From: Mariniblastus sp.
GTDB lineage: Bacteria; Planctomycetota; Planctomycetia; Pirellulales; Pirellulaceae
Direction of reading: 5' to 3'
Length of the DNA: 64,000 bases
NCBI GenBank assembly: GCA_029251085.1
Contig: JAQXDZ010000036.1
Coordinates: 1 to 64,000, forward strand
In this document: positions 1 through 64,000 of the stretch, in pieces
How positions within the stretch are numbered: position 1 is the stretch's first letter
Layout of the letters: each line of letters begins with the position of its first letter
Translations under genes and position numbers: made by a program
Notes under the pieces: generated by a model
The model's input: the letters and a program-made list of their open reading frames with translations, nothing else
Database searches by the model: none
Told to the model about the DNA's origin: nothing

Positions 1-1
1 A

Positions 2-316
2 AAAGAGGCATTAGAAAAAAGGATTCAACAATCCCCCAACCAAGACATGGAACCGGAACTTTTAAGTTCATCATTGAATCAAATACCCTCTGCATGGTAT
101 TGGGCAATCTTCGGAGGAGCTGGCGTTGTGATCTTGGCAACTGGTTTTGTGATAAATCAATCGGGTCGAAAAAACAAATTCAACGCCCCCGTCGCTTCGC
201 CACTGACACTCGAGCCAACCGAAAAAGACTCATCCCCAAATGCAAGCCAAATGTTTTTTGTAGACAACCCGCCAAACACAATGAGTGAGCAGACAGACAG
301 AGAACTGCAATCTTGA
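2..316 (+). CDS. Small single-pass membrane protein, 5' end outside window
   Basis: The frame is open from the first bases of the window (reading KEALEKRIQQSPNQD) before the first ATG at 47, so the true start is probably upstream and the gene is partial here. From the ATG the remaining protein is 89 residues: a short polar start, one strong hydrophobic segment at about residues 17-36 (WYWAIFGGAGVVILATGFVI), then a positively charged RKNK stretch and a polar, disordered-looking tail. Positive residues after the segment suggest an N-out/C-in orientation, an inference. It sits 69 bases before the RING-finger gene on the same strand and could be cotranscribed with it. I do not recognise a family and give no function. 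Confidence 0.6.
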   Translation, partial: KEALEKRIQQSPNQDMEPELLSSSLNQIPSAWYWAIFGGAGVVILATGFVINQSGRKNKFNAPVASPLTLEPTEKDSSPNASQMFFVDNPPNTMSEQTDRELQS

Positions 317-338
317 TGAAATCCAACATTTCAAACCA

Positions 339-392
339 ATGACGATCCCAACTACTGCGCCGACTGACTTAGAAAAGAGAATTCAATGTTAA
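339..392 (+). other. 17-codon mini-ORF overlapping the RING-gene start
   Basis: ATG at 339 opens a frame reading MTIPTTAPTDLEKRIQC and stops with TAA at 390-392, overlapping the ATG (386) of the RING-finger gene in another frame. Its LEKRIQ motif also occurs in the first gene (ALEKRIQQ at about 8-31). This could be a leader peptide or the original N-terminus of the RING protein separated by a frameshift. Confidence 0.3.
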
Positions 393-1141
393 AACAATTT
401 GGGAAATGGAATCGCACCTACTCCCAACTTGAGGGGCACTTTGTAGGCAAGAGCAAAACTGGCGGGGCAACCTTTGGCCTCGGTTTTATAAAACCGACGC
501 TCGCGTTTGATTACGGTCGGACAAGTTGCCTCCTTCAAAGCCAAGCGAGTTCCATTTTCAAAACTGGAAAACTCACCGAAATGGCATTGCTGTGGCCCAA
601 CCCCAATCTCAAGCTTCAAATCACAACTCTATTCGACGCCAAAATAGAGCGAGGTACGAAGAAAATTCTGCCCATCGAATTTAGACAAGTCGCTTTTAAC
701 TCTCAATTCTCAGTTCGGACTAATCAGTTCGAGCAAGTAAACAAAGTACTAAATTACAATGTCCAAAGCCTCTTGATTCGACTGAGAAATTTAACTCAAC
801 CCAATGAACTCAATATTTCGATCAAACGAGGCAAGCTAAGAATTCAAAAACCTGGCTTTATTAAAGATCTTGCTCCACTGCATGACTTCATCCGTTATTC
901 ACTCGATCTATTCGATCAGTTAATGCTAGTTTCTACCGAAGGAATCGATTTCCTAAACGAGAACAATGCAACCGTTCTTGAATCGATTACCTGTCCAATC
1001 TGCAGCGGGGGGATTACTGAACAAATGGTGCTCTGCGAAAGATGCAAAACTCCCCATTGTCGAGATTGCTGGGAATACAATCGGCAGTGTGCAACTTATG
1101 CTTGCCAGGGAACGTCCTATTTTTCGACTTCTGAAATCTGA
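386..1141 (+). CDS. Prokaryotic RING-finger family protein
   Basis: A 251-residue protein whose C-terminus (about residues 203-241) carries the cysteine/histidine spacing of the prokaryotic RING finger family: CPIC, then CERC, a PHC-R-x-C-W-E core and a final C-x5-C. The Cys/His order resembles eukaryotic RING/FYVE-type treble-clef zinc fingers. The N-terminal 190 residues look like a mixed alpha/beta domain rich in basic residues with no motif I recognise. Start ATG at 386 overlaps the stop of a 17-codon mini-ORF (339-392), so translation may be coupled. The family is known from bacteria, but whether it acts in any ubiquitin-like conjugation is not established; protein-protein interaction is the safer inference. 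No E1/E2-like gene is visible nearby. Confidence 0.7.
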   Translation: MLKQFGKWNRTYSQLEGHFVGKSKTGGATFGLGFIKPTLAFDYGRTSCLLQSQASSIFKTGKLTEMALLWPNPNLKLQITTLFDAKIERGTKKILPIEFRQVAFNSQFSVRTNQFEQVNKVLNYNVQSLLIRLRNLTQPNELNISIKRGKLRIQKPGFIKDLAPLHDFIRYSLDLFDQLMLVSTEGIDFLNENNATVLESITCPICSGGITEQMVLCERCKTPHCRDCWEYNRQCATYACQGTSYFSTSEI

Positions 1142-1203
1142 ATGAATCGGCAGTAGCCAAACACCAGTTGCCCGATGGAAATGCTAATCAGGAATGACTG
1201 AAT

Positions 1204-2835
1204 TCAATTCCCATCAACAAACAGGGAAACGAAATCAAAACTGCTCCCATCGAACAGGCCCTGATCACTGATTTTAAGCGATGGAATGACAAGCAACGCC
1301 ATAAAAGAAAGCGTCATAAAAGGAGCCCTCAACTGCGACCCCAGCTGTTTCACTTTTTGATCGAGTGAGCTGTAATGCTCCGCAACGACCTCGCACGATT
1401 CCATCGAAAGAAGCCCGGCCACAGGGAGCGGTAGGACAAGTTGATTCCCACCTTCTACCACGCTAAGCCCCCCTTGCTGGTCGATGACGGCGTTAATTGC
1501 TGACAACAAATCTTCATCATTCGCACCGACTGCAATGATATTATGAGAATCATGAGCTACTGACGAGGCAAACGCTCCGGACTTCAACCCAAATCCAGAG
1601 ACAAATCCAATCGCAGGCTCAGCGTTCTCAAAGCGATTGACAACTACAATTTTCAGGAGATCTCTCTGTGTATCGGAAACAGCGAAGCCACCTTCTATCT
1701 TGCAATTTTCGATGGATGCCTGTGTTACCAACTGACCATCAATTGCCTGAATGACTCGGATTCTTTCCGACAGGGCCTCGGTTTGCAATTGAGGAAGCTT
1801 GATCGGTGCGGCATCAAAACGATTAATTGATTCCGGGACAATGCTCGGCATCCTGCAAACCCCGTCTTTAGCGACCAGGACACCCTCTAAGTAAGTTTCG
1901 AGTACTCTAAACCCAACCAGATCCTCGACCAGAATGAAGTCAGCTGGATCACCAACTCTTAACAATCCAACGTCTAACCCATAATGCTCAACTGGGTTTA
2001 CACATGCCACCTGGAGAACGTTCATCAGTTCGCGTCCCTCGCCAACCGCTCTGGCAACCAGTCGATCTATGTGCCCAAGTACTAATTCGTCGGGATGTTT
2101 GTCATCACTGCACAACATGCAACATTCGGGAAACTCATCGATGAGAGTCTGTAACGCGTCGAAATTCCGAGCAGCCGACCCTTCTCGAATAGCGATTTTA
2201 CATCCCGCCGCAATTTTCTCGAGCGCTTCAGGTTTTGAATAACACTCATGATCGGTTGTGATCCCGGCACGGATGTAATTCTCCACATCTTCCCCGCGAA
2301 GTCCCGGTGCATGCCCATCGATTGGTTTACCCAACTCTTTCGCCGCCGCGATTTTTTCCATCACCTCGCGGTCACCTTTCAGCACTCCCGGGAAATTCAT
2401 GACCTCACTCAAATAACCAATCCGGGGGTCCTTCAATAACTGTCTTACCTCTGACGAGTTGAGTGCTGCTCCCGTGGTCTCAAAGCTAGTCGCTGGCACA
2501 CAAGACGGCGCTCCAAAGCAGAACTTGAATTGAGTTTGCTCGGCGTTGCGGAGCATTAATTCAATTCCTGCCAATCCACAAACGTTCGCAATTTCATGGG
2601 GGTCGGATACGGTTGCTACCGTGCCGTGAGTTACCGCGACACGAGCGAACTCACTCGGCAGCAACATCGAACTCTCAATATGAATATGTGAATCAATAAA
2701 TCCAGGCATGATAAAACCTTGAGCACTCTCAATCCGCCGAATGCCTGCAATTCTTCCCTGGGCAACTGTAATTTCAGCGGGAAACACAAGTCGCCGACTT
2801 ACATCGACCAGATTTTTCTGAAGAGTGAATTTCAA
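1204..2835 (-). CDS. ade: Adenine deaminase
   Basis: Converts adenine to hypoxanthine plus ammonia in purine salvage; cytoplasmic amidohydrolase-superfamily metalloenzyme. The sequence shows the superfamily fold signature: MPGFIDSHIHIES near residues 43-56 supplies the metal-binding H-x-H pair, followed by DPHEIANVCG, the DGHAPG loop and the CSDDKHPDEL segment typical of the AdeC/Ade family. Length (543 residues) matches the usual 540-600. The longest frame begins at a TTG at 2847, but a strong GGAGG lies at 2841-2845 with a second TTG at 2835 five bases after it; I therefore prefer 2835, giving MKFTLQKNL. A perfect 20-bp palindrome at 2873-2892 lies just upstream and may be an operator. Downstream of the Nudix gene on the same strand with a 116-base gap. 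Identification is firm; exact start less so. Confidence 0.93.
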   Translation of the reverse strand: MKFTLQKNLVDVSRRLVFPAEITVAQGRIAGIRRIESAQGFIMPGFIDSHIHIESSMLLPSEFARVAVTHGTVATVSDPHEIANVCGLAGIELMLRNAEQTQFKFCFGAPSCVPATSFETTGAALNSSEVRQLLKDPRIGYLSEVMNFPGVLKGDREVMEKIAAAKELGKPIDGHAPGLRGEDVENYIRAGITTDHECYSKPEALEKIAAGCKIAIREGSAARNFDALQTLIDEFPECCMLCSDDKHPDELVLGHIDRLVARAVGEGRELMNVLQVACVNPVEHYGLDVGLLRVGDPADFILVEDLVGFRVLETYLEGVLVAKDGVCRMPSIVPESINRFDAAPIKLPQLQTEALSERIRVIQAIDGQLVTQASIENCKIEGGFAVSDTQRDLLKIVVVNRFENAEPAIGFVSGFGLKSGAFASSVAHDSHNIIAVGANDEDLLSAINAVIDQQGGLSVVEGGNQLVLPLPVAGLLSMESCEVVAEHYSSLDQKVKQLGSQLRAPFMTLSFMALLVIPSLKISDQGLFDGSSFDFVSLFVDGN

Positions 2836-2872
2836 CGATACCTCCAAACTTAACTACGGCTCTCCGCTTACA

Positions 2873-2892
2873 ACCCACTCAATTGAGTGGGT
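2873..2892. promoter_or_regulatory. Perfect 20-bp palindrome upstream of ade
   Basis: ACCCACTCAATTGAGTGGGT is a perfect dyad with no spacer, 38 bases before the preferred ade start. No T-run follows on either strand, so it does not look like an intrinsic terminator of the Nudix gene; the symmetry fits a dimeric repressor site. Confidence 0.5.
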
Positions 2893-2951
2893 AAAACCGC
2901 ACGGGTTAATCGGGGGCCAACTGGTTAGAACGCTCGACAAGCATCGGAGCA

Positions 2952-3398
2952 TTAAACATTACCGTGGACTCTCTCTCCGATCTCACTCCAGTACTCTTCT
3001 AGGTGCTGCAGCAATGGGTCAATCGTTTTTTTCTGAATTTGATGAGGTGGCGCCCAAGAGAACCACTCAAATCCCTCATGCTCCGTGGGATTGATTTCAA
3101 CTGGCACCAACAATTTAGCAAGATAGATTATCAACTTCTTCTTTTTGACGACCTCACCGTTTTCATCGTATTTTACGACATACTTATTCTTGAATTTAAA
3201 CTGCTCATCCATCAAAACGTGTTCTGCACGAATTCCAGTTTCCTCTTCGAGTTCACGATAGGCACACTCAAGATTAGTTTCACCTTCATCTACATGCCCC
3301 TTCGGTAGATCCCACCGATCCGCATGTCGCATTAAAAGAAAAGATGGGCTAGGATCTTCTCGATAAATCAAAAATCCGCAAGATTTTACTTTAGCCAC
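2952..3398 (-). CDS. Nudix hydrolase (Ap4A-hydrolase-like)
   Basis: Nudix enzymes hydrolyse nucleoside diphosphates linked to another group; the small bacterial class with this layout includes diadenosine tetraphosphate hydrolases. A textbook Nudix box is present at residues 34-56: GHVDEGE, then seven residues, then RELEEETGI, keeping every catalytic Glu. The upstream DLPKG motif is typical of this class. The protein has 148 residues, as expected for a single-domain member. It starts with GTG at 3398 with an AAGGA about 9 bases upstream. It is divergent from the corrinoid adenosyltransferase gene (63 bases between starts), and lies upstream of ade on the same strand. The fold is certain; the precise substrate is not. 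Confidence 0.88.
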   Translation of the reverse strand: MAKVKSCGFLIYREDPSPSFLLMRHADRWDLPKGHVDEGETNLECAYRELEEETGIRAEHVLMDEQFKFKNKYVVKYDENGEVVKKKKLIIYLAKLLVPVEINPTEHEGFEWFSWAPPHQIQKKTIDPLLQHLEEYWSEIGERVHGNV

Positions 3399-3461
3399 GG
3401 CGAGATCCTTTTAATATCCGACCCAAGAAATGAATGACCCTTAAAGTCGTTTAGGAATTCG

Positions 3462-4025
3462 ATGAAAATTTATACTAAAACCGGTGACCAAGGTGAAACC
3501 GGCCTACTCGGTGGAGTTCGTGTTTCGAAGTCTCATTCAGCGATCAAAGTCTGTGGTTCGATAGACGAAGTCAACTCTTTTATTGGTTTAGCGCGGGTTG
3601 AAAACCAATCAGAATCGCTCAACTCACTTCTGACACAGATCCAGCATGACCTATTTGACCTCGGCAGTCGAGTCGCAGCCTGTTTGAGCAGTTCTGACCG
3701 CATCCCGAACTTCCCCGCTGAGCGAGTGGCAGAATTAGAAAAAGCCATCGATCAATACGACGAAGAACTCGCCCCGTTAAAAGCTTTTATACTTCCCGGG
3801 GGCGGGCGTACTGGCAGTACGCTGCATCTCGCCAGATCGGTTTGCCGTCGTGCTGAACGACAACTCGTGGAGTTAATCAACTCGAAAACAGAAGCGGACC
3901 TGTCACTCGAGCTGATCTACCTTAACCGCCTCGGTGACTTACTTTTTGTTTTGGCGAGATACACAAACCAGCTCGACCAGTGCCCGGAAACTGAATGGAA
4001 TGTCGGGCGGAAAGACAAATCTTGA
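3462..4025 (+). CDS. pduO: PduO-type cob(I)alamin adenosyltransferase
   Basis: Transfers the adenosyl group of ATP to cob(I)alamin, making the coenzyme B12 used by radical mutases and dehydratases. The N-terminus MKIYTKTGDQGETGLLGG is the ATP-binding signature of the PduO/MMAB family; further conserved parts are the GSIDEVNSFIG segment (residues 32-42), the FILPGGGRTGSTLHLARSVCRRAER block (about 123-147) and LIYLNRLGDLLFVLAR near the C-terminus. Length of 187 residues matches a stand-alone enzyme. No cobalamin riboswitch or other B12 gene is visible next to it, so it is probably expressed independently. It shares a 63-base divergent promoter region with the Nudix hydrolase. Confidence 0.92.
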   Translation: MKIYTKTGDQGETGLLGGVRVSKSHSAIKVCGSIDEVNSFIGLARVENQSESLNSLLTQIQHDLFDLGSRVAACLSSSDRIPNFPAERVAELEKAIDQYDEELAPLKAFILPGGGRTGSTLHLARSVCRRAERQLVELINSKTEADLSLELIYLNRLGDLLFVLARYTNQLDQCPETEWNVGRKDKS

Positions 4026-4224
4026 GAAAATTTCTTCACCTTCAAAATGCAAACGCGCCTTCGTTGGCTAAGATTCCAGCCTTGCCGGCGTCGCAATGGC
4101 TGATTTCCCTAAGATAATCGATTGTCCGAAGATTTTGACTTCTCGGGTTCAGCAGCAAAAACAATCTTGTCAGCAGGATTAGAATTCAGCGACAATGCGT
4201 TACAATTGAGAAGGCTCCAGTGTG

Positions 4225-4247
4225 GTCACCGACAGGTAGTCGGTCAC
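4225..4247 (+). promoter_or_regulatory. Hairpin in the glnB upstream region
   Basis: GTCACCGAC (4225-4233) and GTCGGTCAC (4239-4247) form a nine-base stem with one mismatch around a five-base loop, 73 bases before glnB. No T-run follows. It could be a leader structure or operator. Nothing else was recognised in the 295-base gap 4026-4320. Confidence 0.3.
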
Positions 4248-4293
4248 GAGTCTTTTGCGGCACCCACCGAGAGTCGGATGTGCTGCGAACTAA

Positions 4294-4659
<366 letters not shown>

Positions 4660-4796
4660 AACTTACCCCCCTAGAAATAAATGGGATGGAATGAGCAACA
4701 GGGCTTCGCGACCGACCACACGCGTTGCCCTCTGTTCGACCACAACCGTTTCACCATGGAAGAAACGTACCCCCAACGGTAATCATCGATAATAAG

Positions 4797-4812
4797 CCAT
4801 CCCACGGGATGG
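4797..4812. promoter_or_regulatory. Palindrome between glnB and glnD
   Basis: CCATCCC-AC-GGGATGG is a perfect inverted repeat directly before glnD. The sequence from 4806 (GGGATGGAAAGAGCAA) is repeated at 4683-4698 with one mismatch, just after glnB. It might be a regulatory or RNA-processing element; function unknown. Confidence 0.3.
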
Positions 4813-4829
4813 AAAGAGCAAGTCCTACC

Positions 4830-7478
4830 ATGACCAATGGAATCGGCATTCGCCCTAACGTTCTCGAGTCCCGCGAGCGGTGGAAATCGAGCCTTGTCGA
4901 TATTCGGAAACTGCATGACGAGGGCGCTTCCGGTAGAGAAACCTGCCACCTCATTTCCGACCTACTCGACTCGATCTTAATAAAGATATACGAAACAGCA
5001 CTCGCAGAAATTTCGCCGGGGCTGGTTTCTCGAATCAGCCTTGTACTTTTGGGTGGCTGCGGACGGCGAGACGTCGCACCGTTTTCTGATGTCGACCTGA
5101 TGGTGCTTTACCAAGGAAGTTTAACGGATGACATTGTTGAATTTTCTCGCCGAATCTCGCAAGACATAACCGACTCTGGATTCCAATTGGGCTACAGCCT
5201 TCGGACTCCCCGCGACGCCTGCAGTATGTCGCTCAAAGATGCTTACATTTTTTCCTCGCTCACCGAAGCCCGTTTGCTGGCTGGCAATGAAGAGTTGTTT
5301 CGATACTTTGCCGGACGATTCAAACGAATCACCAATCGAAAAACGTTTAACATCATCAAAGCGATTATCGCAGCCCGAGAGAAAGAGCGAGTCGAGTTTG
5401 GTGAAACCGTCTACCTGCTCCGTCCTAATGTTAAAAAATCTCGTGGCGGATTGAGAGATATCCATCTCGTCCGCTGGCTCGGCTATGTCCAATTTGGCGA
5501 AACGGATATTAACCGTCTACTCGCCAAAGGCGCGCTCTCAACAGCGGATTCGACACAACTGAATAACTCCAGCGAATTTCTTTTGCGAGTTCGCAATGAA
5601 ATGCATTTCCATGCAAATCGCGCCAACGATGGACTCGGCCGAAATGAACAGGTTCGCCTAGCTGAGCGATTTGGATTTTCAGGAGATGACGCACTTCTTT
5701 CCGTCGAAGAATTTATGCGTCAGTACTTTCGTTACACCAGCCGAATTCACTATATCTGCGAACATTTCGTTGCCAAAAGTACCAGCCGCAAAAAGGCTCA
5801 AGCAGTGACGATGATAGAGCCCCTCGTGACGCGGCAAATTGACGACCATTTCCGAATGGGCGCCACTCAAATTGGCGTCACCAAGCCCCACCTTGAGTCC
5901 GTCAAGAAAAACCTGGAACAGGTACTAAGATTGATGCAACTGGCTTGTCTTCACGACAAAACCATTGAACACGATACGTGGATCGCCATTCGACATGAGA
6001 TGCTGAAGAATCCAGACATTAAATTCACTCGCGAAAGCGCGCGGCGATTCATGGCGTTACTTTCAAACACCCACGGACTCGCCTCCCAATTGCGACGCCT
6101 CCATGAAATGAAAGTCCTCTGGAAAATTATCCCGGAGTTCGAACATGCTCGCGGCCTACTGCAATTCAATGAATATCACAAATTCACGGTAGATGAACAC
6201 TCCATGCAGGCTCTGGAGAATTTGACAAAATTTGCCGATGCCCAAAATACCGTGGGCGCAACCTATCGTAACATTCGCGAAAAAAACATCCTGCATCTAG
6301 CAATCCTGCTCCATGATTTAGGCAAAGGATTCCACGAAGACCACAGCGAGGTTGGACGGCGGATAGCGGCGTCCACCGGCGAGCGGTTCGACTTAACCGA
6401 AGACGAAACTGAGACGATTAAGTTTCTCGTCCACAACCACCTCGTCATGTCGCACTTAGCGCTTCACCGAGACATCAACGACGACCAAATGGTCGCTGAA
6501 TTTGCCTCCAACGTTGGCTCTGTCCAAATGCTCTCGATGCTCTATGTTCTCACCTGTGCAGACATCTCTGCCGTCGGGCCGGGAGTTTTGACTCCATGGA
6601 AACAAGGATTGCTTACGGGGTTATACAAACGCGCTAAGAGCGTCCTGTCAGGCGAAAATGAAAATCTTGAAAAAGAGCGATTTGATGGCGTCTACAATCT
6701 GGTCGCCGCACAAGCGGAAACAGAGGACGGACAGAATTGGCTAAGAAATAAAGTTGAAACGCTTCCTAGCAGCTATTGTGAATCCCACTCGCCCGAAACG
6801 ATCGCAACTCGGCTGAATGAGATTCGACGCGTTAACCCTCGCGAAGCGGTTTGCGATATCAGCCGCTTGGAAAAATCTAAACTCTACGAAATTTGCATTG
6901 GTAAAGTATCAAGCCGAAGAACTGGAATCTTCTACAAGATCACAGGAATGCTCAGCAGCTTAGGCTTGCAAATTCGGGCAGCCGACATCAAACCCATGGG
7001 TGATTCGTTAGTCTTCTACTGGATTCAGTTCGAGGACAAACAATTCTCTCAACCCAATCAGGCTCGCTACGCCGACATCAAACAACGAGCCCTCGATTTA
7101 GTTTTAGAAGTTGATGAAGATCCGCCAAGATTTCCCGCAAAGTGGGAAAAAGAAGAAAGCGCTGCCCTCAAACTGTCACGACCAGAGATTCGTGTGAAAA
7201 TTGACAATGAAACCGTTAGCTCGGCTACCATTATCGATGTTTTTGCTTACGACAAGTCAGGTTTATTGTATAAGTTAACAAAGACGTTACATCGACTCGG
7301 CCTTGATGTTACCTACGCGAGAATCTCTACCTACGCCCATCAAGTCATCGATGTTTTTTATGTGACCGATGAACAGGGGAATAAGATTCGCAACCGCAAC
7401 CAACTCCAACTCATCAAAAATGAACTGCTCCAGTCGACCCGAAATTTCCTCGAACCCCCTGAATCTTCTGCCCCCTAG
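4830..7478 (+). CDS. glnD: Bifunctional uridylyltransferase/uridylyl-removing enzyme
   Basis: Senses glutamine and adds UMP to, or removes it from, Tyr51 of PII. Domains in order: nucleotidyltransferase with GGCGRRDVAPFSDVDLMV at about residues 75-92, holding the GG and D-x-D metal ligands; the GlnD PII-uridylyltransferase helical part; an HD phosphohydrolase domain with HLAILLHDLGKGFHEDHSE near residue 490; and two C-terminal ACT domains from about residues 690 and 800 that bind glutamine. Length 882 residues matches the family. The longest frame starts at 4725, but the first 35 codons are not family-like; ATG 4830, with GGAAAGAG upstream, is preferred (ATG 4809 is an alternative). It follows glnB by 170 bases. 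Confidence 0.95.
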   Translation: MTNGIGIRPNVLESRERWKSSLVDIRKLHDEGASGRETCHLISDLLDSILIKIYETALAEISPGLVSRISLVLLGGCGRRDVAPFSDVDLMVLYQGSLTDDIVEFSRRISQDITDSGFQLGYSLRTPRDACSMSLKDAYIFSSLTEARLLAGNEELFRYFAGRFKRITNRKTFNIIKAIIAAREKERVEFGETVYLLRPNVKKSRGGLRDIHLVRWLGYVQFGETDINRLLAKGALSTADSTQLNNSSEFLLRVRNEMHFHANRANDGLGRNEQVRLAERFGFSGDDALLSVEEFMRQYFRYTSRIHYICEHFVAKSTSRKKAQAVTMIEPLVTRQIDDHFRMGATQIGVTKPHLESVKKNLEQVLRLMQLACLHDKTIEHDTWIAIRHEMLKNPDIKFTRESARRFMALLSNTHGLASQLRRLHEMKVLWKIIPEFEHARGLLQFNEYHKFTVDEHSMQALENLTKFADAQNTVGATYRNIREKNILHLAILLHDLGKGFHEDHSEVGRRIAASTGERFDLTEDETETIKFLVHNHLVMSHLALHRDINDDQMVAEFASNVGSVQMLSMLYVLTCADISAVGPGVLTPWKQGLLTGLYKRAKSVLSGENENLEKERFDGVYNLVAAQAETEDGQNWLRNKVETLPSSYCESHSPETIATRLNEIRRVNPREAVCDISRLEKSKLYEICIGKVSSRRTGIFYKITGMLSSLGLQIRAADIKPMGDSLVFYWIQFEDKQFSQPNQARYADIKQRALDLVLEVDEDPPRFPAKWEKEESAALKLSRPEIRVKIDNETVSSATIIDVFAYDKSGLLYKLTKTLHRLGLDVTYARISTYAHQVIDVFYVTDEQGNKIRNRNQLQLIKNELLQSTRNFLEPPESSAP

Positions 7479-7535
7479 ACCGACGACACATCAGGATCTC
7501 TTTTCAATCACATCTTTCTTAAATTTCAAAATTCA

Positions 7536-8951
7536 TTGACTTTAAAATCCCTTTGTTCGAATAAGTACTTCCGGTTTTCGGGAAAAAGCCAACTCAGTTT
7601 GGCCGCTCTTTTAATCGTTCTCTTCAGCCTGATTGGTTGTCGGGAAGAATCAGCAAAATGGAACTTTGCAAAAGCCATGAACCTTGCCGGGGCGGGGCAA
7701 TCCGAAGAAGCCATGGAAGTCATGGAAATTGCATTCCGAGAGGCGCCTGACAACCGGCAAATTAAATTAGCCTACGCAAATATGCTTGCCGAAAACGATC
7801 AGGGCGAACTAGGAATTACCCTTTGCGATGAAATTCTTGAGTTGACACCGGAAGACGAACTGGCCCACCAAGTCCGCTCGACCTGCTTTCAGTACCTCGG
7901 GGAATTTGATTTAGCCCTCGAAAACTACAAACGCCATCTCTCAGGGAAAATGTCGCGAACTCCCATCGAACTAAACAACCTCGCGTATTTCCGAGCACTG
8001 GCCCGCAAAGAACTGTTGCGAGCGAACCGAGACATCAACAAAGCAATTGACTCTGAAGAATTAGAGTACTGGGGATGCAACTATATTGTCCCCCTCGACG
8101 TGCGAACCGCCGTTGCTGTTGGCTTGCTCTCGCGCACGCTCAACCAGCGCGACCAAGCTTTGGCCGAGCTCGGTAGGAGAATCGACACCTACGAAAGTAA
8201 ACTGGAAACCCAAGTTTCCTTCATTCAGGGTGTCGTCACCGAGCTAATGCAAGAAAATCCTCCAGAAATTCAGCAATCAATTCCGAAGGAGCAGGCAACG
8301 GTCGGCAGCCCTCCAGTTGAGACAACTGAATCCAAGGCGAGCTTTCCGTTCGGTGAAAAACTTGAAAAAGGAATTTCTAACGCGAGAGCGTTAAAACAGA
8401 TAGACAAAAACAGTTTGGCAGTAATGCTCGCGACACGGGCTTTAATTAATGAAGACCTCGGGGCACTCGCGCTCGCTGACCGTGATCGAAAAAGGCTCCA
8501 ACAACTTGGGCTGGATTTCAAAACCCTCGCGACCAGCCTCCCGAACGCGGAAGCATGCCTGACACAACTACAAAAAGCCAGCATGTATCTGGACACCCGT
8601 GGCTTTGTATCTGGTCGGCGAAATTGGCAATCCATTGTTTTGCCTCCGTTCGATCAAAGGCCGGGAATGCTGAATACACCGAGCAGCTACGAAAATGCAC
8701 TCGATGATCTCGATTGTGCGGTTTTGGCTTCCGAATTCATGGAACTTGCTCTCAAAAGTTCACTCTACAACACACCGGATTTTTCCGCACAACAAATCGC
8801 TCGACGGAAGAAAATGGCCCGGCGCATGACTGCCGTTTTGATCTACCACCGCATGGAAATCCACCGGCGTGCCGGTAACAAGAAAGCGGCTGCCCAAGAC
8901 AGAGAAATTATCGAGGATCTTGGATTTGAAGCGAACGGAAGTCTTTTCTAA
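7536..8951 (+). CDS. Predicted lipoprotein with TPR-like repeats
   Basis: The 471-residue protein starts at a TTG (no in-frame ATG precedes the signal sequence) and has a lipoprotein signal peptide: basic start, hydrophobic LSLAALLIVLFSLIG and a lipobox Cys at residue 35. The mature part begins with helical repeats resembling tetratricopeptide repeats (for example NLAGAGQSEEAMEVMEIAFREAPDNRQIKLAYANMLAENDQ and the following LCDEILELTPEDELAHQVRSTCFQYLGEFDLALENYKRHL, about residues 47-135). The remainder is helical and low in recognisable motifs. A role as an envelope-anchored scaffold is inferred. It follows glnD by 57 bases; no terminator is obvious between them, so read-through is possible. 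Confidence 0.75.
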   Translation: MTLKSLCSNKYFRFSGKSQLSLAALLIVLFSLIGCREESAKWNFAKAMNLAGAGQSEEAMEVMEIAFREAPDNRQIKLAYANMLAENDQGELGITLCDEILELTPEDELAHQVRSTCFQYLGEFDLALENYKRHLSGKMSRTPIELNNLAYFRALARKELLRANRDINKAIDSEELEYWGCNYIVPLDVRTAVAVGLLSRTLNQRDQALAELGRRIDTYESKLETQVSFIQGVVTELMQENPPEIQQSIPKEQATVGSPPVETTESKASFPFGEKLEKGISNARALKQIDKNSLAVMLATRALINEDLGALALADRDRKRLQQLGLDFKTLATSLPNAEACLTQLQKASMYLDTRGFVSGRRNWQSIVLPPFDQRPGMLNTPSSYENALDDLDCAVLASEFMELALKSSLYNTPDFSAQQIARRKKMARRMTAVLIYHRMEIHRRAGNKKAAAQDREIIEDLGFEANGSLF

Positions 8952-9021
8952 CCCGAGCCCGTCGCTGGGTACGCAATCAGTTGCTACTGGCCAATGCTTC
9001 GGTGCCTGGCTAACCCTACGA

Positions 9022-9186
9022 TCAAGACGTCTTAATTGAGTTCCCACTCAAGAAATACCAACCGGTAATTAGCAGAGCGATGGAGAGGGTTGCCCAACCG
9101 GTGCCAGTTAGATTCTGGGTTATCCCACCCATTTCCCTCGAAACTTGTTGAGCAAGGTCGCCAATTGAGTCTGTCAAAGAATTCAT
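9022..9186 (-). CDS. 54-residue single-pass membrane peptide
   Basis: Reading the minus strand from the ATG at 9184-9186 gives a 54-residue peptide beginning MNSLTDSIGDLAQQVSREMG and ending at TGA (9022-9024). A purine-rich GGGAGAAATT precedes the ATG at a good Shine-Dalgarno distance. The first 26 residues are an amphipathic-looking helix; residues about 30-47 (GWATLSIALLITGWYFLS) form one transmembrane segment with a short C-terminal tail. It is isolated: convergent with the lipoprotein gene at 8951. I do not recognise a family; size, clean start and a single membrane helix make it a plausible real small protein. Confidence 0.5.
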   Translation of the reverse strand: MNSLTDSIGDLAQQVSREMGGITQNLTGTGWATLSIALLITGWYFLSGNSIKTS

Positions 9187-9540
9187 AATTTCTCCCTTCC
9201 AACTCCGAATCTAATCGGAAACTATTTCAGTAACCGCCTAAACTTAGGTTTTTAGACTGCCACGAGGATCGACTGCAGTTATCAATGGAGAAAGTTTTAG
9301 ACGCTTGCCCCACTTTGAAAGCGATTGTAGGGATATTTCAGGTCGAAAATGCCAGTTTCACGGCACAGCGAATAACAAAAACAGAATGACATTTTTGCCT
9401 GTGATAACCAAAGCAATCTTCTTTCATTCTGCCAATGCCGTTTCCAGACTGGAAAAATTCAAAGATTAGTAAAAACTATTACAGGAAACCCAGCATTTCC
9501 TATAGTTCCATATGGATTTCACCGAAATTTACATTACGAC
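9187..9540. other. Intergenic stretch, no gene seen
   Basis: About 350 AT-rich bases between the small membrane peptide and the tRNA promoter region. I find no coding frame with a credible start and no strong hairpin. Confidence 0.5.
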
Positions 9541-9569
9541 TTGCAAACGACGTGGATTAAGGATAATTT
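9541..9569 (+). promoter_or_regulatory. Candidate sigma-70 promoter for tRNA-Asp
   Basis: TTGCAA at 9541-9546 and ATAATT/TAATTT at 9563-9569 are spaced 16-17 bases and lie about 33 bases before the tRNA. Match is partial, so this is a weak call. Confidence 0.35.
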
Positions 9570-9601
9570 TCTATTTCACAAGTGCTCGTCAGAGTGTTTC
9601 A

Positions 9602-9675
9602 GGCGCTGTAGCTCAATTGGTTAGAGTCCCGGACTGTCGATCCGGAGGTTGCGGGTTCGAGTCCCGTCAGCGTCG
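9602..9675 (+). tRNA. tRNA-Asp (anticodon GTC)
   Basis: A full cloverleaf can be drawn: acceptor GGCGCTG pairs with CAGCGTC (one G-T pair), D arm GCTCAATTGGTTAGAGT, anticodon stem CCGGA/TCCGG with loop CTGTCGA giving anticodon GTC, and T arm GCGGG-TTCGAGT-CCCGT. The CCA end is not encoded. An intrinsic terminator follows eight bases later, so the gene is a single-tRNA transcription unit. Confidence 0.97.
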
Positions 9676-9682
9676 CTAAACT

Positions 9683-9712
9683 GCCTTGGTAATTTTTGCC
9701 AAGGCTTTTTTT
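9683..9712 (+). terminator. Intrinsic terminator after tRNA-Asp
   Basis: GCCTTGG (9683-9689) pairs with CCAAGGC (9699-9705) and is followed by seven T residues. Confidence 0.9.
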
Positions 9713-9834
9713 ATGCGCCATTGGGGAAACATCTCCCGAACGGATCTTCACCGCAGAGGCATCTTGCCACAAAGCGATACCTTCTGAGTTGAGTATTTGA
9801 TCTAATAACCTTGCGATCTCATTTTACATGATGG

Positions 9835-9876
9835 ACGAAGCCTCTGGCGTGCCGTACAATCCGGCGTCGGCTTCGT
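9835..9876. repeat. Long imperfect hairpin in an intergenic region
   Basis: ACGAAGCC (9835-9842) pairs with GGCTTCGT (9869-9876); GCCG and CGGC inside extend the structure. No T-run follows. It lies in the otherwise empty stretch 9713-10090 before the zinc-ribbon gene and could be a structured leader. Confidence 0.35.
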
Positions 9877-10009
9877 TACAGGTTGCAATCGGATCACAGG
9901 AGGGTCGATGCGATTGCGTCCGTGAGAGATGTCTCAAACATCCCCCGATTCCTTAATCAGCGACTGACGACCACGGCCGAACGTTCGCTTGCTTGTTCAC
10001 TCAAACTGA

Positions 10010-10035
10010 AACTTTGTCCAGTAACTTTGTCCAGT
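10010..10035 (+). repeat. 13-bp perfect tandem repeat
   Basis: AACTTTGTCCAGT occurs twice back to back at 10010-10022 and 10023-10035, 56 bases before the zinc-ribbon gene. Function unknown; it may simply be a slippage product. Confidence 0.6.
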
Positions 10036-10090
10036 TGTACTGAGCTTCTTGCGAGACCGAAAAAACTTTCCAGTTTGTCAGGAAAACGGC

Positions 10091-10426
10091 ATGGCAAACG
10101 CCCGAACTCGTTTACGAAAAGGCGGCAAGATGACGAATGGAACTCGGACCTTTGAATACGCGATTCGAAAATCAAAATCGTGCCCCGTCTGCGGAGAATC
10201 ATCCTACTCCAAGGATGGAATCCACCCTCAATGTGCTGTCCAGTTAGCCGACGAATCTCGAAAAGAGCAATTGCACGCGGCACGCAAAGCAAGCCAAGCT
10301 GGCGAGCCAAAACAAAAATCTTGGAACAAGCAATGTCCGCAATGCAAATCTCAATTGCACGTTAGAAGAAAAGAGTGTGACTGCGGCCACGTTTTCCGTC
10401 AAACCAAAAGTCCATCGAAAGGGTAA
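10091..10426 (+). CDS. Zinc-ribbon protein upstream of floA
   Basis: A 111-residue basic protein with two probable zinc sites: CPVC plus H-x2-C near residues 40-61, and CPQC plus CDC near residues 83-102. Between them is a lysine/arginine-rich helix. The start ATG 10091 has AGGAAA nine bases upstream; the longer frame from 10049 lacks such a site, and ATG 10130 is an alternative. It ends only three bases before the GTG start of floA, so the two are almost certainly cotranscribed and translationally coupled. FloA usually travels with an NfeD-type protein; here this zinc-ribbon protein takes that place. I do not recognise a named family; a role linked to flotillin membrane domains is inference from position only. 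Confidence 0.65.
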   Translation: MANARTRLRKGGKMTNGTRTFEYAIRKSKSCPVCGESSYSKDGIHPQCAVQLADESRKEQLHAARKASQAGEPKQKSWNKQCPQCKSQLHVRRKECDCGHVFRQTKSPSKG

Positions 10427-10429
10427 AGC

Positions 10430-11407
10430 GTGCCACCGATCTTGCCAATTTTGCTTTGGACTGGAACCGCGATCGGTGGCTTGTTCTTGCTCATCGTTTT
10501 TTTCGCGTTCTTAAATTTCGGAGCCCTTTGGTTTCGAGCATTGACGTCCGGTGCGCCAGTAAAAATGGTTCATCTGATTGCAATGCAACTCCGTCGTGTC
10601 GATGCGGCCAAGGTTATCAATGCAAAAATCATGGCACATCAGGCAGGTATCCAATCAAATGAAAAGTCGGGAATCGAGACCCAAAATCTCGAAGCTCATT
10701 ATCTCGCAGGCGGCGACATCGACCGTGTGACGCAAGCGATCATTGCGGCTGAACGTGCAAATATCGATCTTGATTTCGACCGTGCCGCGGCAATTGATCT
10801 GGCGGGCCGCGATGTACTAGAGGCTGTCAAAACAAGCGTCTACCCACGGGTCATTGAATGTCCTGATCGAAGCTTCACCGATAAATCGACTCTGAGTGCA
10901 ATCTCAAAAGATGGGATTGAGCTTCGCGTGCGAGCGCGAGTCACGGTTCGAACCAATCTCGATCAGTTAATTGGTGGAGCGACCGAAGAAACCATCATCG
11001 CTAGAGTAGGGGAGGGGATCATCACCTCAATCGGCTCTTCGACTGATTATTTACAAGTCATGGAAACGCCCGATCGTATTTCGAAAGCCGTGCTCGATCG
11101 CGCTCTCGATAGTAACACAGCATTTGAAATTGTCTCGATCGACATCGCAGATATCGATATTGGAGACAACATCGGCGCCCGCCTCCAAGCTGACCAGGCC
11201 GAAGCCGATACGCGTGTTGCTCAAGCGCTCGCTGAAAAAAGACGAGCCGAAGCCGTCGCAGTCGAGCAGGAGAACAGAGCGAAAGTGGTCGCCAATCGAG
11301 CAATTCTTGTGGCCGCCGAAGCCACCGTGCCGCTGGCAATGGCAGAAGCGTTCAAAGAAGGCAATATTGCCAGCCTCGATCCAGAGTCAGAGGACTACGG
11401 CAAGTAA
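10430..11407 (+). CDS. floA: Flotillin-like protein FloA
   Basis: Bacterial flotillins organise liquid-ordered membrane microdomains and stabilise signalling and secretion complexes there. The 325-residue chain has an N-terminal membrane segment (about residues 4-30), the SPFH/PHB core ([51 protein letters not shown]) and a C-terminal Ala/Glu/Arg-rich coiled region ([23 protein letters not shown]...), all typical of the UPF0365/FloA family, as is the length. It starts with GTG at 10430, three bases after the zinc-ribbon gene. No nfeD gene adjoins it. It converges with sufE downstream. Confidence 0.94.
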
Positions 11408-11452
11408 GCGACGCCGCGATTGCCCCATTGCTGGCAACAACACTTTCCTCGC

Positions 11453-11893
11453 CTAATTTGGCGGCGCACTGGAATAGGCCGCTGCCAACCCCTTCAAACG
11501 TTTGATCATCGAAAACAGACCGTTCCGCCGCTGGGGACTCAGATGCTGATCTAGCCCCAGTTGTTTCAAGAACTCTCCGACGTTCGAATCAACAATCTCA
11601 GCCGACGTCTGGCGGGAATAAAAGGCCAGTAAAATGACGATCAACCCTTTGACAATAATCGAGTCGCTGTCCGCCTGAATTGCCATTGGCTGGTCGACCC
11701 CGCCTGGAAGTGCTGTTACCAGCCAAACGGTGCTCATACAGCCTTCAACGATATTTTCTTCGGTTTGTAATTCGACCGGTAACGAAGGAAGCTCCCTCCC
11801 CAAATCGATCATAAAATCGTAACGCTCATCCCATTCCGGAAGTTCCTCGAAAGTCTCGACTAATTCTTCCATGCTGGGTGGGAAATCCGACAT
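11453..11893 (-). CDS. sufE: Cysteine desulfuration protein SufE
   Basis: SufE accepts persulfide sulfur from the cysteine desulfurase SufS and passes it to the SufBCD scaffold for Fe-S cluster assembly. The acceptor Cys lies in the family motif EGCMSTVWL at about residues 50-58; the N-terminal helix MSDFPPSMEELVETFEELPEWDERYDFMIDLGRELP and C-terminal QLGLDQHLSPQRRNGL region are also typical. Length is 146 residues, normal for the family. The rest of the suf operon is not in this window. It is 231 bases downstream of parA on the same strand, with its ATG at 11893. Confidence 0.94.
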   Translation of the reverse strand: MSDFPPSMEELVETFEELPEWDERYDFMIDLGRELPSLPVELQTEENIVEGCMSTVWLVTALPGGVDQPMAIQADSDSIIVKGLIVILLAFYSRQTSAEIVDSNVGEFLKQLGLDQHLSPQRRNGLFSMIKRLKGLAAAYSSAPPN

Positions 11894-12124
11894 ATTAACG
11901 ATCCAAAAATAGGGCTGTAAAACTCGCCGTTATGCTAACAAGCATTTTTAAAAGAGCGACCCGTGTTCGCCTAAAACCGCGTTTTTTTGCCACGCGTTAA
12001 CTGCTCGCCAGCGAGGTTCTGGCTCGGCTTTCCGCAGTTCGAGCACCCCAACTCCAGCCGTTGCCTCCAATACGCCCGTTACACGATAAAATATCGGCAA
12101 GGCCGGGGCGAAGGAACGAAAAGA

Positions 12125-13006
12125 CTAATAATGGAAGTGATTTTCAGGAGCGTAAAACGGATCAGGCGCCAGCGACGGTTCGTCAGCCGGTATCTCGGCG
12201 GCCAACGTTTGCATCGCGGCCGTCTGCTGAATAACCTCTTGCGCTAAACTTCGATAATCCTGAGCACCATTGGAATCGTTCGAGTACTGGAAAATTGACT
12301 GGCCGTAACTCGGCGCCTCCGCCAATCGAATGTTTCGCCTGATTCTCGTATCAAAACTATAAGCGTTGGACCAAATTGAATCAGTCAGTCGCTGATCCTC
12401 AAAGAACAGCTCGACATCCTCTACAACTTCATTGGCTAATCTCGTCCCAGTGTCAAACATGCAATACACCACGCTAGTCAACTGCAACACTGGGTTCAAA
12501 CGGCGTCCGACCAGTTCGATCGTTCGTAATAATTTACTCAATCCATGAAGTGCGAGGAAATGTGGCTGCAGTGGAAGGAAAACTTCATCCACCGTCGTTA
12601 ACGCATTAAGCGTCAAAATCCCCAAAGAAGGGGGGCAGTCAAAAATGATGTAATCGAACCGCTCGCTGACTTCTGCCATCCGGTCACGCAAGATGATCTC
12701 GCGGCCAACGGCGCCGGCTAACTCCATCTCAGCAGCGGCAAGATCAATGTGCGCTGGACTCAACCAAAGATTGTCGTCCACCAAATGCCGCACTTCATCC
12801 AACCCAACATCGGCAGTCAAAACGTCGTATACCGAAAGATAGTCCTCCTCCATTCCGAAACCGAGATGAAGAGACGCATGGGCTTGCGGATCCAAATCAA
12901 TCAGCCAGACTCGATTGCCCGCTTCAGCCAGCGCAGCACTTAAATTAACGGCGGTCGTTGTTTTTCCAACACCACCTTTTTGATTGATGACCGCAATACT
13001 TCGCAT
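12125..13006 (-). CDS. parA: ParA/Soj-family ATPase
   Basis: Deviant Walker-A ATPase of the ParA/MinD class, which forms DNA- or membrane-bound dimers to position chromosomes or large protein complexes. The N-terminus MRSIAVINQKGGVGKTTTAVNLSAALAEAG has the deviant P-loop KGGVGKT with both lysines; DLDPQAHASLHLG is the A' motif and FDCPPSLGILTLNAL the Walker B region. Length 293 residues with a 40-residue acidic, proline-rich tail beyond the core. No parB gene lies next to it, so it may be an orphan ParA serving another cargo. It is divergent from the N-formylglutamate amidohydrolase gene. Confidence 0.92.
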   Translation of the reverse strand: MRSIAVINQKGGVGKTTTAVNLSAALAEAGNRVWLIDLDPQAHASLHLGFGMEEDYLSVYDVLTADVGLDEVRHLVDDNLWLSPAHIDLAAAEMELAGAVGREIILRDRMAEVSERFDYIIFDCPPSLGILTLNALTTVDEVFLPLQPHFLALHGLSKLLRTIELVGRRLNPVLQLTSVVYCMFDTGTRLANEVVEDVELFFEDQRLTDSIWSNAYSFDTRIRRNIRLAEAPSYGQSIFQYSNDSNGAQDYRSLAQEVIQQTAAMQTLAAEIPADEPSLAPDPFYAPENHFHY

Positions 13007-13165
13007 CGTGGAAACTCCTTTTTCCTCGGGCTTTTACTCGGCAAGAGTTCGAAAGTATACGGCGAAACGGTTGCCTGCTCCAAGTCGAATCCGGTTTGAG
13101 CTATGCTAGCGTTTAGTTGCGTCCGCGATTTCCCCAAAAAATTTCAGCTAACAAAACGAATTCTC

Positions 13166-13972
13166 ATGAAACTTTTTCGATTTCAAAAAGGCTATTCTCC
13201 TTTTGTGATCAGCAATCCGCATAGCGGCGTGTTCATTCCGCCTGAAATTGCCGAAAAAATGACCGATGAAGGCCTCAGGAAGACCGATACGGATTGGCAT
13301 CTAACACGACTTTACGATCTCCCCGCGATCGAAAGTGGAGCTATGATCTCCGCAAACACTTCACGTTACGTCGCAGATCTCAACCGATCTGCGGATGATC
13401 AAGCCCTTTACCCCGGACAGGTTTCGACAGGCATTTGCCCCAACTTCACCTTCCGAGGCGATGCAATTTACCAATCCGGCGAGGAGCCTAGTGAGACCGA
13501 AAGGAAGAACCGTATTGAACATTACTGGCAACCCTACCACACTCAGCTAGAAGCGGAACTGAAACGGCTGATTGAAAAGTTTGGCTTCGTGGTTCTGCTC
13601 GATGTCCATTCAATCAAACAACGAGTCCCAAGGTTATTTGAGGGGGATCTACCTGACTTCAATTTCGGCACGAACCATGGAAAATCTTGCGGCGCGGCAT
13701 TTCAGGAACTAATCGAAGAATTTGCCGAGACCATTAGTGACTATTCACATGTCGTTAACGAGCGCTTCGTCGGCGGCTACATCACTCGGCATTACGGGGC
13801 GATGGAGAACGTTCACGCAGTCCAACTGGAACTGAATCGCTCAACTTACATGGACGAGGGAACGCTCGAATGGGATTTTGACAAATCGGTTGATGTCATT
13901 CCCGTTATCGAAAGGTTCGTCGTTTCACTTATGAAATGGGCAGAAAACCATCCAGGCAAAATAACTCGGTAA
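13166..13972 (+). CDS. N-formylglutamate amidohydrolase
   Basis: Hydrolyses N-formyl-L-glutamate to glutamate and formate, the last step of one histidine breakdown route; some family members deformylate other N-formyl amino acids. The chain opens with the family signature SPFVISNPHSGVFIPPEI, followed by DTDWHLTRLYDLP and ADLNRSADDQALYPGQ, and later VVLLDVHSIKQRVPR with the metal-binding His and GYITRHYGAMENVHAVQLELNRSTYMDE. The frame is open from 13103, but ATG 13166 starts right at the conserved core (MKLFRFQKGYSPF) and is preferred; it gives 268 residues. No other hut genes are adjacent, so physiological role is inferred from family alone. Confidence 0.88.
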   Translation: MKLFRFQKGYSPFVISNPHSGVFIPPEIAEKMTDEGLRKTDTDWHLTRLYDLPAIESGAMISANTSRYVADLNRSADDQALYPGQVSTGICPNFTFRGDAIYQSGEEPSETERKNRIEHYWQPYHTQLEAELKRLIEKFGFVVLLDVHSIKQRVPRLFEGDLPDFNFGTNHGKSCGAAFQELIEEFAETISDYSHVVNERFVGGYITRHYGAMENVHAVQLELNRSTYMDEGTLEWDFDKSVDVIPVIERFVVSLMKWAENHPGKITR

Positions 13973-14058
13973 GCCTACCCACCGGTATGCCCATTAAAAC
14001 AAACGGTGAGCCCCCGGCTGCCCTCGTTACTAGGAAATCCGGCAGGCGACGTAAGCAA

Positions 14059-14763
14059 CTAACCAGCAAGCCAATTCGACCAGTCGATTTCGCTACGCTC
14101 AGCTTGTTGTGTGAGTTGCGTCTTTTTCATTAACCCTGAGAGATGTTCCCAGCGATGAGCGATGTAGTCAAAACGTCCGGCTAATTCGAATTTCAGAGCT
14201 TTACATGCTGCCAGCACATCACCTTCGTTTTCGGGATGTTCAAGCAACGTCTCGATCGCGACTCGCACTGCGTCATAGCTTTTAACGATGTCCGATTGTA
14301 GCTTCATCAGGTGCAGTTGCTGACAGCTAACCTGAGACATTTGCTGAGAAAGATGCTGAACCCTCATTTCATAATCTTTTTCCTGTATCTCGGTCGCCGT
14401 CTCCCACTCGCTGATTCTGCGTTCGAGTAGTTCTTCATTTTGATAAAGCTCGTCTTCCTTTAACGAGAGCCGCTCGGCAAGCTGCTGAATCTGACTTGCG
14501 GACTCAACCACCGACTCAAGAATACTTGCGTCGTTCGCAGAATAATTCGGAGTTGTGCTGGGATCGATTCGAATTGAGACCAACTCATCTCCACCTTCGG
14601 CACTCCAATCACTTAATTCAGCTTGCTCGATAGCCTCAGGAATTTCTTTTTTGAAATTACTTTGAGCGAGATCGAATCCATGCCGCGCACAGATGGTTTG
14701 TAGGATCGTTTTTGGATTCGTCTCGGGCCGAGGCGGATTTTGGGCTGAATTCATTGATTTCAC
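14059..14763 (-). CDS. Coiled-coil protein of unknown function
   Basis: A 234-residue hydrophilic protein without signal peptide or membrane segment. Residues about 75-150 have the heptad pattern and charge density of a coiled coil (SQIQQLAERLSLKEDELYQNEELLERRISEWE and following), and the C-terminal 80 residues are helical with several Trp (HRWEHLSGLMKK, SEIDWSNWLAG). The N-terminal 70 residues are acidic and look disordered. I do not recognise a family. It is transcribed towards the amidohydrolase gene (convergent) and away from groES. A cytoplasmic scaffold role is only a guess. Confidence 0.65.
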   Translation of the reverse strand: MKSMNSAQNPPRPETNPKTILQTICARHGFDLAQSNFKKEIPEAIEQAELSDWSAEGGDELVSIRIDPSTTPNYSANDASILESVVESASQIQQLAERLSLKEDELYQNEELLERRISEWETATEIQEKDYEMRVQHLSQQMSQVSCQQLHLMKLQSDIVKSYDAVRVAIETLLEHPENEGDVLAACKALKFELAGRFDYIAHRWEHLSGLMKKTQLTQQAERSEIDWSNWLAG

Positions 14764-15025
14764 ACCGCTGTTCTAAGAGGAACAAAAAAGCTTCTATCTC
14801 AGTTTTCGGCATTTTCGCCTTAAAACGGTGGAAACAACGCCCGAAGTGGCTTCCAACGATTGTGCAGACTTTACGGCCTTGAAAAGCTGGAAAACGCAAC
14901 GAAAACCCTGCAAAACACCACCACTTTGCTCCGCTTCGCCCAATTTAACACGATCTCTGGATTCTCAATTTCGATTTCCAGATATCGGCTTGAACCCCAG
15001 AACCGCTCATGGAACAATGTTGAGC
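14764..15025. other. Intergenic region upstream of groES
   Basis: About 260 bases with no convincing gene. The heat-shock CIRCE element was looked for and not found. Confidence 0.5.
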
Positions 15026-15057
15026 TTGGGTGACACCCAACTTTTGAAAGGTGTCAC
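15026..15057. promoter_or_regulatory. Two overlapping dyads before groES
   Basis: TTGGGTG-A-CACCCAA (15026-15040) is a perfect inverted repeat. Its inner part GTGACACC (15030-15037) also pairs perfectly with GGTGTCAC (15050-15057) across twelve bases. The two pairings exclude each other. They lie 31-62 bases before the groES ATG, the position of an operator or of an RNA switch in the leader. Confidence 0.5.
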
Positions 15058-15087
15058 ATTCTTGCTCGACACTCGCGGATTTTTTTT

Positions 15088-15375
15088 ATGAGAATTGAAC
15101 CTCTAGACGACAAAGTGGTTGTTAAACGTACTGAAGCTGATGAAACAACTGCCGGTGGAATTGTCTTACCAGATGCCGCCCGTGAAAAACCACAAGAAGG
15201 TCGCATTTTATCCGTCGGGAACGGAAGGCTGATGGTCGATGGAAGTCGCTCGGATCTCCAAGTCAGCGAAGGAGATCGCGTTCTATTTTCAAGCTACGCG
15301 GGTACCGAAATCGAGGTAGATGGCGGACAGTTGCTGATCATGAATGAGACCGACATCCTTGCCGTTTTAGAGTAA
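15088..15375 (+). CDS. groES: Co-chaperonin GroES
   Basis: Heptameric lid of the GroEL folding chamber. The 95-residue chain shows the family signature PLDDKVVVKRTEADETTAGGIVLPDAAREKPQEGRI, including the mobile loop (about residues 17-32) that contacts GroEL, and ends with the ETDILAVLE strand. No groEL follows: the next gene, 180 bases on, encodes an unrelated lipoprotein. Planctomycetes often hold several groES/groEL copies at different loci, so this may be one of a set. The ATG at 15088 is preceded by a T-run with no clear Shine-Dalgarno sequence, which together with the overlapping dyads upstream hints at leader-based control. Confidence 0.96.
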   Translation: MRIEPLDDKVVVKRTEADETTAGGIVLPDAAREKPQEGRILSVGNGRLMVDGSRSDLQVSEGDRVLFSSYAGTEIEVDGGQLLIMNETDILAVLE

Positions 15376-15556
15376 CCGGCAATGATACCTTTGACGGACC
15401 GTGTGTTTGAAATTCCGCGGCACAGTTGAAGCTGAATGAATGTACTCAAATTTTGATCAAGCACTGGTTCTCTTGCAGACTCTTGCTTGACTACCTCGCA
15501 CGGTATACCGGCAGACAGGTCCTGTCTTGCCGTGCAAACCAAGTCAGGAACGAACC

Positions 15557-16957
15557 ATGTTGCCACGCGTCAATCTTGCCCCCATGACACTGTTAACCAC
15601 CTGCATCCTGGCACTGCTATGTCTTAGTTTAGGCTGCTCAAAAACCGATCACGAAGAACCGATTCAAGTCTCCGAGTCCTCGACTCCTCCAACCTCGCCA
15701 CAGACTCCCCCAAGCCCGGACACTGCCGTGGGGGCCCCGGTAAAAGTGGATGACTCCCCCGTTTCCGCAACGCCGCCACCCCAAAACACTCAGGCTCCCA
15801 ATACGAAAACTCCACCTGCAAAACTCCCCCTCCAGCAACCAACCAAAACCCAACAACCTCAAACGTCGCAAGCGACTTCCCCCGCAACCGATGAAACTGT
15901 CGAACTGCTCTTTCAAAAAACATCAAAAGCGGGAACCACCTTCCTGCTGGAAAAAGGCCAAGCTCCTGATGGTTCTTTTAGCAAGCAACTCAGTCCCGCC
16001 GTGACCGCGCTTTGCACCAGTGCTCTACTCGAGCACGGAGTTCCTCAAACCGACCCAAAAATTCAAAAAGCACTCGCGTTTCTCAAAACACAAATCCGCC
16101 CCGATGGCGGAATTTATGGAAAGGGAAGCAACCTCCGGAATTACGAAACAAGTGTTTCCCTCATGTGCTTCAATCGCGTCAACAAAGACGGAAACTACGA
16201 CGAGACAATTCAAAAAGCAATCGCATTCCTCAAAGGCCTGCAATGGGATGAAGCGGAGGGATACGACCTCAACAGCACGTTCTATGGAGGCCAAGGATAT
16301 GGAACGCATAAACGACCCGACGCATCCAACACTTCCTATTTCCTCGATGCCCTGAAAGCCGTCGCAGAGGATCCGCAAAGTGAAGCCTTTCAAAAAGCGG
16401 CGACCTTCATGTCCCGGTGTCAAAATTTATCAACGCCTCACAATACAGCGGAATGGGTTGGCAAAGCATCCATTGATGACGAAGGCGGTTTCATTTACAC
16501 CGCCGTTGGAAAGGGAGAATCGAAGGCGGGAGAAACGCCCGAAGGTGGATTGCGAAGCTACGCTTCGATGACTTACGCCGGTTTAAAAAGCCTCCTTTAT
16601 TCCGGCGTCGATCAAGACGACATCCGAGTTCAGGCGGCGAAGGACTGGATTGGAAGACACTACGACTTAACCAGTAACCCCGGCATGGGACAGCAAGGGC
16701 TGTTCTACTATTACCATATCTTTGCCAAAACACTCGCAGCTACCGGCGACCGATTCGTTTTAACCGAAGATCAAAAAAAGCAAGACTGGCAAGCCGACCT
16801 GACACGTCGCCTGTCTGAACTCCAACGGAATGACGGCTCATGGACTAACCCTGCTGATCGCTGGTTTGAGGGAGACCCCAATCTCGTAACCGCCTACGCA
16901 ATGCTGGCACTCAAATACTGCGACCCTAATTCTCTCGCCAAAGTCGAAAATGAGTGA
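15557..16957 (+). CDS. Lipoprotein with prenyltransferase/squalene-oxidase-type repeats
   Basis: The 466-residue chain has a lipoprotein signal (hydrophobic TLLTTCILALLCLSLG, lipobox Cys at residue 27), then a Pro/Thr/Gln-rich low-complexity linker (about residues 30-115) and an alpha-helical domain with repeated FLKTQ-x-PDGG / FLKGLQ / ELQRNDGSW motifs. These QW-like repeats are those of alpha/alpha-toroid proteins such as squalene cyclases and prenyltransferases; many planctomycete secreted proteins share them without known enzyme activity. The DxDD catalytic motif of squalene-hopene cyclases is not seen, so cyclase activity should not be assumed. ATG 15557 has a CAGGAA before it and is preferred over the longer frame at 15527. 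It overlaps cutC by eight bases. Confidence 0.8.
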   Translation: MLPRVNLAPMTLLTTCILALLCLSLGCSKTDHEEPIQVSESSTPPTSPQTPPSPDTAVGAPVKVDDSPVSATPPPQNTQAPNTKTPPAKLPLQQPTKTQQPQTSQATSPATDETVELLFQKTSKAGTTFLLEKGQAPDGSFSKQLSPAVTALCTSALLEHGVPQTDPKIQKALAFLKTQIRPDGGIYGKGSNLRNYETSVSLMCFNRVNKDGNYDETIQKAIAFLKGLQWDEAEGYDLNSTFYGGQGYGTHKRPDASNTSYFLDALKAVAEDPQSEAFQKAATFMSRCQNLSTPHNTAEWVGKASIDDEGGFIYTAVGKGESKAGETPEGGLRSYASMTYAGLKSLLYSGVDQDDIRVQAAKDWIGRHYDLTSNPGMGQQGLFYYYHIFAKTLAATGDRFVLTEDQKKQDWQADLTRRLSELQRNDGSWTNPADRWFEGDPNLVTAYAMLALKYCDPNSLAKVENE

Positions 16958-17660
16958 TGCCCCCCAAGCCTCTCGAGGATTTCAGATCGAAGTCTGCTGT
17001 GGCTCACTCGAGGCCGCCCGCACCGCTCAAATTGCCGGTGCGGACCGAATTGAACTGAACTCTGCGTTGGAACTCGATGGCCTTACACCGTCGGCTGGAC
17101 TGCTCGAATTGGTAGTGAATTCGATTCAAATTCCAATTATTGCGATGGCTCGCCCCCGGGCTGGGAACTTCAATTATTCTGATTTCGAGTGGCAAACCCT
17201 AGTCCACGACGCAAAATGGCTGCTCAACCAAGGTGTCGCCGGGCTCGCCTTCGGCTGCCTCGATGAAAACAATGACATAGCATTAGATCGATGCAAGGAA
17301 ATGCGTTCGCTCACGACCGGCAAAAAACTAGTGTTCCACAAGGCTTTTGACGACGTTCGAGACCCCCGGAAAAGCCTTGAGCAACTGGTTGAGGTCGGTA
17401 TTGACCGCGTAATGACCAGCGGCCACCGGCCAACAGCACTGGACGGACTTACCAACATTACTTCAGCTCACAGACAGGCTGAACAGAGGATCGAAATCCT
17501 GCCGGCAGGCGGAATTAACGCCCAAAACGCGAAAAAAATCGCCCAAACCTCCGGGTGCCGCCAGCTTCACGGAAGCTTTTCATCCGGTAAATGTGGCAAT
17601 TTACGACTTGAGATTGAACAAACCATCTCTGAGTTGACGAACCTATCATTTCACCATTAA
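16950..17660 (+). CDS. cutC: Copper homeostasis protein CutC
   Basis: TIM-barrel protein of the CutC family, linked to copper tolerance in E. coli although its biochemical role remains debated. The 236-residue chain shows FQIEVCCGSLEAARTAQIAGADRIELNSAL at the start, IPIIAMARPRAGNFNYSDFE, GLAFGCLDENNDIALDR, FHKAFDDVRDP and RVMTSGHRPTALDG, all characteristic. The ATG at 16950 overlaps the end of the upstream lipoprotein gene by eight bases (ATGAGTGA), so the two are translationally coupled. No copper ATPase or other metal gene is adjacent. Confidence 0.92.
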   Translation: MSDAPQASRGFQIEVCCGSLEAARTAQIAGADRIELNSALELDGLTPSAGLLELVVNSIQIPIIAMARPRAGNFNYSDFEWQTLVHDAKWLLNQGVAGLAFGCLDENNDIALDRCKEMRSLTTGKKLVFHKAFDDVRDPRKSLEQLVEVGIDRVMTSGHRPTALDGLTNITSAHRQAEQRIEILPAGGINAQNAKKIAQTSGCRQLHGSFSSGKCGNLRLEIEQTISELTNLSFHH

Positions 17661-17727
17661 GCCTTGACAATAGGCAGGAAATGACGGAAACTCCTCGATT
17701 CACTAATTCGAGAAAGCGGCGAGAAAA

Positions 17728-18075
17728 ATGAAGATTCACAACGGCGATACAGTCACAGTCATCAGTGGTAAAGACAAATCCGTGACAGGTAAAGTCATTT
17801 CAGTCGACCACAAAAACCAAATGTTGGTCGTGGAAGGCGTTAACTTGGCTTACAAACACGTAAAGCCAAGTCAAAAGAACCCTCAAGGCGGGCGTCTTCA
17901 CAAGGAAACCCCAATCCGAGCCAGCAAAGTCATGGTAGTCTGCCCCAAGACGAACAAGCCAACAAGAATTGGTTATCGTTATTTGGAAGACGGCACGAAG
18001 GAGCGATTTGCACGCGTCAGCGGTGCGTCACTTGGCGAGATTTCCCCAGCCAAGGCTTCCTACGCGAAAAAGTAG
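17728..18075 (+). CDS. rplX: 50S ribosomal protein L24
   Basis: Early assembly protein of the large subunit that binds the 5' part of 23S rRNA. The KOW motif is at the N-terminus (MKIHNGDTVTVISGKDKSVTGKVISV), followed by VEGVNLAYKHVKPSQKNPQGGRLHKETPI and the conserved VMVVCPKTNKPTRIGY. Length 115 residues is normal. In most bacteria rplX sits in the spc operon between rplN and rplE; here its neighbours are cutC and a sugar epimerase-like gene, and an intrinsic terminator follows directly, so it forms its own unit or the end of a short operon starting at 15557. A GGCGAG lies just before the ATG. Confidence 0.96.
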   Translation: MKIHNGDTVTVISGKDKSVTGKVISVDHKNQMLVVEGVNLAYKHVKPSQKNPQGGRLHKETPIRASKVMVVCPKTNKPTRIGYRYLEDGTKERFARVSGASLGEISPAKASYAKK

Positions 18076-18101
18076 GTTCCTCCAGTAGATTTAGAATTTG
18101 A

Positions 18102-18131
18102 AAAAGCGTTCCCTCCAGGAACGCTTTTTTT
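18102..18131 (+). terminator. Intrinsic terminator after rplX
   Basis: AAAAGCGTTCC (18102-18112) pairs with GGAACGCTTTT around loop CTCCA, with a run of seven T from 18125. Confidence 0.93.
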
Positions 18132-18275
18132 GCGCGCCGGTTTATGGAATTGGTTAAACTTCACTCTGACCTTTAGCCGCGATTCGAATGAACGCACATC
18201 GAATTTATGCGGACCGGCCTCGCGATTGCACACAAGCTCGCACGACAAACCCCTTTAAGCAATTAGGGATATACC

Positions 18276-19223
18276 ATGCCACTGAATCGTAGAACATTTT
18301 TTCAACTGTCCGCCTCCTCCGCACTTTGCCTGACTTCAAGCAATGTTGGCCGACTCGCAGGGGGAAGCGAAGCCCTAGATCAAACAAATTCAAAACTAAG
18401 TCTGAGCCCGCCTAACAAATATCGTCTTGGACTGGCTGCCTACTCTTTGAGGAAACACTTTCGATTTTTTAAAGGACAGCCTCAGCCCACTAACGGACTT
18501 CAAGAATTTGACATGTTTTCGTTCATTGACTATTGCGCCACGCAGCAATGCGCAGCGGAATTGACCAGCTATTTCTTCCCGCCGGATGCCGACCAGGAGT
18601 ACTTCTTAAAAATTAAACGCCATGCGTTTTTATCGGGTGTTCCGATCGTGGGAACAGCCATTGGAAATAACTTCACGATTCCCAACCAAGCTAAATTAGA
18701 AAAAGAAATCATATTAGCCAACCAGTGGATTGACCGAGCTTCGACAATGGGAGCGAATCACATTCGATTTTTCGCAGGAACAAAAAAACAAATCGAAGCC
18801 AATCCTAACGCGCTCACCTCCGCCATCACCTCTCTGCAACGATGTGCCAAACACGCCGCGAAACTCGGCATATTTATCGGAGTCGAAAATCACGGCCAGT
18901 TAACGGCGAACCAAGTCATGGAGATCGTTAAAGGCGTCGATAGCCCGTGGCTAGGCGTTAATCTTGATACAGGAAACTTCATCTCATCGACCCCTTATCA
19001 AGACCTGAAAAAATGTGCACCTGTGTCTGTAAATGTTCAATACAAAGTAAAAATGAAACAGCCGTCAGGTGAGAAAACAGCGGTCAACATGCAGCGAATC
19101 AATCAATTGCTAACCGAGTCAAAATACAAAGGACATATTGTCCTTGAATATGAAGAGGAAAATCCGCTCGAAAATATTCCTCGGGTGCTGACCCAAATGC
19201 GATCGGTTTTTAACGGAGTTTAG
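18276..19223 (+). CDS. Exported sugar phosphate isomerase/epimerase-like TIM barrel
   Basis: A 315-residue protein with a twin-arginine signal (MPLNRRTFFQLSASSALCLTSS), so it is probably exported folded by the Tat system. The mature domain is of the xylose isomerase-like TIM-barrel family (AP endonuclease 2 fold): LGLAAYSLRKHF, TSYFFPPDADQEYFLKIKRHAFLSGVPIVGTAIGNNF, RFFAGTKKQ, IGVENHGQLTANQVMEIVKGVDSPWLGVNLDTGNF with metal-site Glu, His and Asp residues, and IVLEYEEENPLENIP. Such secreted paralogues are abundant in planctomycetes and are thought to act on sugars, but substrates are unknown. It is preceded by the rplX terminator and converges with the 898-residue gene. Confidence 0.82.
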   Translation: MPLNRRTFFQLSASSALCLTSSNVGRLAGGSEALDQTNSKLSLSPPNKYRLGLAAYSLRKHFRFFKGQPQPTNGLQEFDMFSFIDYCATQQCAAELTSYFFPPDADQEYFLKIKRHAFLSGVPIVGTAIGNNFTIPNQAKLEKEIILANQWIDRASTMGANHIRFFAGTKKQIEANPNALTSAITSLQRCAKHAAKLGIFIGVENHGQLTANQVMEIVKGVDSPWLGVNLDTGNFISSTPYQDLKKCAPVSVNVQYKVKMKQPSGEKTAVNMQRINQLLTESKYKGHIVLEYEEENPLENIPRVLTQMRSVFNGV

Positions 19224-19288
19224 TTTGCAGTTGGCTTACCAGATAAACAGCCACGCGCTCAGAGAAATTTAAACACGACAGCAAGACG

Positions 19289-21985
19289 TTAGTTTTTTGC
19301 CTGCCGAACCGTTTCAGCGGGCAAGTCTACCGCTCTCACGGTAACCTTATCCAGCATTGCGATTCCGGTGCCGGTCATCGCGAAAGTTACTTGAACGCGA
19401 CCGTTCTCCGGCGCCGCTCGATACAAAGTGAACTCCTCCCAACCAGCGGTAATCGGAATCCGCTCCATCATTTCCGAGCCACCAAGAGAATCGGTAATGG
19501 TCAAACCGTCATGTGTCCCACGGATGACTTTAGGAATATTGACCCACCCGTGGATTCGTACTAACTGCCCCGCCTTCACCAAAGTCTCCGGTGAAGTAAT
19601 CCACAGCGGAGTGGATTCGATCACACCTTGATTTGGCTGTTTCTCTAACACCGACATCTTCAATCCATAACGGCCGTCAACCGCTGCACTCGCCGCTAAT
19701 TCTACGCGAGTGCTGACGAGCTCACTCTCTTCCCGATGGTTTTCCCAGCCATTGGCAAGCATGTGATTTAAATCTTCAAAATCTCCGCCCGCCAATCCGT
19801 TAGGCTGCCAATTCCCCTGGTTCAATCGTTCGGTGAGTTCCCAATGAAGAGGGATCAAACTCGAATGGACGGTAAAGGGAGTAGACGTTTTTGATTGAAA
19901 CTTTCCCAATTGCTCAATGATCATGTCACGACGCACAAAGGCAAGCCGTTCGTCCGCTCGATCAAGATACGGAACTGCCATCGAGGCATTGTTTCCCGCA
20001 ATGCGTTGCTGAGCGTTCTGAAACGCATTCACAGCATCATTAAGTGCGGTGCTACCGGCAGATGAACTACGGCCCATGCGTCCCATTTGTTTATCAATCA
20101 ATTGCATGATTGCCAACCACTGACGCGTCAAATCGACATGCATTTGAAGGATCGACTGCTTTCCAACTCGCTCATAGCTACTATTTAATTTTTTAATCAC
20201 CAACGGATCTTGCGTTAGGACAACCGCCATCATGGCTGGACAATTATTTATCCGAATAACGGCTCCAGAAATATCCCGCGTTTTGGACAACGGTTGAAGT
20301 CCGGTGTCACCAATCAGATAGGCCAATTCAGTCGCACCGGCGGTTGGATCCTTAATTGCCATCGGCTGCACAGGCAGATCACCCGCCAAATATTGCTCGT
20401 GGTGAGTCGGACGCTCAATCAGCAATAAACGCGAACGATTTGTTTTGATGACTGCAATTTCAAGCTCGTCATTCGCGTTGGCCAACGACCTCATCAGTGC
20501 GCCGCCAACCGCCCATGGTTCAATTTGATCCACATGAGCTAATGCCCACTGAATGGTTTGAGATCTTAAACGAGTCCCCGGACTCGGGTCATCCAAACGT
20601 GAACGAGAGCCGAATCGCAGGCCACGGGCTCCCGCCGATATGGCCTCATAAACTAAAAACTTTACCTGCTGCGGCTCAATCGGTACCGGAGGGATTTTTC
20701 TGGCCAGTATTGCTATTTGAGTAAGCAATGATTCAGGCAACTCAGTTTGAATATTCGCCCAGACCGGTTTAGTTTCACCAACCAATAACCGACGTGCGGC
20801 AATCCAATCTCCATACTGACTCGCAATGAAACTGGTGCCGATTGGACTGAGCCCCAGCGAAACTACGTCGACCGCTTGTGACAACTGAGACCAATCAGAA
20901 CCAATCTCTGCCATAATCGGTCGCCCGTCGCGGCGATCAGATGAGCGAATTTCCCGAACCTTGCGCCTGAGACTTGAAAGATCAGCAGAGGTTAAATTTT
21001 CACCTACCTGCCAAACCAACACTCGGTCGAATTTCAGGCCGATCGCCTGCACACCAACCGACGATGGGGGAGGGCAGATCAACCACAGATCGAGCGATTG
21101 GGCGAGTTGAAGCTGAGCTTCCGTTGCCGTCGACTTTAACTCGATCGTATTAAATCCAAGTGCTTTTAAAAAGTCAAACGACTCTCCGTTGTGTTGGATA
21201 ATCTTAGGAAAGAAGGGCTTCTTTTTGACTAATAAAACGGTTCCCTCTCGCGTCACGAGCGATTTGTGTTTTTCGTCAGTCACCTCAAAACTTGCTTGGC
21301 GCAGATTAGCGTCCTTTACCACCATCGAATCACTTGCAGCGACTCCAACAGCAATCGCGTCCGCCGCCACAATTCCATTTAACTTGAGATCGTCAATCTG
21401 CACCGCCGTTTTACCGGGCCCCGAATACAGGTTCAGTACCAATTTATCAACATAGGCATCCCGTTGATCCACACGCGATCCATACTTGCGTCGCAAAAGC
21501 CAAACACGCTCAGTGAGTTGACGCTGCAAATCAAAGGACTTCTTTTCAAACGAGAGCGTTTCCCAACGCCCCCTCCCTTCATACTTCGGCCCCGCCAGCA
21601 TGGTCGTTAACGGACCTTCACCCGATGGAGAAGGGGCGTGAGGCAGGACGATGCGCGCCATTAATTGAACTCCGGGACGCGTCGCCTTAATTCGCACCGA
21701 CGGATTGAGTTCCGAAATTACGAACGCAGGAGAAACCTTGTGCGACAAATAGATCTTGGTTCCCGGCCCGTTGGTAAAATGAACGCTTTCGCAGCCATTG
21801 TTGGAATCCGGTTCGCGGAATCGTCTTTGAATCCAACTCGCCTGAGTGATTGCGCAGTCGGTCTCATGTCGCTGCCAAGAGGATTGCCCCGATTCAAATT
21901 CCTCATGGAATTGCCCCTGGACTGCTCCCACAGGGATCAACCCTGCAAGAACGAAGATAATCAATTTGGTAAGTCGAGATTTCAT
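19289..21985 (-). CDS. Large secreted protein with glycosidase-like TIM barrel core
   Basis: 898 residues with an N-terminal signal peptide (LTKLIIFVLAGLIPVGAVQG). Residues about 25-235 look like a beta-sandwich of the carbohydrate-binding type (EEFESGQSSWQRHETDCAITQ and VQIDDLKLNGIV). A central part (about 250-560) reads like a beta-galactosidase/glycosidase-type barrel: KKPFFPKIIQHNGESFDFLKALGFNTIELK, LWLICPPP, VLVWQVGENLT, KPVWANIQTE, EAISAGARGLRFGSR. A helical stretch is followed by a second beta-sandwich (about 735-890) ending ITAGWEEFTLYRAAPENGRVQVTFAMTGTGIAMLDKVTVRAV. I cannot point to a confident catalytic Glu pair, so enzymatic activity is uncertain. It is monocistronic and divergent from the gene at 22325. 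Confidence 0.65.
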   Translation of the reverse strand: MKSRLTKLIIFVLAGLIPVGAVQGQFHEEFESGQSSWQRHETDCAITQASWIQRRFREPDSNNGCESVHFTNGPGTKIYLSHKVSPAFVISELNPSVRIKATRPGVQLMARIVLPHAPSPSGEGPLTTMLAGPKYEGRGRWETLSFEKKSFDLQRQLTERVWLLRRKYGSRVDQRDAYVDKLVLNLYSGPGKTAVQIDDLKLNGIVAADAIAVGVAASDSMVVKDANLRQASFEVTDEKHKSLVTREGTVLLVKKKPFFPKIIQHNGESFDFLKALGFNTIELKSTATEAQLQLAQSLDLWLICPPPSSVGVQAIGLKFDRVLVWQVGENLTSADLSSLRRKVREIRSSDRRDGRPIMAEIGSDWSQLSQAVDVVSLGLSPIGTSFIASQYGDWIAARRLLVGETKPVWANIQTELPESLLTQIAILARKIPPVPIEPQQVKFLVYEAISAGARGLRFGSRSRLDDPSPGTRLRSQTIQWALAHVDQIEPWAVGGALMRSLANANDELEIAVIKTNRSRLLLIERPTHHEQYLAGDLPVQPMAIKDPTAGATELAYLIGDTGLQPLSKTRDISGAVIRINNCPAMMAVVLTQDPLVIKKLNSSYERVGKQSILQMHVDLTRQWLAIMQLIDKQMGRMGRSSSAGSTALNDAVNAFQNAQQRIAGNNASMAVPYLDRADERLAFVRRDMIIEQLGKFQSKTSTPFTVHSSLIPLHWELTERLNQGNWQPNGLAGGDFEDLNHMLANGWENHREESELVSTRVELAASAAVDGRYGLKMSVLEKQPNQGVIESTPLWITSPETLVKAGQLVRIHGWVNIPKVIRGTHDGLTITDSLGGSEMMERIPITAGWEEFTLYRAAPENGRVQVTFAMTGTGIAMLDKVTVRAVDLPAETVRQAKN

Positions 21986-22324
21986 GCTTAGTGTCGCAAA
22001 AAAACAACATACTCGGATTGGCGATTCACAAAGCCAACGATCGCGAGAATCGCTTGTTTCTTGGGTCCAACGCTAGTGTTTTTCCGCAAAACCCAAGGTT
22101 TCGAGACTTTTAGCAAGATATTGGCCCAATCGCTACGTCAAAGATGTTGCATTTGCACCTCACCGGCCTCAATACGATCGGAGCCAATTATTTTTTCTTT
22201 TAGCCGCTAGCACGGTTTTTTCCGAGGTTTAAGTCTTAATCCCCAAAAACCGATCCGCTTTGGCATTGGGTTCGCAATAAGTCGCCTTCAACAGAAACAC
22301 ACTCATGCACAAGGCGTTACCAAG
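21986..22324. other. Divergent intergenic region
   Basis: 339 bases between two divergent genes. GCGATTC (from 22021) can pair with GAATCGC about 25 bases later, but I see no clear promoter or gene. Confidence 0.4.
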
Positions 22325-22600
22325 ATGAACATTAAAACCGATCGCAACACAAACACTGACCAACTTCCAATGGACCTCAACGACTTGCTCTCGGCAGTTC
22401 AAACACTTCCAGAGCAATACCGCCAAGAACTAGAACGCCCCCTAAACCGGGTGGTTGACTACACGCGTCGTCGGCGAAGAATTCTAAATCTAATCCAAGA
22501 AGCTCTGAGCCAGCTTCGAATGGACATGAAATACCTTATGTTTGACTTGGAAGCGACTCGCCGAGAGCGTGACTCCTACAAGAATGCTCTAGAAGACTAA
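22325..22600 (+). CDS. Small helical protein of unknown function
   Basis: A 91-residue protein predicted to be almost entirely alpha-helical: LNDLLSAVQTLPEQYRQELERPLNRVVDYTRRRRRILNLIQEALSQLRMDMKYLMFDLEATRRERDSYKNALE. The RRRRRIL cluster in the centre divides two amphipathic helices. There is no signal peptide, membrane segment or cysteine. It lies alone, 383 bases before the kinase gene on the same strand. Codon use and the clean helical pattern argue it is real. I do not recognise the family; nucleic-acid or protein binding is only suggested by the basic stretch. Confidence 0.6.
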   Translation: MNIKTDRNTNTDQLPMDLNDLLSAVQTLPEQYRQELERPLNRVVDYTRRRRRILNLIQEALSQLRMDMKYLMFDLEATRRERDSYKNALED

Positions 22601-22983
22601 ACTAGGTAAGCAAACCCGCTCGGAATGAAATCACATTTAAATCGTATTTCGGGCCCTGAGAACTTCGCGGTCGCGTCGGAGTAAGCATCCACCGCTCGAT
22701 GCTAATAATTCAGGTTGAATGAAATATAGCGACCAAACACCTGGGAAATAGGGATCAGAGTTGAGTGAAACAGAGGCAAAAGGGGAACAATGCAAAAAAA
22801 CATCCTTTGTCGCAGCCCAAACCGTTAAATAGTCGGTAAAAGTTGTCCCAAGCCATTCATTCCAATAATATTGTGCAATACTCTTAGTACATAACTCTAC
22901 CAATCTCAATTATCCCTTCAGCAACGGATCCACACTTTTCATTGACCGTGGAGATTCGAACTGAGCCAGAGTTCTAATTCAGT
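22601..22983. other. Intergenic stretch, nothing recognised
   Basis: 383 bases upstream of the kinase gene. A minus-strand open frame (22637-22909) exists but has no plausible start signal or recognisable protein. Confidence 0.4.
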
Positions 22984-24570
22984 ATGAACGATTTAACGGC
23001 CGAACAATTTGCTCAACGCATCCACGATTGTGGGCTGATGAGCACAAAAGATCTTGAGGTTACCCTCAGTGAAGCCGGCGGAAGAGGTCGCGCGAGTTTC
23101 AACGACTTCATCATGAAGTTGCTCGAAAAAGAGCAAATGACCAACTGGCAGATCTCCAGAATCGCTGACGGTCAAAGACGGGGCTACTTTTATGGGCAGT
23201 GGCAGGTTCTCTACCTGATCGGAGCTGGAACCTTTGCGCGGGTTTACCGGGCGTTGCACCGCAAAACCGGTGACATCAAAGCGATCAAAGTACTCCGCCA
23301 GAGATACAGTACCGACAACGATACCCGCGAGCAGTTTATGCGGGAAGCAAAAATGGTAATGCGATTGCGGCACCCTAACATCGTACCCATTAGTGAAGTT
23401 GGCGAAGACCGCGGCCGCATTTACATGGTCATGGACTTTGTGGAGGGGCAAAATCTTCGCGAATACGTTAAGGCCCACAAGCGAATTCCCAACCTCACCT
23501 CATTGCGGATCTGCAGTGACATCGCCGGAGGGCTCGCCTATGCCGCAGCCCAAGGCATCTATCACAGAGATATGAAGCTATCCAATGTTCTTCTCTCTGC
23601 AAAAGGTCAAGCGAAACTTGTTGACTTCGGTCTCGCAACCGTAAGTAGCGATCGTGAAGACGATGGCAAAGGGGGGCCTCGCAGTATCGACTACGCCGGG
23701 CTTGAGCGATGCACGGCAGTTCTCCGTGACGACCCTAAAAGTGACATTTATTTCCTCGGCTGCATGCTCTACCACATGGTTACCGGCGTGCCTCCTCTGT
23801 ACGAGACGCGGGAACGTATGAAACGTCTTTCCCCCCGACGTTTTCAGGAAGTTGCCCCGGTAACCTTGCACGAACCGAATCTACCTCACCGGATCGTAAT
23901 CCTAATTAATCGCCTGATGGATCTCGATCCAAAAAAGCGAGTACAAACCGCTGCTCTCGCGCAGGGCGAGATCGATGCCGTGCTCACCGCGATTGAATCA
24001 GGGGATCTAAAACGGTACGACGAAGAGCTTTCTGAAAAAGAGGCTCAAGCCTATTCCTCACTGATGACCAAAAACGAAGAGGGACGCGGCAAAACAGTTT
24101 TACTCATCGAATCAAATATCAAAGTTCAAGACAACCTAAGAGATCGCCTGAAAGATTTAGGCTATCGTGTGCTCATCACTGGCAACCCAGAACGCGGACT
24201 CGAACGATTCAGTGACCTCGACCCATTAGAAGATTCTCCCGTCGACTGCGTAATCTTCAGTAGCGCTGGACTCGGCAAAGATGCAATCAGTTGGTTTGAG
24301 AAATTTCTTAGCGGCAGCTACACCGCTCAGGTTCCCGCAATCTTAGTCGTCACTGGAAAACTCGGGAAACTCGTGAGGCAAGAGTGGTTCAATGAAAAAC
24401 GAGCGATGCTCAATCTGCCCGTTAAATTTAAACACATCCAAAGAACGCTCCGAAAGTTGCTGGACATCGACATGAATGCCCTGTCTGCACAAATTTCTGA
24501 AACCTATGGCGCGGAACCGTCTGCCCCAGTTGATGACAATGTCCAAGACACCGACGTTGAATTAGGTTAG
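22984..24570 (+). CDS. Ser/Thr protein kinase with C-terminal receiver-like domain
   Basis: 528 residues, soluble. An N-terminal helical region (1-72) with the planctomycete-style MTNWQISRIADGQRRGYF leads into a Hanks-type kinase domain: glycine loop GAGTFARVYRA (about 81-91), catalytic Lys in KAIKVLR, HRDMKLSNVLL with the catalytic Asp, DFGLA, and an activation segment ending in DYAGLERC. From about residue 369 a CheY-like receiver fold follows (TVLLIESNIKVQDNLRDRLKDLGYRVLITGNPERGLERF). The strand that should end in the phosphoacceptor Asp reads VDCVIFSSAG, so the acceptor seems to be Ser; this is probably a pseudo-receiver used for binding. No membrane segment. The gene stands alone. Confidence 0.88.
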   Translation: MNDLTAEQFAQRIHDCGLMSTKDLEVTLSEAGGRGRASFNDFIMKLLEKEQMTNWQISRIADGQRRGYFYGQWQVLYLIGAGTFARVYRALHRKTGDIKAIKVLRQRYSTDNDTREQFMREAKMVMRLRHPNIVPISEVGEDRGRIYMVMDFVEGQNLREYVKAHKRIPNLTSLRICSDIAGGLAYAAAQGIYHRDMKLSNVLLSAKGQAKLVDFGLATVSSDREDDGKGGPRSIDYAGLERCTAVLRDDPKSDIYFLGCMLYHMVTGVPPLYETRERMKRLSPRRFQEVAPVTLHEPNLPHRIVILINRLMDLDPKKRVQTAALAQGEIDAVLTAIESGDLKRYDEELSEKEAQAYSSLMTKNEEGRGKTVLLIESNIKVQDNLRDRLKDLGYRVLITGNPERGLERFSDLDPLEDSPVDCVIFSSAGLGKDAISWFEKFLSGSYTAQVPAILVVTGKLGKLVRQEWFNEKRAMLNLPVKFKHIQRTLRKLLDIDMNALSAQISETYGAEPSAPVDDNVQDTDVELG

Positions 24571-24930
24571 GCATCCAGAATTTGATGTGCCCCGTTTGAT
24601 CTTTCAACTTGGCTAATCGGTGCCGTTAGCTCAACACAGACCAAGCGAGTCTCGATCCATTACAAATGTTCTGGCAGACCTTTTTTCATCGCGACTCAAA
24701 CTATAAGACTTGCCCCGCTCCAGCACTCAACTCAGTTCTCGCAGTCTCACAATCCCCTGTATCAGTTGATTCAACTTGAAACCACAGCTATAACCAAAAC
24801 AGGAACAACGGTTCCCAAAAACTAAATTTCGACCTCGTTCACCTATGGTCAAAACTCCTTCGCCCCAGCTTATTACTCTTCGAAACATCATTAAGCCAGC
24901 TTGGACGGATAACAAAAGGATAAATTCTTG
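24571..24930. other. Intergenic stretch upstream of the ECF sigma gene
   Basis: 360 bases with no credible coding frame. The sigma gene's own promoter should lie here but I could not single it out. Confidence 0.4.
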
Positions 24931-25512
24931 GTGCCCACGGAACAGAGTACCCCCGAATTTTGGGTGGAACAATACGGTGACTTTCTATTTAATTATGCGA
25001 TTAAGCGGCTGCGCGACGAAAGTGCGGCAGAAGAGGTCGTGCAGGAGACCTTTCTAAACGGGATTAAATATTATTCTCAGTACTCAGGCAAAGGCTCTCA
25101 ACAAGCTTGGTTAACCGGCATCCTAAAACGAAAAATTATCGATTTCATCCGCAAACGAAATAAGCACCAACACGATCAGACAGAAGGACACGATCCTTCC
25201 AATCACTTATTTGACCAACAAGGAAATTACCACAAGGGTGCCTCCAGTTGGACAAGTAGTCCCGATCGCAACCTTCAATCAAACGAACTCTGGACCATCG
25301 TAAAAGGCTGTTTAACCCATTTGCCACAGAGTCAGGCAGATGTATTTACCTTGAGCGTGATGGAAGAACTTAACTCAGATCAAATCTGTAAGGAACTCGC
25401 GATTACTCCGTCAAATTACTGGGTGAGGATGCACCGAGCGCGACTGGGGCTTGCCAACTGCGTGGGACGTCAATGGAATAGTAACGAAGAGGCTGCAACC
25501 CATGCTGAATGA
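24931..25512 (+). CDS. ECF-type RNA polymerase sigma factor
   Basis: Region 2 is visible at about residues 8-75 (EFWVEQYGDFLFNYAIKRLRDESAAEEVVQETFLNGIKYYSQYSGKGSQQAWLTGILKRKIIDFIRKRN) and region 4 at about 115-180 (LWTIVKGCLTHLPQSQADVFTLSVMEELNSDQICKELAITPSNYWVRMHRARLGLANCV), separated by a long hydrophilic linker. GTG at 24931 with AAAAGGA ten bases before it is preferred over the TTG at 24928. The stop overlaps the start of the following kinase gene by eleven bases, indicating translational coupling. Planctomycetes carry ECF groups genetically linked to Ser/Thr kinases, and this pair fits that pattern: the kinase protein would hold or release the sigma factor. 193 residues. Confidence 0.9.
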   Translation: MPTEQSTPEFWVEQYGDFLFNYAIKRLRDESAAEEVVQETFLNGIKYYSQYSGKGSQQAWLTGILKRKIIDFIRKRNKHQHDQTEGHDPSNHLFDQQGNYHKGASSWTSSPDRNLQSNELWTIVKGCLTHLPQSQADVFTLSVMEELNSDQICKELAITPSNYWVRMHRARLGLANCVGRQWNSNEEAATHAE

Positions 25513-27589
25513 TAAAAAAGCGACCGAACTTTTTTCAAAATCGATCGACGGGGAACTCACCGAAGGAGAAGCCACTCAACTCGAGGCTCATCTTTCTAAC
25601 AGTGAAGCCGCCAAGGCATTCGCTGAACTTGCAAAAACTATCGACAAATCAATCGTCGAAAACAGTGGAATTTCCGACTCAAGCCTTGGAGAATCCGCAT
25701 TAAGCCAGGATGCTAAAAACAGAATGTCGGATTCGATTTTACGAGCCATGGAAAAAAACTCCAATCTCGCTGCCACACTACTCGATAGCAACGACTCACC
25801 CGAGGACCAGCAATTCGCTCTGCAAAGCCCCAAAGAAAACCAATTGCACGACTCACGCGAAACTTCTTCGCCTTACACCATCGTTCGCAAACTTGGTGAG
25901 GGTGGACTGGGCAATGTTTGGCTGGCAAGAGATGAAAAGCTGAATCGCAACGTGGCGATTAAAGAAATGAATAGCCACGCGTTGGAATCTCCAAACGCGT
26001 GGCAACGTTTCGAGCGAGAGGCTGAAATTACGGGGCAACTCGAGCATCCCAATGTGGTTTCCCTCTATCAATATGGAACCGATCGGAAAACAGGCGAGCC
26101 CTTTTATTCCATGCGATTTGTTGGGAAACGGACACTCGCTGACGCGATCACGGAATACCACGATCGCTGCCTTGCCGGCAAATGTGACCCATTGATTCTC
26201 CATCGATTATTAACCGCGTTTCTTGGCGTCTGTCAGGCGATTGCCTATGCTCATTCGCGAGGTGTGATTCACCGTGACCTGAAACCGGAAAATGTCGGAC
26301 TTGATAATTTTGGGCAGGTCATGGTGCTCGACTGGGGACTCGCAAAAGTAGTTGACGATAGCGACCTGAGTAGCCAGCTTTCCGGAGATGTTGAACTTTC
26401 TGGAGAAGCGCTTGCCGAAACTCTGGCTGGCGAAGTGATCGGAACCCCCCTTTTCATGTCGCCAGAACAGGCAGCAGGGGAGAGCGTTTCCCAACAAGCA
26501 GACATCTACGGACTTGGGGCCATTCTGTTTGCTATTTTGACAGGTTATGCCCCGCACGAACCTAAGAAATCTAAAACATCAGCGCCTCTCAAGATCAAGG
26601 AAGTTCTTAAGGATATCCAAAAGAGCGAGTCGCCACGACCAAGAGATCTCCGCTCAGATATTCCAATTGAACTAGAAGCAATTTGCATGAAAGCGATGGC
26701 GTTAAAAAAATTCGCCAGACACGACACCGCTTCTGAATTAGCAAATGATGTCGAACGCTGGATGGTTAATCAGGGGCAGCGGCAATCCGAATATGAGACG
26801 ATGCGTATGGAAGGTCGTGAGTTACGAACAAACACGCAAGCGTCAGTGAGAGACTTGGAAACGAATGTCCGATTCATGGCAGACCTGCCGCCAATTCAGG
26901 AACTCATCCGGGCCAAATCTGCGGAAGACACGAGCGCCTGGCGAGATCGATTAATCACGATTTTCTCTGGTTTACTGAAAGCAAAGTCAGACTATCGCAG
27001 CATCGTCTACAGTCGACTCGACGGCAAAGATTTCACAGAGCTTGTTCGTGTGGAACGACATAGCACCGTCCACTCCAACATTCGTTCGATTCCAAGAAGC
27101 CGGTTACGGGCAGGTACATCAAGCGAGTTTATCGAACGGGTTGGCCAAAATGACCCTGACGAAGTTTACACCTCACTCGCCTGTGGTGCTTTGCACGATG
27201 CAGAGAATTGCGAGAAGAAAGATGTAACCCTCTTTGCTGGAGTCCCTGTCTTTGATGCCCAAGAAGAGGATCTTTACGGAGTGGTCATCATTGAATGCGA
27301 TCTCGATCACATCCTAAAACAACAACTTAATCGACGGTTTGTCGCTACCGATATCATTGTCGCGTGCGACACTTATCAAACCATCCTGCATTCCAATGGA
27401 AATGATGGAATCGTCGATGACAGTGTTGGGAAACCTCTCCAGGCAACCCGTTCTGAATTGACCAAAGCAATTGCGCACCTCCAAGAAAAAATGGAGTACA
27501 TCGACAAAACTAATCAACAAGTTTACGGCGCTCGCCTTTGGCTCAATGCAAACCCTCACGGAATTATGTTCTTGCTGAGCCATGATTAA
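25502..27589 (+). CDS. Anti-sigma-like/Ser-Thr kinase/Cache-like sensor fusion
   Basis: A 695-residue protein starting at ATG 25502 inside the end of the sigma gene. Residues 1-60 (ATELFSKSIDGELTEGEATQLEAHLSNSEAAKAFAEL) resemble the N-terminal helices of anti-sigma factors. Residues about 120-430 form a Hanks kinase: GEGGLGNVWLARD, Lys in VAIKEM, HRDLKPENVGL, DWGLAK (planctomycete variant of DFG) and GTPLFMSPEQA. The last 240 residues (from about 455) read like a Cache-type ligand domain: YRSIVYSRLDGKDFTELVRVER, LFAGVPVFDAQEEDLYGVVIIECDLDHIL. Such domains normally sit outside the membrane, yet I see no transmembrane segment anywhere, so sensing would be cytoplasmic. It probably controls the coupled ECF sigma factor by phosphorylation or binding. 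Confidence 0.85.
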   Translation: MLNDKKATELFSKSIDGELTEGEATQLEAHLSNSEAAKAFAELAKTIDKSIVENSGISDSSLGESALSQDAKNRMSDSILRAMEKNSNLAATLLDSNDSPEDQQFALQSPKENQLHDSRETSSPYTIVRKLGEGGLGNVWLARDEKLNRNVAIKEMNSHALESPNAWQRFEREAEITGQLEHPNVVSLYQYGTDRKTGEPFYSMRFVGKRTLADAITEYHDRCLAGKCDPLILHRLLTAFLGVCQAIAYAHSRGVIHRDLKPENVGLDNFGQVMVLDWGLAKVVDDSDLSSQLSGDVELSGEALAETLAGEVIGTPLFMSPEQAAGESVSQQADIYGLGAILFAILTGYAPHEPKKSKTSAPLKIKEVLKDIQKSESPRPRDLRSDIPIELEAICMKAMALKKFARHDTASELANDVERWMVNQGQRQSEYETMRMEGRELRTNTQASVRDLETNVRFMADLPPIQELIRAKSAEDTSAWRDRLITIFSGLLKAKSDYRSIVYSRLDGKDFTELVRVERHSTVHSNIRSIPRSRLRAGTSSEFIERVGQNDPDEVYTSLACGALHDAENCEKKDVTLFAGVPVFDAQEEDLYGVVIIECDLDHILKQQLNRRFVATDIIVACDTYQTILHSNGNDGIVDDSVGKPLQATRSELTKAIAHLQEKMEYIDKTNQQVYGARLWLNANPHGIMFLLSHD

Positions 27590-27887
27590 CGCGACTCAGC
27601 GGCGAGCTACTCTTGAATTGGTGCGTGATCCCACTAAACACGACCTATCCAAGTTCAGTTTCTTTGAAAATCTTAGTTTGCCCCTCATTTGGCTCGCAGC
27701 ATGTGGATTTTTGGAGGATTCCGGTCAACCGCTGGACCGACCTCCAGTTTTGCAAGAAAGAAAGTGAAGTACGTCTAACGCACACTCGTCACCATTTGCT
27801 AAGATATTCATCTCAAAGACGATCGGCCAATATTTTTAACCGTTTGAATTCTCGAATTCACATTAACCTTTTTTGTGGAACCAACCG

Positions 27888-29168
27888 ATGAAGACTCGCA
27901 TTTTTCTATCGTATCCAGCAGCAGCTGTCCTGTGTTTACTTGTTTCGGCTCAAACATTTGGACAACAGCCAAACTGGCCAACGTTTCGGGGCCCCGAACG
28001 AACCGGCGTCTCGACCGAGACTGGACTCCTCACAGACTGGCCATCGCAAGGTCCAAAATTAGTCTGGGAAGCCGAGGGCTGCGGCCGTGGATACGCAAGC
28101 ATTGCCGTAGATGGGGAGCGTCTCTACACATTGGGCGATGGATTATCATCCGAGTCAAATAAAGATGAATACATGTCCTGCTTTGATCGTGAATCGGGAA
28201 AGAGGATCTGGAGAACAAAGACAGGGCCTGCATGGAACCAAGGGCCAGACAATTGGCAGAGTTCGCGCAGCACACCAACGGTAGACGGCGATCGGGTTTA
28301 CGTCATCACGCCATTTGGAAAATTGATTTGTCTTCATACCGATGGCAAGGAACTTTGGAAAATTGACTTAAAGAAAAAGTTTCAAGGTAAAAAAGCGGAT
28401 AGCTGGGGCTATAGCGAATCAGTATTGATCGATGGCGACCACCTAATTTGCACGCCGGGCGGCACCAAGAACACGATGGTGGCTCTCGACAAAAAAACTG
28501 GCAAGCTTAAATGGTCGACGGTTCGCGATGGCGACCGAGGGGCCGGGCACGCTTCAGTCGTGATCGCGAATGTCGGCGGGACTAAGGTCTACGTGCAAAC
28601 CACGGGTAGCGGTGCCCTCGGCGTTCGTGCGTCAGATGGTGAACTGCTTTGGTCTTACGAGATCGATAGAACAACCGCCGTGATTCCGACCCCAATTGTG
28701 CGGGATGACCTCGTTTTCTTTTCCGCCGGATATAAAAGAGGCGGTGCGCTGTTAAAGCAATCTGGTTCAGGTGGAAAAGTTAAAATCGACGAAATCTACG
28801 GACTCAAACCAAGCCTTGCGAATAAGCACGGCGGTATCATCCTCATGGGCGACTACTTGTTCGGCGACTCCGACGACAAAGGACTCCCGTTTTGTGCCGA
28901 CCTGATGACCGGAGAGATTAAATGGAAATCAAGAGGCTCAGGTAAGAAATCAGCAAGCGTGATTGGAGCCGATGGTCACGTCTATGTCCGCTACAGCAAT
29001 GGAGTCATGACTCTCGTCAAAGCGGATCCCAGTTCGTTTCAAGAGGTAGCAAACTTCAAAGTCCCTGGAAGTGGAGATCGTCCCAGTTGGGCTCACCCTG
29101 TAATCGTCGGTGGTCGGCTCTATCTACGAGAGGATGACAAAATCCTCTGTTATTCAATTGAACGCTAA
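27888..29168 (+). CDS. Secreted PQQ-type beta-propeller protein
   Basis: 426 residues with a signal peptide (MKTRIFLSYPAAAVLCLLVSAQTFG) cleaved before QQPNWPTFRGP, the WPxFRGPxxTGVS opening that marks a very large planctomycete family. The body consists of BamB/PQQ-dehydrogenase-like blades with repeated motifs such as DRESGKRIWRTKTG, DGKELWKIDLKKK, DKKTGKLKWSTV, ASDGELLWSYEI and DLMTGEIKWKS. No quinone-ligand set of true alcohol dehydrogenases is seen, so it is more likely a periplasmic or cell-surface binding protein. The ATG at 27888 is preferred to the frame opening at 27873. An intrinsic terminator follows. A second member lies at 30618. Confidence 0.86.
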   Translation: MKTRIFLSYPAAAVLCLLVSAQTFGQQPNWPTFRGPERTGVSTETGLLTDWPSQGPKLVWEAEGCGRGYASIAVDGERLYTLGDGLSSESNKDEYMSCFDRESGKRIWRTKTGPAWNQGPDNWQSSRSTPTVDGDRVYVITPFGKLICLHTDGKELWKIDLKKKFQGKKADSWGYSESVLIDGDHLICTPGGTKNTMVALDKKTGKLKWSTVRDGDRGAGHASVVIANVGGTKVYVQTTGSGALGVRASDGELLWSYEIDRTTAVIPTPIVRDDLVFFSAGYKRGGALLKQSGSGGKVKIDEIYGLKPSLANKHGGIILMGDYLFGDSDDKGLPFCADLMTGEIKWKSRGSGKKSASVIGADGHVYVRYSNGVMTLVKADPSSFQEVANFKVPGSGDRPSWAHPVIVGGRLYLREDDKILCYSIER

Positions 29169-29210
29169 TTAACTCTTGGACAGCAGTCTAAGCATCTCCA
29201 AACTATTTAG

Positions 29211-29250
29211 ACCCGAACTGCGGCAATTGATGCTGGGGTTCGGGTTTTTT
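29211..29250 (+). terminator. Intrinsic terminator after the first beta-propeller gene
   Basis: ACCCGAAC (29211-29218) pairs with GTTCGGGT (29238-29245), with a run of Ts to 29250. Confidence 0.88.
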
Positions 29251-29669
29251 ATTTAATAACATTGCAAACCTGAATGAAAAATGGGACGTGTCCCTACGCT
29301 TTGACTCTGGAATCTCGCGAACTAATCGAGTATTAAGTTGTTAATTCGCTCAGCAATCTGCTCAAATCCTCGCTATACTTAGGAACAGTATTCAAACTGC
29401 GGTTCAGACTTCATACTGATTTTTAAGATTTTAAACTTAGACTTCAGATTTTTAAATTTCATACAGGACCCATGCAAACCTTTGCAGAATTTTTGGACAG
29501 GAATAGGCAAACAAGAATGCTCTTTCAGGATTCTGCTAACTAGCTGGTGTAATGCAAGGTGATTTCGAGTGCTTGTTTAGACAACTCCGACTACAGCTTG
29601 CTTACTAAAAATATTGATCGGCTCGAACTTGCGTGAAATATTTTATTGTCGGTAGACAAGGAGAGTTAT
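29251..29669. other. AT-rich intergenic region with imperfect direct repeat
   Basis: About 420 bases without a gene. Around 29406-29462 the element AGACTTCA...GATTTTTAA occurs twice with small differences; function unknown. Confidence 0.4.
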
Positions 29670-30251
29670 GTGATTGCCGTCTGTTTTCAGTGTGGATCGC
29701 CTAAGTCAGGCCCGATGACTAAATGTGAGTTCTGTCAAAAGAAACCCGTGCACCATCGCGATCGTGTTGTTTCAATGGCACTTTCCAATGAATGTCTCAG
29801 TGAAAAAAATCTGAAAATTGGCAGCCAGTACATCAAAGAAAAAAAACGGATCCCAAAGTTTCACAAGAAAGTTGCACTGAAAGCAGCTCAACTGATGGAG
29901 TCCTACATCGAAGTCGATGATGGACGAAACTCAGACTCGATTGATCTGTCGTCTGCGTTCTTTCAGTTCGAATTCGATGCAGGAGAACAGGGGCGGCCTA
30001 AATTTGTAACCGTTCACTGCATCGGGAAGCCAGCGAATTTATCAGATACTGAATTCAGTCAATTCCATAAGAAAAAAACTTACCACACCCTTCAGTGGGA
30101 AGTCGGTAATGAAATTACCCAAGAACAGGTATCCGCCAATCAGGACGATGATGGAGACGTCTACATTTGGTATCGTTGGATTAGCGACAATTGGCACGGC
30201 AAATTTGTTCCTAAGGCTGAATTTGAACAAATTAAAAGCGTGGAGTTGTAA
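29670..30251 (+). CDS. Zinc-ribbon protein of unknown function
   Basis: The frame opens at 29646, but GTG 29670 has a perfect AAGGAG at 29658-29663, seven bases upstream, and is preferred; it gives 193 residues. The N-terminus holds a zinc ribbon, FQCGSPKSGPMTKCEFCQKKP (C-x2-C type partner CEFC preceded by CFQC). The rest is a mixed alpha/beta domain with a conserved-looking WYRWISDNWHGKFVPKAEFE end and an acidic DDDGDVYIW stretch. No signal peptide or membrane segment. I do not recognise the family. It lies between the two beta-propeller genes but is separated from the first by a terminator and from the second by 366 bases. Confidence 0.65.
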   Translation: MIAVCFQCGSPKSGPMTKCEFCQKKPVHHRDRVVSMALSNECLSEKNLKIGSQYIKEKKRIPKFHKKVALKAAQLMESYIEVDDGRNSDSIDLSSAFFQFEFDAGEQGRPKFVTVHCIGKPANLSDTEFSQFHKKKTYHTLQWEVGNEITQEQVSANQDDDGDVYIWYRWISDNWHGKFVPKAEFEQIKSVEL

Positions 30252-30617
30252 AGCCGAACGAGGCACTTGAACATCGTTGCTAAACTGGTCCCACACAACT
30301 TGTGTTTCAGCCTCCGCTCAAGCATCGTGAACAAGCCATAGCGAGAGTGTTGTTTCCTATCTGCCTCTCCAATTTAGAATGATCTAAACTTCAAATGCCA
30401 TTTCGCTCGGCAACCGAGACGGTTTGTAGACCTCGTTTTCGAGAACGCCGCTCAGGAGAACCGAATTGAGGGTTACATCCTCCGAAAAACGCTGCAAAAT
30501 ATTGTTTTGCCACACTAATTTAACTTCGTTTGAAAACCTGCCGGCAATAGGTTATCTCCGGATGGTTTTTGCGGGATGGGCAACATGAAAACGTTCACCC
30601 TGTTAGAAAAGAACCTG
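30252..30617. other. Intergenic stretch, nothing recognised
   Basis: 366 bases before the second beta-propeller gene; no credible gene or strong structure. Confidence 0.4.
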
Positions 30618-31931
30618 ATGAAAACTAAATTCTTCGCTTTTTTGTGCTTACTTAGCTTGGGATTCAATGCGAGCGTCGATGGTCAGTCACCCGATTGGCC
30701 TCAGTTTCGCGGGCCAGACGGCAACGGAGTGGTTAGCGAACTGAATTTCCCGGAAACGTGGAGCGAAAGTGAAAATGTCGCGTGGAGCGTCGATCTACCT
30801 GGCGGCGGCCTGTCGTCGCCCATTGTCTCACAAGGTCAGATTTTTCTCACCACCGCCGTCGGAGCAAAGCCTCCGGTTAGCTTCATGGAGGGGGTAGGGG
30901 ATATGCGTCCCAAAAAGCCTGACACAAAAGTTAAATTCAAGGTCGTTTCTTACAACCTCGAGGACGGAAAGCAGTTGTGGGAATCGACCATCGTCGAACA
31001 ACAGCCCGAATTTCCAATCCATGGCTCGAACTCGTACGCCACAGAATCTCCCGCGACCGATGGGAAACGCGTATTTGTCTATTTTGCCGCAGTCGGAATC
31101 GTGACTGCGTTTGATTTGGACGGAAAGGAAATCTGGCGTCAGGAGATCGGAGCCTTTCCAACCGGCAACGGATTCGGAACGGGAAGTTCACTAACCCTTG
31201 GAGACGGAAATGTTTTTGTCCAATGCGATAACGATGAGAAATCCTTTATCGTGGCGTTCGATGGAGCCACTGGGAAAATCCGTTGGCGAAAAGAGCGAGA
31301 AGGCCGGACGTCTTGGTCCACTCCTTTATTTTGGAAAAACAAAAATCGAAATGAGTTAGTCGCTTGCGGTTCGGGTTTTGTGCGATCTTATGACCCGAAA
31401 ACTGGTGATGAACTTTGGAACATGACAGACGTTGGAATGTCTTTTAGTGCTTCACCGGCTGCTGACGATCAAAAGATTTATTTTGGCAATAGCGGGCCAC
31501 GAAGTAACGGCCCCTTGGTTGCCATCAACGACTCGATGTCTGGGACCAATGCTTTCGCAGCGGATTTGAAAACCGAAGGACTGGAGTGGATGGTAATGCA
31601 AGCTGGTCCAGGCCTTGCTTCGCCTGTCGCGGTTAGTGGCAACATCTACATTCCCAGCCGCCAGAAACTGACCTGCTATTCTACGGCTGACGGTTCGGTC
31701 AGCTTCAAAGAAAGAACAAGTCTTGGCTCAATGGCTGCTTCCATGTGGGCTGCCGGCGATCGCATCTTCATGATGGATGAAACAGGGAAAACCGTTGTTC
31801 TCGAGGCGACCGACAGCATGAAAGTTATCGCAACTAACCAAATTGCGGACGACCTGTTCTGGTCAACACCTGCAGTTGCCGGAAATTCATTGCTGATTCG
31901 TGGTGTCAAAAAGCTTTACTGCATCCGCTAG
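30618..31931 (+). CDS. Secreted PQQ-type beta-propeller protein (second copy)
   Basis: 437 residues with signal peptide MKTKFFAFLCLLSLGFNASVDG, then SPDWPQFRGPDGNGVV, the same mature start as the gene at 27888. Propeller blades carry NLEDGKQLWESTIV, DLDGKEIWRQEIG, DGATGKIRWRKERE, DPKTGDELWNMTDV. The two proteins are clearly related but diverged, not a recent duplication. ATG 30618 begins right at the signal peptide; ATG 30576 and 30585 are alternatives upstream. As for its relative, binding rather than catalysis is inferred. Confidence 0.85.
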   Translation: MKTKFFAFLCLLSLGFNASVDGQSPDWPQFRGPDGNGVVSELNFPETWSESENVAWSVDLPGGGLSSPIVSQGQIFLTTAVGAKPPVSFMEGVGDMRPKKPDTKVKFKVVSYNLEDGKQLWESTIVEQQPEFPIHGSNSYATESPATDGKRVFVYFAAVGIVTAFDLDGKEIWRQEIGAFPTGNGFGTGSSLTLGDGNVFVQCDNDEKSFIVAFDGATGKIRWRKEREGRTSWSTPLFWKNKNRNELVACGSGFVRSYDPKTGDELWNMTDVGMSFSASPAADDQKIYFGNSGPRSNGPLVAINDSMSGTNAFAADLKTEGLEWMVMQAGPGLASPVAVSGNIYIPSRQKLTCYSTADGSVSFKERTSLGSMAASMWAAGDRIFMMDETGKTVVLEATDSMKVIATNQIADDLFWSTPAVAGNSLLIRGVKKLYCIR

Positions 31932-32044
31932 TTCTAATTCCTTCAACAGATTCATGGCGAGAGCTCCTCTGTTGGGAGTCTCTGAACCGCCAGCGCCCCC
32001 AGATTGTTAATCCACAGCGATTTTAAAAGTGACTTGTTAATTCC

Positions 32045-32539
32045 ATGAAATACTACCAACACCACTTTGAAGACGTGAAGAGTTACCTCCATCATCGGCC
32101 ACCCTATCTGTTGGTTGATCAGGTCGTTTCGGTGTCATCAACCGAGGTGGTAACTCAAAAGACCGTGACAGGTGAAGAGGGGTTTATCAAAGGGCACTTT
32201 CCCGGTGCTCCAATTTTCCCCGGCGCGATGATGCACGAATTGACGACGCAATCCGCAGGCATCTTAATCGCTTCCTACTTCAATCCCATGGAAGAATTCA
32301 ACACCGAGGATCCTTTTTTTAACGAATATGCATTAGGCGTTCTCGTTAAAACCAAGCACGCCAGATACAAAGGATTTGCGAGACCGGGCGATGTGTTGAC
32401 TACGACCGTCTCGCTAAACGAACAAGTCAGCGAAGTGTTTGACTTCTCTGCGGTCGTCAAAGTGGATGGAAAAACAATTATGAAAAATGGTTTTCAGCTA
32501 ATGAACATCAAGTCCTCGGTTCTTCAAGGAACCGAGTAA
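32045..32539 (+). CDS. FabZ/FabA-like 3-hydroxyacyl-ACP dehydratase
   Basis: Single hot-dog-fold protein of 164 residues. The active-site helix motif GHFPGAPIFPGAMMHELTTQ (about residues 56-75) contains the catalytic His and the Glu position of FabZ-type dehydratases, and the N-terminal YLHHRPPYLLVDQVVSV matches the FabZ HRYPFLLVD signature. The enzyme would remove water from 3-hydroxyacyl-ACP during fatty acid elongation. It has no lpxA, lpxD or fab neighbour, so it may serve a special acyl pathway rather than the main cycle; hence no gene symbol. It is preceded by 113 bases after the beta-propeller gene. Confidence 0.82.
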   Translation: MKYYQHHFEDVKSYLHHRPPYLLVDQVVSVSSTEVVTQKTVTGEEGFIKGHFPGAPIFPGAMMHELTTQSAGILIASYFNPMEEFNTEDPFFNEYALGVLVKTKHARYKGFARPGDVLTTTVSLNEQVSEVFDFSAVVKVDGKTIMKNGFQLMNIKSSVLQGTE

Positions 32540-32584
32540 CTCGTTTTTACATCTGGCCCGAAACTCTGCAATCTGTACAACCCG

Positions 32585-33100
32585 TTAAGCCGCATGGCTA
32601 AGGTGGAGTTCAGCGTGTTCGGAATCACTTAGGATTGAGTCGGCTGTTTTCAACTCCTCTACGCCTGCATTGATTACCACGAGATATCTTCCAGCCTTAA
32701 GATGATCTTCGAACTTGAGAATATGCTTTTTTTCGATTCCCAAGGCACCAAGCCATCCCAACACACCACCAGCAGTCGCGCCGGCAACTGCACCTTCGAC
32801 TCCGCCTAATAAAGTGGATGTCAACGAACCAGCGACCACTAAGGGGCCGGCACCCGGTATCCAAACCAACGCAGCACCGGCAAGGACGCCAAACAAACCA
32901 CCCATCCAAGCCGTCCCCGTTGCAGTCTTTTTCGCGACGTCGCAAGCAGTAACGAAACCGTGAATCTGTTTTTCGCACTGTAGATCTTTGGCCAAAATTG
33001 AAATTTTATCGGCTGGAACTCCACCCTCGATCAATTGCCCAACCGCGGACTCAGCCTCTGATATCTTATTAAACGCAGCGACAGTTACCGGCTCGCTCAT
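32585..33100 (-). CDS. YflT/GSP17M-type stress protein with glycine-rich membrane domain
   Basis: 171 residues. The N-terminal 45 residues (VTVAAFNKISEAESAVGQLIEGGVPADKISILAKD) match the heat-induced stress protein YflT/general stress protein 17M domain. Residues about 60-125 are glycine/alanine-rich and hydrophobic (WMGGLFGVLAGAALVWIPGAGPLVVAGSLTSTLLGGVEGAVAGATAGGVLGWLGALG), resembling glycine-zipper membrane segments. The C-terminus returns to a soluble FEDHLKAGRYLVVINAG element. Family members respond to heat, salt or envelope stress. First gene from the right of a minus-strand block that ends here (HdeD, two PLD proteins, this one), suggesting a shared stress role. Confidence 0.8.
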   Translation of the reverse strand: MSEPVTVAAFNKISEAESAVGQLIEGGVPADKISILAKDLQCEKQIHGFVTACDVAKKTATGTAWMGGLFGVLAGAALVWIPGAGPLVVAGSLTSTLLGGVEGAVAGATAGGVLGWLGALGIEKKHILKFEDHLKAGRYLVVINAGVEELKTADSILSDSEHAELHLSHAA

Positions 33101-33302
33101 GGCGAAATTCCTTTAAAGCTTAAAATCAATTGAATAAATGTTGTTGCCGCACAATGCCGATTCATGAAAACAGAACGTACGGCACGGGACTTTGACCGAC
33201 TCTACAAAAACTTCGATCTCAGTCTAACGAAATCTCTCGTCATCGTCACGTATCCGGAAATCAATTCTCGCCCGCGACTTTTTCGAATTTCAAAAAAATG
33301 CC

Positions 33303-34754
33303 CTAAAGGATAGGCCCAAGAGTCGCCAAGGTGTTATTCCAGAGCCGAATCGAAAAGGACCACTCGTCCACCATTTCCTTGGTAACTTGCTGAGAATTTT
33401 TGAGGTACTGCTGCTGCCGCTGGCGGACACTACCCGTCAATTCCTGATCATAAAACAGAATGTTATTTTCATAATTGAGTTCAAAACTTCGGCGATCCAT
33501 ATTTGCAGAACCAATCAAAGTAACCTCCCCATCAAGCGTTAACGACTTGGTGTGCAAGACTCCATGCTGATATTCATAAATCTCCACTCCTGCGTCCAGC
33601 AATTCCTGGTAATAACTGCGACTTGCCGCGGCAACAATGAACGAATCGTTTCTTGCCGGAAAAATAATCTTCGTTTTCACGCCTCGCCAGGCAGCCGCAC
33701 AAAGCGCATTTTGAATCGATGAATCCGGAACATAATAAGGCGTGGTGATGGTCAACTCATGACGAGCCGCGTAAAACAAAGACTCAAACATTTCTGACAT
33801 CGCAGAGTTTCGAGCCGTCGGCCCTGTACCTATAACCTGAGCCGGAAACCCGGGCCTCGGGGCGGGCACGGGTTCTCGCAAGTAATGCGTCAAATCCTCA
33901 TGAACGCTACTCATCCAGTCACCAACAAACAACTGCTGATTCTGTCGCACGATTGGCCCCTCGAATCGGAGCACCGCATCCACCCACGGAGCATATTTAG
34001 CCTTTACCAAAAACTCGGCATCGGCACAATTTTGACTACCGCAATACGTAATCGCACCATCAATCACCACAATTTTCCGGTGATTACGAAGATCCAAACG
34101 CCCAACGAGTGGACGAATCAATAAACTCCCAATCGGCAACGCCGTGGCGACATTCACTCCGGCGGAAACCATCCGCTCCCAATGTTCCGAGCGGATCATT
34201 GATCTCGAACCAAGGTCATCGACGATCGCTCGACAAGTCACCCCGCGTCCCGCAGCGCGGATTAAAGCTTCAACCATTCGTAAGCCGTTGTTATCCGGGA
34301 GCCAGATATAAAACAAAACATGTACGTGGTCAGTCGCTTTATCGATATCCGCAACCATTGCATCAATCACTGAGTTGGAATCTTTGAGCAACGCTGCCGT
34401 GTTTCCACCCAGCGGTGCAAATCCGCTGATCGACTCGCCAGTATTAAACAGGTGCTGATATTGATCAGGAATAATCGGAATTGCATTCTCTGAATCAGCC
34501 GCAACTACTTCTGCTACCGGGGGAATTTTTGAAAGAATTTTATGAATTCTAGCAACGCGGCGATGACCGATGTTCACTTCACCAAAAAAGAGATAAGCGG
34601 CCATTCCCAAGCCAGGCACTGAGACAATGACTGCCACCCAAGCGATCCGTGAAGCCGGATCGCGGTGAGCCCGCGTCATTACCCTGAGAACCAAACACAC
34701 CTCTGCCAACAAATGCAGAGCAATCCCAATCATCGTCAGGTGGGCTATTGTCAT
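33303..34754 (-). CDS. cls: Cardiolipin synthase
   Basis: Condenses two phosphatidylglycerols to cardiolipin. The 483-residue chain has two N-terminal membrane segments (about 4-22 and 38-57, SRIAWVAVIVSVPGLGMAAYLFFGE, the ClsA signature) and two phospholipase D catalytic motifs: LRNHRKIVVIDGAITYCGSQN and VLHTKSLTLDGEVTLIGSANMDRRS, each with H-x-K-x4-D. Length equals that of ClsA. The next gene upstream encodes another PLD-superfamily protein of the ClsC type, so two cardiolipin-type synthases lie side by side. Start ATG at 34754. Confidence 0.93.
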   Translation of the reverse strand: MTIAHLTMIGIALHLLAEVCLVLRVMTRAHRDPASRIAWVAVIVSVPGLGMAAYLFFGEVNIGHRRVARIHKILSKIPPVAEVVAADSENAIPIIPDQYQHLFNTGESISGFAPLGGNTAALLKDSNSVIDAMVADIDKATDHVHVLFYIWLPDNNGLRMVEALIRAAGRGVTCRAIVDDLGSRSMIRSEHWERMVSAGVNVATALPIGSLLIRPLVGRLDLRNHRKIVVIDGAITYCGSQNCADAEFLVKAKYAPWVDAVLRFEGPIVRQNQQLFVGDWMSSVHEDLTHYLREPVPAPRPGFPAQVIGTGPTARNSAMSEMFESLFYAARHELTITTPYYVPDSSIQNALCAAAWRGVKTKIIFPARNDSFIVAAASRSYYQELLDAGVEIYEYQHGVLHTKSLTLDGEVTLIGSANMDRRSFELNYENNILFYDQELTGSVRQRQQQYLKNSQQVTKEMVDEWSFSIRLWNNTLATLGPIL

Positions 34755-34832
34755 CGATATTCAACCATCTTTCGTGCGTTGGCAATCAGTCGTCAACGTC
34801 TTAAAAAACATTCCCAAGTCGATTTCTGAAAA

Positions 34833-36437
34833 TCAAAGTTGGGATTTATCGGGAACGACCATCAACAAATCTGCCGCAGCTCGCTGGGCCGCGGTTGTCA
34901 TTGGTTCCACTTTTAAATCTTCTGTAATCTTACCGTCTCGACGAGTCACCCAATTGATCTTTCCCTTGGCCAGTAGCTCCAACTGCCAACTGTTCCCGGG
35001 GGCAATGTCGTTTTTGATACTCGAAGCGACCGCTACCGCCAATTCCGGACTGTCAACCAACAGCCCCATTTCAGTGTTTAAATTGACCGAACGAGGGTCA
35101 ACGTTAAACGACCCGACAAACGTATAGCGACCGTCGAACACCATCGTTTTAGCATGCAATCCAAATTTAGTATCGTATTTCTTTAGCAAAGCCGGACTGA
35201 AAAGTGCTTCTTCTGAGTGATCATCTGGTCGCATCTCAAAAAGTTCGGCACCCGTCTTTATCATCTCCTTCCGCTGCTTTCGATAACCGACAAACGCAGA
35301 CAAATGGTTATCTGATGCCATAGAATTGGTCGACAGCACGATCTTTACCCCTCTCTGGTTTGCAGCCCGCAATGCATCAAACCCACCATCAAGCAAAATC
35401 AAATAAGCACTTTGAATATAGACTTCGCTTTCGGATCGATTCATAATCTTCAAGAGTGTCTTTCCAGTTTGATCGAAGCCAAGTCGATTCTCAGGTTGCC
35501 CCTTGAGCGGTGGGACGGCATCAATTAGTAGCCGGGCATTGCCCCAGTACAACTGGTTCCTGACTGCCTCCCAGGCCGTTTCAAAATTGGCAGGCAGATC
35601 AAAAAAACCGCTCGGATAGTGATCTCGATCCGTCGCAAACTCTACTAGCTCGTCCCAAGCTTTGCGAGACTTTTCAGCATTTGGGACAGATGAAATGACA
35701 TCTTCGATCGGAACCGTCCAGTCACTATTCCAATATTGATCAAACCCGGCAGCAGTAGATTCCACCACTGGCCCGACCGCCAGCAAGTCACGACATCGAA
35801 AGCAGAAAGGGCCGATATATTCAAAATATTCATTGCCGATGTTTCGGCCACCGACGATCGAATAACTACCATCAACTACAAATACCTTGTTGTGCATGCG
35901 GCGATTGAGAACCTTCAAGTCCGAGGCATAGTCCAGCCATCGCATCACCAACGACTTCCCTTTGGGGCCGAACGGTTTGTAGAGACGAACCGAAACATTG
36001 GGGTGAGCTCCGAACGTCGCCAGATATCGCGGATTGGATTCCGTCATAGAGTCGTCAACCAAAACTCGTACGCGTACACCACGATCAGCTGCAGCCATAA
36101 GCCGCTGCATCATTATCTTTCCGGCTTCATCGTTCTTCCATAAAAAATATTGGGCATCAATGCTCGACTCCGCGGCATCGGCTAAGCGTGTTCGCCAAGC
36201 AAGCGCCTGATCGCCGCGGTCGAGCAACAGAAAACCAGACTTGCCCGATTGGTTTTCCGCAGCCAAATTGGCGGTTGCTCCAAGTAACGACCGGGCTGCT
36301 GGCTTTACAGATTCAATCACGGGCTTTTCGACGGAACTGGTTTCAATTGATTTGCGGCAACTCACAACCAAAAGTAGACCAATCGCGGTCAATACCGTTG
36401 CTCGAAACACACCAATTCTTAATCTCGGAAGTCGCAT
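34833..36437 (-). CDS. PLD-family lipoprotein, ClsC/YmdC-like
   Basis: 534 residues from ATG 36437. The start MRLPRLRIGVFRATVLTAIGLLLVVSC gives a lipoprotein signal with Cys near residue 27. Two PLD motifs follow: NRRMHNKVFVVDGSYSIVGGRNIGNEYF and GLHAKTMVFDGRYTFVGSFNVDPRS, and the sequence SIDAQYFLWKNDEAGKIMMQRLMAAADRGVRVRVLVDD is typical of the ClsC (YmdC) group, which makes cardiolipin from phosphatidylglycerol and phosphatidylethanolamine in E. coli. A lipid-anchored location outside the cytoplasmic membrane is implied by the signal, unlike cytoplasmic ClsC. It is 78 bases upstream of cls and 115 bases downstream of the HdeD-family gene. Confidence 0.85.
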   Translation of the reverse strand: MRLPRLRIGVFRATVLTAIGLLLVVSCRKSIETSSVEKPVIESVKPAARSLLGATANLAAENQSGKSGFLLLDRGDQALAWRTRLADAAESSIDAQYFLWKNDEAGKIMMQRLMAAADRGVRVRVLVDDSMTESNPRYLATFGAHPNVSVRLYKPFGPKGKSLVMRWLDYASDLKVLNRRMHNKVFVVDGSYSIVGGRNIGNEYFEYIGPFCFRCRDLLAVGPVVESTAAGFDQYWNSDWTVPIEDVISSVPNAEKSRKAWDELVEFATDRDHYPSGFFDLPANFETAWEAVRNQLYWGNARLLIDAVPPLKGQPENRLGFDQTGKTLLKIMNRSESEVYIQSAYLILLDGGFDALRAANQRGVKIVLSTNSMASDNHLSAFVGYRKQRKEMIKTGAELFEMRPDDHSEEALFSPALLKKYDTKFGLHAKTMVFDGRYTFVGSFNVDPRSVNLNTEMGLLVDSPELAVAVASSIKNDIAPGNSWQLELLAKGKINWVTRRDGKITEDLKVEPMTTAAQRAAADLLMVVPDKSQL

Positions 36438-36552
36438 CTCAACATCCTGCACTGGTTCAAACTATTGCACTTAAGACTTCCCAAAGCTCTGCGACAAAGG
36501 CCGTGCAAGACTTTGAACAAGCACAGGCTAATTTGATTGAACTACTTCGCCG

Positions 36553-37155
36553 CTAACGACTTTCCTCGATGGCCGCTTCCAGTCCAACCTGTCCAATCCT
36601 GCGTATTTGAAAGGCAGCGACAACTTGAATGATTCCACCGAGTAACGACAATCCGCCGAGTACCATTAAATATACTTTCGCGGTTCCAAGTGGATCCATG
36701 ATTAAAATCAGACCTACGATTAGAGCCAAAATTCCACCGACTATCATCGCCCATTCTCCATTCAATTCCTTGCGAACTTGAAAACCGGTGTAAACCCCCA
36801 AGGCTCCGAAAGAAATTGCCATAAAGGCCACAACATACGCTAGAACTTTTACCGTAATCACTGCACCTGCAAGCGGGTGAGCAAAAACGAAGGCTCCGGT
36901 AACAATTTCCAACAAACCCATGATCAAACCACATCCCCATCCCGGCATGTACTTCCGACCAAGAATTGATTTGGCAGTACTGAACAAACCATCAACAAGA
37001 AAATACGCCCCTAAGAACTGAACTAGTACAATTCCAGCAATTCCAGGTTTGAAAAGAAACAAGCCCCCTAAAATGGCAAGTCCGATTCCTCTTAACAAAA
37101 TTAAGAACCATGCGTTGGAGCAAAACTCTTGAAAAGGATTATTAGCTTCTGACAT
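36553..37155 (-). CDS. HdeD-family (DUF308) membrane protein
   Basis: 200 residues with six hydrophobic segments of the HdeD type (WFLILLRGIGLAILGGLFLFKPGIAGIVLVQFLGAYFLVDGLF at the N-terminus, GEWAMIVGGILALIVGLILIMDPLGTAKVYLMVLGGLSLLGGIIQV near the end). E. coli HdeD gives acid resistance at high cell density; the mechanism is unknown. The start ATG 37155 (MSEANNPF) is preferred over 37167. It is the promoter-proximal gene of a minus-strand block with two PLD-family lipid synthases and a stress protein, which suggests an envelope-stress unit. Confidence 0.85.
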   Translation of the reverse strand: MSEANNPFQEFCSNAWFLILLRGIGLAILGGLFLFKPGIAGIVLVQFLGAYFLVDGLFSTAKSILGRKYMPGWGCGLIMGLLEIVTGAFVFAHPLAGAVITVKVLAYVVAFMAISFGALGVYTGFQVRKELNGEWAMIVGGILALIVGLILIMDPLGTAKVYLMVLGGLSLLGGIIQVVAAFQIRRIGQVGLEAAIEESR

Positions 37156-38035
37156 TATTTTCTCCATGCATTTTTTTGCATCCTAGACAGCTAGAACGCG
37201 TTGGCTAGTACGCAGATCGACTTTGCAGGCTATCACATTTTAAGTGGCCTCGAAACCTTGAGAGCGGATTTGAATTGGCGACTTCTAACAGGATTCGACA
37301 ACGCTCCGGAGAACCCGCCTAACCGAAACAGTAATCACTCAAACTTGACTCATTCTCATGATTGAATGAACCTCTCAAATTAAAAATCGACCTACTGCGT
37401 AACTCACTAGAAAACTAAGAAGCAAACCCCTTTAAATTCTCGCCAACGAAACTTTCAATCTTGGTAATCGAATCTGGCATTTCGTGAGTACAGCAGTTTA
37501 AAATTAGCAACGCGCGCGTCTTTGAACTCAACAATTCAGGCTAAATCAATTTGCCTCAATTCAATTTGCCGCAATTCAACCTACTACAGTTCGCTAGTTG
37601 CAACGCAGATCGCGAATTCGAGAAACGCCCTGGCAACATCCAAATGCCGAAACGATTTTCTTCGGACAATGGGACACGCCTCAATCAATCGCGAAAACAA
37701 AAACCAAACGCCTCAACTTCACATAATTTACTTCACATAATTTAAGACTGAAAATAAGTGCCCCAAAAGCCTTCGCACTCAAACACCACCTGTAAGGAGG
37801 GTGCCGGACAGTCAGTGTTTCAGAACTAAATGGTGCCAGCACTAAAGCACTGAGATGATAAATTTTCGCTTTTTCGCGGCAAACAGCCCCCCCAAAACTG
37901 CAATCACCGCCACGACTGGCCCCACTCGCGTTGAAAAGGAAATCTCAGCTGTTTTCGTTTGATTTTTATTGTTTTGAGGGCGATGATTCTTTAACATACG
38001 TGGAGATTTCCAGAACTTTCTTGGGAGACAGTTGC
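37156..38035. other. 880-base AT-rich intergenic region
   Basis: The largest gap in the window. It contains a degenerate 15-base repeat around 37540-37585 (unit close to AATTCAATTTGCCGC) and a 14-base tandem repeat CTTCACATAATTTA x2 near 37718-37745. Two short open frames overlap there (37522-37740, 37551-37745), but their repetitive reading (PQFNL repeated) and lack of a Shine-Dalgarno sequence argue against genes. Confidence 0.45.
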
Positions 38036-38716
38036 ATGCTCTACAATTCGAAAGTGTCTTTATTCTGTTGGTTGGTTGCTTCGCTTGCTTGCAACCATAG
38101 CTTTGCAGATGTGGAAGTCAGTAAAACCGATTCCAAAACATCGGTTGCAGTTCCCAAAACGGAGAACGTGCTCCGCCAGAAAACAAGTAATCTGACCGCT
38201 CCCGATATCGGCATGGCGGTGACACAACCACGGCAATTTTCAAATCCGGTCACCCCGCCGACGCCTCGCTTGAGTTCTTCGAACCTTCAGGCCTCGGTCG
38301 CAACGAATTCGTCTTCGCCGCTCTTCGAAGATTCAAAGCAACAACGGAAATATGAGTCAGTGCTTAATGGAATTCGCAATCTTAAACTGAACGACGGCAA
38401 CGAAGGCACTAGTAACGATTGGTTTGTGGTCGGCGGCGTCGTTGGAAACCAGGCAAACTTTGATGCTTTTCAGGGCGAAGAAGATGTGGCCAGGAGGGTT
38501 GTCGAATTCCTCGAGCAAACCGACAACCGTTGCCAGTGGAAAATATTTTCGAGAGAGACGGATGCGTACACCGCACAAGAAAATGTTTCCAAGGTACAAT
38601 CTGAGTATCAACAGTGGCGGCAGGCACAGATCAACCGCCAAAATGCCATCAGGCGATCGCAGCAGCAAGCAGCAGCCAACGCCTATCGGCGGCGTTGCTC
38701 CTCGGGAAGCGGCTGA
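38036..38716 (+). CDS. Secreted protein of unknown function
   Basis: From ATG 38036 the protein has 226 residues and a signal peptide (MLYNSKVSLFCWLVASLACNHSFA). GGGAGA precedes the ATG, which favours it over the longer frame at 37931. The mature part has a Ser/Thr/Pro-rich stretch (about 25-105), a compact region with NDWFVVGGVVGNQANFDAFQGEEDVARRVVEFLEQTDNRCQWKIFSRETDAYTAQE, and a C-terminal Gln/Arg-rich helix (QSEYQQWRQAQINRQNAIRRSQQQAAANAYRRR). I do not recognise a family. Located just before the SOUL gene but 380 bases apart. Confidence 0.6.
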   Translation: MLYNSKVSLFCWLVASLACNHSFADVEVSKTDSKTSVAVPKTENVLRQKTSNLTAPDIGMAVTQPRQFSNPVTPPTPRLSSSNLQASVATNSSSPLFEDSKQQRKYESVLNGIRNLKLNDGNEGTSNDWFVVGGVVGNQANFDAFQGEEDVARRVVEFLEQTDNRCQWKIFSRETDAYTAQENVSKVQSEYQQWRQAQINRQNAIRRSQQQAAANAYRRRCSSGSG

Positions 38717-39080
38717 CGCTAACCGAATCATCTGCCGTTGGCAGATCTCTCAAAATGATTAAATAGCCTTCCTTCGAATTCAACAGTTCGATTGTCTTGC
38801 CTGCCTTGTTGGCATGTTCCCAAGACGCTAATTGAGTTTTTAGCCTTGGAGCATCCAAATGCCCTATATCAAGGCAGAAAACCCACGAATCCCTGAAGAC
38901 TTATCACAATCAAACGTTGCCCAAGCGTACTTTTTGCAGTTAAAGAAGGGTACATAAGAGGCTTTCCGGCGTTTCGGACCTCGAGAGATCTTAGGGATTC
39001 TGATGCCGGCCACCTTTCTTGGCTTACACGCTCAGGCTTCCGATTTACTAGCCGATTAATTCAACGTTTTGTGGGCAAGC
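38717..39080. other. Intergenic stretch, nothing recognised
   Basis: About 360 bases; no gene or clear regulatory structure seen. Confidence 0.4.
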
Positions 39081-39095
39081 ATGTCAGGAACCAAA

Positions 39096-39677
39096 ATGAC
39101 TTTTTGGATAACCACTTTCACCGTAGTAGCGTTTCTTTTTGTAGGCTGGAAACTGACTGCGAGAGGGAACTACGAGACAGCGGCCTACCAAGTAATCGAC
39201 TCTGATGGCGCCTTCGAACTTCGAGATTACCCAGAAATCATGTTGGTCACGACCGACATGGCCCTAAATTCAAATGGTAACGACGGCAGCTTTGGACGCC
39301 TCTTTCAGTACATCAGCGGCGGCAACGAGGTCGGTCAAAAAGTCAAAATGACGACCCCTGTCTTTATGGAATCCGACGCAACCGGGGCGACTGGCACAAT
39401 GGGTTTTGTCATTCCGCAAAAGGTAGCAGAGTCAACCATTCCTCAACCGACGGGGGCTCGTGTTGAAATTGAGAAAAGAACTGCCGGCAAGTACGCTGTG
39501 TTGCGCTTCAATGGGCGACTGAATGAACGAACTCAGGCGGACAGTGAAGCTAAGTTAATTGACTGGATTGAAGAGCAAGGTTGGGAACGAGAAAACCAGA
39601 CGGAATTTGCCGGCTACGATCCCCCATGGACTCCAAAAATTTTACGGAGAAATGAAACACTAATTCGCCTTAAATAA
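39096..39677 (+). CDS. SOUL family haem-binding protein
   Basis: SOUL/HBP proteins bind haem or free porphyrins. The chain (193 residues from ATG 39096) has an N-terminal membrane anchor or signal (FWITTFTVVAFLFVGWKLTA), then the family core: YETAAYQVIDSDGAFELRDYPEIMLVTTDM, FGRLFQYISGGNEVGQKVKMTTPVFME (the N-x-x-x-x-K-[IV]-x-M-T-T-P-V signature), GTMGFVIPQK and AVLRFNGRLNE. AGGA at 39086-39089 supports ATG 39096; ATG 39081 is an alternative. Its anchored form suggests a role at the envelope. It opens a region rich in flavin and tetrapyrrole-related genes (FAD oxidoreductase, photolyases, haem A synthase, TspO). Confidence 0.88.
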   Translation: MTFWITTFTVVAFLFVGWKLTARGNYETAAYQVIDSDGAFELRDYPEIMLVTTDMALNSNGNDGSFGRLFQYISGGNEVGQKVKMTTPVFMESDATGATGTMGFVIPQKVAESTIPQPTGARVEIEKRTAGKYAVLRFNGRLNERTQADSEAKLIDWIEEQGWERENQTEFAGYDPPWTPKILRRNETLIRLK

Positions 39678-39737
39678 TGCGGGACTTCGAAAGTCCATAC
39701 GCACACCAACCGCTAGAAGAGCTCATAGGAATAATCG

Positions 39738-39902
39738 ATGTTAGGATTTGGTAATAAAACAAAGAAACTCGAAAAGAAATATCAACAACTTCTCGAGGAG
39801 GCATTTCAGCTTTCGACTTCCAATCGCGCCAAGAGCGATGAAAAGACGGCGGAGGCGGAAAAGATTCGCATCCAATTAGATGCATTAAAACAGACGGACT
39901 AG
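39738..39902 (+). CDS. Small Lacal_2735-type (DUF6435-like) protein
   Basis: A 54-residue protein beginning MLGFGNKTKKLEKKYQQLLE and ending DALKQTD, with AGGAA seven bases before the ATG. The pattern (short start, KKLEKKYxxLLEEAxxL, then AEAEKIxxxLDAL) matches the small helical hairpin family seen in many marine bacteria under names such as Lacal_2735. Two amphipathic helices, no membrane segment. Function unknown. It lies 60 bases after the SOUL gene on the same strand. Confidence 0.7.
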   Translation: MLGFGNKTKKLEKKYQQLLEEAFQLSTSNRAKSDEKTAEAEKIRIQLDALKQTD

Positions 39903-40068
39903 GATCTGTTTGGCAGAGAAAATTCTGACCGAATTACCCGCCGTTTATCGGACAAGAACAAATCGGTCACATGAGCGATCGCTTTGAGAAACGAGTTAAT
40001 TTGCACCATGATTTTCAGTCTACTTGGAAGCAGTCCGCTTTTGAATTTTTGATTTGGTAAGTATTAGC

Positions 40069-40326
40069 ATGTCCTCCATTAATCGCTTTTCTCTCAACCG
40101 CCCTGATTACGTCTTGACACTCGTCGAGAAACCAACAGGCTGGAAACCCCGAAATTACTTCGAAAAACCGCGACAGGCGGTAATCCTGTCCCGCCATCCG
40201 GTTGCCAGCTACGCTGAGGCACACGATGATCTTGTGCGATGCAATCGGCTCGCCCTAAGACATTCCCTAGGACAGTGGGCGGTGATTGAGACAGCAGGCG
40301 CTGAGTCTCACCAAGAGATCGAATAG
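40069..40326 (+). CDS. Small conserved-looking protein, unknown function
   Basis: 85 residues from ATG 40069 (MSSINRFSLNRPDYVLTLVEKPTGW). The centre reads ILSRHPVASYAEAHDDLVRCNRLALRHSLGQWAVIE, compact and mixed alpha/beta, without signal peptide. The frame opens at a TTG 15 bases earlier, less likely as a start. It ends 11 bases before the 3' end of the convergent FAD oxidoreductase gene. I do not recognise a family. Confidence 0.55.
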   Translation: MSSINRFSLNRPDYVLTLVEKPTGWKPRNYFEKPRQAVILSRHPVASYAEAHDDLVRCNRLALRHSLGQWAVIETAGAESHQEIE

Positions 40327-40337
40327 CGATGGCGGAG

Positions 40338-41603
40338 TTAAGCCGGACGCAGTGATGTGACCAACCGTTCCGCAGTCATTCGCCCAGAGCGCAAGGCTCC
40401 TTCTAGTGATGCCGTCTCTAAATAGTCACCACAGAGTAGAATGTTGCCACGCCGGGTGCTGTCGAGTTCCTTGCGATTGAAGTGCGCGGGATTCGCTGAG
40501 GGCAGGGCGTAGGGTATTGAATAAGTTTTCAGATGTTGCCATTGATCGACTGTCTTTCCAAACCAGTCTCTGGCCTGACAGACAACCTCATTTCTCAAAC
40601 TGTCTTCACAATCGTCGTTTATCGCTCCCAGGCAACTGATTGAAATCAGTGACTTTCCAGCTGGAGCACACTTTGGATCGACTAGACTGGGCACGCACAT
40701 ATTGTTAATCGGACCGGTTCCCTCACCATTCAAGATTAGCATTGGCTGCTCGACGGGTGATTTTTCTGAACCGAAATAGAAACAGGTGACGCCGTGCGGT
40801 TCTAAAGGCTCCGTTTCCAAATCGAGCAATTGGCTGACCACTCGCTCAGGACAGGCCATAACAACCCGAGAGGCTGTAATCTGCTCGCCGTCTTTCATTT
40901 CAATGGTGTTTGTTTCGGGATCGATGCGCTTCACCTCAGCATTGACACGAATTGCCTCGTTCGGCAGGCCAGAGGCAAGTTGCCGAGGTATCGCCTCCAT
41001 CCCCCCCGATGGAATGGCTGCATCGCCTGAGGAGAACATGCGAAAAACTAGATCAAATTTACGCGTCGATGTCGCTAATTCTGGCTCTAAGAAAACGCCG
41101 CCGAGAAACGGTTTGAAAAATCGATCGATAAAACCGCTTGAGAATCCCTCTGATTTTAACCGTTCAAGCGTCGATGTTTCTGGGCGGGTGTAAAGGTCTT
41201 CGATTGCTCCACGGCAAGAGTTGATCTTCAGCCTCGCTAAACGCAACTTGTCACCGAAGGAAGCAACAGGAGACTTCAACGTCGAAAACAACTTTCGTGG
41301 CCGACGAATCGGATCAACGAACTGGTGCAACTCTCCCCGATAACGGATCAAAGCCCCGGGCTCGTAATTTTTTAGCTGGAGCGATTCGAAATCTAAAAGT
41401 TCACGTGCCTCTGGATAAGCGGTCAGCAAAATCTGAAACCCACGGTCCAGAGAAAAACCATCGACAACGTCAGTACGAATACGACCGCCGACCGCTTCAG
41501 AACATTCCAAAATCAAACTTGAAACGCCGCTATCGTGTAGATGCTTGGCACAGGAAAGTCCAGCGACACCACCTCCGATGATAACGACTTGCGGTGACGA
41601 CAT
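40338..41603 (-). CDS. FAD-dependent amine-oxidase/protoporphyrinogen-oxidase-like enzyme
   Basis: 421 residues from ATG 41603. The Rossmann dinucleotide motif GGGVAGLSCAKHLHDSG (about residues 9-25) with the following EAVGGRIRTD and a C-terminal GDYLETASLEGALRSG FAD-binding motif are those of the amine oxidase/phytoene desaturase/PPO superfamily. Segments RFFKPFLGGVFLEPEL and AIPSGGMEAIPRQLA fit the subgroup annotated as NAD(P)/FAD-dependent oxidoreductases. Substrate unknown: carotenoid, porphyrin or amine are all possible. It follows the ECF sigma gene by 99 bases on the same strand, with AGAAGA before the start, and is probably in its operon. Confidence 0.82.
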   Translation of the reverse strand: MSSPQVVIIGGGVAGLSCAKHLHDSGVSSLILECSEAVGGRIRTDVVDGFSLDRGFQILLTAYPEARELLDFESLQLKNYEPGALIRYRGELHQFVDPIRRPRKLFSTLKSPVASFGDKLRLARLKINSCRGAIEDLYTRPETSTLERLKSEGFSSGFIDRFFKPFLGGVFLEPELATSTRKFDLVFRMFSSGDAAIPSGGMEAIPRQLASGLPNEAIRVNAEVKRIDPETNTIEMKDGEQITASRVVMACPERVVSQLLDLETEPLEPHGVTCFYFGSEKSPVEQPMLILNGEGTGPINNMCVPSLVDPKCAPAGKSLISISCLGAINDDCEDSLRNEVVCQARDWFGKTVDQWQHLKTYSIPYALPSANPAHFNRKELDSTRRGNILLCGDYLETASLEGALRSGRMTAERLVTSLRPA

Positions 41604-41702
41604 TTTCTTCTGCGTGTGAAACAAGGGGGACGCCTACCTAGCAAACAAATCAAAATGACTGGATGCCTCAGCATTATCAAAGCAATCGGACGATTGCCCG
41701 AT

Positions 41703-42344
41703 CTAGTTTAATTCAGTCTGAGAAATTCCCTCGGGCTGCATGAGTTCACGCAACCTGCGAATAGCCCGCAAATAACGCATCGAGGCCGCAGGTTCCGAGA
41801 GGTTCAGAATCTTACTGATTTCCTGGTTTGTTAAATGTTCATAGTGCCGCATGATGATGATCTCGGAATCTCTCTCTTCCAATTGAGAAATTGAATGTTC
41901 TATTTTTTTCGCGAGCTCTTTCTGTAACGCCGCAGCAGCAGGCGTAATTTTTGAATCCCCTAAAAGCGAAGCGAGTTGGATTGACGATTGATCATGTCCG
42001 CCGGGAGCAAACAGTTGCTGTTCTCTGTCAACTGATCGTTTCGCTGAAACTCGGTGCCTTCGGTGCGCGTCAATGATTCGGTCTTTCGCAATCTGCCTAA
42101 GCCAAAGATGAAACGGCATTACCGGAGTTTCCAGATAACGCTGGAGTCGACGGTTTGCTTCGACGAGAACGTCCTGCACAACATCGCTGACGTCGACTCG
42201 ATTTTGAACCTTCTTATCCAGTCGCATTCTCACCAAATGGTTCAACGAATTCCGATGGCGATCCATCAGTTGGTTCACTGCGGAGTGGTCGCCGGCCTTG
42301 GCGTTCGCAATGAGTTGCTCAGTCTGAGGAGATTGGGGCCACAT
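41703..42344 (-). CDS. ECF-type sigma factor (planctomycete type)
   Basis: 213 residues from ATG 42344 (MWPQSPQTEQLIANAKAGDHSAVNQLMDRHRNSLNHLVRMRLD). Region 2 includes RVDVSDVVQDVLVEANRRLQRYLETPVMPFHLWLRQIAKDRIIDAHRRH, and region 4 SISQLEERDSEIIIMRHYEHLTNQEISKILNLSEPAASMRYLRAIRRLRELM, both typical of the planctomycete sigma-70 family. No anti-sigma gene of zinc-binding ChrR/RsiW type follows; instead a membrane M48-like protein precedes it and a FAD enzyme follows. Two perfect 20-base repeats lie immediately upstream (42362-42401), suggesting dedicated control. Its position in a photolyase-rich region makes it the candidate regulator of the island (inference). Confidence 0.9.
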   Translation of the reverse strand: MWPQSPQTEQLIANAKAGDHSAVNQLMDRHRNSLNHLVRMRLDKKVQNRVDVSDVVQDVLVEANRRLQRYLETPVMPFHLWLRQIAKDRIIDAHRRHRVSAKRSVDREQQLFAPGGHDQSSIQLASLLGDSKITPAAAALQKELAKKIEHSISQLEERDSEIIIMRHYEHLTNQEISKILNLSEPAASMRYLRAIRRLRELMQPEGISQTELN

Positions 42345-42361
42345 GGTTATCACCGAGTAAA

Positions 42362-42401
42362 GGGTTTAAATTTGATCGAATGGGTTTAAATTTGATCGAA
42401 T
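42362..42401. repeat. Two perfect 20-bp tandem repeats upstream of the sigma gene
   Basis: GGGTTTAAATTTGATCGAAT occurs twice without spacer, ending 18 bases before the sigma start codon on the minus strand. Each unit contains the palindrome TTTAAA. Either a pair of operator sites or a recent slippage duplication. Confidence 0.75.
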
Positions 42402-42435
42402 CTCTGCAAAAACTAAAAATTGACCGATCTCTCAT

Positions 42436-43593
42436 CTAATCAATTGGCAGCATCGTCCACAGTTCGGGGCGGCCAACATTGCAGTGAACCGCCCGAGACA
42501 AAACTCCGAAACAAGCCCAGGAAAAAAACAGTGAAGTCCGAGCCACGTTCCAAGCGGCAGGGCCCTGTTGGGGCAAAACATCTCGGCGGCTGACACTGGG
42601 AACAGGATGAAAGATCGTTTCGATCCATCGGGGACGCGAATGTTCGCCATCCTGCATCTGATTAAACGAATCAGCTGCGTTTAAAATCAGCTCTTTCGGT
42701 GTCCCATGCTCGCTGAGCGAATGATCGATCTGCAGAGACGCGTTACGGCTCAATGTTGGAAGTGTCAACAGGCCGAGAAAAGACCAAAGCGTAAAGCCGC
42801 AAATTGTATTGGCAAAGGCGGCAACCGAATCCACACCTGCGTTGGGAAGTTGCGTACACACAATGAAACCTAATAAGTTCCAAACACCCGCAAATGCGAG
42901 TCCCCGATAATAACTACCGCTGTTAAACGCAATAGCTCGTCGAGCGATCACCGTCGCTAATTCTGCTCGCGACATCGTTTCTATCCAAGCCTGAGGAATC
43001 ACGATTGTTGCTCCGTTGCCGAAACCAATAATGCCTCCCGTGAAACCGACATCTCGATGTCGGACGACGATAATATTTGGCACGAAGATTTGCCAGGACT
43101 GAATCAACGTCAAGCAGTCGAGCAGTTTGTTTGAACCTGCAAGCGATTCAACACGTCGAAGCCTCATGGATTGATTGCGGAGAATGAAGCAGAAGCCGAT
43201 GGCGAGAACAACCATCGAAATTGCTCCGCGTAACCCCACCCATCTACCGAAGACCAAAATCAACCACGCGAAGGCAATGAACAACAGCGATTGCCCAACC
43301 GCCGCCCGAAAATAGCTGAAAAGCCAACGGCCAAAAGATTCTTCTGATTTTAAAAAACTCTTCGGAAGTCGGTAACCACCGAGAAAATCGAATGGTGCCA
43401 ACCAAGCAATGAAGAGCAGAGCCAAAAAGGAAAGCTGGATCAGATCTGTCGTCCCAAAACTGGTGGATCGCGACAGCAACCGAGATGGCAACCCCATCAC
43501 CAAAGCAATGGTACAAATCGTAACAAGCGACCCGACACCGCAAATTCCTAACCATAGCCTGGCGCGGGCGTAAGTCATTGCTGGTTTGGTCAT
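42436..43593 (-). CDS. Membrane protein resembling M48 peptidase, zinc site lost
   Basis: 385 residues from ATG 43593, with four or more hydrophobic segments (LWLGICGVGSLVTICTIALVMGL, LIQLSFLALLFIAWLAPFDFLGG, SYFRAAVGQSLLFIAFAWLILVFG, GAISMVVLAIGFCFIL). The middle reads NIIVVRHRDVGFTGGIIGFGNGATIVIPQAWIETMSRAELATVIARRAIAFNSGSYYRGL, which follows the M48 (HtpX/Ste24) layout where VLAHExxH should stand, but here it is VIARRAIAF, without His or Glu ligands. The trailing SEHGTPKELILNAADSFNQMQ...IFHPVPSVSRR likewise mimics the M48 ADxxA and HPxxxxR ends. It is probably a catalytically dead membrane relative. It precedes the sigma gene by 91 bases, so it may act as its membrane-bound partner. Confidence 0.6.
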   Translation of the reverse strand: MTKPAMTYARARLWLGICGVGSLVTICTIALVMGLPSRLLSRSTSFGTTDLIQLSFLALLFIAWLAPFDFLGGYRLPKSFLKSEESFGRWLFSYFRAAVGQSLLFIAFAWLILVFGRWVGLRGAISMVVLAIGFCFILRNQSMRLRRVESLAGSNKLLDCLTLIQSWQIFVPNIIVVRHRDVGFTGGIIGFGNGATIVIPQAWIETMSRAELATVIARRAIAFNSGSYYRGLAFAGVWNLLGFIVCTQLPNAGVDSVAAFANTICGFTLWSFLGLLTLPTLSRNASLQIDHSLSEHGTPKELILNAADSFNQMQDGEHSRPRWIETIFHPVPSVSRRDVLPQQGPAAWNVARTSLFFSWACFGVLSRAVHCNVGRPELWTMLPID

Positions 43594-43841
43594 CGATGTA
43601 AGCTTTCGTAGAAAAATACGCCCTTGGATTTTTTTAACCGAGTAATGTGTTTGTAAAGTAACGGTTTTCTCGCTTTTCTTTGGATAAAACATCTTTAATC
43701 TGACATGCTAAATTTCCAAATTCTGTTGACTTTTGGACGGTTTTTGACCTACGCAGGTCGCAAAGCGTCCGAAACATCCCAATTCTCCCCCTGTGGTGAC
43801 CACCCCTTAAAAAAAACAGGTTTTTCAACCGAGAACTAGTT

Positions 43842-44063
43842 ATGCACAAAGGTGAATCACGGTTTAACGGCCACGTATTTGCTACGAAACCGATTGCCAC
43901 ATTGTGCTCGAGGATTGGGAAGCGTTCGAACGTTTCGGCAAAGAGCAAGACAGTGGTTCTGCCAGATCAATGCGACGTTCTCATTGATTTGTTAAATTGG
44001 GCGTGTCCTGATTCAGAAGAGCACTTGGAGTTAATCGATTTCACAAAGGTTGAACAACTCTGA
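43842..44063 (+). CDS. Possible small protein, doubtful
   Basis: A 73-residue open frame starting MHKGESRFNGHVFATKPIATLC and ending in an acidic region (DVLIDLLNWACPDSEEHLELIDFTKVEQL). No Shine-Dalgarno sequence is visible. It lies between the divergent M48-like gene and the SDR-DUF2867 gene. The remaining sequence 43594-44182 shows nothing else. I do not recognise it. Confidence 0.3.
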   Translation: MHKGESRFNGHVFATKPIATLCSRIGKRSNVSAKSKTVVLPDQCDVLIDLLNWACPDSEEHLELIDFTKVEQL

Positions 44064-44182
44064 CGGTTAGATCGCAATTCACCTCTCCGGTTCTTCCGTT
44101 CCGGACTCAATACAAAAGAGCCTAATTATCGTACGCCCTGAATAACTACTCGGGGTTAAATCCGTTTCCCGAAGCATCTCAA

Positions 44183-45652
44183 ATGAAAATACTACTTACA
44201 GGCGCGACCGGTTATGTTGGCGGTCGGCTTCTGCCACTCATGCTTGAGCGAGGGAGCGATGTCAGGTGCTTGACACGCCGCCCTGATGGCCTGGAAGACA
44301 CTATCGGGCCGGTTGATGTCGCGGTGGGCAATTTATTAGATCCAGATTCGTTAAAAGACGCCTTGAAAGACGTCCACACCGCATTCTATTTAGTTCACTC
44401 GATGGGCTCGACTGACGACTTCGAGACAATGGACCGGCGTGCCGCGGAAAACTTTGCAGCGGAATGCACACGTCAAAATGTAAAAAGAATTATTTATCTC
44501 GGCGGCCTCGGCAATCCAGATCACAAGCTGTCAAAACACCTGCGGAGTCGGCAAGAAATCGGCGACATCTTGAGGACTTCCACTGCCAGCGTCATTGAAT
44601 TTCGCGCTTCAATCATCATCGGCTCCGGCAGCCTATCGTTCGAGATGATCAGAGCACTGGTGGAACGTTTACCAGTGATGATCTGTCCGAAATGGGTCCG
44701 GGTGCTGGCACAACCGATTGCGATTGAAGACGTTCTGGCTTACCTGGTGGAAGCTCTGGATCAGCCTGTTGACGAAACACAAATCTTTGAAATTGGGGGG
44801 CCCGACCAAATCTCTTACGGGGAAATCATGCAGTGCTACGCCCGACAGCGGGGATTAAAACGATGGATGATTCCGGTACCGCTGCTGACCCCTTATCTCT
44901 CGAGTCTCTGGTTGGGACTAGTGACACCCTTGTATTCGCGGGTAGGGCGCAAGTTAGTCGATAGCCTAAAAAACCCAACACTGACGTCCAATAACGTTGC
45001 AGATCGGCACTTCAAGGTTCGACCAAGATCGGCAGAAAAATCAATCGCTCGCGCACTTGTGAACGAAGACAGAGAATTCGCCGAAACTCGTTGGTCCGAC
45101 GCACTTTCGGCGGGAGGCCAACCGAAGTCTTGGGGCGGGGTACGATTTGGCTCGAGACTCGTAGACTCTCGGACTAGACAAGTTTCTACGACAACAGAAT
45201 CCGCGTTCCTTCCAATTCGTCGGATTGGCGGAGAAACAGGTTGGTACTACGGGACCTGGCTTTGGCAAATCAGAGGCTTTATGGATCTGCTTGTCGGGGG
45301 CGTGGGAGTCCGGCGGGGACGTCGCGATCCAGATCATTTGCGGGTCGGCGACACTCTTGATTTTTGGCGAGTAGAAAAATTTGTTGAAGGGAAATTGCTT
45401 AGGCTGGCGGCAGAAATGAAGGTCCCGGGACGAGCTTGGCTAGAATTTGAAGTCACGGAGGAAGACGGAGAAACGGTTGTTCGTCAGACAGCGCTTTTCG
45501 ACCCAGTTGGGCTATTCGGAATCGCCTATTGGTATGCACTGTACCCGCTTCACCAGTTCGTTTTTGAAGGAATGTTACGCAACATTTGCAAAGCTGCGAC
45601 CACTACGCCCGTAGACGCCTCTAAAGAAAACACGTCCTCGGCGATGAACTGA
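44183..45652 (+). CDS. NAD(P)-binding SDR fused to DUF2867
   Basis: 489 residues. The first 230 form an atypical SDR Rossmann fold: MKILLTGATGYVGGRLLPLMLERG with the TGxxGYVG motif, DVHTAFYLVHSMGS, RIIYLGGLGNPD, and VIEFRASIIIGSGS. From about residue 344 follows the DUF2867 domain (FLPIRRIGGETGWYYGTWLWQIRGFMDLLVGGVGVRRGRRDPDHLRVGDTLDFWRVE...). This architecture recurs in bacterial gene sets next to photolyases and light-induced regulators, though its substrate is unknown; membrane quinone or lipid modification has been suggested for relatives and is only an inference here. Monocistronic or first gene of the following plus-strand series. Confidence 0.85.
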   Translation: MKILLTGATGYVGGRLLPLMLERGSDVRCLTRRPDGLEDTIGPVDVAVGNLLDPDSLKDALKDVHTAFYLVHSMGSTDDFETMDRRAAENFAAECTRQNVKRIIYLGGLGNPDHKLSKHLRSRQEIGDILRTSTASVIEFRASIIIGSGSLSFEMIRALVERLPVMICPKWVRVLAQPIAIEDVLAYLVEALDQPVDETQIFEIGGPDQISYGEIMQCYARQRGLKRWMIPVPLLTPYLSSLWLGLVTPLYSRVGRKLVDSLKNPTLTSNNVADRHFKVRPRSAEKSIARALVNEDREFAETRWSDALSAGGQPKSWGGVRFGSRLVDSRTRQVSTTTESAFLPIRRIGGETGWYYGTWLWQIRGFMDLLVGGVGVRRGRRDPDHLRVGDTLDFWRVEKFVEGKLLRLAAEMKVPGRAWLEFEVTEEDGETVVRQTALFDPVGLFGIAYWYALYPLHQFVFEGMLRNICKAATTTPVDASKENTSSAMN

Positions 45653-45759
45653 CCGACCCGGCTCGAACTGCATTGAAATTCCGCCAACTTAGTTACCTGA
45701 CTCCCCTGGGCAACGGTTAATGTCGCTCCCTCCCCCTGACAAAGACAGGTTGCATTTCC

Positions 45760-46215
45760 ATGGAAAAAGTGTTCCGCTCCGTTGCCTTAATCCAAAAGTT
45801 CGACGATGAAAGATCGCAGTTCTTATTGAAATTAAATGCAGGCCGAAATCAGCTAAATTTTGTAACTGGGGAACGCCTTGAAAAGGAAAGTTTCCGCGAA
45901 GCGATTTCCCGCGAGGTGAGTTGGCAGCTAGAGTTAGAGCGAAGCAGGGACTTTATTGTTTCCAACATGGCGCAACTGTCGATGGAGTACAATGGAGTGC
46001 TTCCCGGGAATACTTCGAAAAACAAGATCGCTGTCGCTTTTTACCTCGTCCATCTGTACGGCAATTCCGCCCGTTCACAAGTAAACGAATCCACGAACTG
46101 CCAATGGGTCAACGCCGATGAGATCTGCCGGGGACGAACGAATCTCGGCACTGCAATCGACCCAATTTCAGTGCACTGGATTAATCGCTGGGAAATTCTC
46201 CAAGCTTGGCATTAG
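45760..46215 (+). CDS. Nudix-fold protein with broken Nudix box
   Basis: 151 residues. The start VFRSVALIQKFDDERSQFLLKLNAGRNQLNFVTGERLEKESFREAISREVSWQLEL follows the Nudix fold (strand, loop, then the box). G-x5-E-x7-REV is kept at residues about 38-54, but the next positions, normally EE-x-G, read WQ-L-E. The two metal-binding Glu are therefore missing and hydrolysis is unlikely. It may bind a nucleotide as a sensor, as some Nudix-derived regulators do. It lies 107 bases after the SDR-DUF2867 gene and converges with the SDR gene at 46243. Confidence 0.6.
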   Translation: MEKVFRSVALIQKFDDERSQFLLKLNAGRNQLNFVTGERLEKESFREAISREVSWQLELERSRDFIVSNMAQLSMEYNGVLPGNTSKNKIAVAFYLVHLYGNSARSQVNESTNCQWVNADEICRGRTNLGTAIDPISVHWINRWEILQAWH

Positions 46216-46242
46216 GCTCGCCGAATTAAAAGGGTTGCTTCC

Positions 46243-46953
46243 TCACTTTCTTAAGGTCGACATCCCGCCGTCAACGGCGAGTACCTGTCCGGTCATCCAA
46301 CTCGCTTCGTTGGAGAGTAAGAAGCGAGCGGTCGAAGCGAGATCTGTTGGCAAACCCGTTCTTCCAAGTGGATATTTTGATGCCATTGCTTCGCGGTTTT
46401 CGGGGGAGCTGAAAAATCGTGAAGCCAAAGGGGTATCTGTCAGGGCCGGCGCAATGCAGTTAACGCGAATCTTTGGAGCCCATTCAGCCGCGAGCGAGCG
46501 GGTTAATCCCTCGACCGCACCCTTCGCAGCGGCAACCGAGGCGTGCATTGAAAGCCCCTGAGAGACCGCAACCGTGCTGAACATGACCACGCTTGCCCCG
46601 CCTTCGGCCGCCCCTCTTTTAAGGGACGGCAGACAGCCCTGTAGAAACTTTACCGCCCCGATAAGGTTTACCTCAAAATCTGCGACAAAATCGGCTGGTT
46701 TAAGAGCTCGAAAAGACCTCAAATTAATTGTCCCGGGACAATAGACAACTCCGTTTACCGCCGCTGGAATGCTTGAAAAATCAAGGTCGTTTGCAGTGAA
46801 GTCCATGTCGTGCCGGAATACTTTTTCGTGGTCAGCAAGTTCCCCCTGTGACCTCGAAAACACGTCGATGCGATCCGCGAACGGTGTCAACTGATTGACG
46901 ATCTCCAGCCCAATACCTTTGCTGCCGCCTGCAATTACAAAGTTCCCACCCAT
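46243..46953 (-). CDS. SDR-family oxidoreductase without catalytic Tyr
   Basis: 236 residues with the classical SDR cofactor motif GGSKGIGLEIV at residues 9-19 and later VNCIAPALTDTPLASRFF plus a C-terminal SWMTGQVLAVDGGMS, as in FabG-like enzymes. The active-site segment reads STVAVSQGLSMHASVAAAKGAVEG: the Lys of Y-x3-K is present but the Tyr position is Val. Ser is present in STVAV. A subgroup of SDRs with HAS(V/I)AxAKGAVEG, often found beside photolyases in marine bacteria as I recall, shares this change, so it seems to be a specific variant rather than decay. Divergent from the photolyase-fusion gene. Confidence 0.8.
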   Translation of the reverse strand: MGGNFVIAGGSKGIGLEIVNQLTPFADRIDVFSRSQGELADHEKVFRHDMDFTANDLDFSSIPAAVNGVVYCPGTINLRSFRALKPADFVADFEVNLIGAVKFLQGCLPSLKRGAAEGGASVVMFSTVAVSQGLSMHASVAAAKGAVEGLTRSLAAEWAPKIRVNCIAPALTDTPLASRFFSSPENREAMASKYPLGRTGLPTDLASTARFLLSNEASWMTGQVLAVDGGMSTLRK

Positions 46954-47193
46954 CGTTATTTACCCTCGCTGTCTCATAAAAAAAGCTGCCTGCCACCGCC
47001 GTTAAACAGCTCGCTGACTCCAGCAGCCCGTTAAAAAAATTGGTCAGATCGGCAAAGTTCTTCCGAACCGACAAACCCCTGACTAATTAGCGTGATTTCC
47101 GGCGCCTTCAGACGGTTCAAGCTTGGCTGACCGTATTTGCGGCGGTAAGAGTAACGCAGATCCTCCAACAATTGAAAACAACGCCGAGAAACC

Positions 47194-49662
47194 ATGCTTC
47201 CGTCTCAAATTCATCTTAACGAGCGATGCCGCTGGATTAATCCCGAAATAGATCTCTGTACGCCAAAAGCTGACGGGTTCATTCTCTACTGGATGCGATA
47301 TGCTCTTCGCGCTGAAGAGAACCCAGCCCTCGATGTCGCGATAAGCACTGCGAACCTTCACAACTGCCAATTATTAGTGGTTCAGCAACTGAATTGTCAG
47401 GATGAGTATTCTTCTGACCGTCATTACACATTTGCGTTAGAGGGAGCCGCCGACGTTCAAGCCCAACTTACCGACAAAGGGATTAGTTATGCTTTCCACC
47501 TGACTCCCAGCAAAAACGAATTATCTTCTCTAGCCGAACTTGCCCGCCAGGCTGAACTCGTCATTACCGAAGAGATGCCGACGACCTTCGCTCGCAAAGA
47601 GCTAGATTCACTCAGCAATTTAGTTGAAACTCCGTTTCTGTGCGTTGACGCATCCTGCGTCCTCCCCATGCAACTTTCGAACGGGGCGTTTACCCGTGCA
47701 TTTGAGTACCGCAACGCAACTAAGGACGAATATGAAAAAAGGGTCTCACTGCCATGGCCAGCGACACCATTGTCACCTCGCCCATTCCCCATTGACGAAC
47801 TACCTTTCCAGCCGGTTGATTTTAAATCGGCCAACATAAACGATCTGATCTCAAGCTGCGAAATTGACCACTCCATTTCCCCTGTCGTCGATACCCAAGG
47901 TGGCACAACCGCTGGCTATCAACGATGGGATGCCTTCAAAGAAAAACACCTCAGCCGGTATGCCGATCGCAGAAACGACCCCCTGCTAAACGGTGTCAGC
48001 CGAATGTCGGCTTACCTCCACTACGGAATGGTATCTCCAATGCGTTTGGCTCGGGAAGCCGCTGAATTTCAAAATGCAGGCGCCGACAAATATTTGGATG
48101 AACTGTTGTTTTGGCGAGAGCTTGCTTTTGTTTTTTGCTTCCATAAAAAGCAACATGATGGCTGGAGTGCCATTCCTAGCTGGGCAAAAAAAACGCTTGA
48201 GGCTCATGGAAACGACGACCGTCCAACTCTGTACACTTGGGAATCTCTAGCGAGAGCCCAAACTAACGACGAATTTTGGAATGCCGCTCAACTGACTCTG
48301 TTGAGGCATGGTGAACTCCACAACAACCTCCGAATGACCTGGGGGAAAGCAATCCTCAACTGGACTAAAACCCCTCAAGACGCGATGGAGCTAGTCTTTG
48401 ATCTCAATCACCGCTACGCACTCGACGGCCGCGATCCGTCATCAGTCGGTGGCATTTTATGGTGCTTTGGGCAATTCGACCGCCCGTTTAAACCTGCTCG
48501 CCCAATTATGGGAACGGTAAGGGAGCGGTGCACCGAAACTCACGCAGACCGCCTCTCGGTTTCAGATTATCGAAATCAGTTCGTTAGCCCAAGAATAAAA
48601 CACCGCCCGCGTATCGCGGTTATTGGTGCCGGCATCTCTGGACTCTTCGCAGCGAGAACGATCGCAGACCACGGGATGGAGGTTGTCGTTTTTGAAAAGA
48701 GTCGAGGAGTAGGCGGCCGAATGGCAACTCGCCGCACCCCGTCCCAGCAAAGGTTCGACCATGGTGCACAGTATTTTACGGCAAGGGATGAACGCTTTCT
48801 CAGACATGTCCGCTCGTGGCAAGCACAGGGAGTTGTTGCGAATTGGCCAGGTCAAAGTCGAGATAATGGCGATCAAATTGCAGTGATTGAGAACGGAGAA
48901 ATTAAATCTTACTCCACGTCCGAGCAAAGATTTGTCGGCACTCCCGGCATGAACGCGATAGGAAAACACCTCGCAGATGGCCTCGACATCCAACTTAAAA
49001 CAGAGGTTAAATCCATAGCCTCAACGAACAACCAGATCACACTCAAAGATTCTTCGCAAAAAATTCTCGGCAATTTTGACAGCCTGGTAATTTCTGCGCC
49101 CGCCGCACAGACGGCAGGATTACTCTCTGATTTTCCAACCATCGGAGAGCCTATTTCGAAAATAACGATGAACCCATGCTGGGCCGTGATGGCAGAATTC
49201 CCTAAACCGCTCGGCACTGCGTGGGCGGCAGCGTTCGTTCACGAATCGCCAATTTCCTGGGTAGCCCGGAACCAAACAAAACCAGGGCGAAAGTCATCGC
49301 AAGAACAATTAGTAATTCATGCCAATCCTCAGTGGAGTACCGATCATTGGAATGAAACCCCTGAACAAGTTTCAGCAACTTTACTCGATGAGTTCTGGCG
49401 GGCGACTTCGGTTGCTCTGCAAATCCCCACAACCGCAATCGCTCACAGATGGAAATACGCCATCCCCGTTAACCCGGCTAAAATCGAAAGCTACTTTGAT
49501 GCCGAAACTGGCATTGCCGCTTGCGGAGATTGGGCAAACGGCTCACGAGTCGAAGGAGCGTTCCTGAGCGGAATGTCTGCCGCAGGGCGAATCATGGGGA
49601 TATTAAATTCAAAAAAGAGGAAAAACGCGGCTCAAAGTAAGGACTTCTCCCCGACCTTGTAG
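47194..49662 (+). CDS. Class II photolyase fused to renalase-like FAD oxidoreductase
   Basis: 822 residues, two enzymes in one chain. Residues 1 to about 465 are a class II CPD photolyase: FILYWMRYALRAEENPALDVA, SDRHYTFALEGAADVQAQL, SAYLHYGMVSPMRLA, DELLFWRELAFVFC, WNAAQLTLLRHGELHNNLRMTWGKAILNWT, and LDGRDPSSVGGILWCFG. From about residue 472 a second FAD protein begins with IAVIGAGISGLFAARTIADHGMEVVVFEKSRGVGGRMATRR and FDHGAQYFTARDERFLRHV, the signature of bacterial renalase-like amine oxidases, and ends with GIAACGDWANGSRVEGAFLSGMSAAGRI. The two types are normally separate neighbouring genes in light-stress clusters; here the junction is in frame with no stop. Light-driven repair of pyrimidine dimers is the expected function of the first half; the second half's substrate is unknown. 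Confidence 0.9.
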   Translation: MLPSQIHLNERCRWINPEIDLCTPKADGFILYWMRYALRAEENPALDVAISTANLHNCQLLVVQQLNCQDEYSSDRHYTFALEGAADVQAQLTDKGISYAFHLTPSKNELSSLAELARQAELVITEEMPTTFARKELDSLSNLVETPFLCVDASCVLPMQLSNGAFTRAFEYRNATKDEYEKRVSLPWPATPLSPRPFPIDELPFQPVDFKSANINDLISSCEIDHSISPVVDTQGGTTAGYQRWDAFKEKHLSRYADRRNDPLLNGVSRMSAYLHYGMVSPMRLAREAAEFQNAGADKYLDELLFWRELAFVFCFHKKQHDGWSAIPSWAKKTLEAHGNDDRPTLYTWESLARAQTNDEFWNAAQLTLLRHGELHNNLRMTWGKAILNWTKTPQDAMELVFDLNHRYALDGRDPSSVGGILWCFGQFDRPFKPARPIMGTVRERCTETHADRLSVSDYRNQFVSPRIKHRPRIAVIGAGISGLFAARTIADHGMEVVVFEKSRGVGGRMATRRTPSQQRFDHGAQYFTARDERFLRHVRSWQAQGVVANWPGQSRDNGDQIAVIENGEIKSYSTSEQRFVGTPGMNAIGKHLADGLDIQLKTEVKSIASTNNQITLKDSSQKILGNFDSLVISAPAAQTAGLLSDFPTIGEPISKITMNPCWAVMAEFPKPLGTAWAAAFVHESPISWVARNQTKPGRKSSQEQLVIHANPQWSTDHWNETPEQVSATLLDEFWRATSVALQIPTTAIAHRWKYAIPVNPAKIESYFDAETGIAACGDWANGSRVEGAFLSGMSAAGRIMGILNSKKRKNAAQSKDFSPTL

Positions 49663-49739
49663 GTTGCATCCACGAGCTTTTTACGGTTCGAAAGGCCGCC
49701 ATTTCCAATTTAAATGTGTTTATTTAGAGAAATTTGAAC

Positions 49740-50537
49740 ATGCCGGAAGGACATACGATTCACCGACTTGCGAAAGACCACCAAAAGTGGTTCGCCGGAC
49801 AAAAGATGGGGGCACTCTCTCCGCAGGGAAGATTTTCTGAAGAGGCCGAGCAGATTTCGGGGCTAAAACTAGTTTCAACCTCGGCGCATGGAAAACATCT
49901 GTTCTACCACTGGGAAGACGGACAGACCATGCACATCCATCTCGGTTTATACGGCAAGTTTCGGGTGCATCGGAATCCGGCACCTGAACCCCGTGGTGCC
50001 GTTCGAGTTCGCATGATTGGAAATGAACGGACATTCGATCTCAACGGTCCAAATTGCTGTGAGTTATTGCCTCAGGATCGTCTAGATACTTTGTTAAATC
50101 GCTTAGGACAGGACCCGCTCAGAAGTGACGCATCCCCCGAGATCGTTTGGGCTAGATTCACGCGATCTCGTTCCAGCATTGGCACTCTTCTCCTTAATCA
50201 ATCTGTGATTGCGGGGGTGGGAAATGTCTACCGAGCAGAGATATTGTTTCTTCTTGGGATCCACCCAGAAACTCCGACAAACACAATTGACCGCGAAACA
50301 TTTGACGAACTCTGGAAACTCACAACAGAACTTTTAAAAACAGGTGTAAAGTACAATCGCATTATCACAGTTGAGCGGGAAAAAGGTGGAAAACCACTTA
50401 GCCGCCTCAACTCACGAGAGCGACTCCACGTCTATAAACGCACACACTGCCCGCACTGCAATCATCGGATTCGAACCTGGGAATTAGGAAACCGAAAAAT
50501 GTACGCTTGCGAAAAATGCCAAACACTTAATGACTGA
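49740..50537 (+). CDS. Fpg/Nei-family DNA glycosylase (endonuclease VIII-like)
   Basis: Base-excision repair enzyme removing oxidised bases and cutting at the abasic site. Start ATG 49740 is chosen because the mature enzyme needs Pro2 and Glu3 as catalytic residues, present in MPEGHTIHRLA, the start of Nei/Nei2-type members. Also visible: MHIHLGLYGKFRVH, the helix-two-turn-helix LLLNQSVIAGVGNVYRAEILFLLGIHP, and a C-terminal zinc finger YKRTHCPHCNHRIRTWELGNRKMYACEKCQ with four Cys. 265 residues. It lies 77 bases after the photolyase fusion on the same strand, adding oxidative repair to UV repair. Confidence 0.92.
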   Translation: MPEGHTIHRLAKDHQKWFAGQKMGALSPQGRFSEEAEQISGLKLVSTSAHGKHLFYHWEDGQTMHIHLGLYGKFRVHRNPAPEPRGAVRVRMIGNERTFDLNGPNCCELLPQDRLDTLLNRLGQDPLRSDASPEIVWARFTRSRSSIGTLLLNQSVIAGVGNVYRAEILFLLGIHPETPTNTIDRETFDELWKLTTELLKTGVKYNRIITVEREKGGKPLSRLNSRERLHVYKRTHCPHCNHRIRTWELGNRKMYACEKCQTLND

Positions 50538-50574
50538 ATCCGTAAAATAGAAAAACAGCGCGGCGACTTACACA

Positions 50575-51033
50575 ATGGAATTCTCAGTTTTATTATTGCT
50601 AATTAATGCAGTGGCGACGCTCTACATGACAGGGCTAATTTGGATGGTGCAAATTGTGCACTACCCATTGTTCGCTGAGGTTGGGATGGAACAGTTCCCC
50701 CAATACGCACGAAAGCATCAATTCCTAACCTCAATTGCAGTCGGTCCGCCAATGCTTACTGAAGCGTTGAGTGCAGCACTCCTCGTTTGGTATATCCCAC
50801 CAGGCATTTCGCTAACCATGGTGATTATTGGAATTGTATTGGTGGTTAGCATTTGGATTTCAACTGCTGTGATTCAGGTTCCGTGCCACGAAAAATTGGC
50901 AGAGGGTTTCACAACATCAATCCACCAAAAACTCGTGTTGTCGAACTGGTTCCGAACAGTTGCATGGACCGCTCGGGGAGCTTTTGTCATCTGGATGTTA
51001 GCGACAGTAATATCGACATCACTTGTCACCTAA
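50575..51033 (+). CDS. Four-helix membrane protein, unknown function
   Basis: 152 residues with four hydrophobic segments: FSVLLLLINAVATLYMTGLIWMVQIV, TSIAVGPPMLTEALSAALLVWYI, SLTMVIIGIVLVVSIWISTAVIQV and AWTARGAFVIWMLATVI. Polar residues inside or next to the helices (QIVHYPLF, KHQFL, QVPCHEKL, SIHQKLV, NWFRT) are the kind that bind a cofactor or a metal in membrane oxidoreductases. I recognise similar proteins only as uncharacterised. It follows the glycosylase by 37 bases, so an operon is likely. Confidence 0.65.
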   Translation: MEFSVLLLLINAVATLYMTGLIWMVQIVHYPLFAEVGMEQFPQYARKHQFLTSIAVGPPMLTEALSAALLVWYIPPGISLTMVIIGIVLVVSIWISTAVIQVPCHEKLAEGFTTSIHQKLVLSNWFRTVAWTARGAFVIWMLATVISTSLVT

Positions 51034-51101
51034 TAACTGTTTTTCACTTTCGTTTTCAGTCCTTTGTCACCGCCAACTTGTTACCTAGTGAGGAGTTAAG
51101 T

Positions 51102-51773
51102 TTGGAAACGTCCCAAAAAACGCAGGAACTCGTGGTCTTGATCCACGGTCTCGGTGGCACGCGCATAGACATGCTACCCATTGCCAGAAAACTTAAAAAA
51201 TCTGGATTCCAGACACGGCGATGGGGTTACCGGAGCCTCGGCAACCGTATCGAAACCCATGCCAATCGGCTTGGCATTTTCCTCAAGAAAATAGAGTCTG
51301 ATCATCCAGAGCAGAAACTCCACCTCGTCACACACAGTATGGGCGGGATCATCACCCGCACCATGCTTTCTCAATTCCAGTTAGGCAACCTGGAGCGTGT
51401 CGTGATGCTTGCCCCTCCAAACCAGGGTTCCCATGCGGCGAGGAAGTTGTACCCGTTCTTTGGTTGGCTCACTCCAAGCCTCAAACAACTGTCCGATGCG
51501 CCCGACAGCTTTGTTCGCAATTTGCCTAATCCATTTGAAAACAATCAATTTGACTTCGGTATCGTGGAAGCCCAAAAAGACCGCGTTATCGAGAGGGGCA
51601 ATGTTTTATTGGAAGGCTACCGAGACTACGCGGAAGTTCGCGGGCACCACGGGATTTTGACCTGGTATTCAAATACCATTCAATTGGTCGATAACTTTTT
51701 GAATCACGGCCGTTTCAATTTAAGCGCGGCTGAATCCCATCCCAAACAACAGCACACGATTAATGCAGTTTGA
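51102..51773 (+). CDS. Lipase-like alpha/beta hydrolase
   Basis: 223 residues from a TTG at 51102 that has GTGAGGAG six bases upstream. The frame continues upstream to 50853 but overlaps the preceding gene there and is not protein-like. The core shows LVVLIHGLGGTRIDMLPIARKLKKSGFQTRRWGYRSLG with the oxyanion HG, the nucleophile elbow VTHSMGGIITRTML with Ser, and HHGILTWYSNT with a candidate catalytic His. It resembles bacterial triacylglycerol lipases/PGAP1-like esterases. No signal peptide. It overlaps the next gene by eleven bases, so the two are translationally coupled. Confidence 0.75.
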   Translation: METSQKTQELVVLIHGLGGTRIDMLPIARKLKKSGFQTRRWGYRSLGNRIETHANRLGIFLKKIESDHPEQKLHLVTHSMGGIITRTMLSQFQLGNLERVVMLAPPNQGSHAARKLYPFFGWLTPSLKQLSDAPDSFVRNLPNPFENNQFDFGIVEAQKDRVIERGNVLLEGYRDYAEVRGHHGILTWYSNTIQLVDNFLNHGRFNLSAAESHPKQQHTINAV

Positions 51774-52530
51774 AAACCATATCGGCATAGACTATAGCGG
51801 AGCCGCGACTCCTAGAACTCGCTCGGCCACGATCCAGGCCTATCAGAGCCGAGCAAGTGAGGCACCGACTCACGTTGCTTCACCTGCATCCACAGACAAT
51901 CGAAAACGAAATTGGAATCGCCTTGAGCTTTTCGACTGGATCGTGAGTCAGCTTGAACGGTCGTACCCAACCATTATTGGGATTGACCACGGTTTGTCAT
52001 TTCCAATTTCGTACTTTAATCGATACCAACTGACTTCGTGGGATGATTTCTTAAATGATTTCGCCACTCACTGGCCAACGGATCACCCCGAAGCAACGGT
52101 CGAGCAATTCAGGGAGACGTCGTCTCGCATTGGAACCAACGATGAAATGCGGATCAGTGAAAACTGGACTTCTTCTGCAAAGAGTGTTTTTCAGTTCGAT
52201 GTCCAGGGCTCGGTTGCAAAATCCACACACGCCGGTCTACCCTTTATCTATCGACTTCGAAAGGCAGTCCCCAAAGTACATTTCTGGCCCTTCGACGGCT
52301 GGAAAATACCGGCAGGCACCTCCGTTTTGACTGAGATTTATCCTTCGATCTTTCGGAACCGTTTTCCGCGGCAAGCACGAACCGTTGATCAACAAGATGC
52401 CTATTCTGTTTGCCGTTGGCTCAATGAGATGGATCAAGCAAAACAATTACCGACGTTTTTCAATCCTCCAATCGATCCATCAACAAAAAGGTCTGCGGCC
52501 AAAGAGGGCTGGATTCTCGGTGTGTACTAA
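51763..52530 (+). CDS. RNase H-fold-like protein of unknown function
   Basis: 255 residues. The opening IGIDYSGAATPRTRSATIQAY and the later TIIGIDHGLSFPISYF look like the first and second acidic strands of an RNase H-like fold (as in DUF429-type proteins), with VLTEIYPSIFRNRF and DQQDAYSVCRWL near the end continuing the pattern (acidic residue, then D-x2-DA). I do not recognise a characterised family. Start ATG 51763 lies inside the end of the hydrolase gene. Coupling to a lipase-like gene within the photolyase region is notable but does not reveal the substrate. Confidence 0.65.
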   Translation: MQFENHIGIDYSGAATPRTRSATIQAYQSRASEAPTHVASPASTDNRKRNWNRLELFDWIVSQLERSYPTIIGIDHGLSFPISYFNRYQLTSWDDFLNDFATHWPTDHPEATVEQFRETSSRIGTNDEMRISENWTSSAKSVFQFDVQGSVAKSTHAGLPFIYRLRKAVPKVHFWPFDGWKIPAGTSVLTEIYPSIFRNRFPRQARTVDQQDAYSVCRWLNEMDQAKQLPTFFNPPIDPSTKRSAAKEGWILGVY

Positions 52531-52601
52531 CAACCAATCGAAATCGCCGTCGCCGTAGATTCCTCAGATCAACCCACAATGATCCGGCAAGGACAAATCT
52601 C

Positions 52602-52904
52602 ATGACCATCGAAGTTGCTGCCATCCCCTGGTATTCCTCGGCGAAAATTTACAGAGAATTCCAATCCACTGCCGAGGACGCAACCGATTTCTTTCCAACT
52701 TTTGAGGAATGGGTCACTGCTGCAACCTGCCATGTAGCTGAAGCCGAAACGAGAGGGATTCCAGTTGTCCGCATTCGAATGCAGATGCAGACGTTTTCCG
52801 ATTACTGTCGCGTTTCAGGACACGCAAAAGACGGACTTGGTAGAACCGCATTCGCGAATGATCAGGCGGATAAATTCCTCGGAAATACCCGCGAGACCAC
52901 CTAG
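52602..52904 (+). CDS. Small soluble protein of unknown function
   Basis: 100 residues, no signal peptide, no membrane helix. It starts MTIEVAAIPWYSSAKIYREFQ and has a compact alpha/beta pattern (FEEWVTAATCHVAEAETRGIPVVRIRMQMQTFSDYCRVSG). The length, charge balance and position between the RNase H-like gene and the convergent photolyase gene suggest a real gene that belongs to the same plus-strand series. Similar small proteins are known to me only as hypothetical. Confidence 0.55.
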   Translation: MTIEVAAIPWYSSAKIYREFQSTAEDATDFFPTFEEWVTAATCHVAEAETRGIPVVRIRMQMQTFSDYCRVSGHAKDGLGRTAFANDQADKFLGNTRETT

Positions 52905-52931
52905 CACCCAGAGGTTGAGGTCATGGGTTGA

Positions 52932-54431
52932 TCAGGAATCAAGCTGTTTCAAGAAAGATTCAGCATTATCGAGATGCGTTTGTCTTTTTTCTTGGTCCAT
53001 CTTTTTGGCCATGCTGCACATCATAGCCCAGCGTGGATTTTTCCCCAGTTCGTCGGTGTGATTCCAGATCCATCTCCAGTACAACCCATCCCAAACATCA
53101 CACCACTCGCCTTTTTTATGATGGCTCATCTTTCGGATGTAAGATGAGCCTGAGAAGTAGGGTTTAGTTGTGATCAAACCGCCATCCGCGTTTTGACTCA
53201 TTGCATATGCATTGGGAACCATCACCCAGTCGTAACTATCTACGAACAACTCCATGAACCACCGATAGATCTCGTCAGGATCAAATTCACATAAAAACAT
53301 GAACCCGCCTAGCACCATCAATCGCTCGATGTGGTGACAGTAACCTGTCTTCAGCACCCGCTGAATGGTGTCGTCAACTGGAATAATCCCAGTAGTTCCG
53401 TCGTAAAAGGACTGCGGAATCTTTCGATGGTGCCCCCAATGGTTGGTCGTCCTCATTTTCACACCGAGGTCGTGATACGTCGCTCGCATAAACTCTCGCC
53501 AACCGATAATTTGACGCACAAAACCTTCCACAGAATTGAGTGGAACATCGTAGTTTTCAAATTGCTTGACTGCTGCTTTGACAACTTGGTCGGGCGTTAA
53601 CAGCCCTATGTTTAGCGATGGCGTAAGCATGCTGTGCCAAAGCCAGGATTCGCCCTCGACGATCGCGTCCTCGTACGCTCCGAACTTTTCAAAACGGTGT
53701 TTTAGAAAATGCTTCAACCATGCCTTCGCGTCTTTGTGCGAGGTCGGATAAAAAAATGTTTCAATCTCACCAAAGTTGTCAGCAAAGCGATCTTCGACGT
53801 AACGCCTTGCTTCTTCATCAATATCATCCGACTTAAGTTTTAGTAGTTGAGGAATTTCAGGCAACAACTTTTTAGGAACCTTTTTCCGATTGTCTTCGTC
53901 GAAACTCCACTTCCCGCCGATTGGCTCGGTCTTCTCCATCAGCACATTCAATCGTCGCCGCTGCCACTTGTAGAAGTCAGCCATAAACCAACGTTTCTTA
54001 CCGGCGCGGTACTCAGCATTTTCGCCAGCCCCGTTCAGGAACCCCGGATTTGGAAGAAACTTCAGCTCAACACCCGTATTGTCTGCGTACCGCATAAGCC
54101 TTCGGTTTAGCAGGTAATCGTCAGGCTCCACTACCATCATTGAATCCTGAGATTTCTTTTTCCCTTTGCGAAGACTTGCAAGTTGAACCTGCAGTGCTTG
54201 AGGGTCCGAGCGATACTCAATGTAGACCGTCTTAAAACCTTGCTCCTCAAGGCGAGCCTGATAGCGTTTCATCGTTGCACGGTGAAGCCAAAGTTTCTGC
54301 TTATGGAATTTGACGAAATTTTCAGCATCTCCGAAGAAAAGACTGTCCTCGATCAAGACGATCCGGCTCGGCTTCCACTGGAGCCCCGGATGATTCTCAA
54401 ACAATTGATGTGGAAATACGAGCAGATCCAA
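52932..54431 (-). CDS. (6-4)-photolyase/cryptochrome of the FeS-BCP/CryPro type, cluster ligands missing
   Basis: 499 residues of the photolyase-related COG3046 family, whose members repair (6-4) photoproducts or act as blue-light receptors. Recognisable: LLVFPHQLFENHPGL, IEYRSDPQALQVQLASL, GESWLWHSMLTPSLNIGLLTPDQVVK, GFVRQIIGWREFMRA, TGYCHHIERLMVLGGFMFL with the two active-site His, WVMVPNAYAMSQNADGG and KPYFSGSSYIRKMS. Canonical members bind a [4Fe-4S] cluster with four Cys, one before the His pair and three in the region between KMS and LYW. Here the first position is Pro (GIIPVDD) and the second region is the shortened HHKKGEWCDVWDGLYW with one Cys. The cluster is thus probably absent. 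Convergent with the plus-strand series. Confidence 0.85.
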   Translation of the reverse strand: MDLLVFPHQLFENHPGLQWKPSRIVLIEDSLFFGDAENFVKFHKQKLWLHRATMKRYQARLEEQGFKTVYIEYRSDPQALQVQLASLRKGKKKSQDSMMVVEPDDYLLNRRLMRYADNTGVELKFLPNPGFLNGAGENAEYRAGKKRWFMADFYKWQRRRLNVLMEKTEPIGGKWSFDEDNRKKVPKKLLPEIPQLLKLKSDDIDEEARRYVEDRFADNFGEIETFFYPTSHKDAKAWLKHFLKHRFEKFGAYEDAIVEGESWLWHSMLTPSLNIGLLTPDQVVKAAVKQFENYDVPLNSVEGFVRQIIGWREFMRATYHDLGVKMRTTNHWGHHRKIPQSFYDGTTGIIPVDDTIQRVLKTGYCHHIERLMVLGGFMFLCEFDPDEIYRWFMELFVDSYDWVMVPNAYAMSQNADGGLITTKPYFSGSSYIRKMSHHKKGEWCDVWDGLYWRWIWNHTDELGKNPRWAMMCSMAKKMDQEKRQTHLDNAESFLKQLDS

Positions 54432-54639
54432 TTTTTTACGCCTAATTTAACAACGGAATGGCCAGTTCGTTGGAACCGCGTTACCCAAACCAAGCTTAAC
54501 CGGTTATCTTAAGTACAGACCGTTGGTTTACGGAACTTGCTAGACCACTGCTCCGATCCTTCATGATCAGTCACCTCTATTTTATCTTAATACCAATGTC
54601 AACAATTAGTGCTCAACGCGAGGGCGTAGGTCGGTCGCG

Positions 54640-55650
54640 ATGATTGTAAACCGCCTTGCCTGGATCACGCTTATTAGTCTGATCATCCTCGTCGTCGTTG
54701 GAGCGACAGTTAGAGTTACTGGATCGGGATTGGGATGCCCCGACTGGCCGACATGCTGGGGTTGCCTGATCCCACCAACCCACGTAGATCAAATTGATGT
54801 AGACAAATTAGACCTAGAAAAGTTCAAACGTCACGCGGTCAAAAAGGGCATCGACCCTGACACGATCACTCGCGAAACCGTGCTTGACAGTTTCGACCCT
54901 GTGCACACTTGGATTGAATTTGGCAACCGGCTTACCTCGCTGCCTTTGGGAATTTCGTCACTCCTGTTGGCGTTCTTTTCCTTCACGGCGAAACGTCACC
55001 GAGGCTGGATTATTTTACTTAGTTGGCTTGGGCTAATTGATGTGATTGGTAACGCAATCATGGGAGCCCTCGTGGTAAGAAGCGGATTGCAACCGGGAAT
55101 CATCACGCTTCACATGGGTTTGGCATTTTTATTAATCAGCATGATGGTTTCGGTGGTCTTTTTATCCCGCCCCATCGACGCCGCCGCAGCCAGTTCAAAG
55201 ATTGACCCCAAACTGAAAAAGCAACTTCTGTTTGTGTCCATCCTCTTTTTTGCCTTTCTGTTTTGCGAAGGTCTAATGGGCAGCCAGTTGCGTGAACAGA
55301 CTGACGAGTTTGCAAAAGTAGCGGACGGCCTGGCTCGGGATCAATGGGCAGACAAACTTGGGGAAACATGGATCTACAAAGTGCATCGCAGTTTTTCATG
55401 GAGTCTCTTGATTACTGCCGGCCTAATTTTCTATTGGGTAAAAAAGAAAACGCAACTTCAACTGCCCGAACCCAAACTCATTTTGGCAATGGTGGTGTCC
55501 ATGATGTTCATGGGGATTATTCTTGCTCACATTTCTGTCTATCAAGTCGTCCAGGTTCTGCACGTTGGAATGACGGCGGTTCTCCTTGCGGTCACGTGGC
55601 ATTGGATCATGAGACTTTACTCGCTTGGCCTAGACGCCAAACAAAGCTGA
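54640..55650 (+). CDS. ctaA: COX15/CtaA-type haem A synthase
   Basis: Oxidises haem O to haem A for aa3-type cytochrome oxidases. The 336-residue membrane protein opens with LAWITLISLIILVVVGATVRVTGSGLGCPDWPTCWG, the family signature, and has WIEFGNRLTSLPLGI (haem-ligand His region is VHTWIEFGNR), ITLHMGLAFLLISM, YKVHRSFSWSLLITAG and QVLHVGMTAVLLAVTWHW with further conserved His. About eight transmembrane segments. A soluble insert at about residues 47-85 follows the first segment. No oxidase genes are in the window. It converges with tspO (30 bases apart); both deal with haem-type tetrapyrroles. Confidence 0.9.
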   Translation: MIVNRLAWITLISLIILVVVGATVRVTGSGLGCPDWPTCWGCLIPPTHVDQIDVDKLDLEKFKRHAVKKGIDPDTITRETVLDSFDPVHTWIEFGNRLTSLPLGISSLLLAFFSFTAKRHRGWIILLSWLGLIDVIGNAIMGALVVRSGLQPGIITLHMGLAFLLISMMVSVVFLSRPIDAAAASSKIDPKLKKQLLFVSILFFAFLFCEGLMGSQLREQTDEFAKVADGLARDQWADKLGETWIYKVHRSFSWSLLITAGLIFYWVKKKTQLQLPEPKLILAMVVSMMFMGIILAHISVYQVVQVLHVGMTAVLLAVTWHWIMRLYSLGLDAKQS

Positions 55651-55679
55651 GAAATCTCAATCTGTGCGTGTCAGGTTCC

Positions 55680-56198
55680 TTATCCAATTCGGTTCAGGGA
55701 CCAAATTGCATAGTTCAGACAAGACGCAAAAGTGACCCACAGACAGTAGGGAACCAACAGTAGGGCGGCGAGTTTCGAGAAACGATAATAGAGAATCATC
55801 GAGACAACGATTGAGACCCATAACAGGACAATTTCAATCATCGCAAGATCGAATCGCTTCATTCCAAAAAACAGCAGCGACCACGCAGCATTTAGAATGA
55901 GATGAAATCCAAACCAGGCGAGGGCAGGGCGGGTCGCTGTGAATCGATCCGCCTTCCAAACCAGCCATGAAGAAACCGCCATCGTAAAATAAAGAAAACT
56001 CCAAACGGGAGCGAAAATCCAGTTGGGTGGATTCCACGACGGCTTCGCAACTTCCCGATACCAGCTATCAACTGCCCCGGCAGTCGCCAACCCTCCAATA
56101 GCGGCAACCCCGTAACAAACGACGATCGATACCACAAAACCAATAACGAGAATTTTGGTGGAACGTTGATTTTTTGCTACGGCCGGCTCAGTTGTCAT
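55680..56198 (-). CDS. tspO: TspO/MBR family tryptophan-rich protein
   Basis: 172 residues, five transmembrane helices. Family hallmarks: SWYREVAKPSWNPPNWIFAPVWSFLYFTMAVSSWLVW (the PxWxPPxWxFxPVW motif), LAWFGFHLILNAAWSLLFFGMKR and LLLVPYCLWVTFASCLNYAIWSLN. Bacterial TspO proteins bind and can photodegrade porphyrins and take part in oxygen and stress responses; in Rhodobacter TspO controls photosynthesis genes. Its presence beside haem A synthase and near two photolyases fits a tetrapyrrole/photo-oxidation theme. Start ATG 56198 comes from the position of the first helix. Confidence 0.93.
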   Translation of the reverse strand: MTTEPAVAKNQRSTKILVIGFVVSIVVCYGVAAIGGLATAGAVDSWYREVAKPSWNPPNWIFAPVWSFLYFTMAVSSWLVWKADRFTATRPALAWFGFHLILNAAWSLLFFGMKRFDLAMIEIVLLWVSIVVSMILYYRFSKLAALLLVPYCLWVTFASCLNYAIWSLNRIG

Positions 56199-56396
56199 TA
56201 ATTACTCAAAATTTCTGGCATGTGATTCATTTGGAAAACGCCCATCGTAGCAATCCAATCAAAGATTGCCATCGATGCCAAAGTATTATTTACAGGGTTG
56301 ACGGGTACTGGTTAAATTCATTTGTTTCTGAAGTGGAAACTGGTAAGCTGCAACGGCGTTCCATCAACTTTATTTTGAATTGCCAAGCAGCTGAAA

Positions 56397-57950
56397 ATGA
56401 AAAAAAACAACTCCAAATTTTTAATCGCATCTTGGGGCGTTTGCTTCCTGACCATCCTAAGCTTCCAAAGTGTAAATGCTGAAGTTAACGGCAACCAACC
56501 ACCTCAAGCACCGCTTCCCAACGTCATTGTAGTGATGGCTGACGACCTCGGACTCGGAGACGTATCTCCGACCAATGCGGATTGCAAAATCAAAACCCCT
56601 AATTTGCAAACCATGGCAGACACTGGGCTTACGTTCCTGGATGCACACACGCCCAGTTCCGTTTGTACGCCGACTCGCTACGGGCTGTTAACGGGTCGTT
56701 ACAACTGGCGTTCGCGGTTGGCCAAGGGTGTCCTTAGTGGTCGCAGCGAGCACTTAATTCCCGCCCAACGACGCACTCTCGGGCATCTTATGAAATCCGC
56801 GGGATACCACACTGGAATGATTGGCAAATGGCACCTTGGCTGGGATTGGCACAAGGTCAATGGAAAAATCGATTTCACACAACCCGTCAAAAATGGCCCC
56901 GACATCAATGGCTTCGATCAATACTATGCGCATTGCGGTTCACTGGACATGCCGCCCTATGTTTGGGTTGATACTGGAAAAGTCACCGCTGTTCCCGATC
57001 GCGAGGAAGGCGTAACTTCAGCACAAGACCCTTACGGTTGGTACCGCAAAGGCCCCATCGGATCCGATTTTCACATTGACCAAGTTTTGCCTCATCTATT
57101 TGAGCAATCAATGGAATTTGTAAAAGAACGATCTAGCGCCAAAAATTCCGAAAGTCCGTTTTTTCTTTACCTAGCACTTCCTGCACCTCACACGCCGATC
57201 GTGCCCGTTCCGCCGTTTAAGGATGCCAGTGGAATGAACCCTTACGCAGATTTTGTCATGCAGGTAGATTTCCACATGGGTCAACTCATGGACACGCTGA
57301 AGGAGTGCGGAATTGAAAATGAAACGCTCTTGATTTTCACTAGTGACAACGGCTGCTCGCCACAAGGAAATTTCAAAGTGCTTAAAACGCACGGTCACGA
57401 TCCAAGTGCAGGTTTTCGAGGTCACAAAGCAGACATCTACGAAGGCGGACACCGGGTACCACTTATCGTTCGCTGGCCGGGGCACCTGACCGCAGGCTCG
57501 ACCTCTCAAGCCATGGCTTGTTTAACCGACATTTTTCCGACGCTTGAATCGATTACCGGCCAGACAAAAATGGACACCGGTGGCGAAGACGGGTTTGATT
57601 TAAGCCCTGTCTTCCTTGGGGAAAAATCATCAGGTCGTGAGACGCTAATCAGTCATTCGATCGGCGGCTCGTTCGCGATTCGCAAAGGACCTTGGAAGCT
57701 CTGCATCTCCCATGGCAGTGGCGGCTGGAGTGCACCGCGAGAACCCGAAGCTCGCAAACAGGGACTCCCGTCCATGCAGTTATTCAATCTGAATCGAGAT
57801 CGCGCTGAGACTAACAACCTCATCGAAAAAAACCCGGCCAAAGCTCAGGAGCTGTTGAAAATCCTCGAGGAAGAAGTTGCCGCAGGGAGATGCTCTCCCG
57901 GGAAACCAGTCTCCAACGATCGCGAAGTTGTCTTCATGCCTAAACGCTAA
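56397..57950 (+). CDS. Secreted sulfatase (formylglycine-dependent)
   Basis: 517 residues with a signal peptide (MKKNNSKFLIASWGVCFLTILSFQSVNA). Sulfatase S1 features: NVIVVMADDLGLGDVSPT with the calcium-binding Asp pair, the activation motif SSVCTPTRYGLLTGRY with Cys90 to be converted to formylglycine, GKWHLG, LYLALPAPHTPIVP, FTSDNG and GHRVPLIVRWPG. The enzyme would cleave sulfate esters from polysaccharides in the periplasm. Planctomycetes encode many sulfatases for algal polysaccharides; target unknown here. No anaerobic/aerobic maturase gene is adjacent. It converges with the STAS/SEC14 gene. Confidence 0.92.
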   Translation: MKKNNSKFLIASWGVCFLTILSFQSVNAEVNGNQPPQAPLPNVIVVMADDLGLGDVSPTNADCKIKTPNLQTMADTGLTFLDAHTPSSVCTPTRYGLLTGRYNWRSRLAKGVLSGRSEHLIPAQRRTLGHLMKSAGYHTGMIGKWHLGWDWHKVNGKIDFTQPVKNGPDINGFDQYYAHCGSLDMPPYVWVDTGKVTAVPDREEGVTSAQDPYGWYRKGPIGSDFHIDQVLPHLFEQSMEFVKERSSAKNSESPFFLYLALPAPHTPIVPVPPFKDASGMNPYADFVMQVDFHMGQLMDTLKECGIENETLLIFTSDNGCSPQGNFKVLKTHGHDPSAGFRGHKADIYEGGHRVPLIVRWPGHLTAGSTSQAMACLTDIFPTLESITGQTKMDTGGEDGFDLSPVFLGEKSSGRETLISHSIGGSFAIRKGPWKLCISHGSGGWSAPREPEARKQGLPSMQLFNLNRDRAETNNLIEKNPAKAQELLKILEEEVAAGRCSPGKPVSNDREVVFMPKR

Positions 57951-58031
57951 ATAAACGCTAAAACAACGAAGCACCCAAGAGTTCTCCGGCGAACTTTTAA
58001 GACGGCTGGGTTGGAAATCTAAATTCAGTGC

Positions 58032-58057
58032 ATCGGTGCCGTCACGACGGCACCGAT
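58032..58057. terminator. Strong hairpin between convergent genes
   Basis: ATCGGTGCCGTC (58032-58043) and GACGGCACCGAT (58046-58057) form a 12-base perfect dyad. No T-run follows, so it would be a rho-independent-like but non-canonical end for both the sulfatase and the STAS/SEC14 gene. Confidence 0.45.
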
Positions 58058-58078
58058 CTCCGAATTCCAACCACTCAA

Positions 58079-58432
58079 TTAATCAAGCGACTTCCAAGCA
58101 TCGTCGATTTGGCTTACGTCAAAATACTCAATTTTGGCCATCGTGAATGGCTTGCAGACTTTCGCCATCCACTCTTCCCACTTACTTTCGCCGACCATCG
58201 CAATTTTCTCGATCTTGCTGCAATGGGTTGTGGCAAATTTTGTGTCGTCCCACAAAGCGTGCATGTCCCATCCATGGAAATCATGGAACCACACAAGCAT
58301 TTTCACTTTCCCTTGCTCGGCAATCGCTTCATCAACTTTTGGGACGAAAGTTTTATAATCTTCGTCATGCAGTTTGCCGGATAACTTAAAGGCCACAACG
58401 TTGGCCACTTCTGAGTTCAATTCTTCAATCAT
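58079..58432 (-). CDS. SpoIIAA-like STAS/SEC14 domain protein
   Basis: 117 residues. Pattern VAFKLSGKLHDEDYKTFVPKVDEAIAEQGKVKMLVWFHDFHGWDMHALWDDTKFATTHCSKIEKIAMVGESKWEEWMAKVCKPFTMAKIEYFD matches the small SpoIIAA-like family with CRAL-TRIO/STAS fold. Members are annotated as stress-linked or lipid-binding, mostly without known partner. No phosphorylatable Ser of anti-sigma antagonists is obvious, so a true anti-anti-sigma role is not supported. Start ATG 58432. It is the only gene between the sulfatase and the endonuclease/phosphatase. Confidence 0.82.
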   Translation of the reverse strand: MIEELNSEVANVVAFKLSGKLHDEDYKTFVPKVDEAIAEQGKVKMLVWFHDFHGWDMHALWDDTKFATTHCSKIEKIAMVGESKWEEWMAKVCKPFTMAKIEYFDVSQIDDAWKSLD

Positions 58433-58804
58433 CGTTTGCTTTCGGTTGTCAAAAAAAGAAATTTATTTTTACACGGCTCCCTTTATCGGCAGTGGATATT
58501 TCACTGACAGCAAGTCCCCGCAAATTCTGACACATTTGCAAACCATTAACGCACACAATTTATTCGAATCGCGTTCAAATCAAATGGTTTGCCGTGGGGA
58601 TTCATCGTACGATTCTTTTCCCCAATTGGCAACCAATTAGGCGGCAACCAAGGTTCCAACACGTGCAGGGCGAATCAAACCACCGGACAAGCCCCTCAGC
58701 ATTGTTTGCAAAATGCATCACGAGGATGGGAATGGTACGACCGTTTAAGCTCCGGGCGTTTCCCCCAACCCTCTCAATACAGAATCTACGGTTCGAAAAC
58801 GATG
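58433..58804. other. Intergenic stretch, nothing recognised
   Basis: 372 bases; several short overlapping open frames without starts or recognisable products. Confidence 0.4.
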
Positions 58805-59866
58805 CTAGTGAACCGAATCAGGACTTTCCCACACGTCGAACTCTGCCCACACTGGAAAATGGTCTGAAACCCGAAGCGCTTCTTCCCGAGACAAATTAAA
58901 TTCCTCTTCGAAATTCAAAACATTCCACCTGCCAGTAAATTCCTGAGTAGCTGGTGTGCAGAAAATTATATTGTCATAAGCTTTGTTTTGCCGCGTGTTG
59001 GTCATCACTCCGCCGCCAACAACCCACCGAATACCAGGAATCTTTTTAATGTCACCCAATTGTTTTTCACTGGCGTTTAGATCGCCCAGTAAAATCACGT
59101 CGTCCTCATCCGGCCGCGCTGTCTGCATTACCTGAAAAACTTGAGCCAATGCATCTACTTCCTCTGGTACATCATCAGGATCGGTATGCGTATCCACTAA
59201 CCAGAACGTAAATGCTCGATCGGGATCCGTCGTCCGAGGTCGAAAGCGAGCAATAAAGGGAGCTCGATGAAGTAAATCTCCAGGATCTCCGATTGTGCCG
59301 ACAGATGCAGAGTCGAGTTCAATTCGATTCGTATCATATACAAACGCGTATTGTTCCTTACTTACCGAGCGCCCAAGTCGCGGGCCGATAATAAAGTCAT
59401 AACGACTGCCATCTGCGTTGAGTTCAGCGATTAACCTCGGCAGAATGTCATCCGCCTTTGCTCGTACTTCTTGAATCGCAATGACATCAAATTTCCGAAT
59501 CACTTCAACAATAACTGCCATCGCGTCAGGTTTCCGAAGCTTACTTTCGCCAAAGACTTGAATGTTAAAAGTTGCAATAAGAATCTTATCATTAGGCCCA
59601 AGGGCAGAAACTGACTGAGCAGGTGTTCCAGCATAAGCACCTGGATTCGCCTGCCCACCACTGACATCAGAGCTTCCCAAGCCCAATGGATTTTGATTTT
59701 TGTATTCGATTGCCTGCGTTTTTACCGACGTCACCAACGGCCCAACAATGGGCCAATCGGGATTTAGCAGCCCACTGACGCCTCCACCGGTAAGCACTGC
59801 AATAATCAGCCAAAACATCTTAAACGATCTTCGTTTTCGACCGTATTTGGAATTCCGATTTGACAC
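58805..59866 (-). CDS. Membrane-anchored endonuclease/exonuclease/phosphatase-fold protein
   Basis: 353 residues. A basic start (MSNRNSKYGRKRRSFK) precedes one hydrophobic segment (MFWLIIAVLTGGGVSGLL), a likely membrane anchor, and then a Gly/Ala-rich linker. From about residue 93 the DNase I-like fold is clear: ILIATFNIQVFGESKLR, VIAIQEVRAKADDILPRLIAEL, TFWLVDTHTDPDDV with the catalytic His, VILLGDLNASEKQL with D and N, and VSDHFPVWAEFDV at the end with the final catalytic Asp-His. Such exported enzymes can cut DNA or hydrolyse phosphoesters; the substrate is open. Could supply phosphate or nucleotides from extracellular DNA. Confidence 0.85.
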   Translation of the reverse strand: MSNRNSKYGRKRRSFKMFWLIIAVLTGGGVSGLLNPDWPIVGPLVTSVKTQAIEYKNQNPLGLGSSDVSGGQANPGAYAGTPAQSVSALGPNDKILIATFNIQVFGESKLRKPDAMAVIVEVIRKFDVIAIQEVRAKADDILPRLIAELNADGSRYDFIIGPRLGRSVSKEQYAFVYDTNRIELDSASVGTIGDPGDLLHRAPFIARFRPRTTDPDRAFTFWLVDTHTDPDDVPEEVDALAQVFQVMQTARPDEDDVILLGDLNASEKQLGDIKKIPGIRWVVGGGVMTNTRQNKAYDNIIFCTPATQEFTGRWNVLNFEEEFNLSREEALRVSDHFPVWAEFDVWESPDSVH

Positions 59867-60038
59867 TGCTTGGCCTCCTGCCTATCTCATTACCGGCCAA
59901 GTTTCCTACTTGGCTCACCATATTCCGTCAATTCAATCCAACCGCGCCGGCTAAACCTAACTCTGTATCTGAAACCATCAAAGTCAAATCTTACAAAACC
60001 TAACCGATACGATTTCTATCTAACAATCACGCTAACCA

Positions 60039-60530
60039 TCAAGCTAACGCCCGCGTTGCCAAACTTGCCAACCGGGGAGAACTTGAGGCCGCAGCTTTTT
60101 TCAACGATTCAACTACGGAAACTTCGGTTGCCCCAATCTTGCCAAGAGCCCATGCAGCACGTTCCTGCACCGAGAGATGCGGGGATTCAGAAACGGCCTT
60201 ACCTAATATTTCCTGAGAACAACTTGCACTCGCTCCAAGTCTTCCAAGAAGCGTCGCTGCCCAGTAGCCTACGAGTGGAGCAGATGAACTTACTAGCGGC
60301 TCAAGAGAATTGACCGAATCCACTGCCGGAACGCCAAGGTCTTCCAATGCAGCCGCTGCCCAATTTTGAACGTCTTCGACATCATCACAAGCCATCACAA
60401 GATCGACCGCAGCAGCCACTGAATCGGAACCGGCAAGACAGAGATTCTCTGCCGCAGTTGCGCGAACGTCTGCATCGGAATCCTGCAATTCCAAACGCCA
60501 CCTTTGCTGATCATCCATGACTAACGACAT
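60039..60530 (-). CDS. HEAT-repeat protein
   Basis: 163 residues from ATG 60530 (MSLVMDDQQRWRLELQDSDADVRATAAENLC); longer frame starts at 60554. About four HEAT-like repeats: DSDADVRATAAENLCLAGSDSVAAAVDLV, DVEDVQNWAAAALEDLGVPAVDSV, SSAPLVGYWAATLLGRLGASASCSQEIL and HLSVQERAAWALGKIGATEVSVVESL. The last segment ends SSSPRLASLATRALA. Cytoplasmic protein-protein scaffold by fold; partner unknown. Stands alone with gaps on either side. Confidence 0.75.
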   Translation of the reverse strand: MSLVMDDQQRWRLELQDSDADVRATAAENLCLAGSDSVAAAVDLVMACDDVEDVQNWAAAALEDLGVPAVDSVNSLEPLVSSSAPLVGYWAATLLGRLGASASCSQEILGKAVSESPHLSVQERAAWALGKIGATEVSVVESLKKAAASSSPRLASLATRALA

Positions 60531-60729
60531 CTCGTAAAAACAGCTTCCATACAAACCGTTTTCATAGCCAAATTGCTAAATGCAAGCAATAGCGAGTTAA
60601 AATCGACCAGCTCACAAGCATCCAGCACTCACCATGTCCAAACAGCGACTGCCACCACACATTCAGGACCTTAATTGATGAGAAGTTTGAAGATGCTCTG
60701 CAATAAATGCAATCCGCTTCTGGTTGACT

Positions 60730-61269
60730 CTAACGAAAGCGATCAAAACGTTTTTTCAATTTTGAAAATGGGCTGCTAGGTTCGTCCGGTTCAGCAGGCT
60801 TGAAAGCGTTGAGATCTGGCATTACGGCCGGAATTACATTCGTGGCGTCAGCCTGACGGATGGTATTGATGTGTTTTCCAATAGTTTCTGTAACGCCACT
60901 AGGATCTTTGTCTTGAAAACCCAAGTTTGACTTTTGCTGACCCACAAACGACTTAACCGCTTCCGTTGTATTTGTTGCTAAACTCGGGCTCTGATCTTCA
61001 CGAAAATCCTCTAATTTCGCCCTCGCTCGCTGCTCAACCTGAGCAGCTTTATCTTTGTTGAAACTAAAATGTGGTCTTCCATTCCGGAAATTTACCGAAA
61101 CAACCCCCGAAAACAGCAGCAACGGGACAGCAAGCATAATTAAGCTTGCAATAATTCGATGACCTAAGAAATCTCGCGCGACCTTGGGCATTAAAATTCC
61201 GCTGGTCCCCATATTCACCACTTTTTGGGATACCGTCTTCTGCTTTCTTTTTTTGTTACTTTTCGCCAC
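60730..61269 (-). CDS. Single-pass membrane protein of unknown function
   Basis: GTG at 61269 is chosen because GGGAGG lies six bases upstream and the next residues (VAKSNKKRKQKTVSQK) look like a cytoplasmic basic start; the frame is open further upstream to 61362. 179 residues with one hydrophobic segment (RIIASLIMLAVPLLLFSGVVSVNF, about residues 38-61), positive before it, followed by a hydrophilic C-terminal part with DKAAQVEQRARAKLEDFRED. C-terminal KLKKRFDRFR is basic. I do not recognise a family. Upstream region carries a palindrome with CAATACG repeats (61470-61502). Confidence 0.6.
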   Translation of the reverse strand: MAKSNKKRKQKTVSQKVVNMGTSGILMPKVARDFLGHRIIASLIMLAVPLLLFSGVVSVNFRNGRPHFSFNKDKAAQVEQRARAKLEDFREDQSPSLATNTTEAVKSFVGQQKSNLGFQDKDPSGVTETIGKHINTIRQADATNVIPAVMPDLNAFKPAEPDEPSSPFSKLKKRFDRFR

Positions 61270-61773
61270 AAAACCTCCCAGTCTATCCGCGGTTACCTGC
61301 AACTCATTTGAAGGCAGGCAAATGAGCCGTTCTTCGGCTTGTAGCAGCACACCATTCCTCAATCAAGAGCAACGAAACATTAGCGATTTCAGATAGACTT
61401 TGATTTAGCGTCGCTCCTGCGCGAATCGAACTCACACCCCCTCGTTTTGCCGGAAAGTGAGATACCGAATATTGGGATTCCCAATACGCAATACGCAATA
61501 CGCATGCCCGCTCAAAGTAAGTAGCACTGACGGATTCGGCATCGAATTCACTGAAGTTCAGATCATGTTTCTTAAGAAAAACATGCCATCGACGAATCCC
61601 ATCTAAGCGATTCCAGGCTCACTTTTTTTGTTTCGTGGATTCAACAAACTTTTATCGTGGTGAAAATCAGATAGAATAGGCGGACGCATCTCCAAAAGTT
61701 GCGTTACAGCTAATTCATCGTTGCAATGATGACAAAGTCCATCTCCCACCTTCATTAACAAGCGGAAATTTGA
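61270..61773. other. 504-base divergent intergenic region
   Basis: Between the membrane protein and the Gfo/Idh/MocA gene. It contains TATTGGGA-T-TCCCAATA, a perfect palindrome at 61470-61486, overlapped by three tandem CAATACG units (61482-61502). Nothing else recognised. Confidence 0.5.
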
Positions 61774-62889
61774 ATGACTCAAAATGTAAATGTTGCCATG
61801 ATTGGTCTTGGGTTCGGCGCTGAATTTATTCCGATCTACCAGAGTCACCCCAATACAACGGTGCTTGCCCTTTGCCGCCGCGATGAGGTAGCGCTCAATA
61901 AAATGGCAGATCAGTTTGGAATAGAAAAACGATACACAGATTACGATGAAGTCTTGGCAGATCCGAACGTCGACTTTGTTCATATCAACAGTCCCATCTC
62001 AGACCACGCCTGGATGTCACTTCGAGCGCTGGATGCCGGTAAACATGTGATGTGCACGGTCCCCATGGCGACAACCATCGACGAGTGTCGACAGATTGTC
62101 GAAAAAGTCAACGAGACTGGCTTGAAGTACATGATGGCCGAGACAGTCGTCTACAGCCGCGAATTCCTTTTTATCAAAGAGATGTATGAGAAAGGTGAGC
62201 TTGGAGAAATCCAACACGTTGCTGCGTCTCATCCGCAGGACATGGACGGTTGGCCGGAGTATTGGCAACGCATGATCCCAATGCACTATGCGACACACGT
62301 CGTCAGCCCCTGCCTAGCTTTGGTAAACGGTGTGGCTGAGTACGTAAGCTGCTTTGGTTCAGGCAGCGTCCGGGAAGATATCGCTGAAAAATCCGGCAAC
62401 CGGTTTGCTGTCGAATCCTGTCACATTAAATATAAGGACAGTGACCTTACCGCCCATGTCTGGCGTTGCCTGTACGATGTCGCCCGACAATATCGTGAAA
62501 GTTTTGACGTCTATGGAACCAAGAAAAGTTTTGAATGGACCTTGATTGAGAATGAACCCCACGTGATTCACACTGCTAAAAAGCCGGAACCAGAAATTCC
62601 AGAGAAAATCGAGGTTCCTGATTTTGCCCACTTGCTTCCAGAGGCAATTCGAAAGTACACGCTTCCACAAGAAATACATGACGCCGACCACCTCTCTTTT
62701 GTTCAAGGGGGCGGGCACGGTGGTTCCCACCCGCACATGGTGCACGAAATGGTCTCAGCCCTTCTCGAAAACCGAGATCCTTGGCCAAACGCGAACACCA
62801 GCGCAAACTGGACCTGCGTCGGCCTTTGTGCTCATGAATCAGCGCTCAAGGGTGGCTCGCCGGTAGAACTACCGGAATTCACACTCTAA
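61774..62889 (+). CDS. Gfo/Idh/MocA-family oxidoreductase
   Basis: 371 residues. Rossmann NAD(P) site at the start (VNVAMIGLGFGAEFIPIYQSHPNTTVLALCRRDE), followed by YDEVLADPNVDFVHINSPISDHAWMSLRALDAGKHVMCTVPMATTIDECRQIVEKVNETGLKYMMAE, the classic GFO_IDH_MocA order including the Lys/Val-Pro loop (here CTVPMA instead of CEKPLA). C-terminal domain with SHPQDMDGWPEYWQRMIPMHYATHVVSPCLALVNG. These enzymes oxidise or isomerise sugars and inositols. The EKP motif Lys is replaced by Val (CTVPMA), which suggests an altered active site. Secreted-metabolism partners follow: the haem-binding cytochrome c gene starts 14 bases downstream. Confidence 0.86.
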   Translation: MTQNVNVAMIGLGFGAEFIPIYQSHPNTTVLALCRRDEVALNKMADQFGIEKRYTDYDEVLADPNVDFVHINSPISDHAWMSLRALDAGKHVMCTVPMATTIDECRQIVEKVNETGLKYMMAETVVYSREFLFIKEMYEKGELGEIQHVAASHPQDMDGWPEYWQRMIPMHYATHVVSPCLALVNGVAEYVSCFGSGSVREDIAEKSGNRFAVESCHIKYKDSDLTAHVWRCLYDVARQYRESFDVYGTKKSFEWTLIENEPHVIHTAKKPEPEIPEKIEVPDFAHLLPEAIRKYTLPQEIHDADHLSFVQGGGHGGSHPHMVHEMVSALLENRDPWPNANTSANWTCVGLCAHESALKGGSPVELPEFTL

Positions 62890-62903
62890 ACGCCCCAATC
62901 TTT

Positions 62904-64000
62904 ATGCCCTCAGTTCCTGTCCCTATGTTTATCTCGCGCAATCATAAAATGACGATGTCATCAATTAGCCCAATCCGTTGGTTGTGTTGCTTCATCACAA
63001 TCATTCCCCTGTACGTCCTCTATCCATGCTCACCAGTTCTGGCTGAAGACGAAACTCAAATACTTGAACTGCTCGTTGAGACGTTAAATCAGACTGACGA
63101 TCCAAACGTACAGGAATCATTAATGCGTGGTATGATCGCCGGACTCGAAGGACGGCGGGAGGTTACTGCACCAAAGAACTGGGCATCGCTTAACGCAAAA
63201 TTCGCCCAAAATGCCAATCCCGAAATCCGCAATCTTGCTCTTCAACTATCGCAATTTTTTGGAGATGCTGATGCTGAGCAGCTCGCCCTTAAGACAGTCC
63301 GTGATAAAAACGCGGAGCTCAAGTCCCGACGGCAAGCATTGCGATCTTTGCTGAACCAACAAAATGAGGAAGCATCCGATTTACTCGAATTTTTAATGCA
63401 AGAACCCGAGCTATGTCTCGAGGCAATTCGAGGCTACGCAGCAGTAGAAAATGCGACCGGCCCAACGGTTTTACTGGATCGTTATAGTAAATTTTCAGAA
63501 GAGCAACGACGCGCCGTAATTGAAACGTTAGCCAGCCGTCAATTTTATGCCGAACAGCTTCTTGCCGCTCTCAAGGATGATAAAATCCCGCGAACAGACA
63601 TCCCGGTTCACGTCGCAAGATCACTCAACAAAATCCTCGGCCAATCTTTCATAAACTATTATGGCGACGTCAAGCCAGTCACGACAGACAGGATCAAGAC
63701 CATTGCAAAGTACAAACGCATGGTCTCGGGGTCTGCTCTTGAAAATGCCGATGCCTCTCGCGGCCGAATGGTATATGAAAAAACTTGCGCTTCCTGTCAT
63801 GTCCTGTATGGCGCTGGCGGAAAAATTGGACCAGACCTAACCGGATCGAACCGAGCCAACCTTGACTACATTTTACTCAATAGTGTTGCCCCAAGTTATG
63901 ACGTCCCCGAAAGTTATCAGATGGTCTTAATACAAACCATCGACGGACGCTTAGTTAACGGCGTGATTGCGGAAGAGGACGCAACCAAAGTAGTCCTCAA
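62904..64000 (+). CDS. Haem-binding cytochrome c protein with HEAT-like repeats, cut by window end
   Basis: The frame runs from ATG 62904 without stop to the window end (365 codons plus two bases), so the 3' part is missing. ATG 62949 would give a cleaner signal peptide (SSISPIRWLCCFITIIPLYVLYPCSPVLA). The central part (about residues 50-270) has helical repeats. Near residue 292 the motif EKTCASCHVLYGAGGKIGPDLTGSNR contains the CxxCH haem-c site of the Pirellula/Verrucomicrobium-type putative haem-binding domain, a family typical of secreted planctomycete proteins. With the adjoining oxidoreductase gene it likely forms a unit for extracytoplasmic sugar oxidation (inference). Confidence 0.85.
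   Translation, partial: MPSVPVPMFISRNHKMTMSSISPIRWLCCFITIIPLYVLYPCSPVLAEDETQILELLVETLNQTDDPNVQESLMRGMIAGLEGRREVTAPKNWASLNAKFAQNANPEIRNLALQLSQFFGDADAEQLALKTVRDKNAELKSRRQALRSLLNQQNEEASDLLEFLMQEPELCLEAIRGYAAVENATGPTVLLDRYSKFSEEQRRAVIETLASRQFYAEQLLAALKDDKIPRTDIPVHVARSLNKILGQSFINYYGDVKPVTTDRIKTIAKYKRMVSGSALENADASRGRMVYEKTCASCHVLYGAGGKIGPDLTGSNRANLDYILLNSVAPSYDVPESYQMVLIQTIDGRLVNGVIAEEDATKVVL

Follow-up and report, generated by a model that had tools for sequence, protein, structure and literature searches.

A class II CPD photolyase fused to a renalase-like FAD oxidoreductase in Mariniblastus and other bacteria

A single open reading frame of Mariniblastus sp. encodes two flavoenzyme domains in one chain, a class II CPD photolyase (about residues 10-461) followed by a complete renalase-like FAD oxidoreductase (residues 474-804). 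The frame lies in the window, the 64,000-nucleotide stretch of DNA that was analysed; it starts with ATG, ends with TAG and contains no internal stop codon. A sequence-only reading had proposed two enzymes in one polypeptide, the second of them renalase-like, and both proposals hold: the 822-residue frame is uninterrupted, each domain finds its match (renalase 4zcc over the whole of 474-804), and the motifs named in that reading, GxGxxG from residue 478, GGRMATRR at 507-514 and HGAQYF at 523-528, are all present.

The fusion is interpreted here, with moderate confidence and from sequence, as a bifunctional light-damage enzyme that would combine DNA repair with the removal of aberrant NAD(P)H isomers. 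In the N-terminal half, a predicted class II CPD photolyase, blue light would drive the splitting of UV-made pyrimidine dimers. In the C-terminal half, a renalase-type FAD oxidase would return the 2- and 6-dihydro isomers, aberrant forms of NAD(P)H, to NAD(P)+. Fusion would provide the two flavoenzymes in equal amounts, and one chain would perform two light-damage repairs, of DNA dimers and of aberrant nicotinamide cofactors. We infer both catalytic activities, and the isomer substrate by analogy with what is known of the bacterial renalase family; the gene is presumed to be light-controlled, and light or UV stress would be the source of the isomers. A photolyase-renalase fusion is undescribed in the titles and abstract openings that searches of an open-access paper collection listed, a scope that largely leaves aside subscription journals. 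In the accessible parts of the text, "fusion," "oxidoreductase" and "planctomycet" are absent from PMC7560933 and "oxidoreductase" from PMC9649867.

Table 1. The fusion gene, its parts and its neighbours (positions in the window; loci are the 47 described in the text)
Feature	Position	Strand	Basis or remark
NAD(P)-binding protein with DUF2867	44183..45652	+	within 4 kb of the fusion in 5/47 loci
Short-chain dehydrogenase	46243..46953	-	PF13561; within 4 kb in 6/47 loci
Photolyase-renalase fusion gene	47194..49662	+	single ORF, 822 aa plus stop; same architecture in relatives
Class II CPD photolyase half, residues 1-465	47194..48588	+	TIGR00591, PDB 8oet/2xry, CPD-binding residues
Junction, residues 443-478	48520..48627	+	photolyase C-terminal tail to first strand of FAD domain
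Renalase-like FAD oxidoreductase half, residues 466-822	48589..49659	+	PDB 4zcc over 474-804, Foldseek, FAD-motif residues
Fpg/Nei-type DNA glycosylase	49755..50537	+	PF06831, PF01149; within 4 kb in 5/47 loci
152-residue protein	50575..51033	+	no Pfam match; hydrophobic by eye
DPRP photolyase-related protein	52932..54431	-	PF04244, E 1e-54; about 3.3 kb downstream of fusion

Pfam places DNA_photolyase at residues 31-160 and Amino_oxidase/NAD_binding_8 from about residue 476. An AlphaFold2 model made with 27 aligned fusions has a mean pLDDT of 90.1 and a pTM of 0.91 for the whole chain, with pLDDT below 50 at residues 811-822. Foldseek ranks the renalase 4zcc first for this model and then class II photolyases, mostly from Methanosarcina mazei; none of the 50 matches listed spans both halves.

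The photolyase half aligns with the class II model TIGR00591 over residues 10-461 and model positions 6-451 of 453, at 322.7 bits (E 5.4e-96). This full-length match falls under the model's own cut-off of 550, so the half is best described as a divergent class II member. The class II photolyase structure 8oet matches residues 25-449 (E 1.3e-58), and Foldseek comparison with class II photolyases, again mostly of M. mazei, gives TMt values of 0.84-0.90. The M. mazei enzyme MmCPDII (PDB 2xry/8oet) shares its fold, CPD-binding residues and tryptophan chain with the fusion, at about 28% identity in the fold alignment, but has no C-terminal oxidoreductase. Its CPD-binding and bubble residues, as given in the accessible part of PMC6126647, are R164, R256, N257, E301, W305, M379, W421, D428, R429 and R441. 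All ten are identical in the window protein when mapped by hand through the alignment (R173, R260, N261, E303, W307, M381, W423, D429, R430, and R443). W431 of MmCPDII is replaced by F432, and Phe occupies this position in 76/90 fusions. W383, N405, W423, and D429 are invariant across the 90 fusions. The MmCPDII electron chain W381-W360-W388 (residue roles from the accessible parts of PMC6126647 and PMC5885780) corresponds to W383-W362-W390, all Trp in the window protein. In four Rhodopirellula-group fusions (L050, L052, L053, L055) the third Trp of the chain is Met and the renalase motifs are retained.

Among 25 stand-alone class II enzymes, the E301 position is Gln in 10 (L083-L086, L091, L092, L094, L101, L103, L144) and the W305 position is Arg in 11 (L102, L103, L109-L116, L144). 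Branches with either replacement may bind substrate differently.

The two halves are joined at a nearly fixed distance. The junction measures 33-35 residues in all 81 aligned non-identical fusions, which were picked by BLAST scores. A second measure, the spacing from W423 to GxGxxG, is 53-56 residues in 79 of the 80 parsed frames and 59 in the remaining one; the other 12 of 92 frames were unparsed and are by eye similar in length. Between residues 430 and 500, the only in-frame ATG, GTG, TTG or CTG codons are ATG 439 and ATG 495, which leaves none from 440 to 494, and the linker therefore offers the renalase half no separate start.

The near-fixed junction and high pTM are compatible with the passage of electrons or reduced flavin between the halves that the sequence-only reading had suggested. 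The renalase half might act as a reductase built into the photolyase, passing electrons from NAD(P)H or its isomers to the photolyase FAD and keeping it reduced for photorepair. This redox-coupled arrangement is doubtful, although several observations favor it: the junction keeps almost the same length in each of the three phyla with fusions, pTM is 0.91 across both domains, the photoreduction chain is broken in 9/90 fusions (W362 or W390 replaced) compared with 0/25 canonical class II relatives, and Thr occupies the position of the M. mazei side donor Y380 in 90/90 fusions. On the other hand, photoreduction appears to be mostly retained, because W383 is present in every fusion and the full chain in 81/90. 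Moreover, four of the nine losses are one and the same W390M in a single Rhodopirellula-type group, 16/25 canonical enzymes likewise lack Tyr at the Y380 position, and bacterial renalase is understood to reoxidize with oxygen. The specific scheme in which hydride from waste NAD(P)H isomers would reach the photolyase FAD along a fixed route between the domains is unlikely. If it were true, one damaged molecule would power the repair of another, and photolyases would have a third way of remaining active, beside photoreduction and diffusible reductants.

The second activity of the bifunctional reading derives from the kinship of the C-terminal half with renalases. PDB renalase 4zcc matches it with E 5.5e-67, and the next-best amine-oxidase-type class follows far behind at about 5e-7. 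Foldseek gives TMt up to 0.96 and 38% identity with 4zcc, and the FAD motifs GxGxxG, GGRM, GAQYF, and GDW are common to both proteins. Bacterial renalases (PDB 4zcc, 4zcd, 5krq, and 3kkj of P. syringae) share the whole FAD domain and its motifs with the fusion, but they are stand-alone enzymes, whereas in the fusion this domain follows a photolyase in the same chain. Bacterial renalase oxidizes the 2- and 6-dihydro isomers of NAD(P). According to PDB titles, the nearest relatives with a solved structure were crystallized with NADH, NADPH and NAD+.

Alternatively, the halves may be independent enzymes held at fixed stoichiometry under light stress, with an oxidoreductase substrate other than NAD(P)H isomers. 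The N-terminal FAD motif is matched by many FAD oxidoreductase families, and in Pseudomonadota the partners are separate neighboring genes; both observations speak for co-expression alone. This explanation is unlikely given that the best full-length matches in both sequence and fold are renalases and that the near-fixed junction length exceeds what co-expression needs.

Both halves are under purifying selection, as judged from dN/dS of about 0.05-0.12. In seven within-genus pairs, the ratio is 0.053-0.098 for the photolyase half and 0.083-0.115 for the renalase half, and these ratios are rough because six of the seven pairs have dS above 1. In 89 fusion renalase domains, G478, G480, G508, R509, G524, and W753 are invariant, and Q526 (kept in 74), W780 (75), and R785 (71) are variable. 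Alteration of renalase motif positions in a minority of members, such as L064, would fit a catalytically dead passenger that stabilizes the photolyase or aids flavin or DNA binding. Such a role is very improbable for a domain with dN/dS of 0.08-0.12 and FAD-binding positions invariant in 89/89 members. A merger of two adjacent genes by assembly or sequencing, conceivable for a window in a draft genome of 171 contigs, can be dismissed, because 92 non-identical frames (from all fetched loci, some being near copies) contain both domains without a stop, the fusion also occurs in one-contig genomes (such as G025, G063, G082, and G094), and the stop or frameshift at the junction that the sequence-only reading had named as counting against the fusion was looked for and is absent.

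The same reading had considered that the second half might be an extension common to all class II photolyases. Phylogeny argues otherwise, since the fusion photolyase halves form one distinct clade. A tree of 94 photolyase domains, after thinning at 75% identity, gives this clade SH-aLRT support of 100 and a stem of 0.56, and 73 of its 75 rows are fused. Outside it fall 19 stand-alone class II rows, which are those returned by the similarity searches and not a full class II sample, and stand-alone class II photolyases align to the query only until about residue 463 in most rows. An ordinary class II tail was rejected on these grounds. The two unfused rows within the clade differ in kind. L140 ends in a GGCAC repeat at a contig edge, and L141 (positions 3605-5350) is a lone photolyase whose frame ends shortly beyond the junction; a renalase domain was looked for and not found in the 9.3 kb of this locus. 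L141 has likely lost its renalase half, and the second half can therefore be lost.

The renalase half has a looser history, because stand-alone genes, mostly planctomycete ones, branch among the fusion domains. The renalase tree contains 9 changes, of which 3 are forced by starred branches; 4 are forced in a reduced set, made by dropping 11 long or odd rows from 107 and thinning at 65% identity. A single origin of the fused renalase domains has an AU p of 0.0506 in this reduced set. Release or exchange of the renalase domain is possible, and photolyase remnants were found beside none of 16 stand-alone renalases (L065, L066, L146-L159).

The fusion is common in close relatives and recurs in other phyla. 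It is present, in a single frame with both domains, in at least 39 of 147 genomes around the window, its own included: at least 24/28 in the same genus, at least 13/62 in the rest of the family, and at least 2/57 in the rest of the order. Across the Planctomycete phylum, it is found in at least 14 of 392 evenly drawn genomes, again counting its own. At least 21/282 genomes carry it in the phylum of the delta-proteobacterial metagenome-assembled genome (MAG) behind L061, as do 2/40 in that of the Sumerlaeaceae MAG behind L062, each count including the MAG itself. It was found in 0/249 genomes of Pseudomonadota, the phylum to which the Competibacteraceae MAG of locus L065 belongs, among the best-scored candidates. 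These counts, the Pseudomonadota zero included, are lower bounds because scoring in the 147-, 392-, 282-, and 249-genome samples was limited to the 2 to 6 best candidates of each genome. Fusions were counted when both domains lay in one open frame, including those in pieces (G001, G084), those cut by a contig end (G014, G762, G792), and those recognized with custom domain profiles (G641, G806). A partial case (G023) and one split over two contigs (G052) stand outside the 39, and G793 was left out of the delta-proteobacterial-phylum count. L064 was considered as a further phylum and dropped, since the genome reached through it (G534) led back to places already in the Planctomycete sample. Among the named carriers are Rhodopirellula baltica, R. 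rubra, R. sallentina, Stieleria tagensis, Rubripirellula obstinata, Neorhodopirellula pilleata, and Mariniblastus MAGs.

A number of genomes carry both the fusion and a stand-alone class II photolyase. In the window's own genome (92.67% complete, all 15 candidates scored), a second class II photolyase or renalase is absent, and one further PF03441 photolyase is present on contig C63, besides the DPRP gene of the window. A mobile or viral origin of the fusion was considered and is unsupported: phages gave no match, none of 41 matching plasmid records covers 80% of the query, and 23 pattern matches in viral contigs, from a scan that requires exact short peptides, include no relative.

Gene order around the fusion was compared in 47 non-redundant loci, each with 4 kb of sequence to either side. 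The DPRP family (PF04244) belongs to the photolyase superfamily. DPRP is a genomic neighbor of the fusion, but it represents another photolyase branch and has no oxidoreductase half. It is no more than 4 kb from the fusion in 11/47 loci, or in 8/44 without the three loci that share the gene order of the window (L032, L036, L037), set against an assumed chance rate of 2 DPRP per 6 Mb. A class I-type photolyase is this close in 2/47 loci, both with weak matches. In 60 genera of the window's family, DPRP occurs in 30, comprising 15/15 fusion genera and 15/45 others (p 5.8e-6, or 1.7e-5 with 14 genera when the split case G052 is removed; both values are uncorrected for shared ancestry and genome size). 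The 152-residue protein downstream of the fusion recurs within 4 kb in 8/47 loci, 5 of them outside the window's gene order. About 5-8 kb upstream of the fusion, at 39069-42353, genes for a SOUL heme-binding protein, an amine oxidase (PF01593), and an ECF-type sigma factor are clustered.

Outside the fusion, renalase-like genes were surveyed in 39 Pseudomonadota genomes, which contributed 40 loci with flanks of 8 kb each where available. Two cases were left out: G1298, whose hit is partial and lies at a contig end, and G535, whose locus L065 has no photolyase in 8 kb upstream or the roughly 0.5 kb downstream. In 13/40 loci, the same strand carries a photolyase frame no more than 4 kb away. Twelve are of the photolyase/cryptochrome type PF03441 (L210-L214, L216, L230, L237, L246-L249), where 0.18 would be expected by chance, and in the thirteenth (L242) the neighbor is DPRP. 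L217 has a photolyase fragment on the opposite strand, at a distance of about 7 kb. The suggestion in the sequence-only reading that a renalase-like gene often sits beside photolyase genes in other bacteria therefore stands for these 13 loci and fails for the other 27, which have no photolyase within 4 kb. At the genome level, PF03441 is present in 40/41 renalase-positive Pseudomonadota (hit at E 2.6e-18 or better) and in 75/208 others (Fisher p 1.2e-14, uncorrected for shared ancestry and genome size). Fourteen stand-alone renalase loci, mostly of Planctomycetes (L146-L159, at most 4 kb of flank), are weakly linked to photolyases: DPRP is a neighbor in 2, and a class I or class II photolyase in 0/14.

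Some of the 13 linked Pseudomonadota loci contain additional genes between renalase and photolyase, namely a MerR regulator (PF13411) in 6/13 (L210, L214, L216, L230, L237, L246; L214 and L216 also show a B12-binding match) and a RudS-type gene (PF04463 + PF08349) in 6/13 (L210, L211, L212, L213, L216, L249), the scans for both gene types covering part of the loci. The last six loci, with renalase-like, RudS-type, and photolyase genes in a row, resemble the LitR-regulated phrB cluster of Pseudomonas, which combines a photolyase gene, a MerR/LitR regulator, and RudS (PMC9758184, PMC11417400). The accessible parts of these papers describe light-inducible LitR clusters with PhrB, RudS appearing in PMC11417400, and do not name renalase for the cluster. 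PMC9758184 also includes in it an unspecified FAD-dependent oxidoreductase, PME6625, which the accessible text does not allow to be identified with renalase. The LitR-regulated cluster has a class I-type photolyase and separate genes, unlike the class II fusion.

Taken together, the conserved residues, selection on both halves, single photolyase clade, near-fixed junction, and Pseudomonadota linkage argue for the bifunctional reading. Weighing against it are the altered renalase half in some fusions, the loss in L141, the looser history of the renalase half, the 27/40 loci without linkage, and the weak linkage of the 14 stand-alone renalase loci L146-L159.

To our knowledge, it is not settled what purpose renalase serves in bacteria. 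Renalase is tied to photolyases twice, by the class II fusion in three phyla and by class I-type or DPRP neighborhoods in Pseudomonadota. From both ties we propose that renalase belongs to the light-damage response. The recurrence of the fusion in other bacteria likewise points to a common role of the two enzymes in dealing with light damage. The fusions define a photolyase subfamily with two predicted flavin sites at a nearly fixed sequence spacing, and they offer a natural system for asking whether a photolyase receives electrons from the enzyme fused to it.
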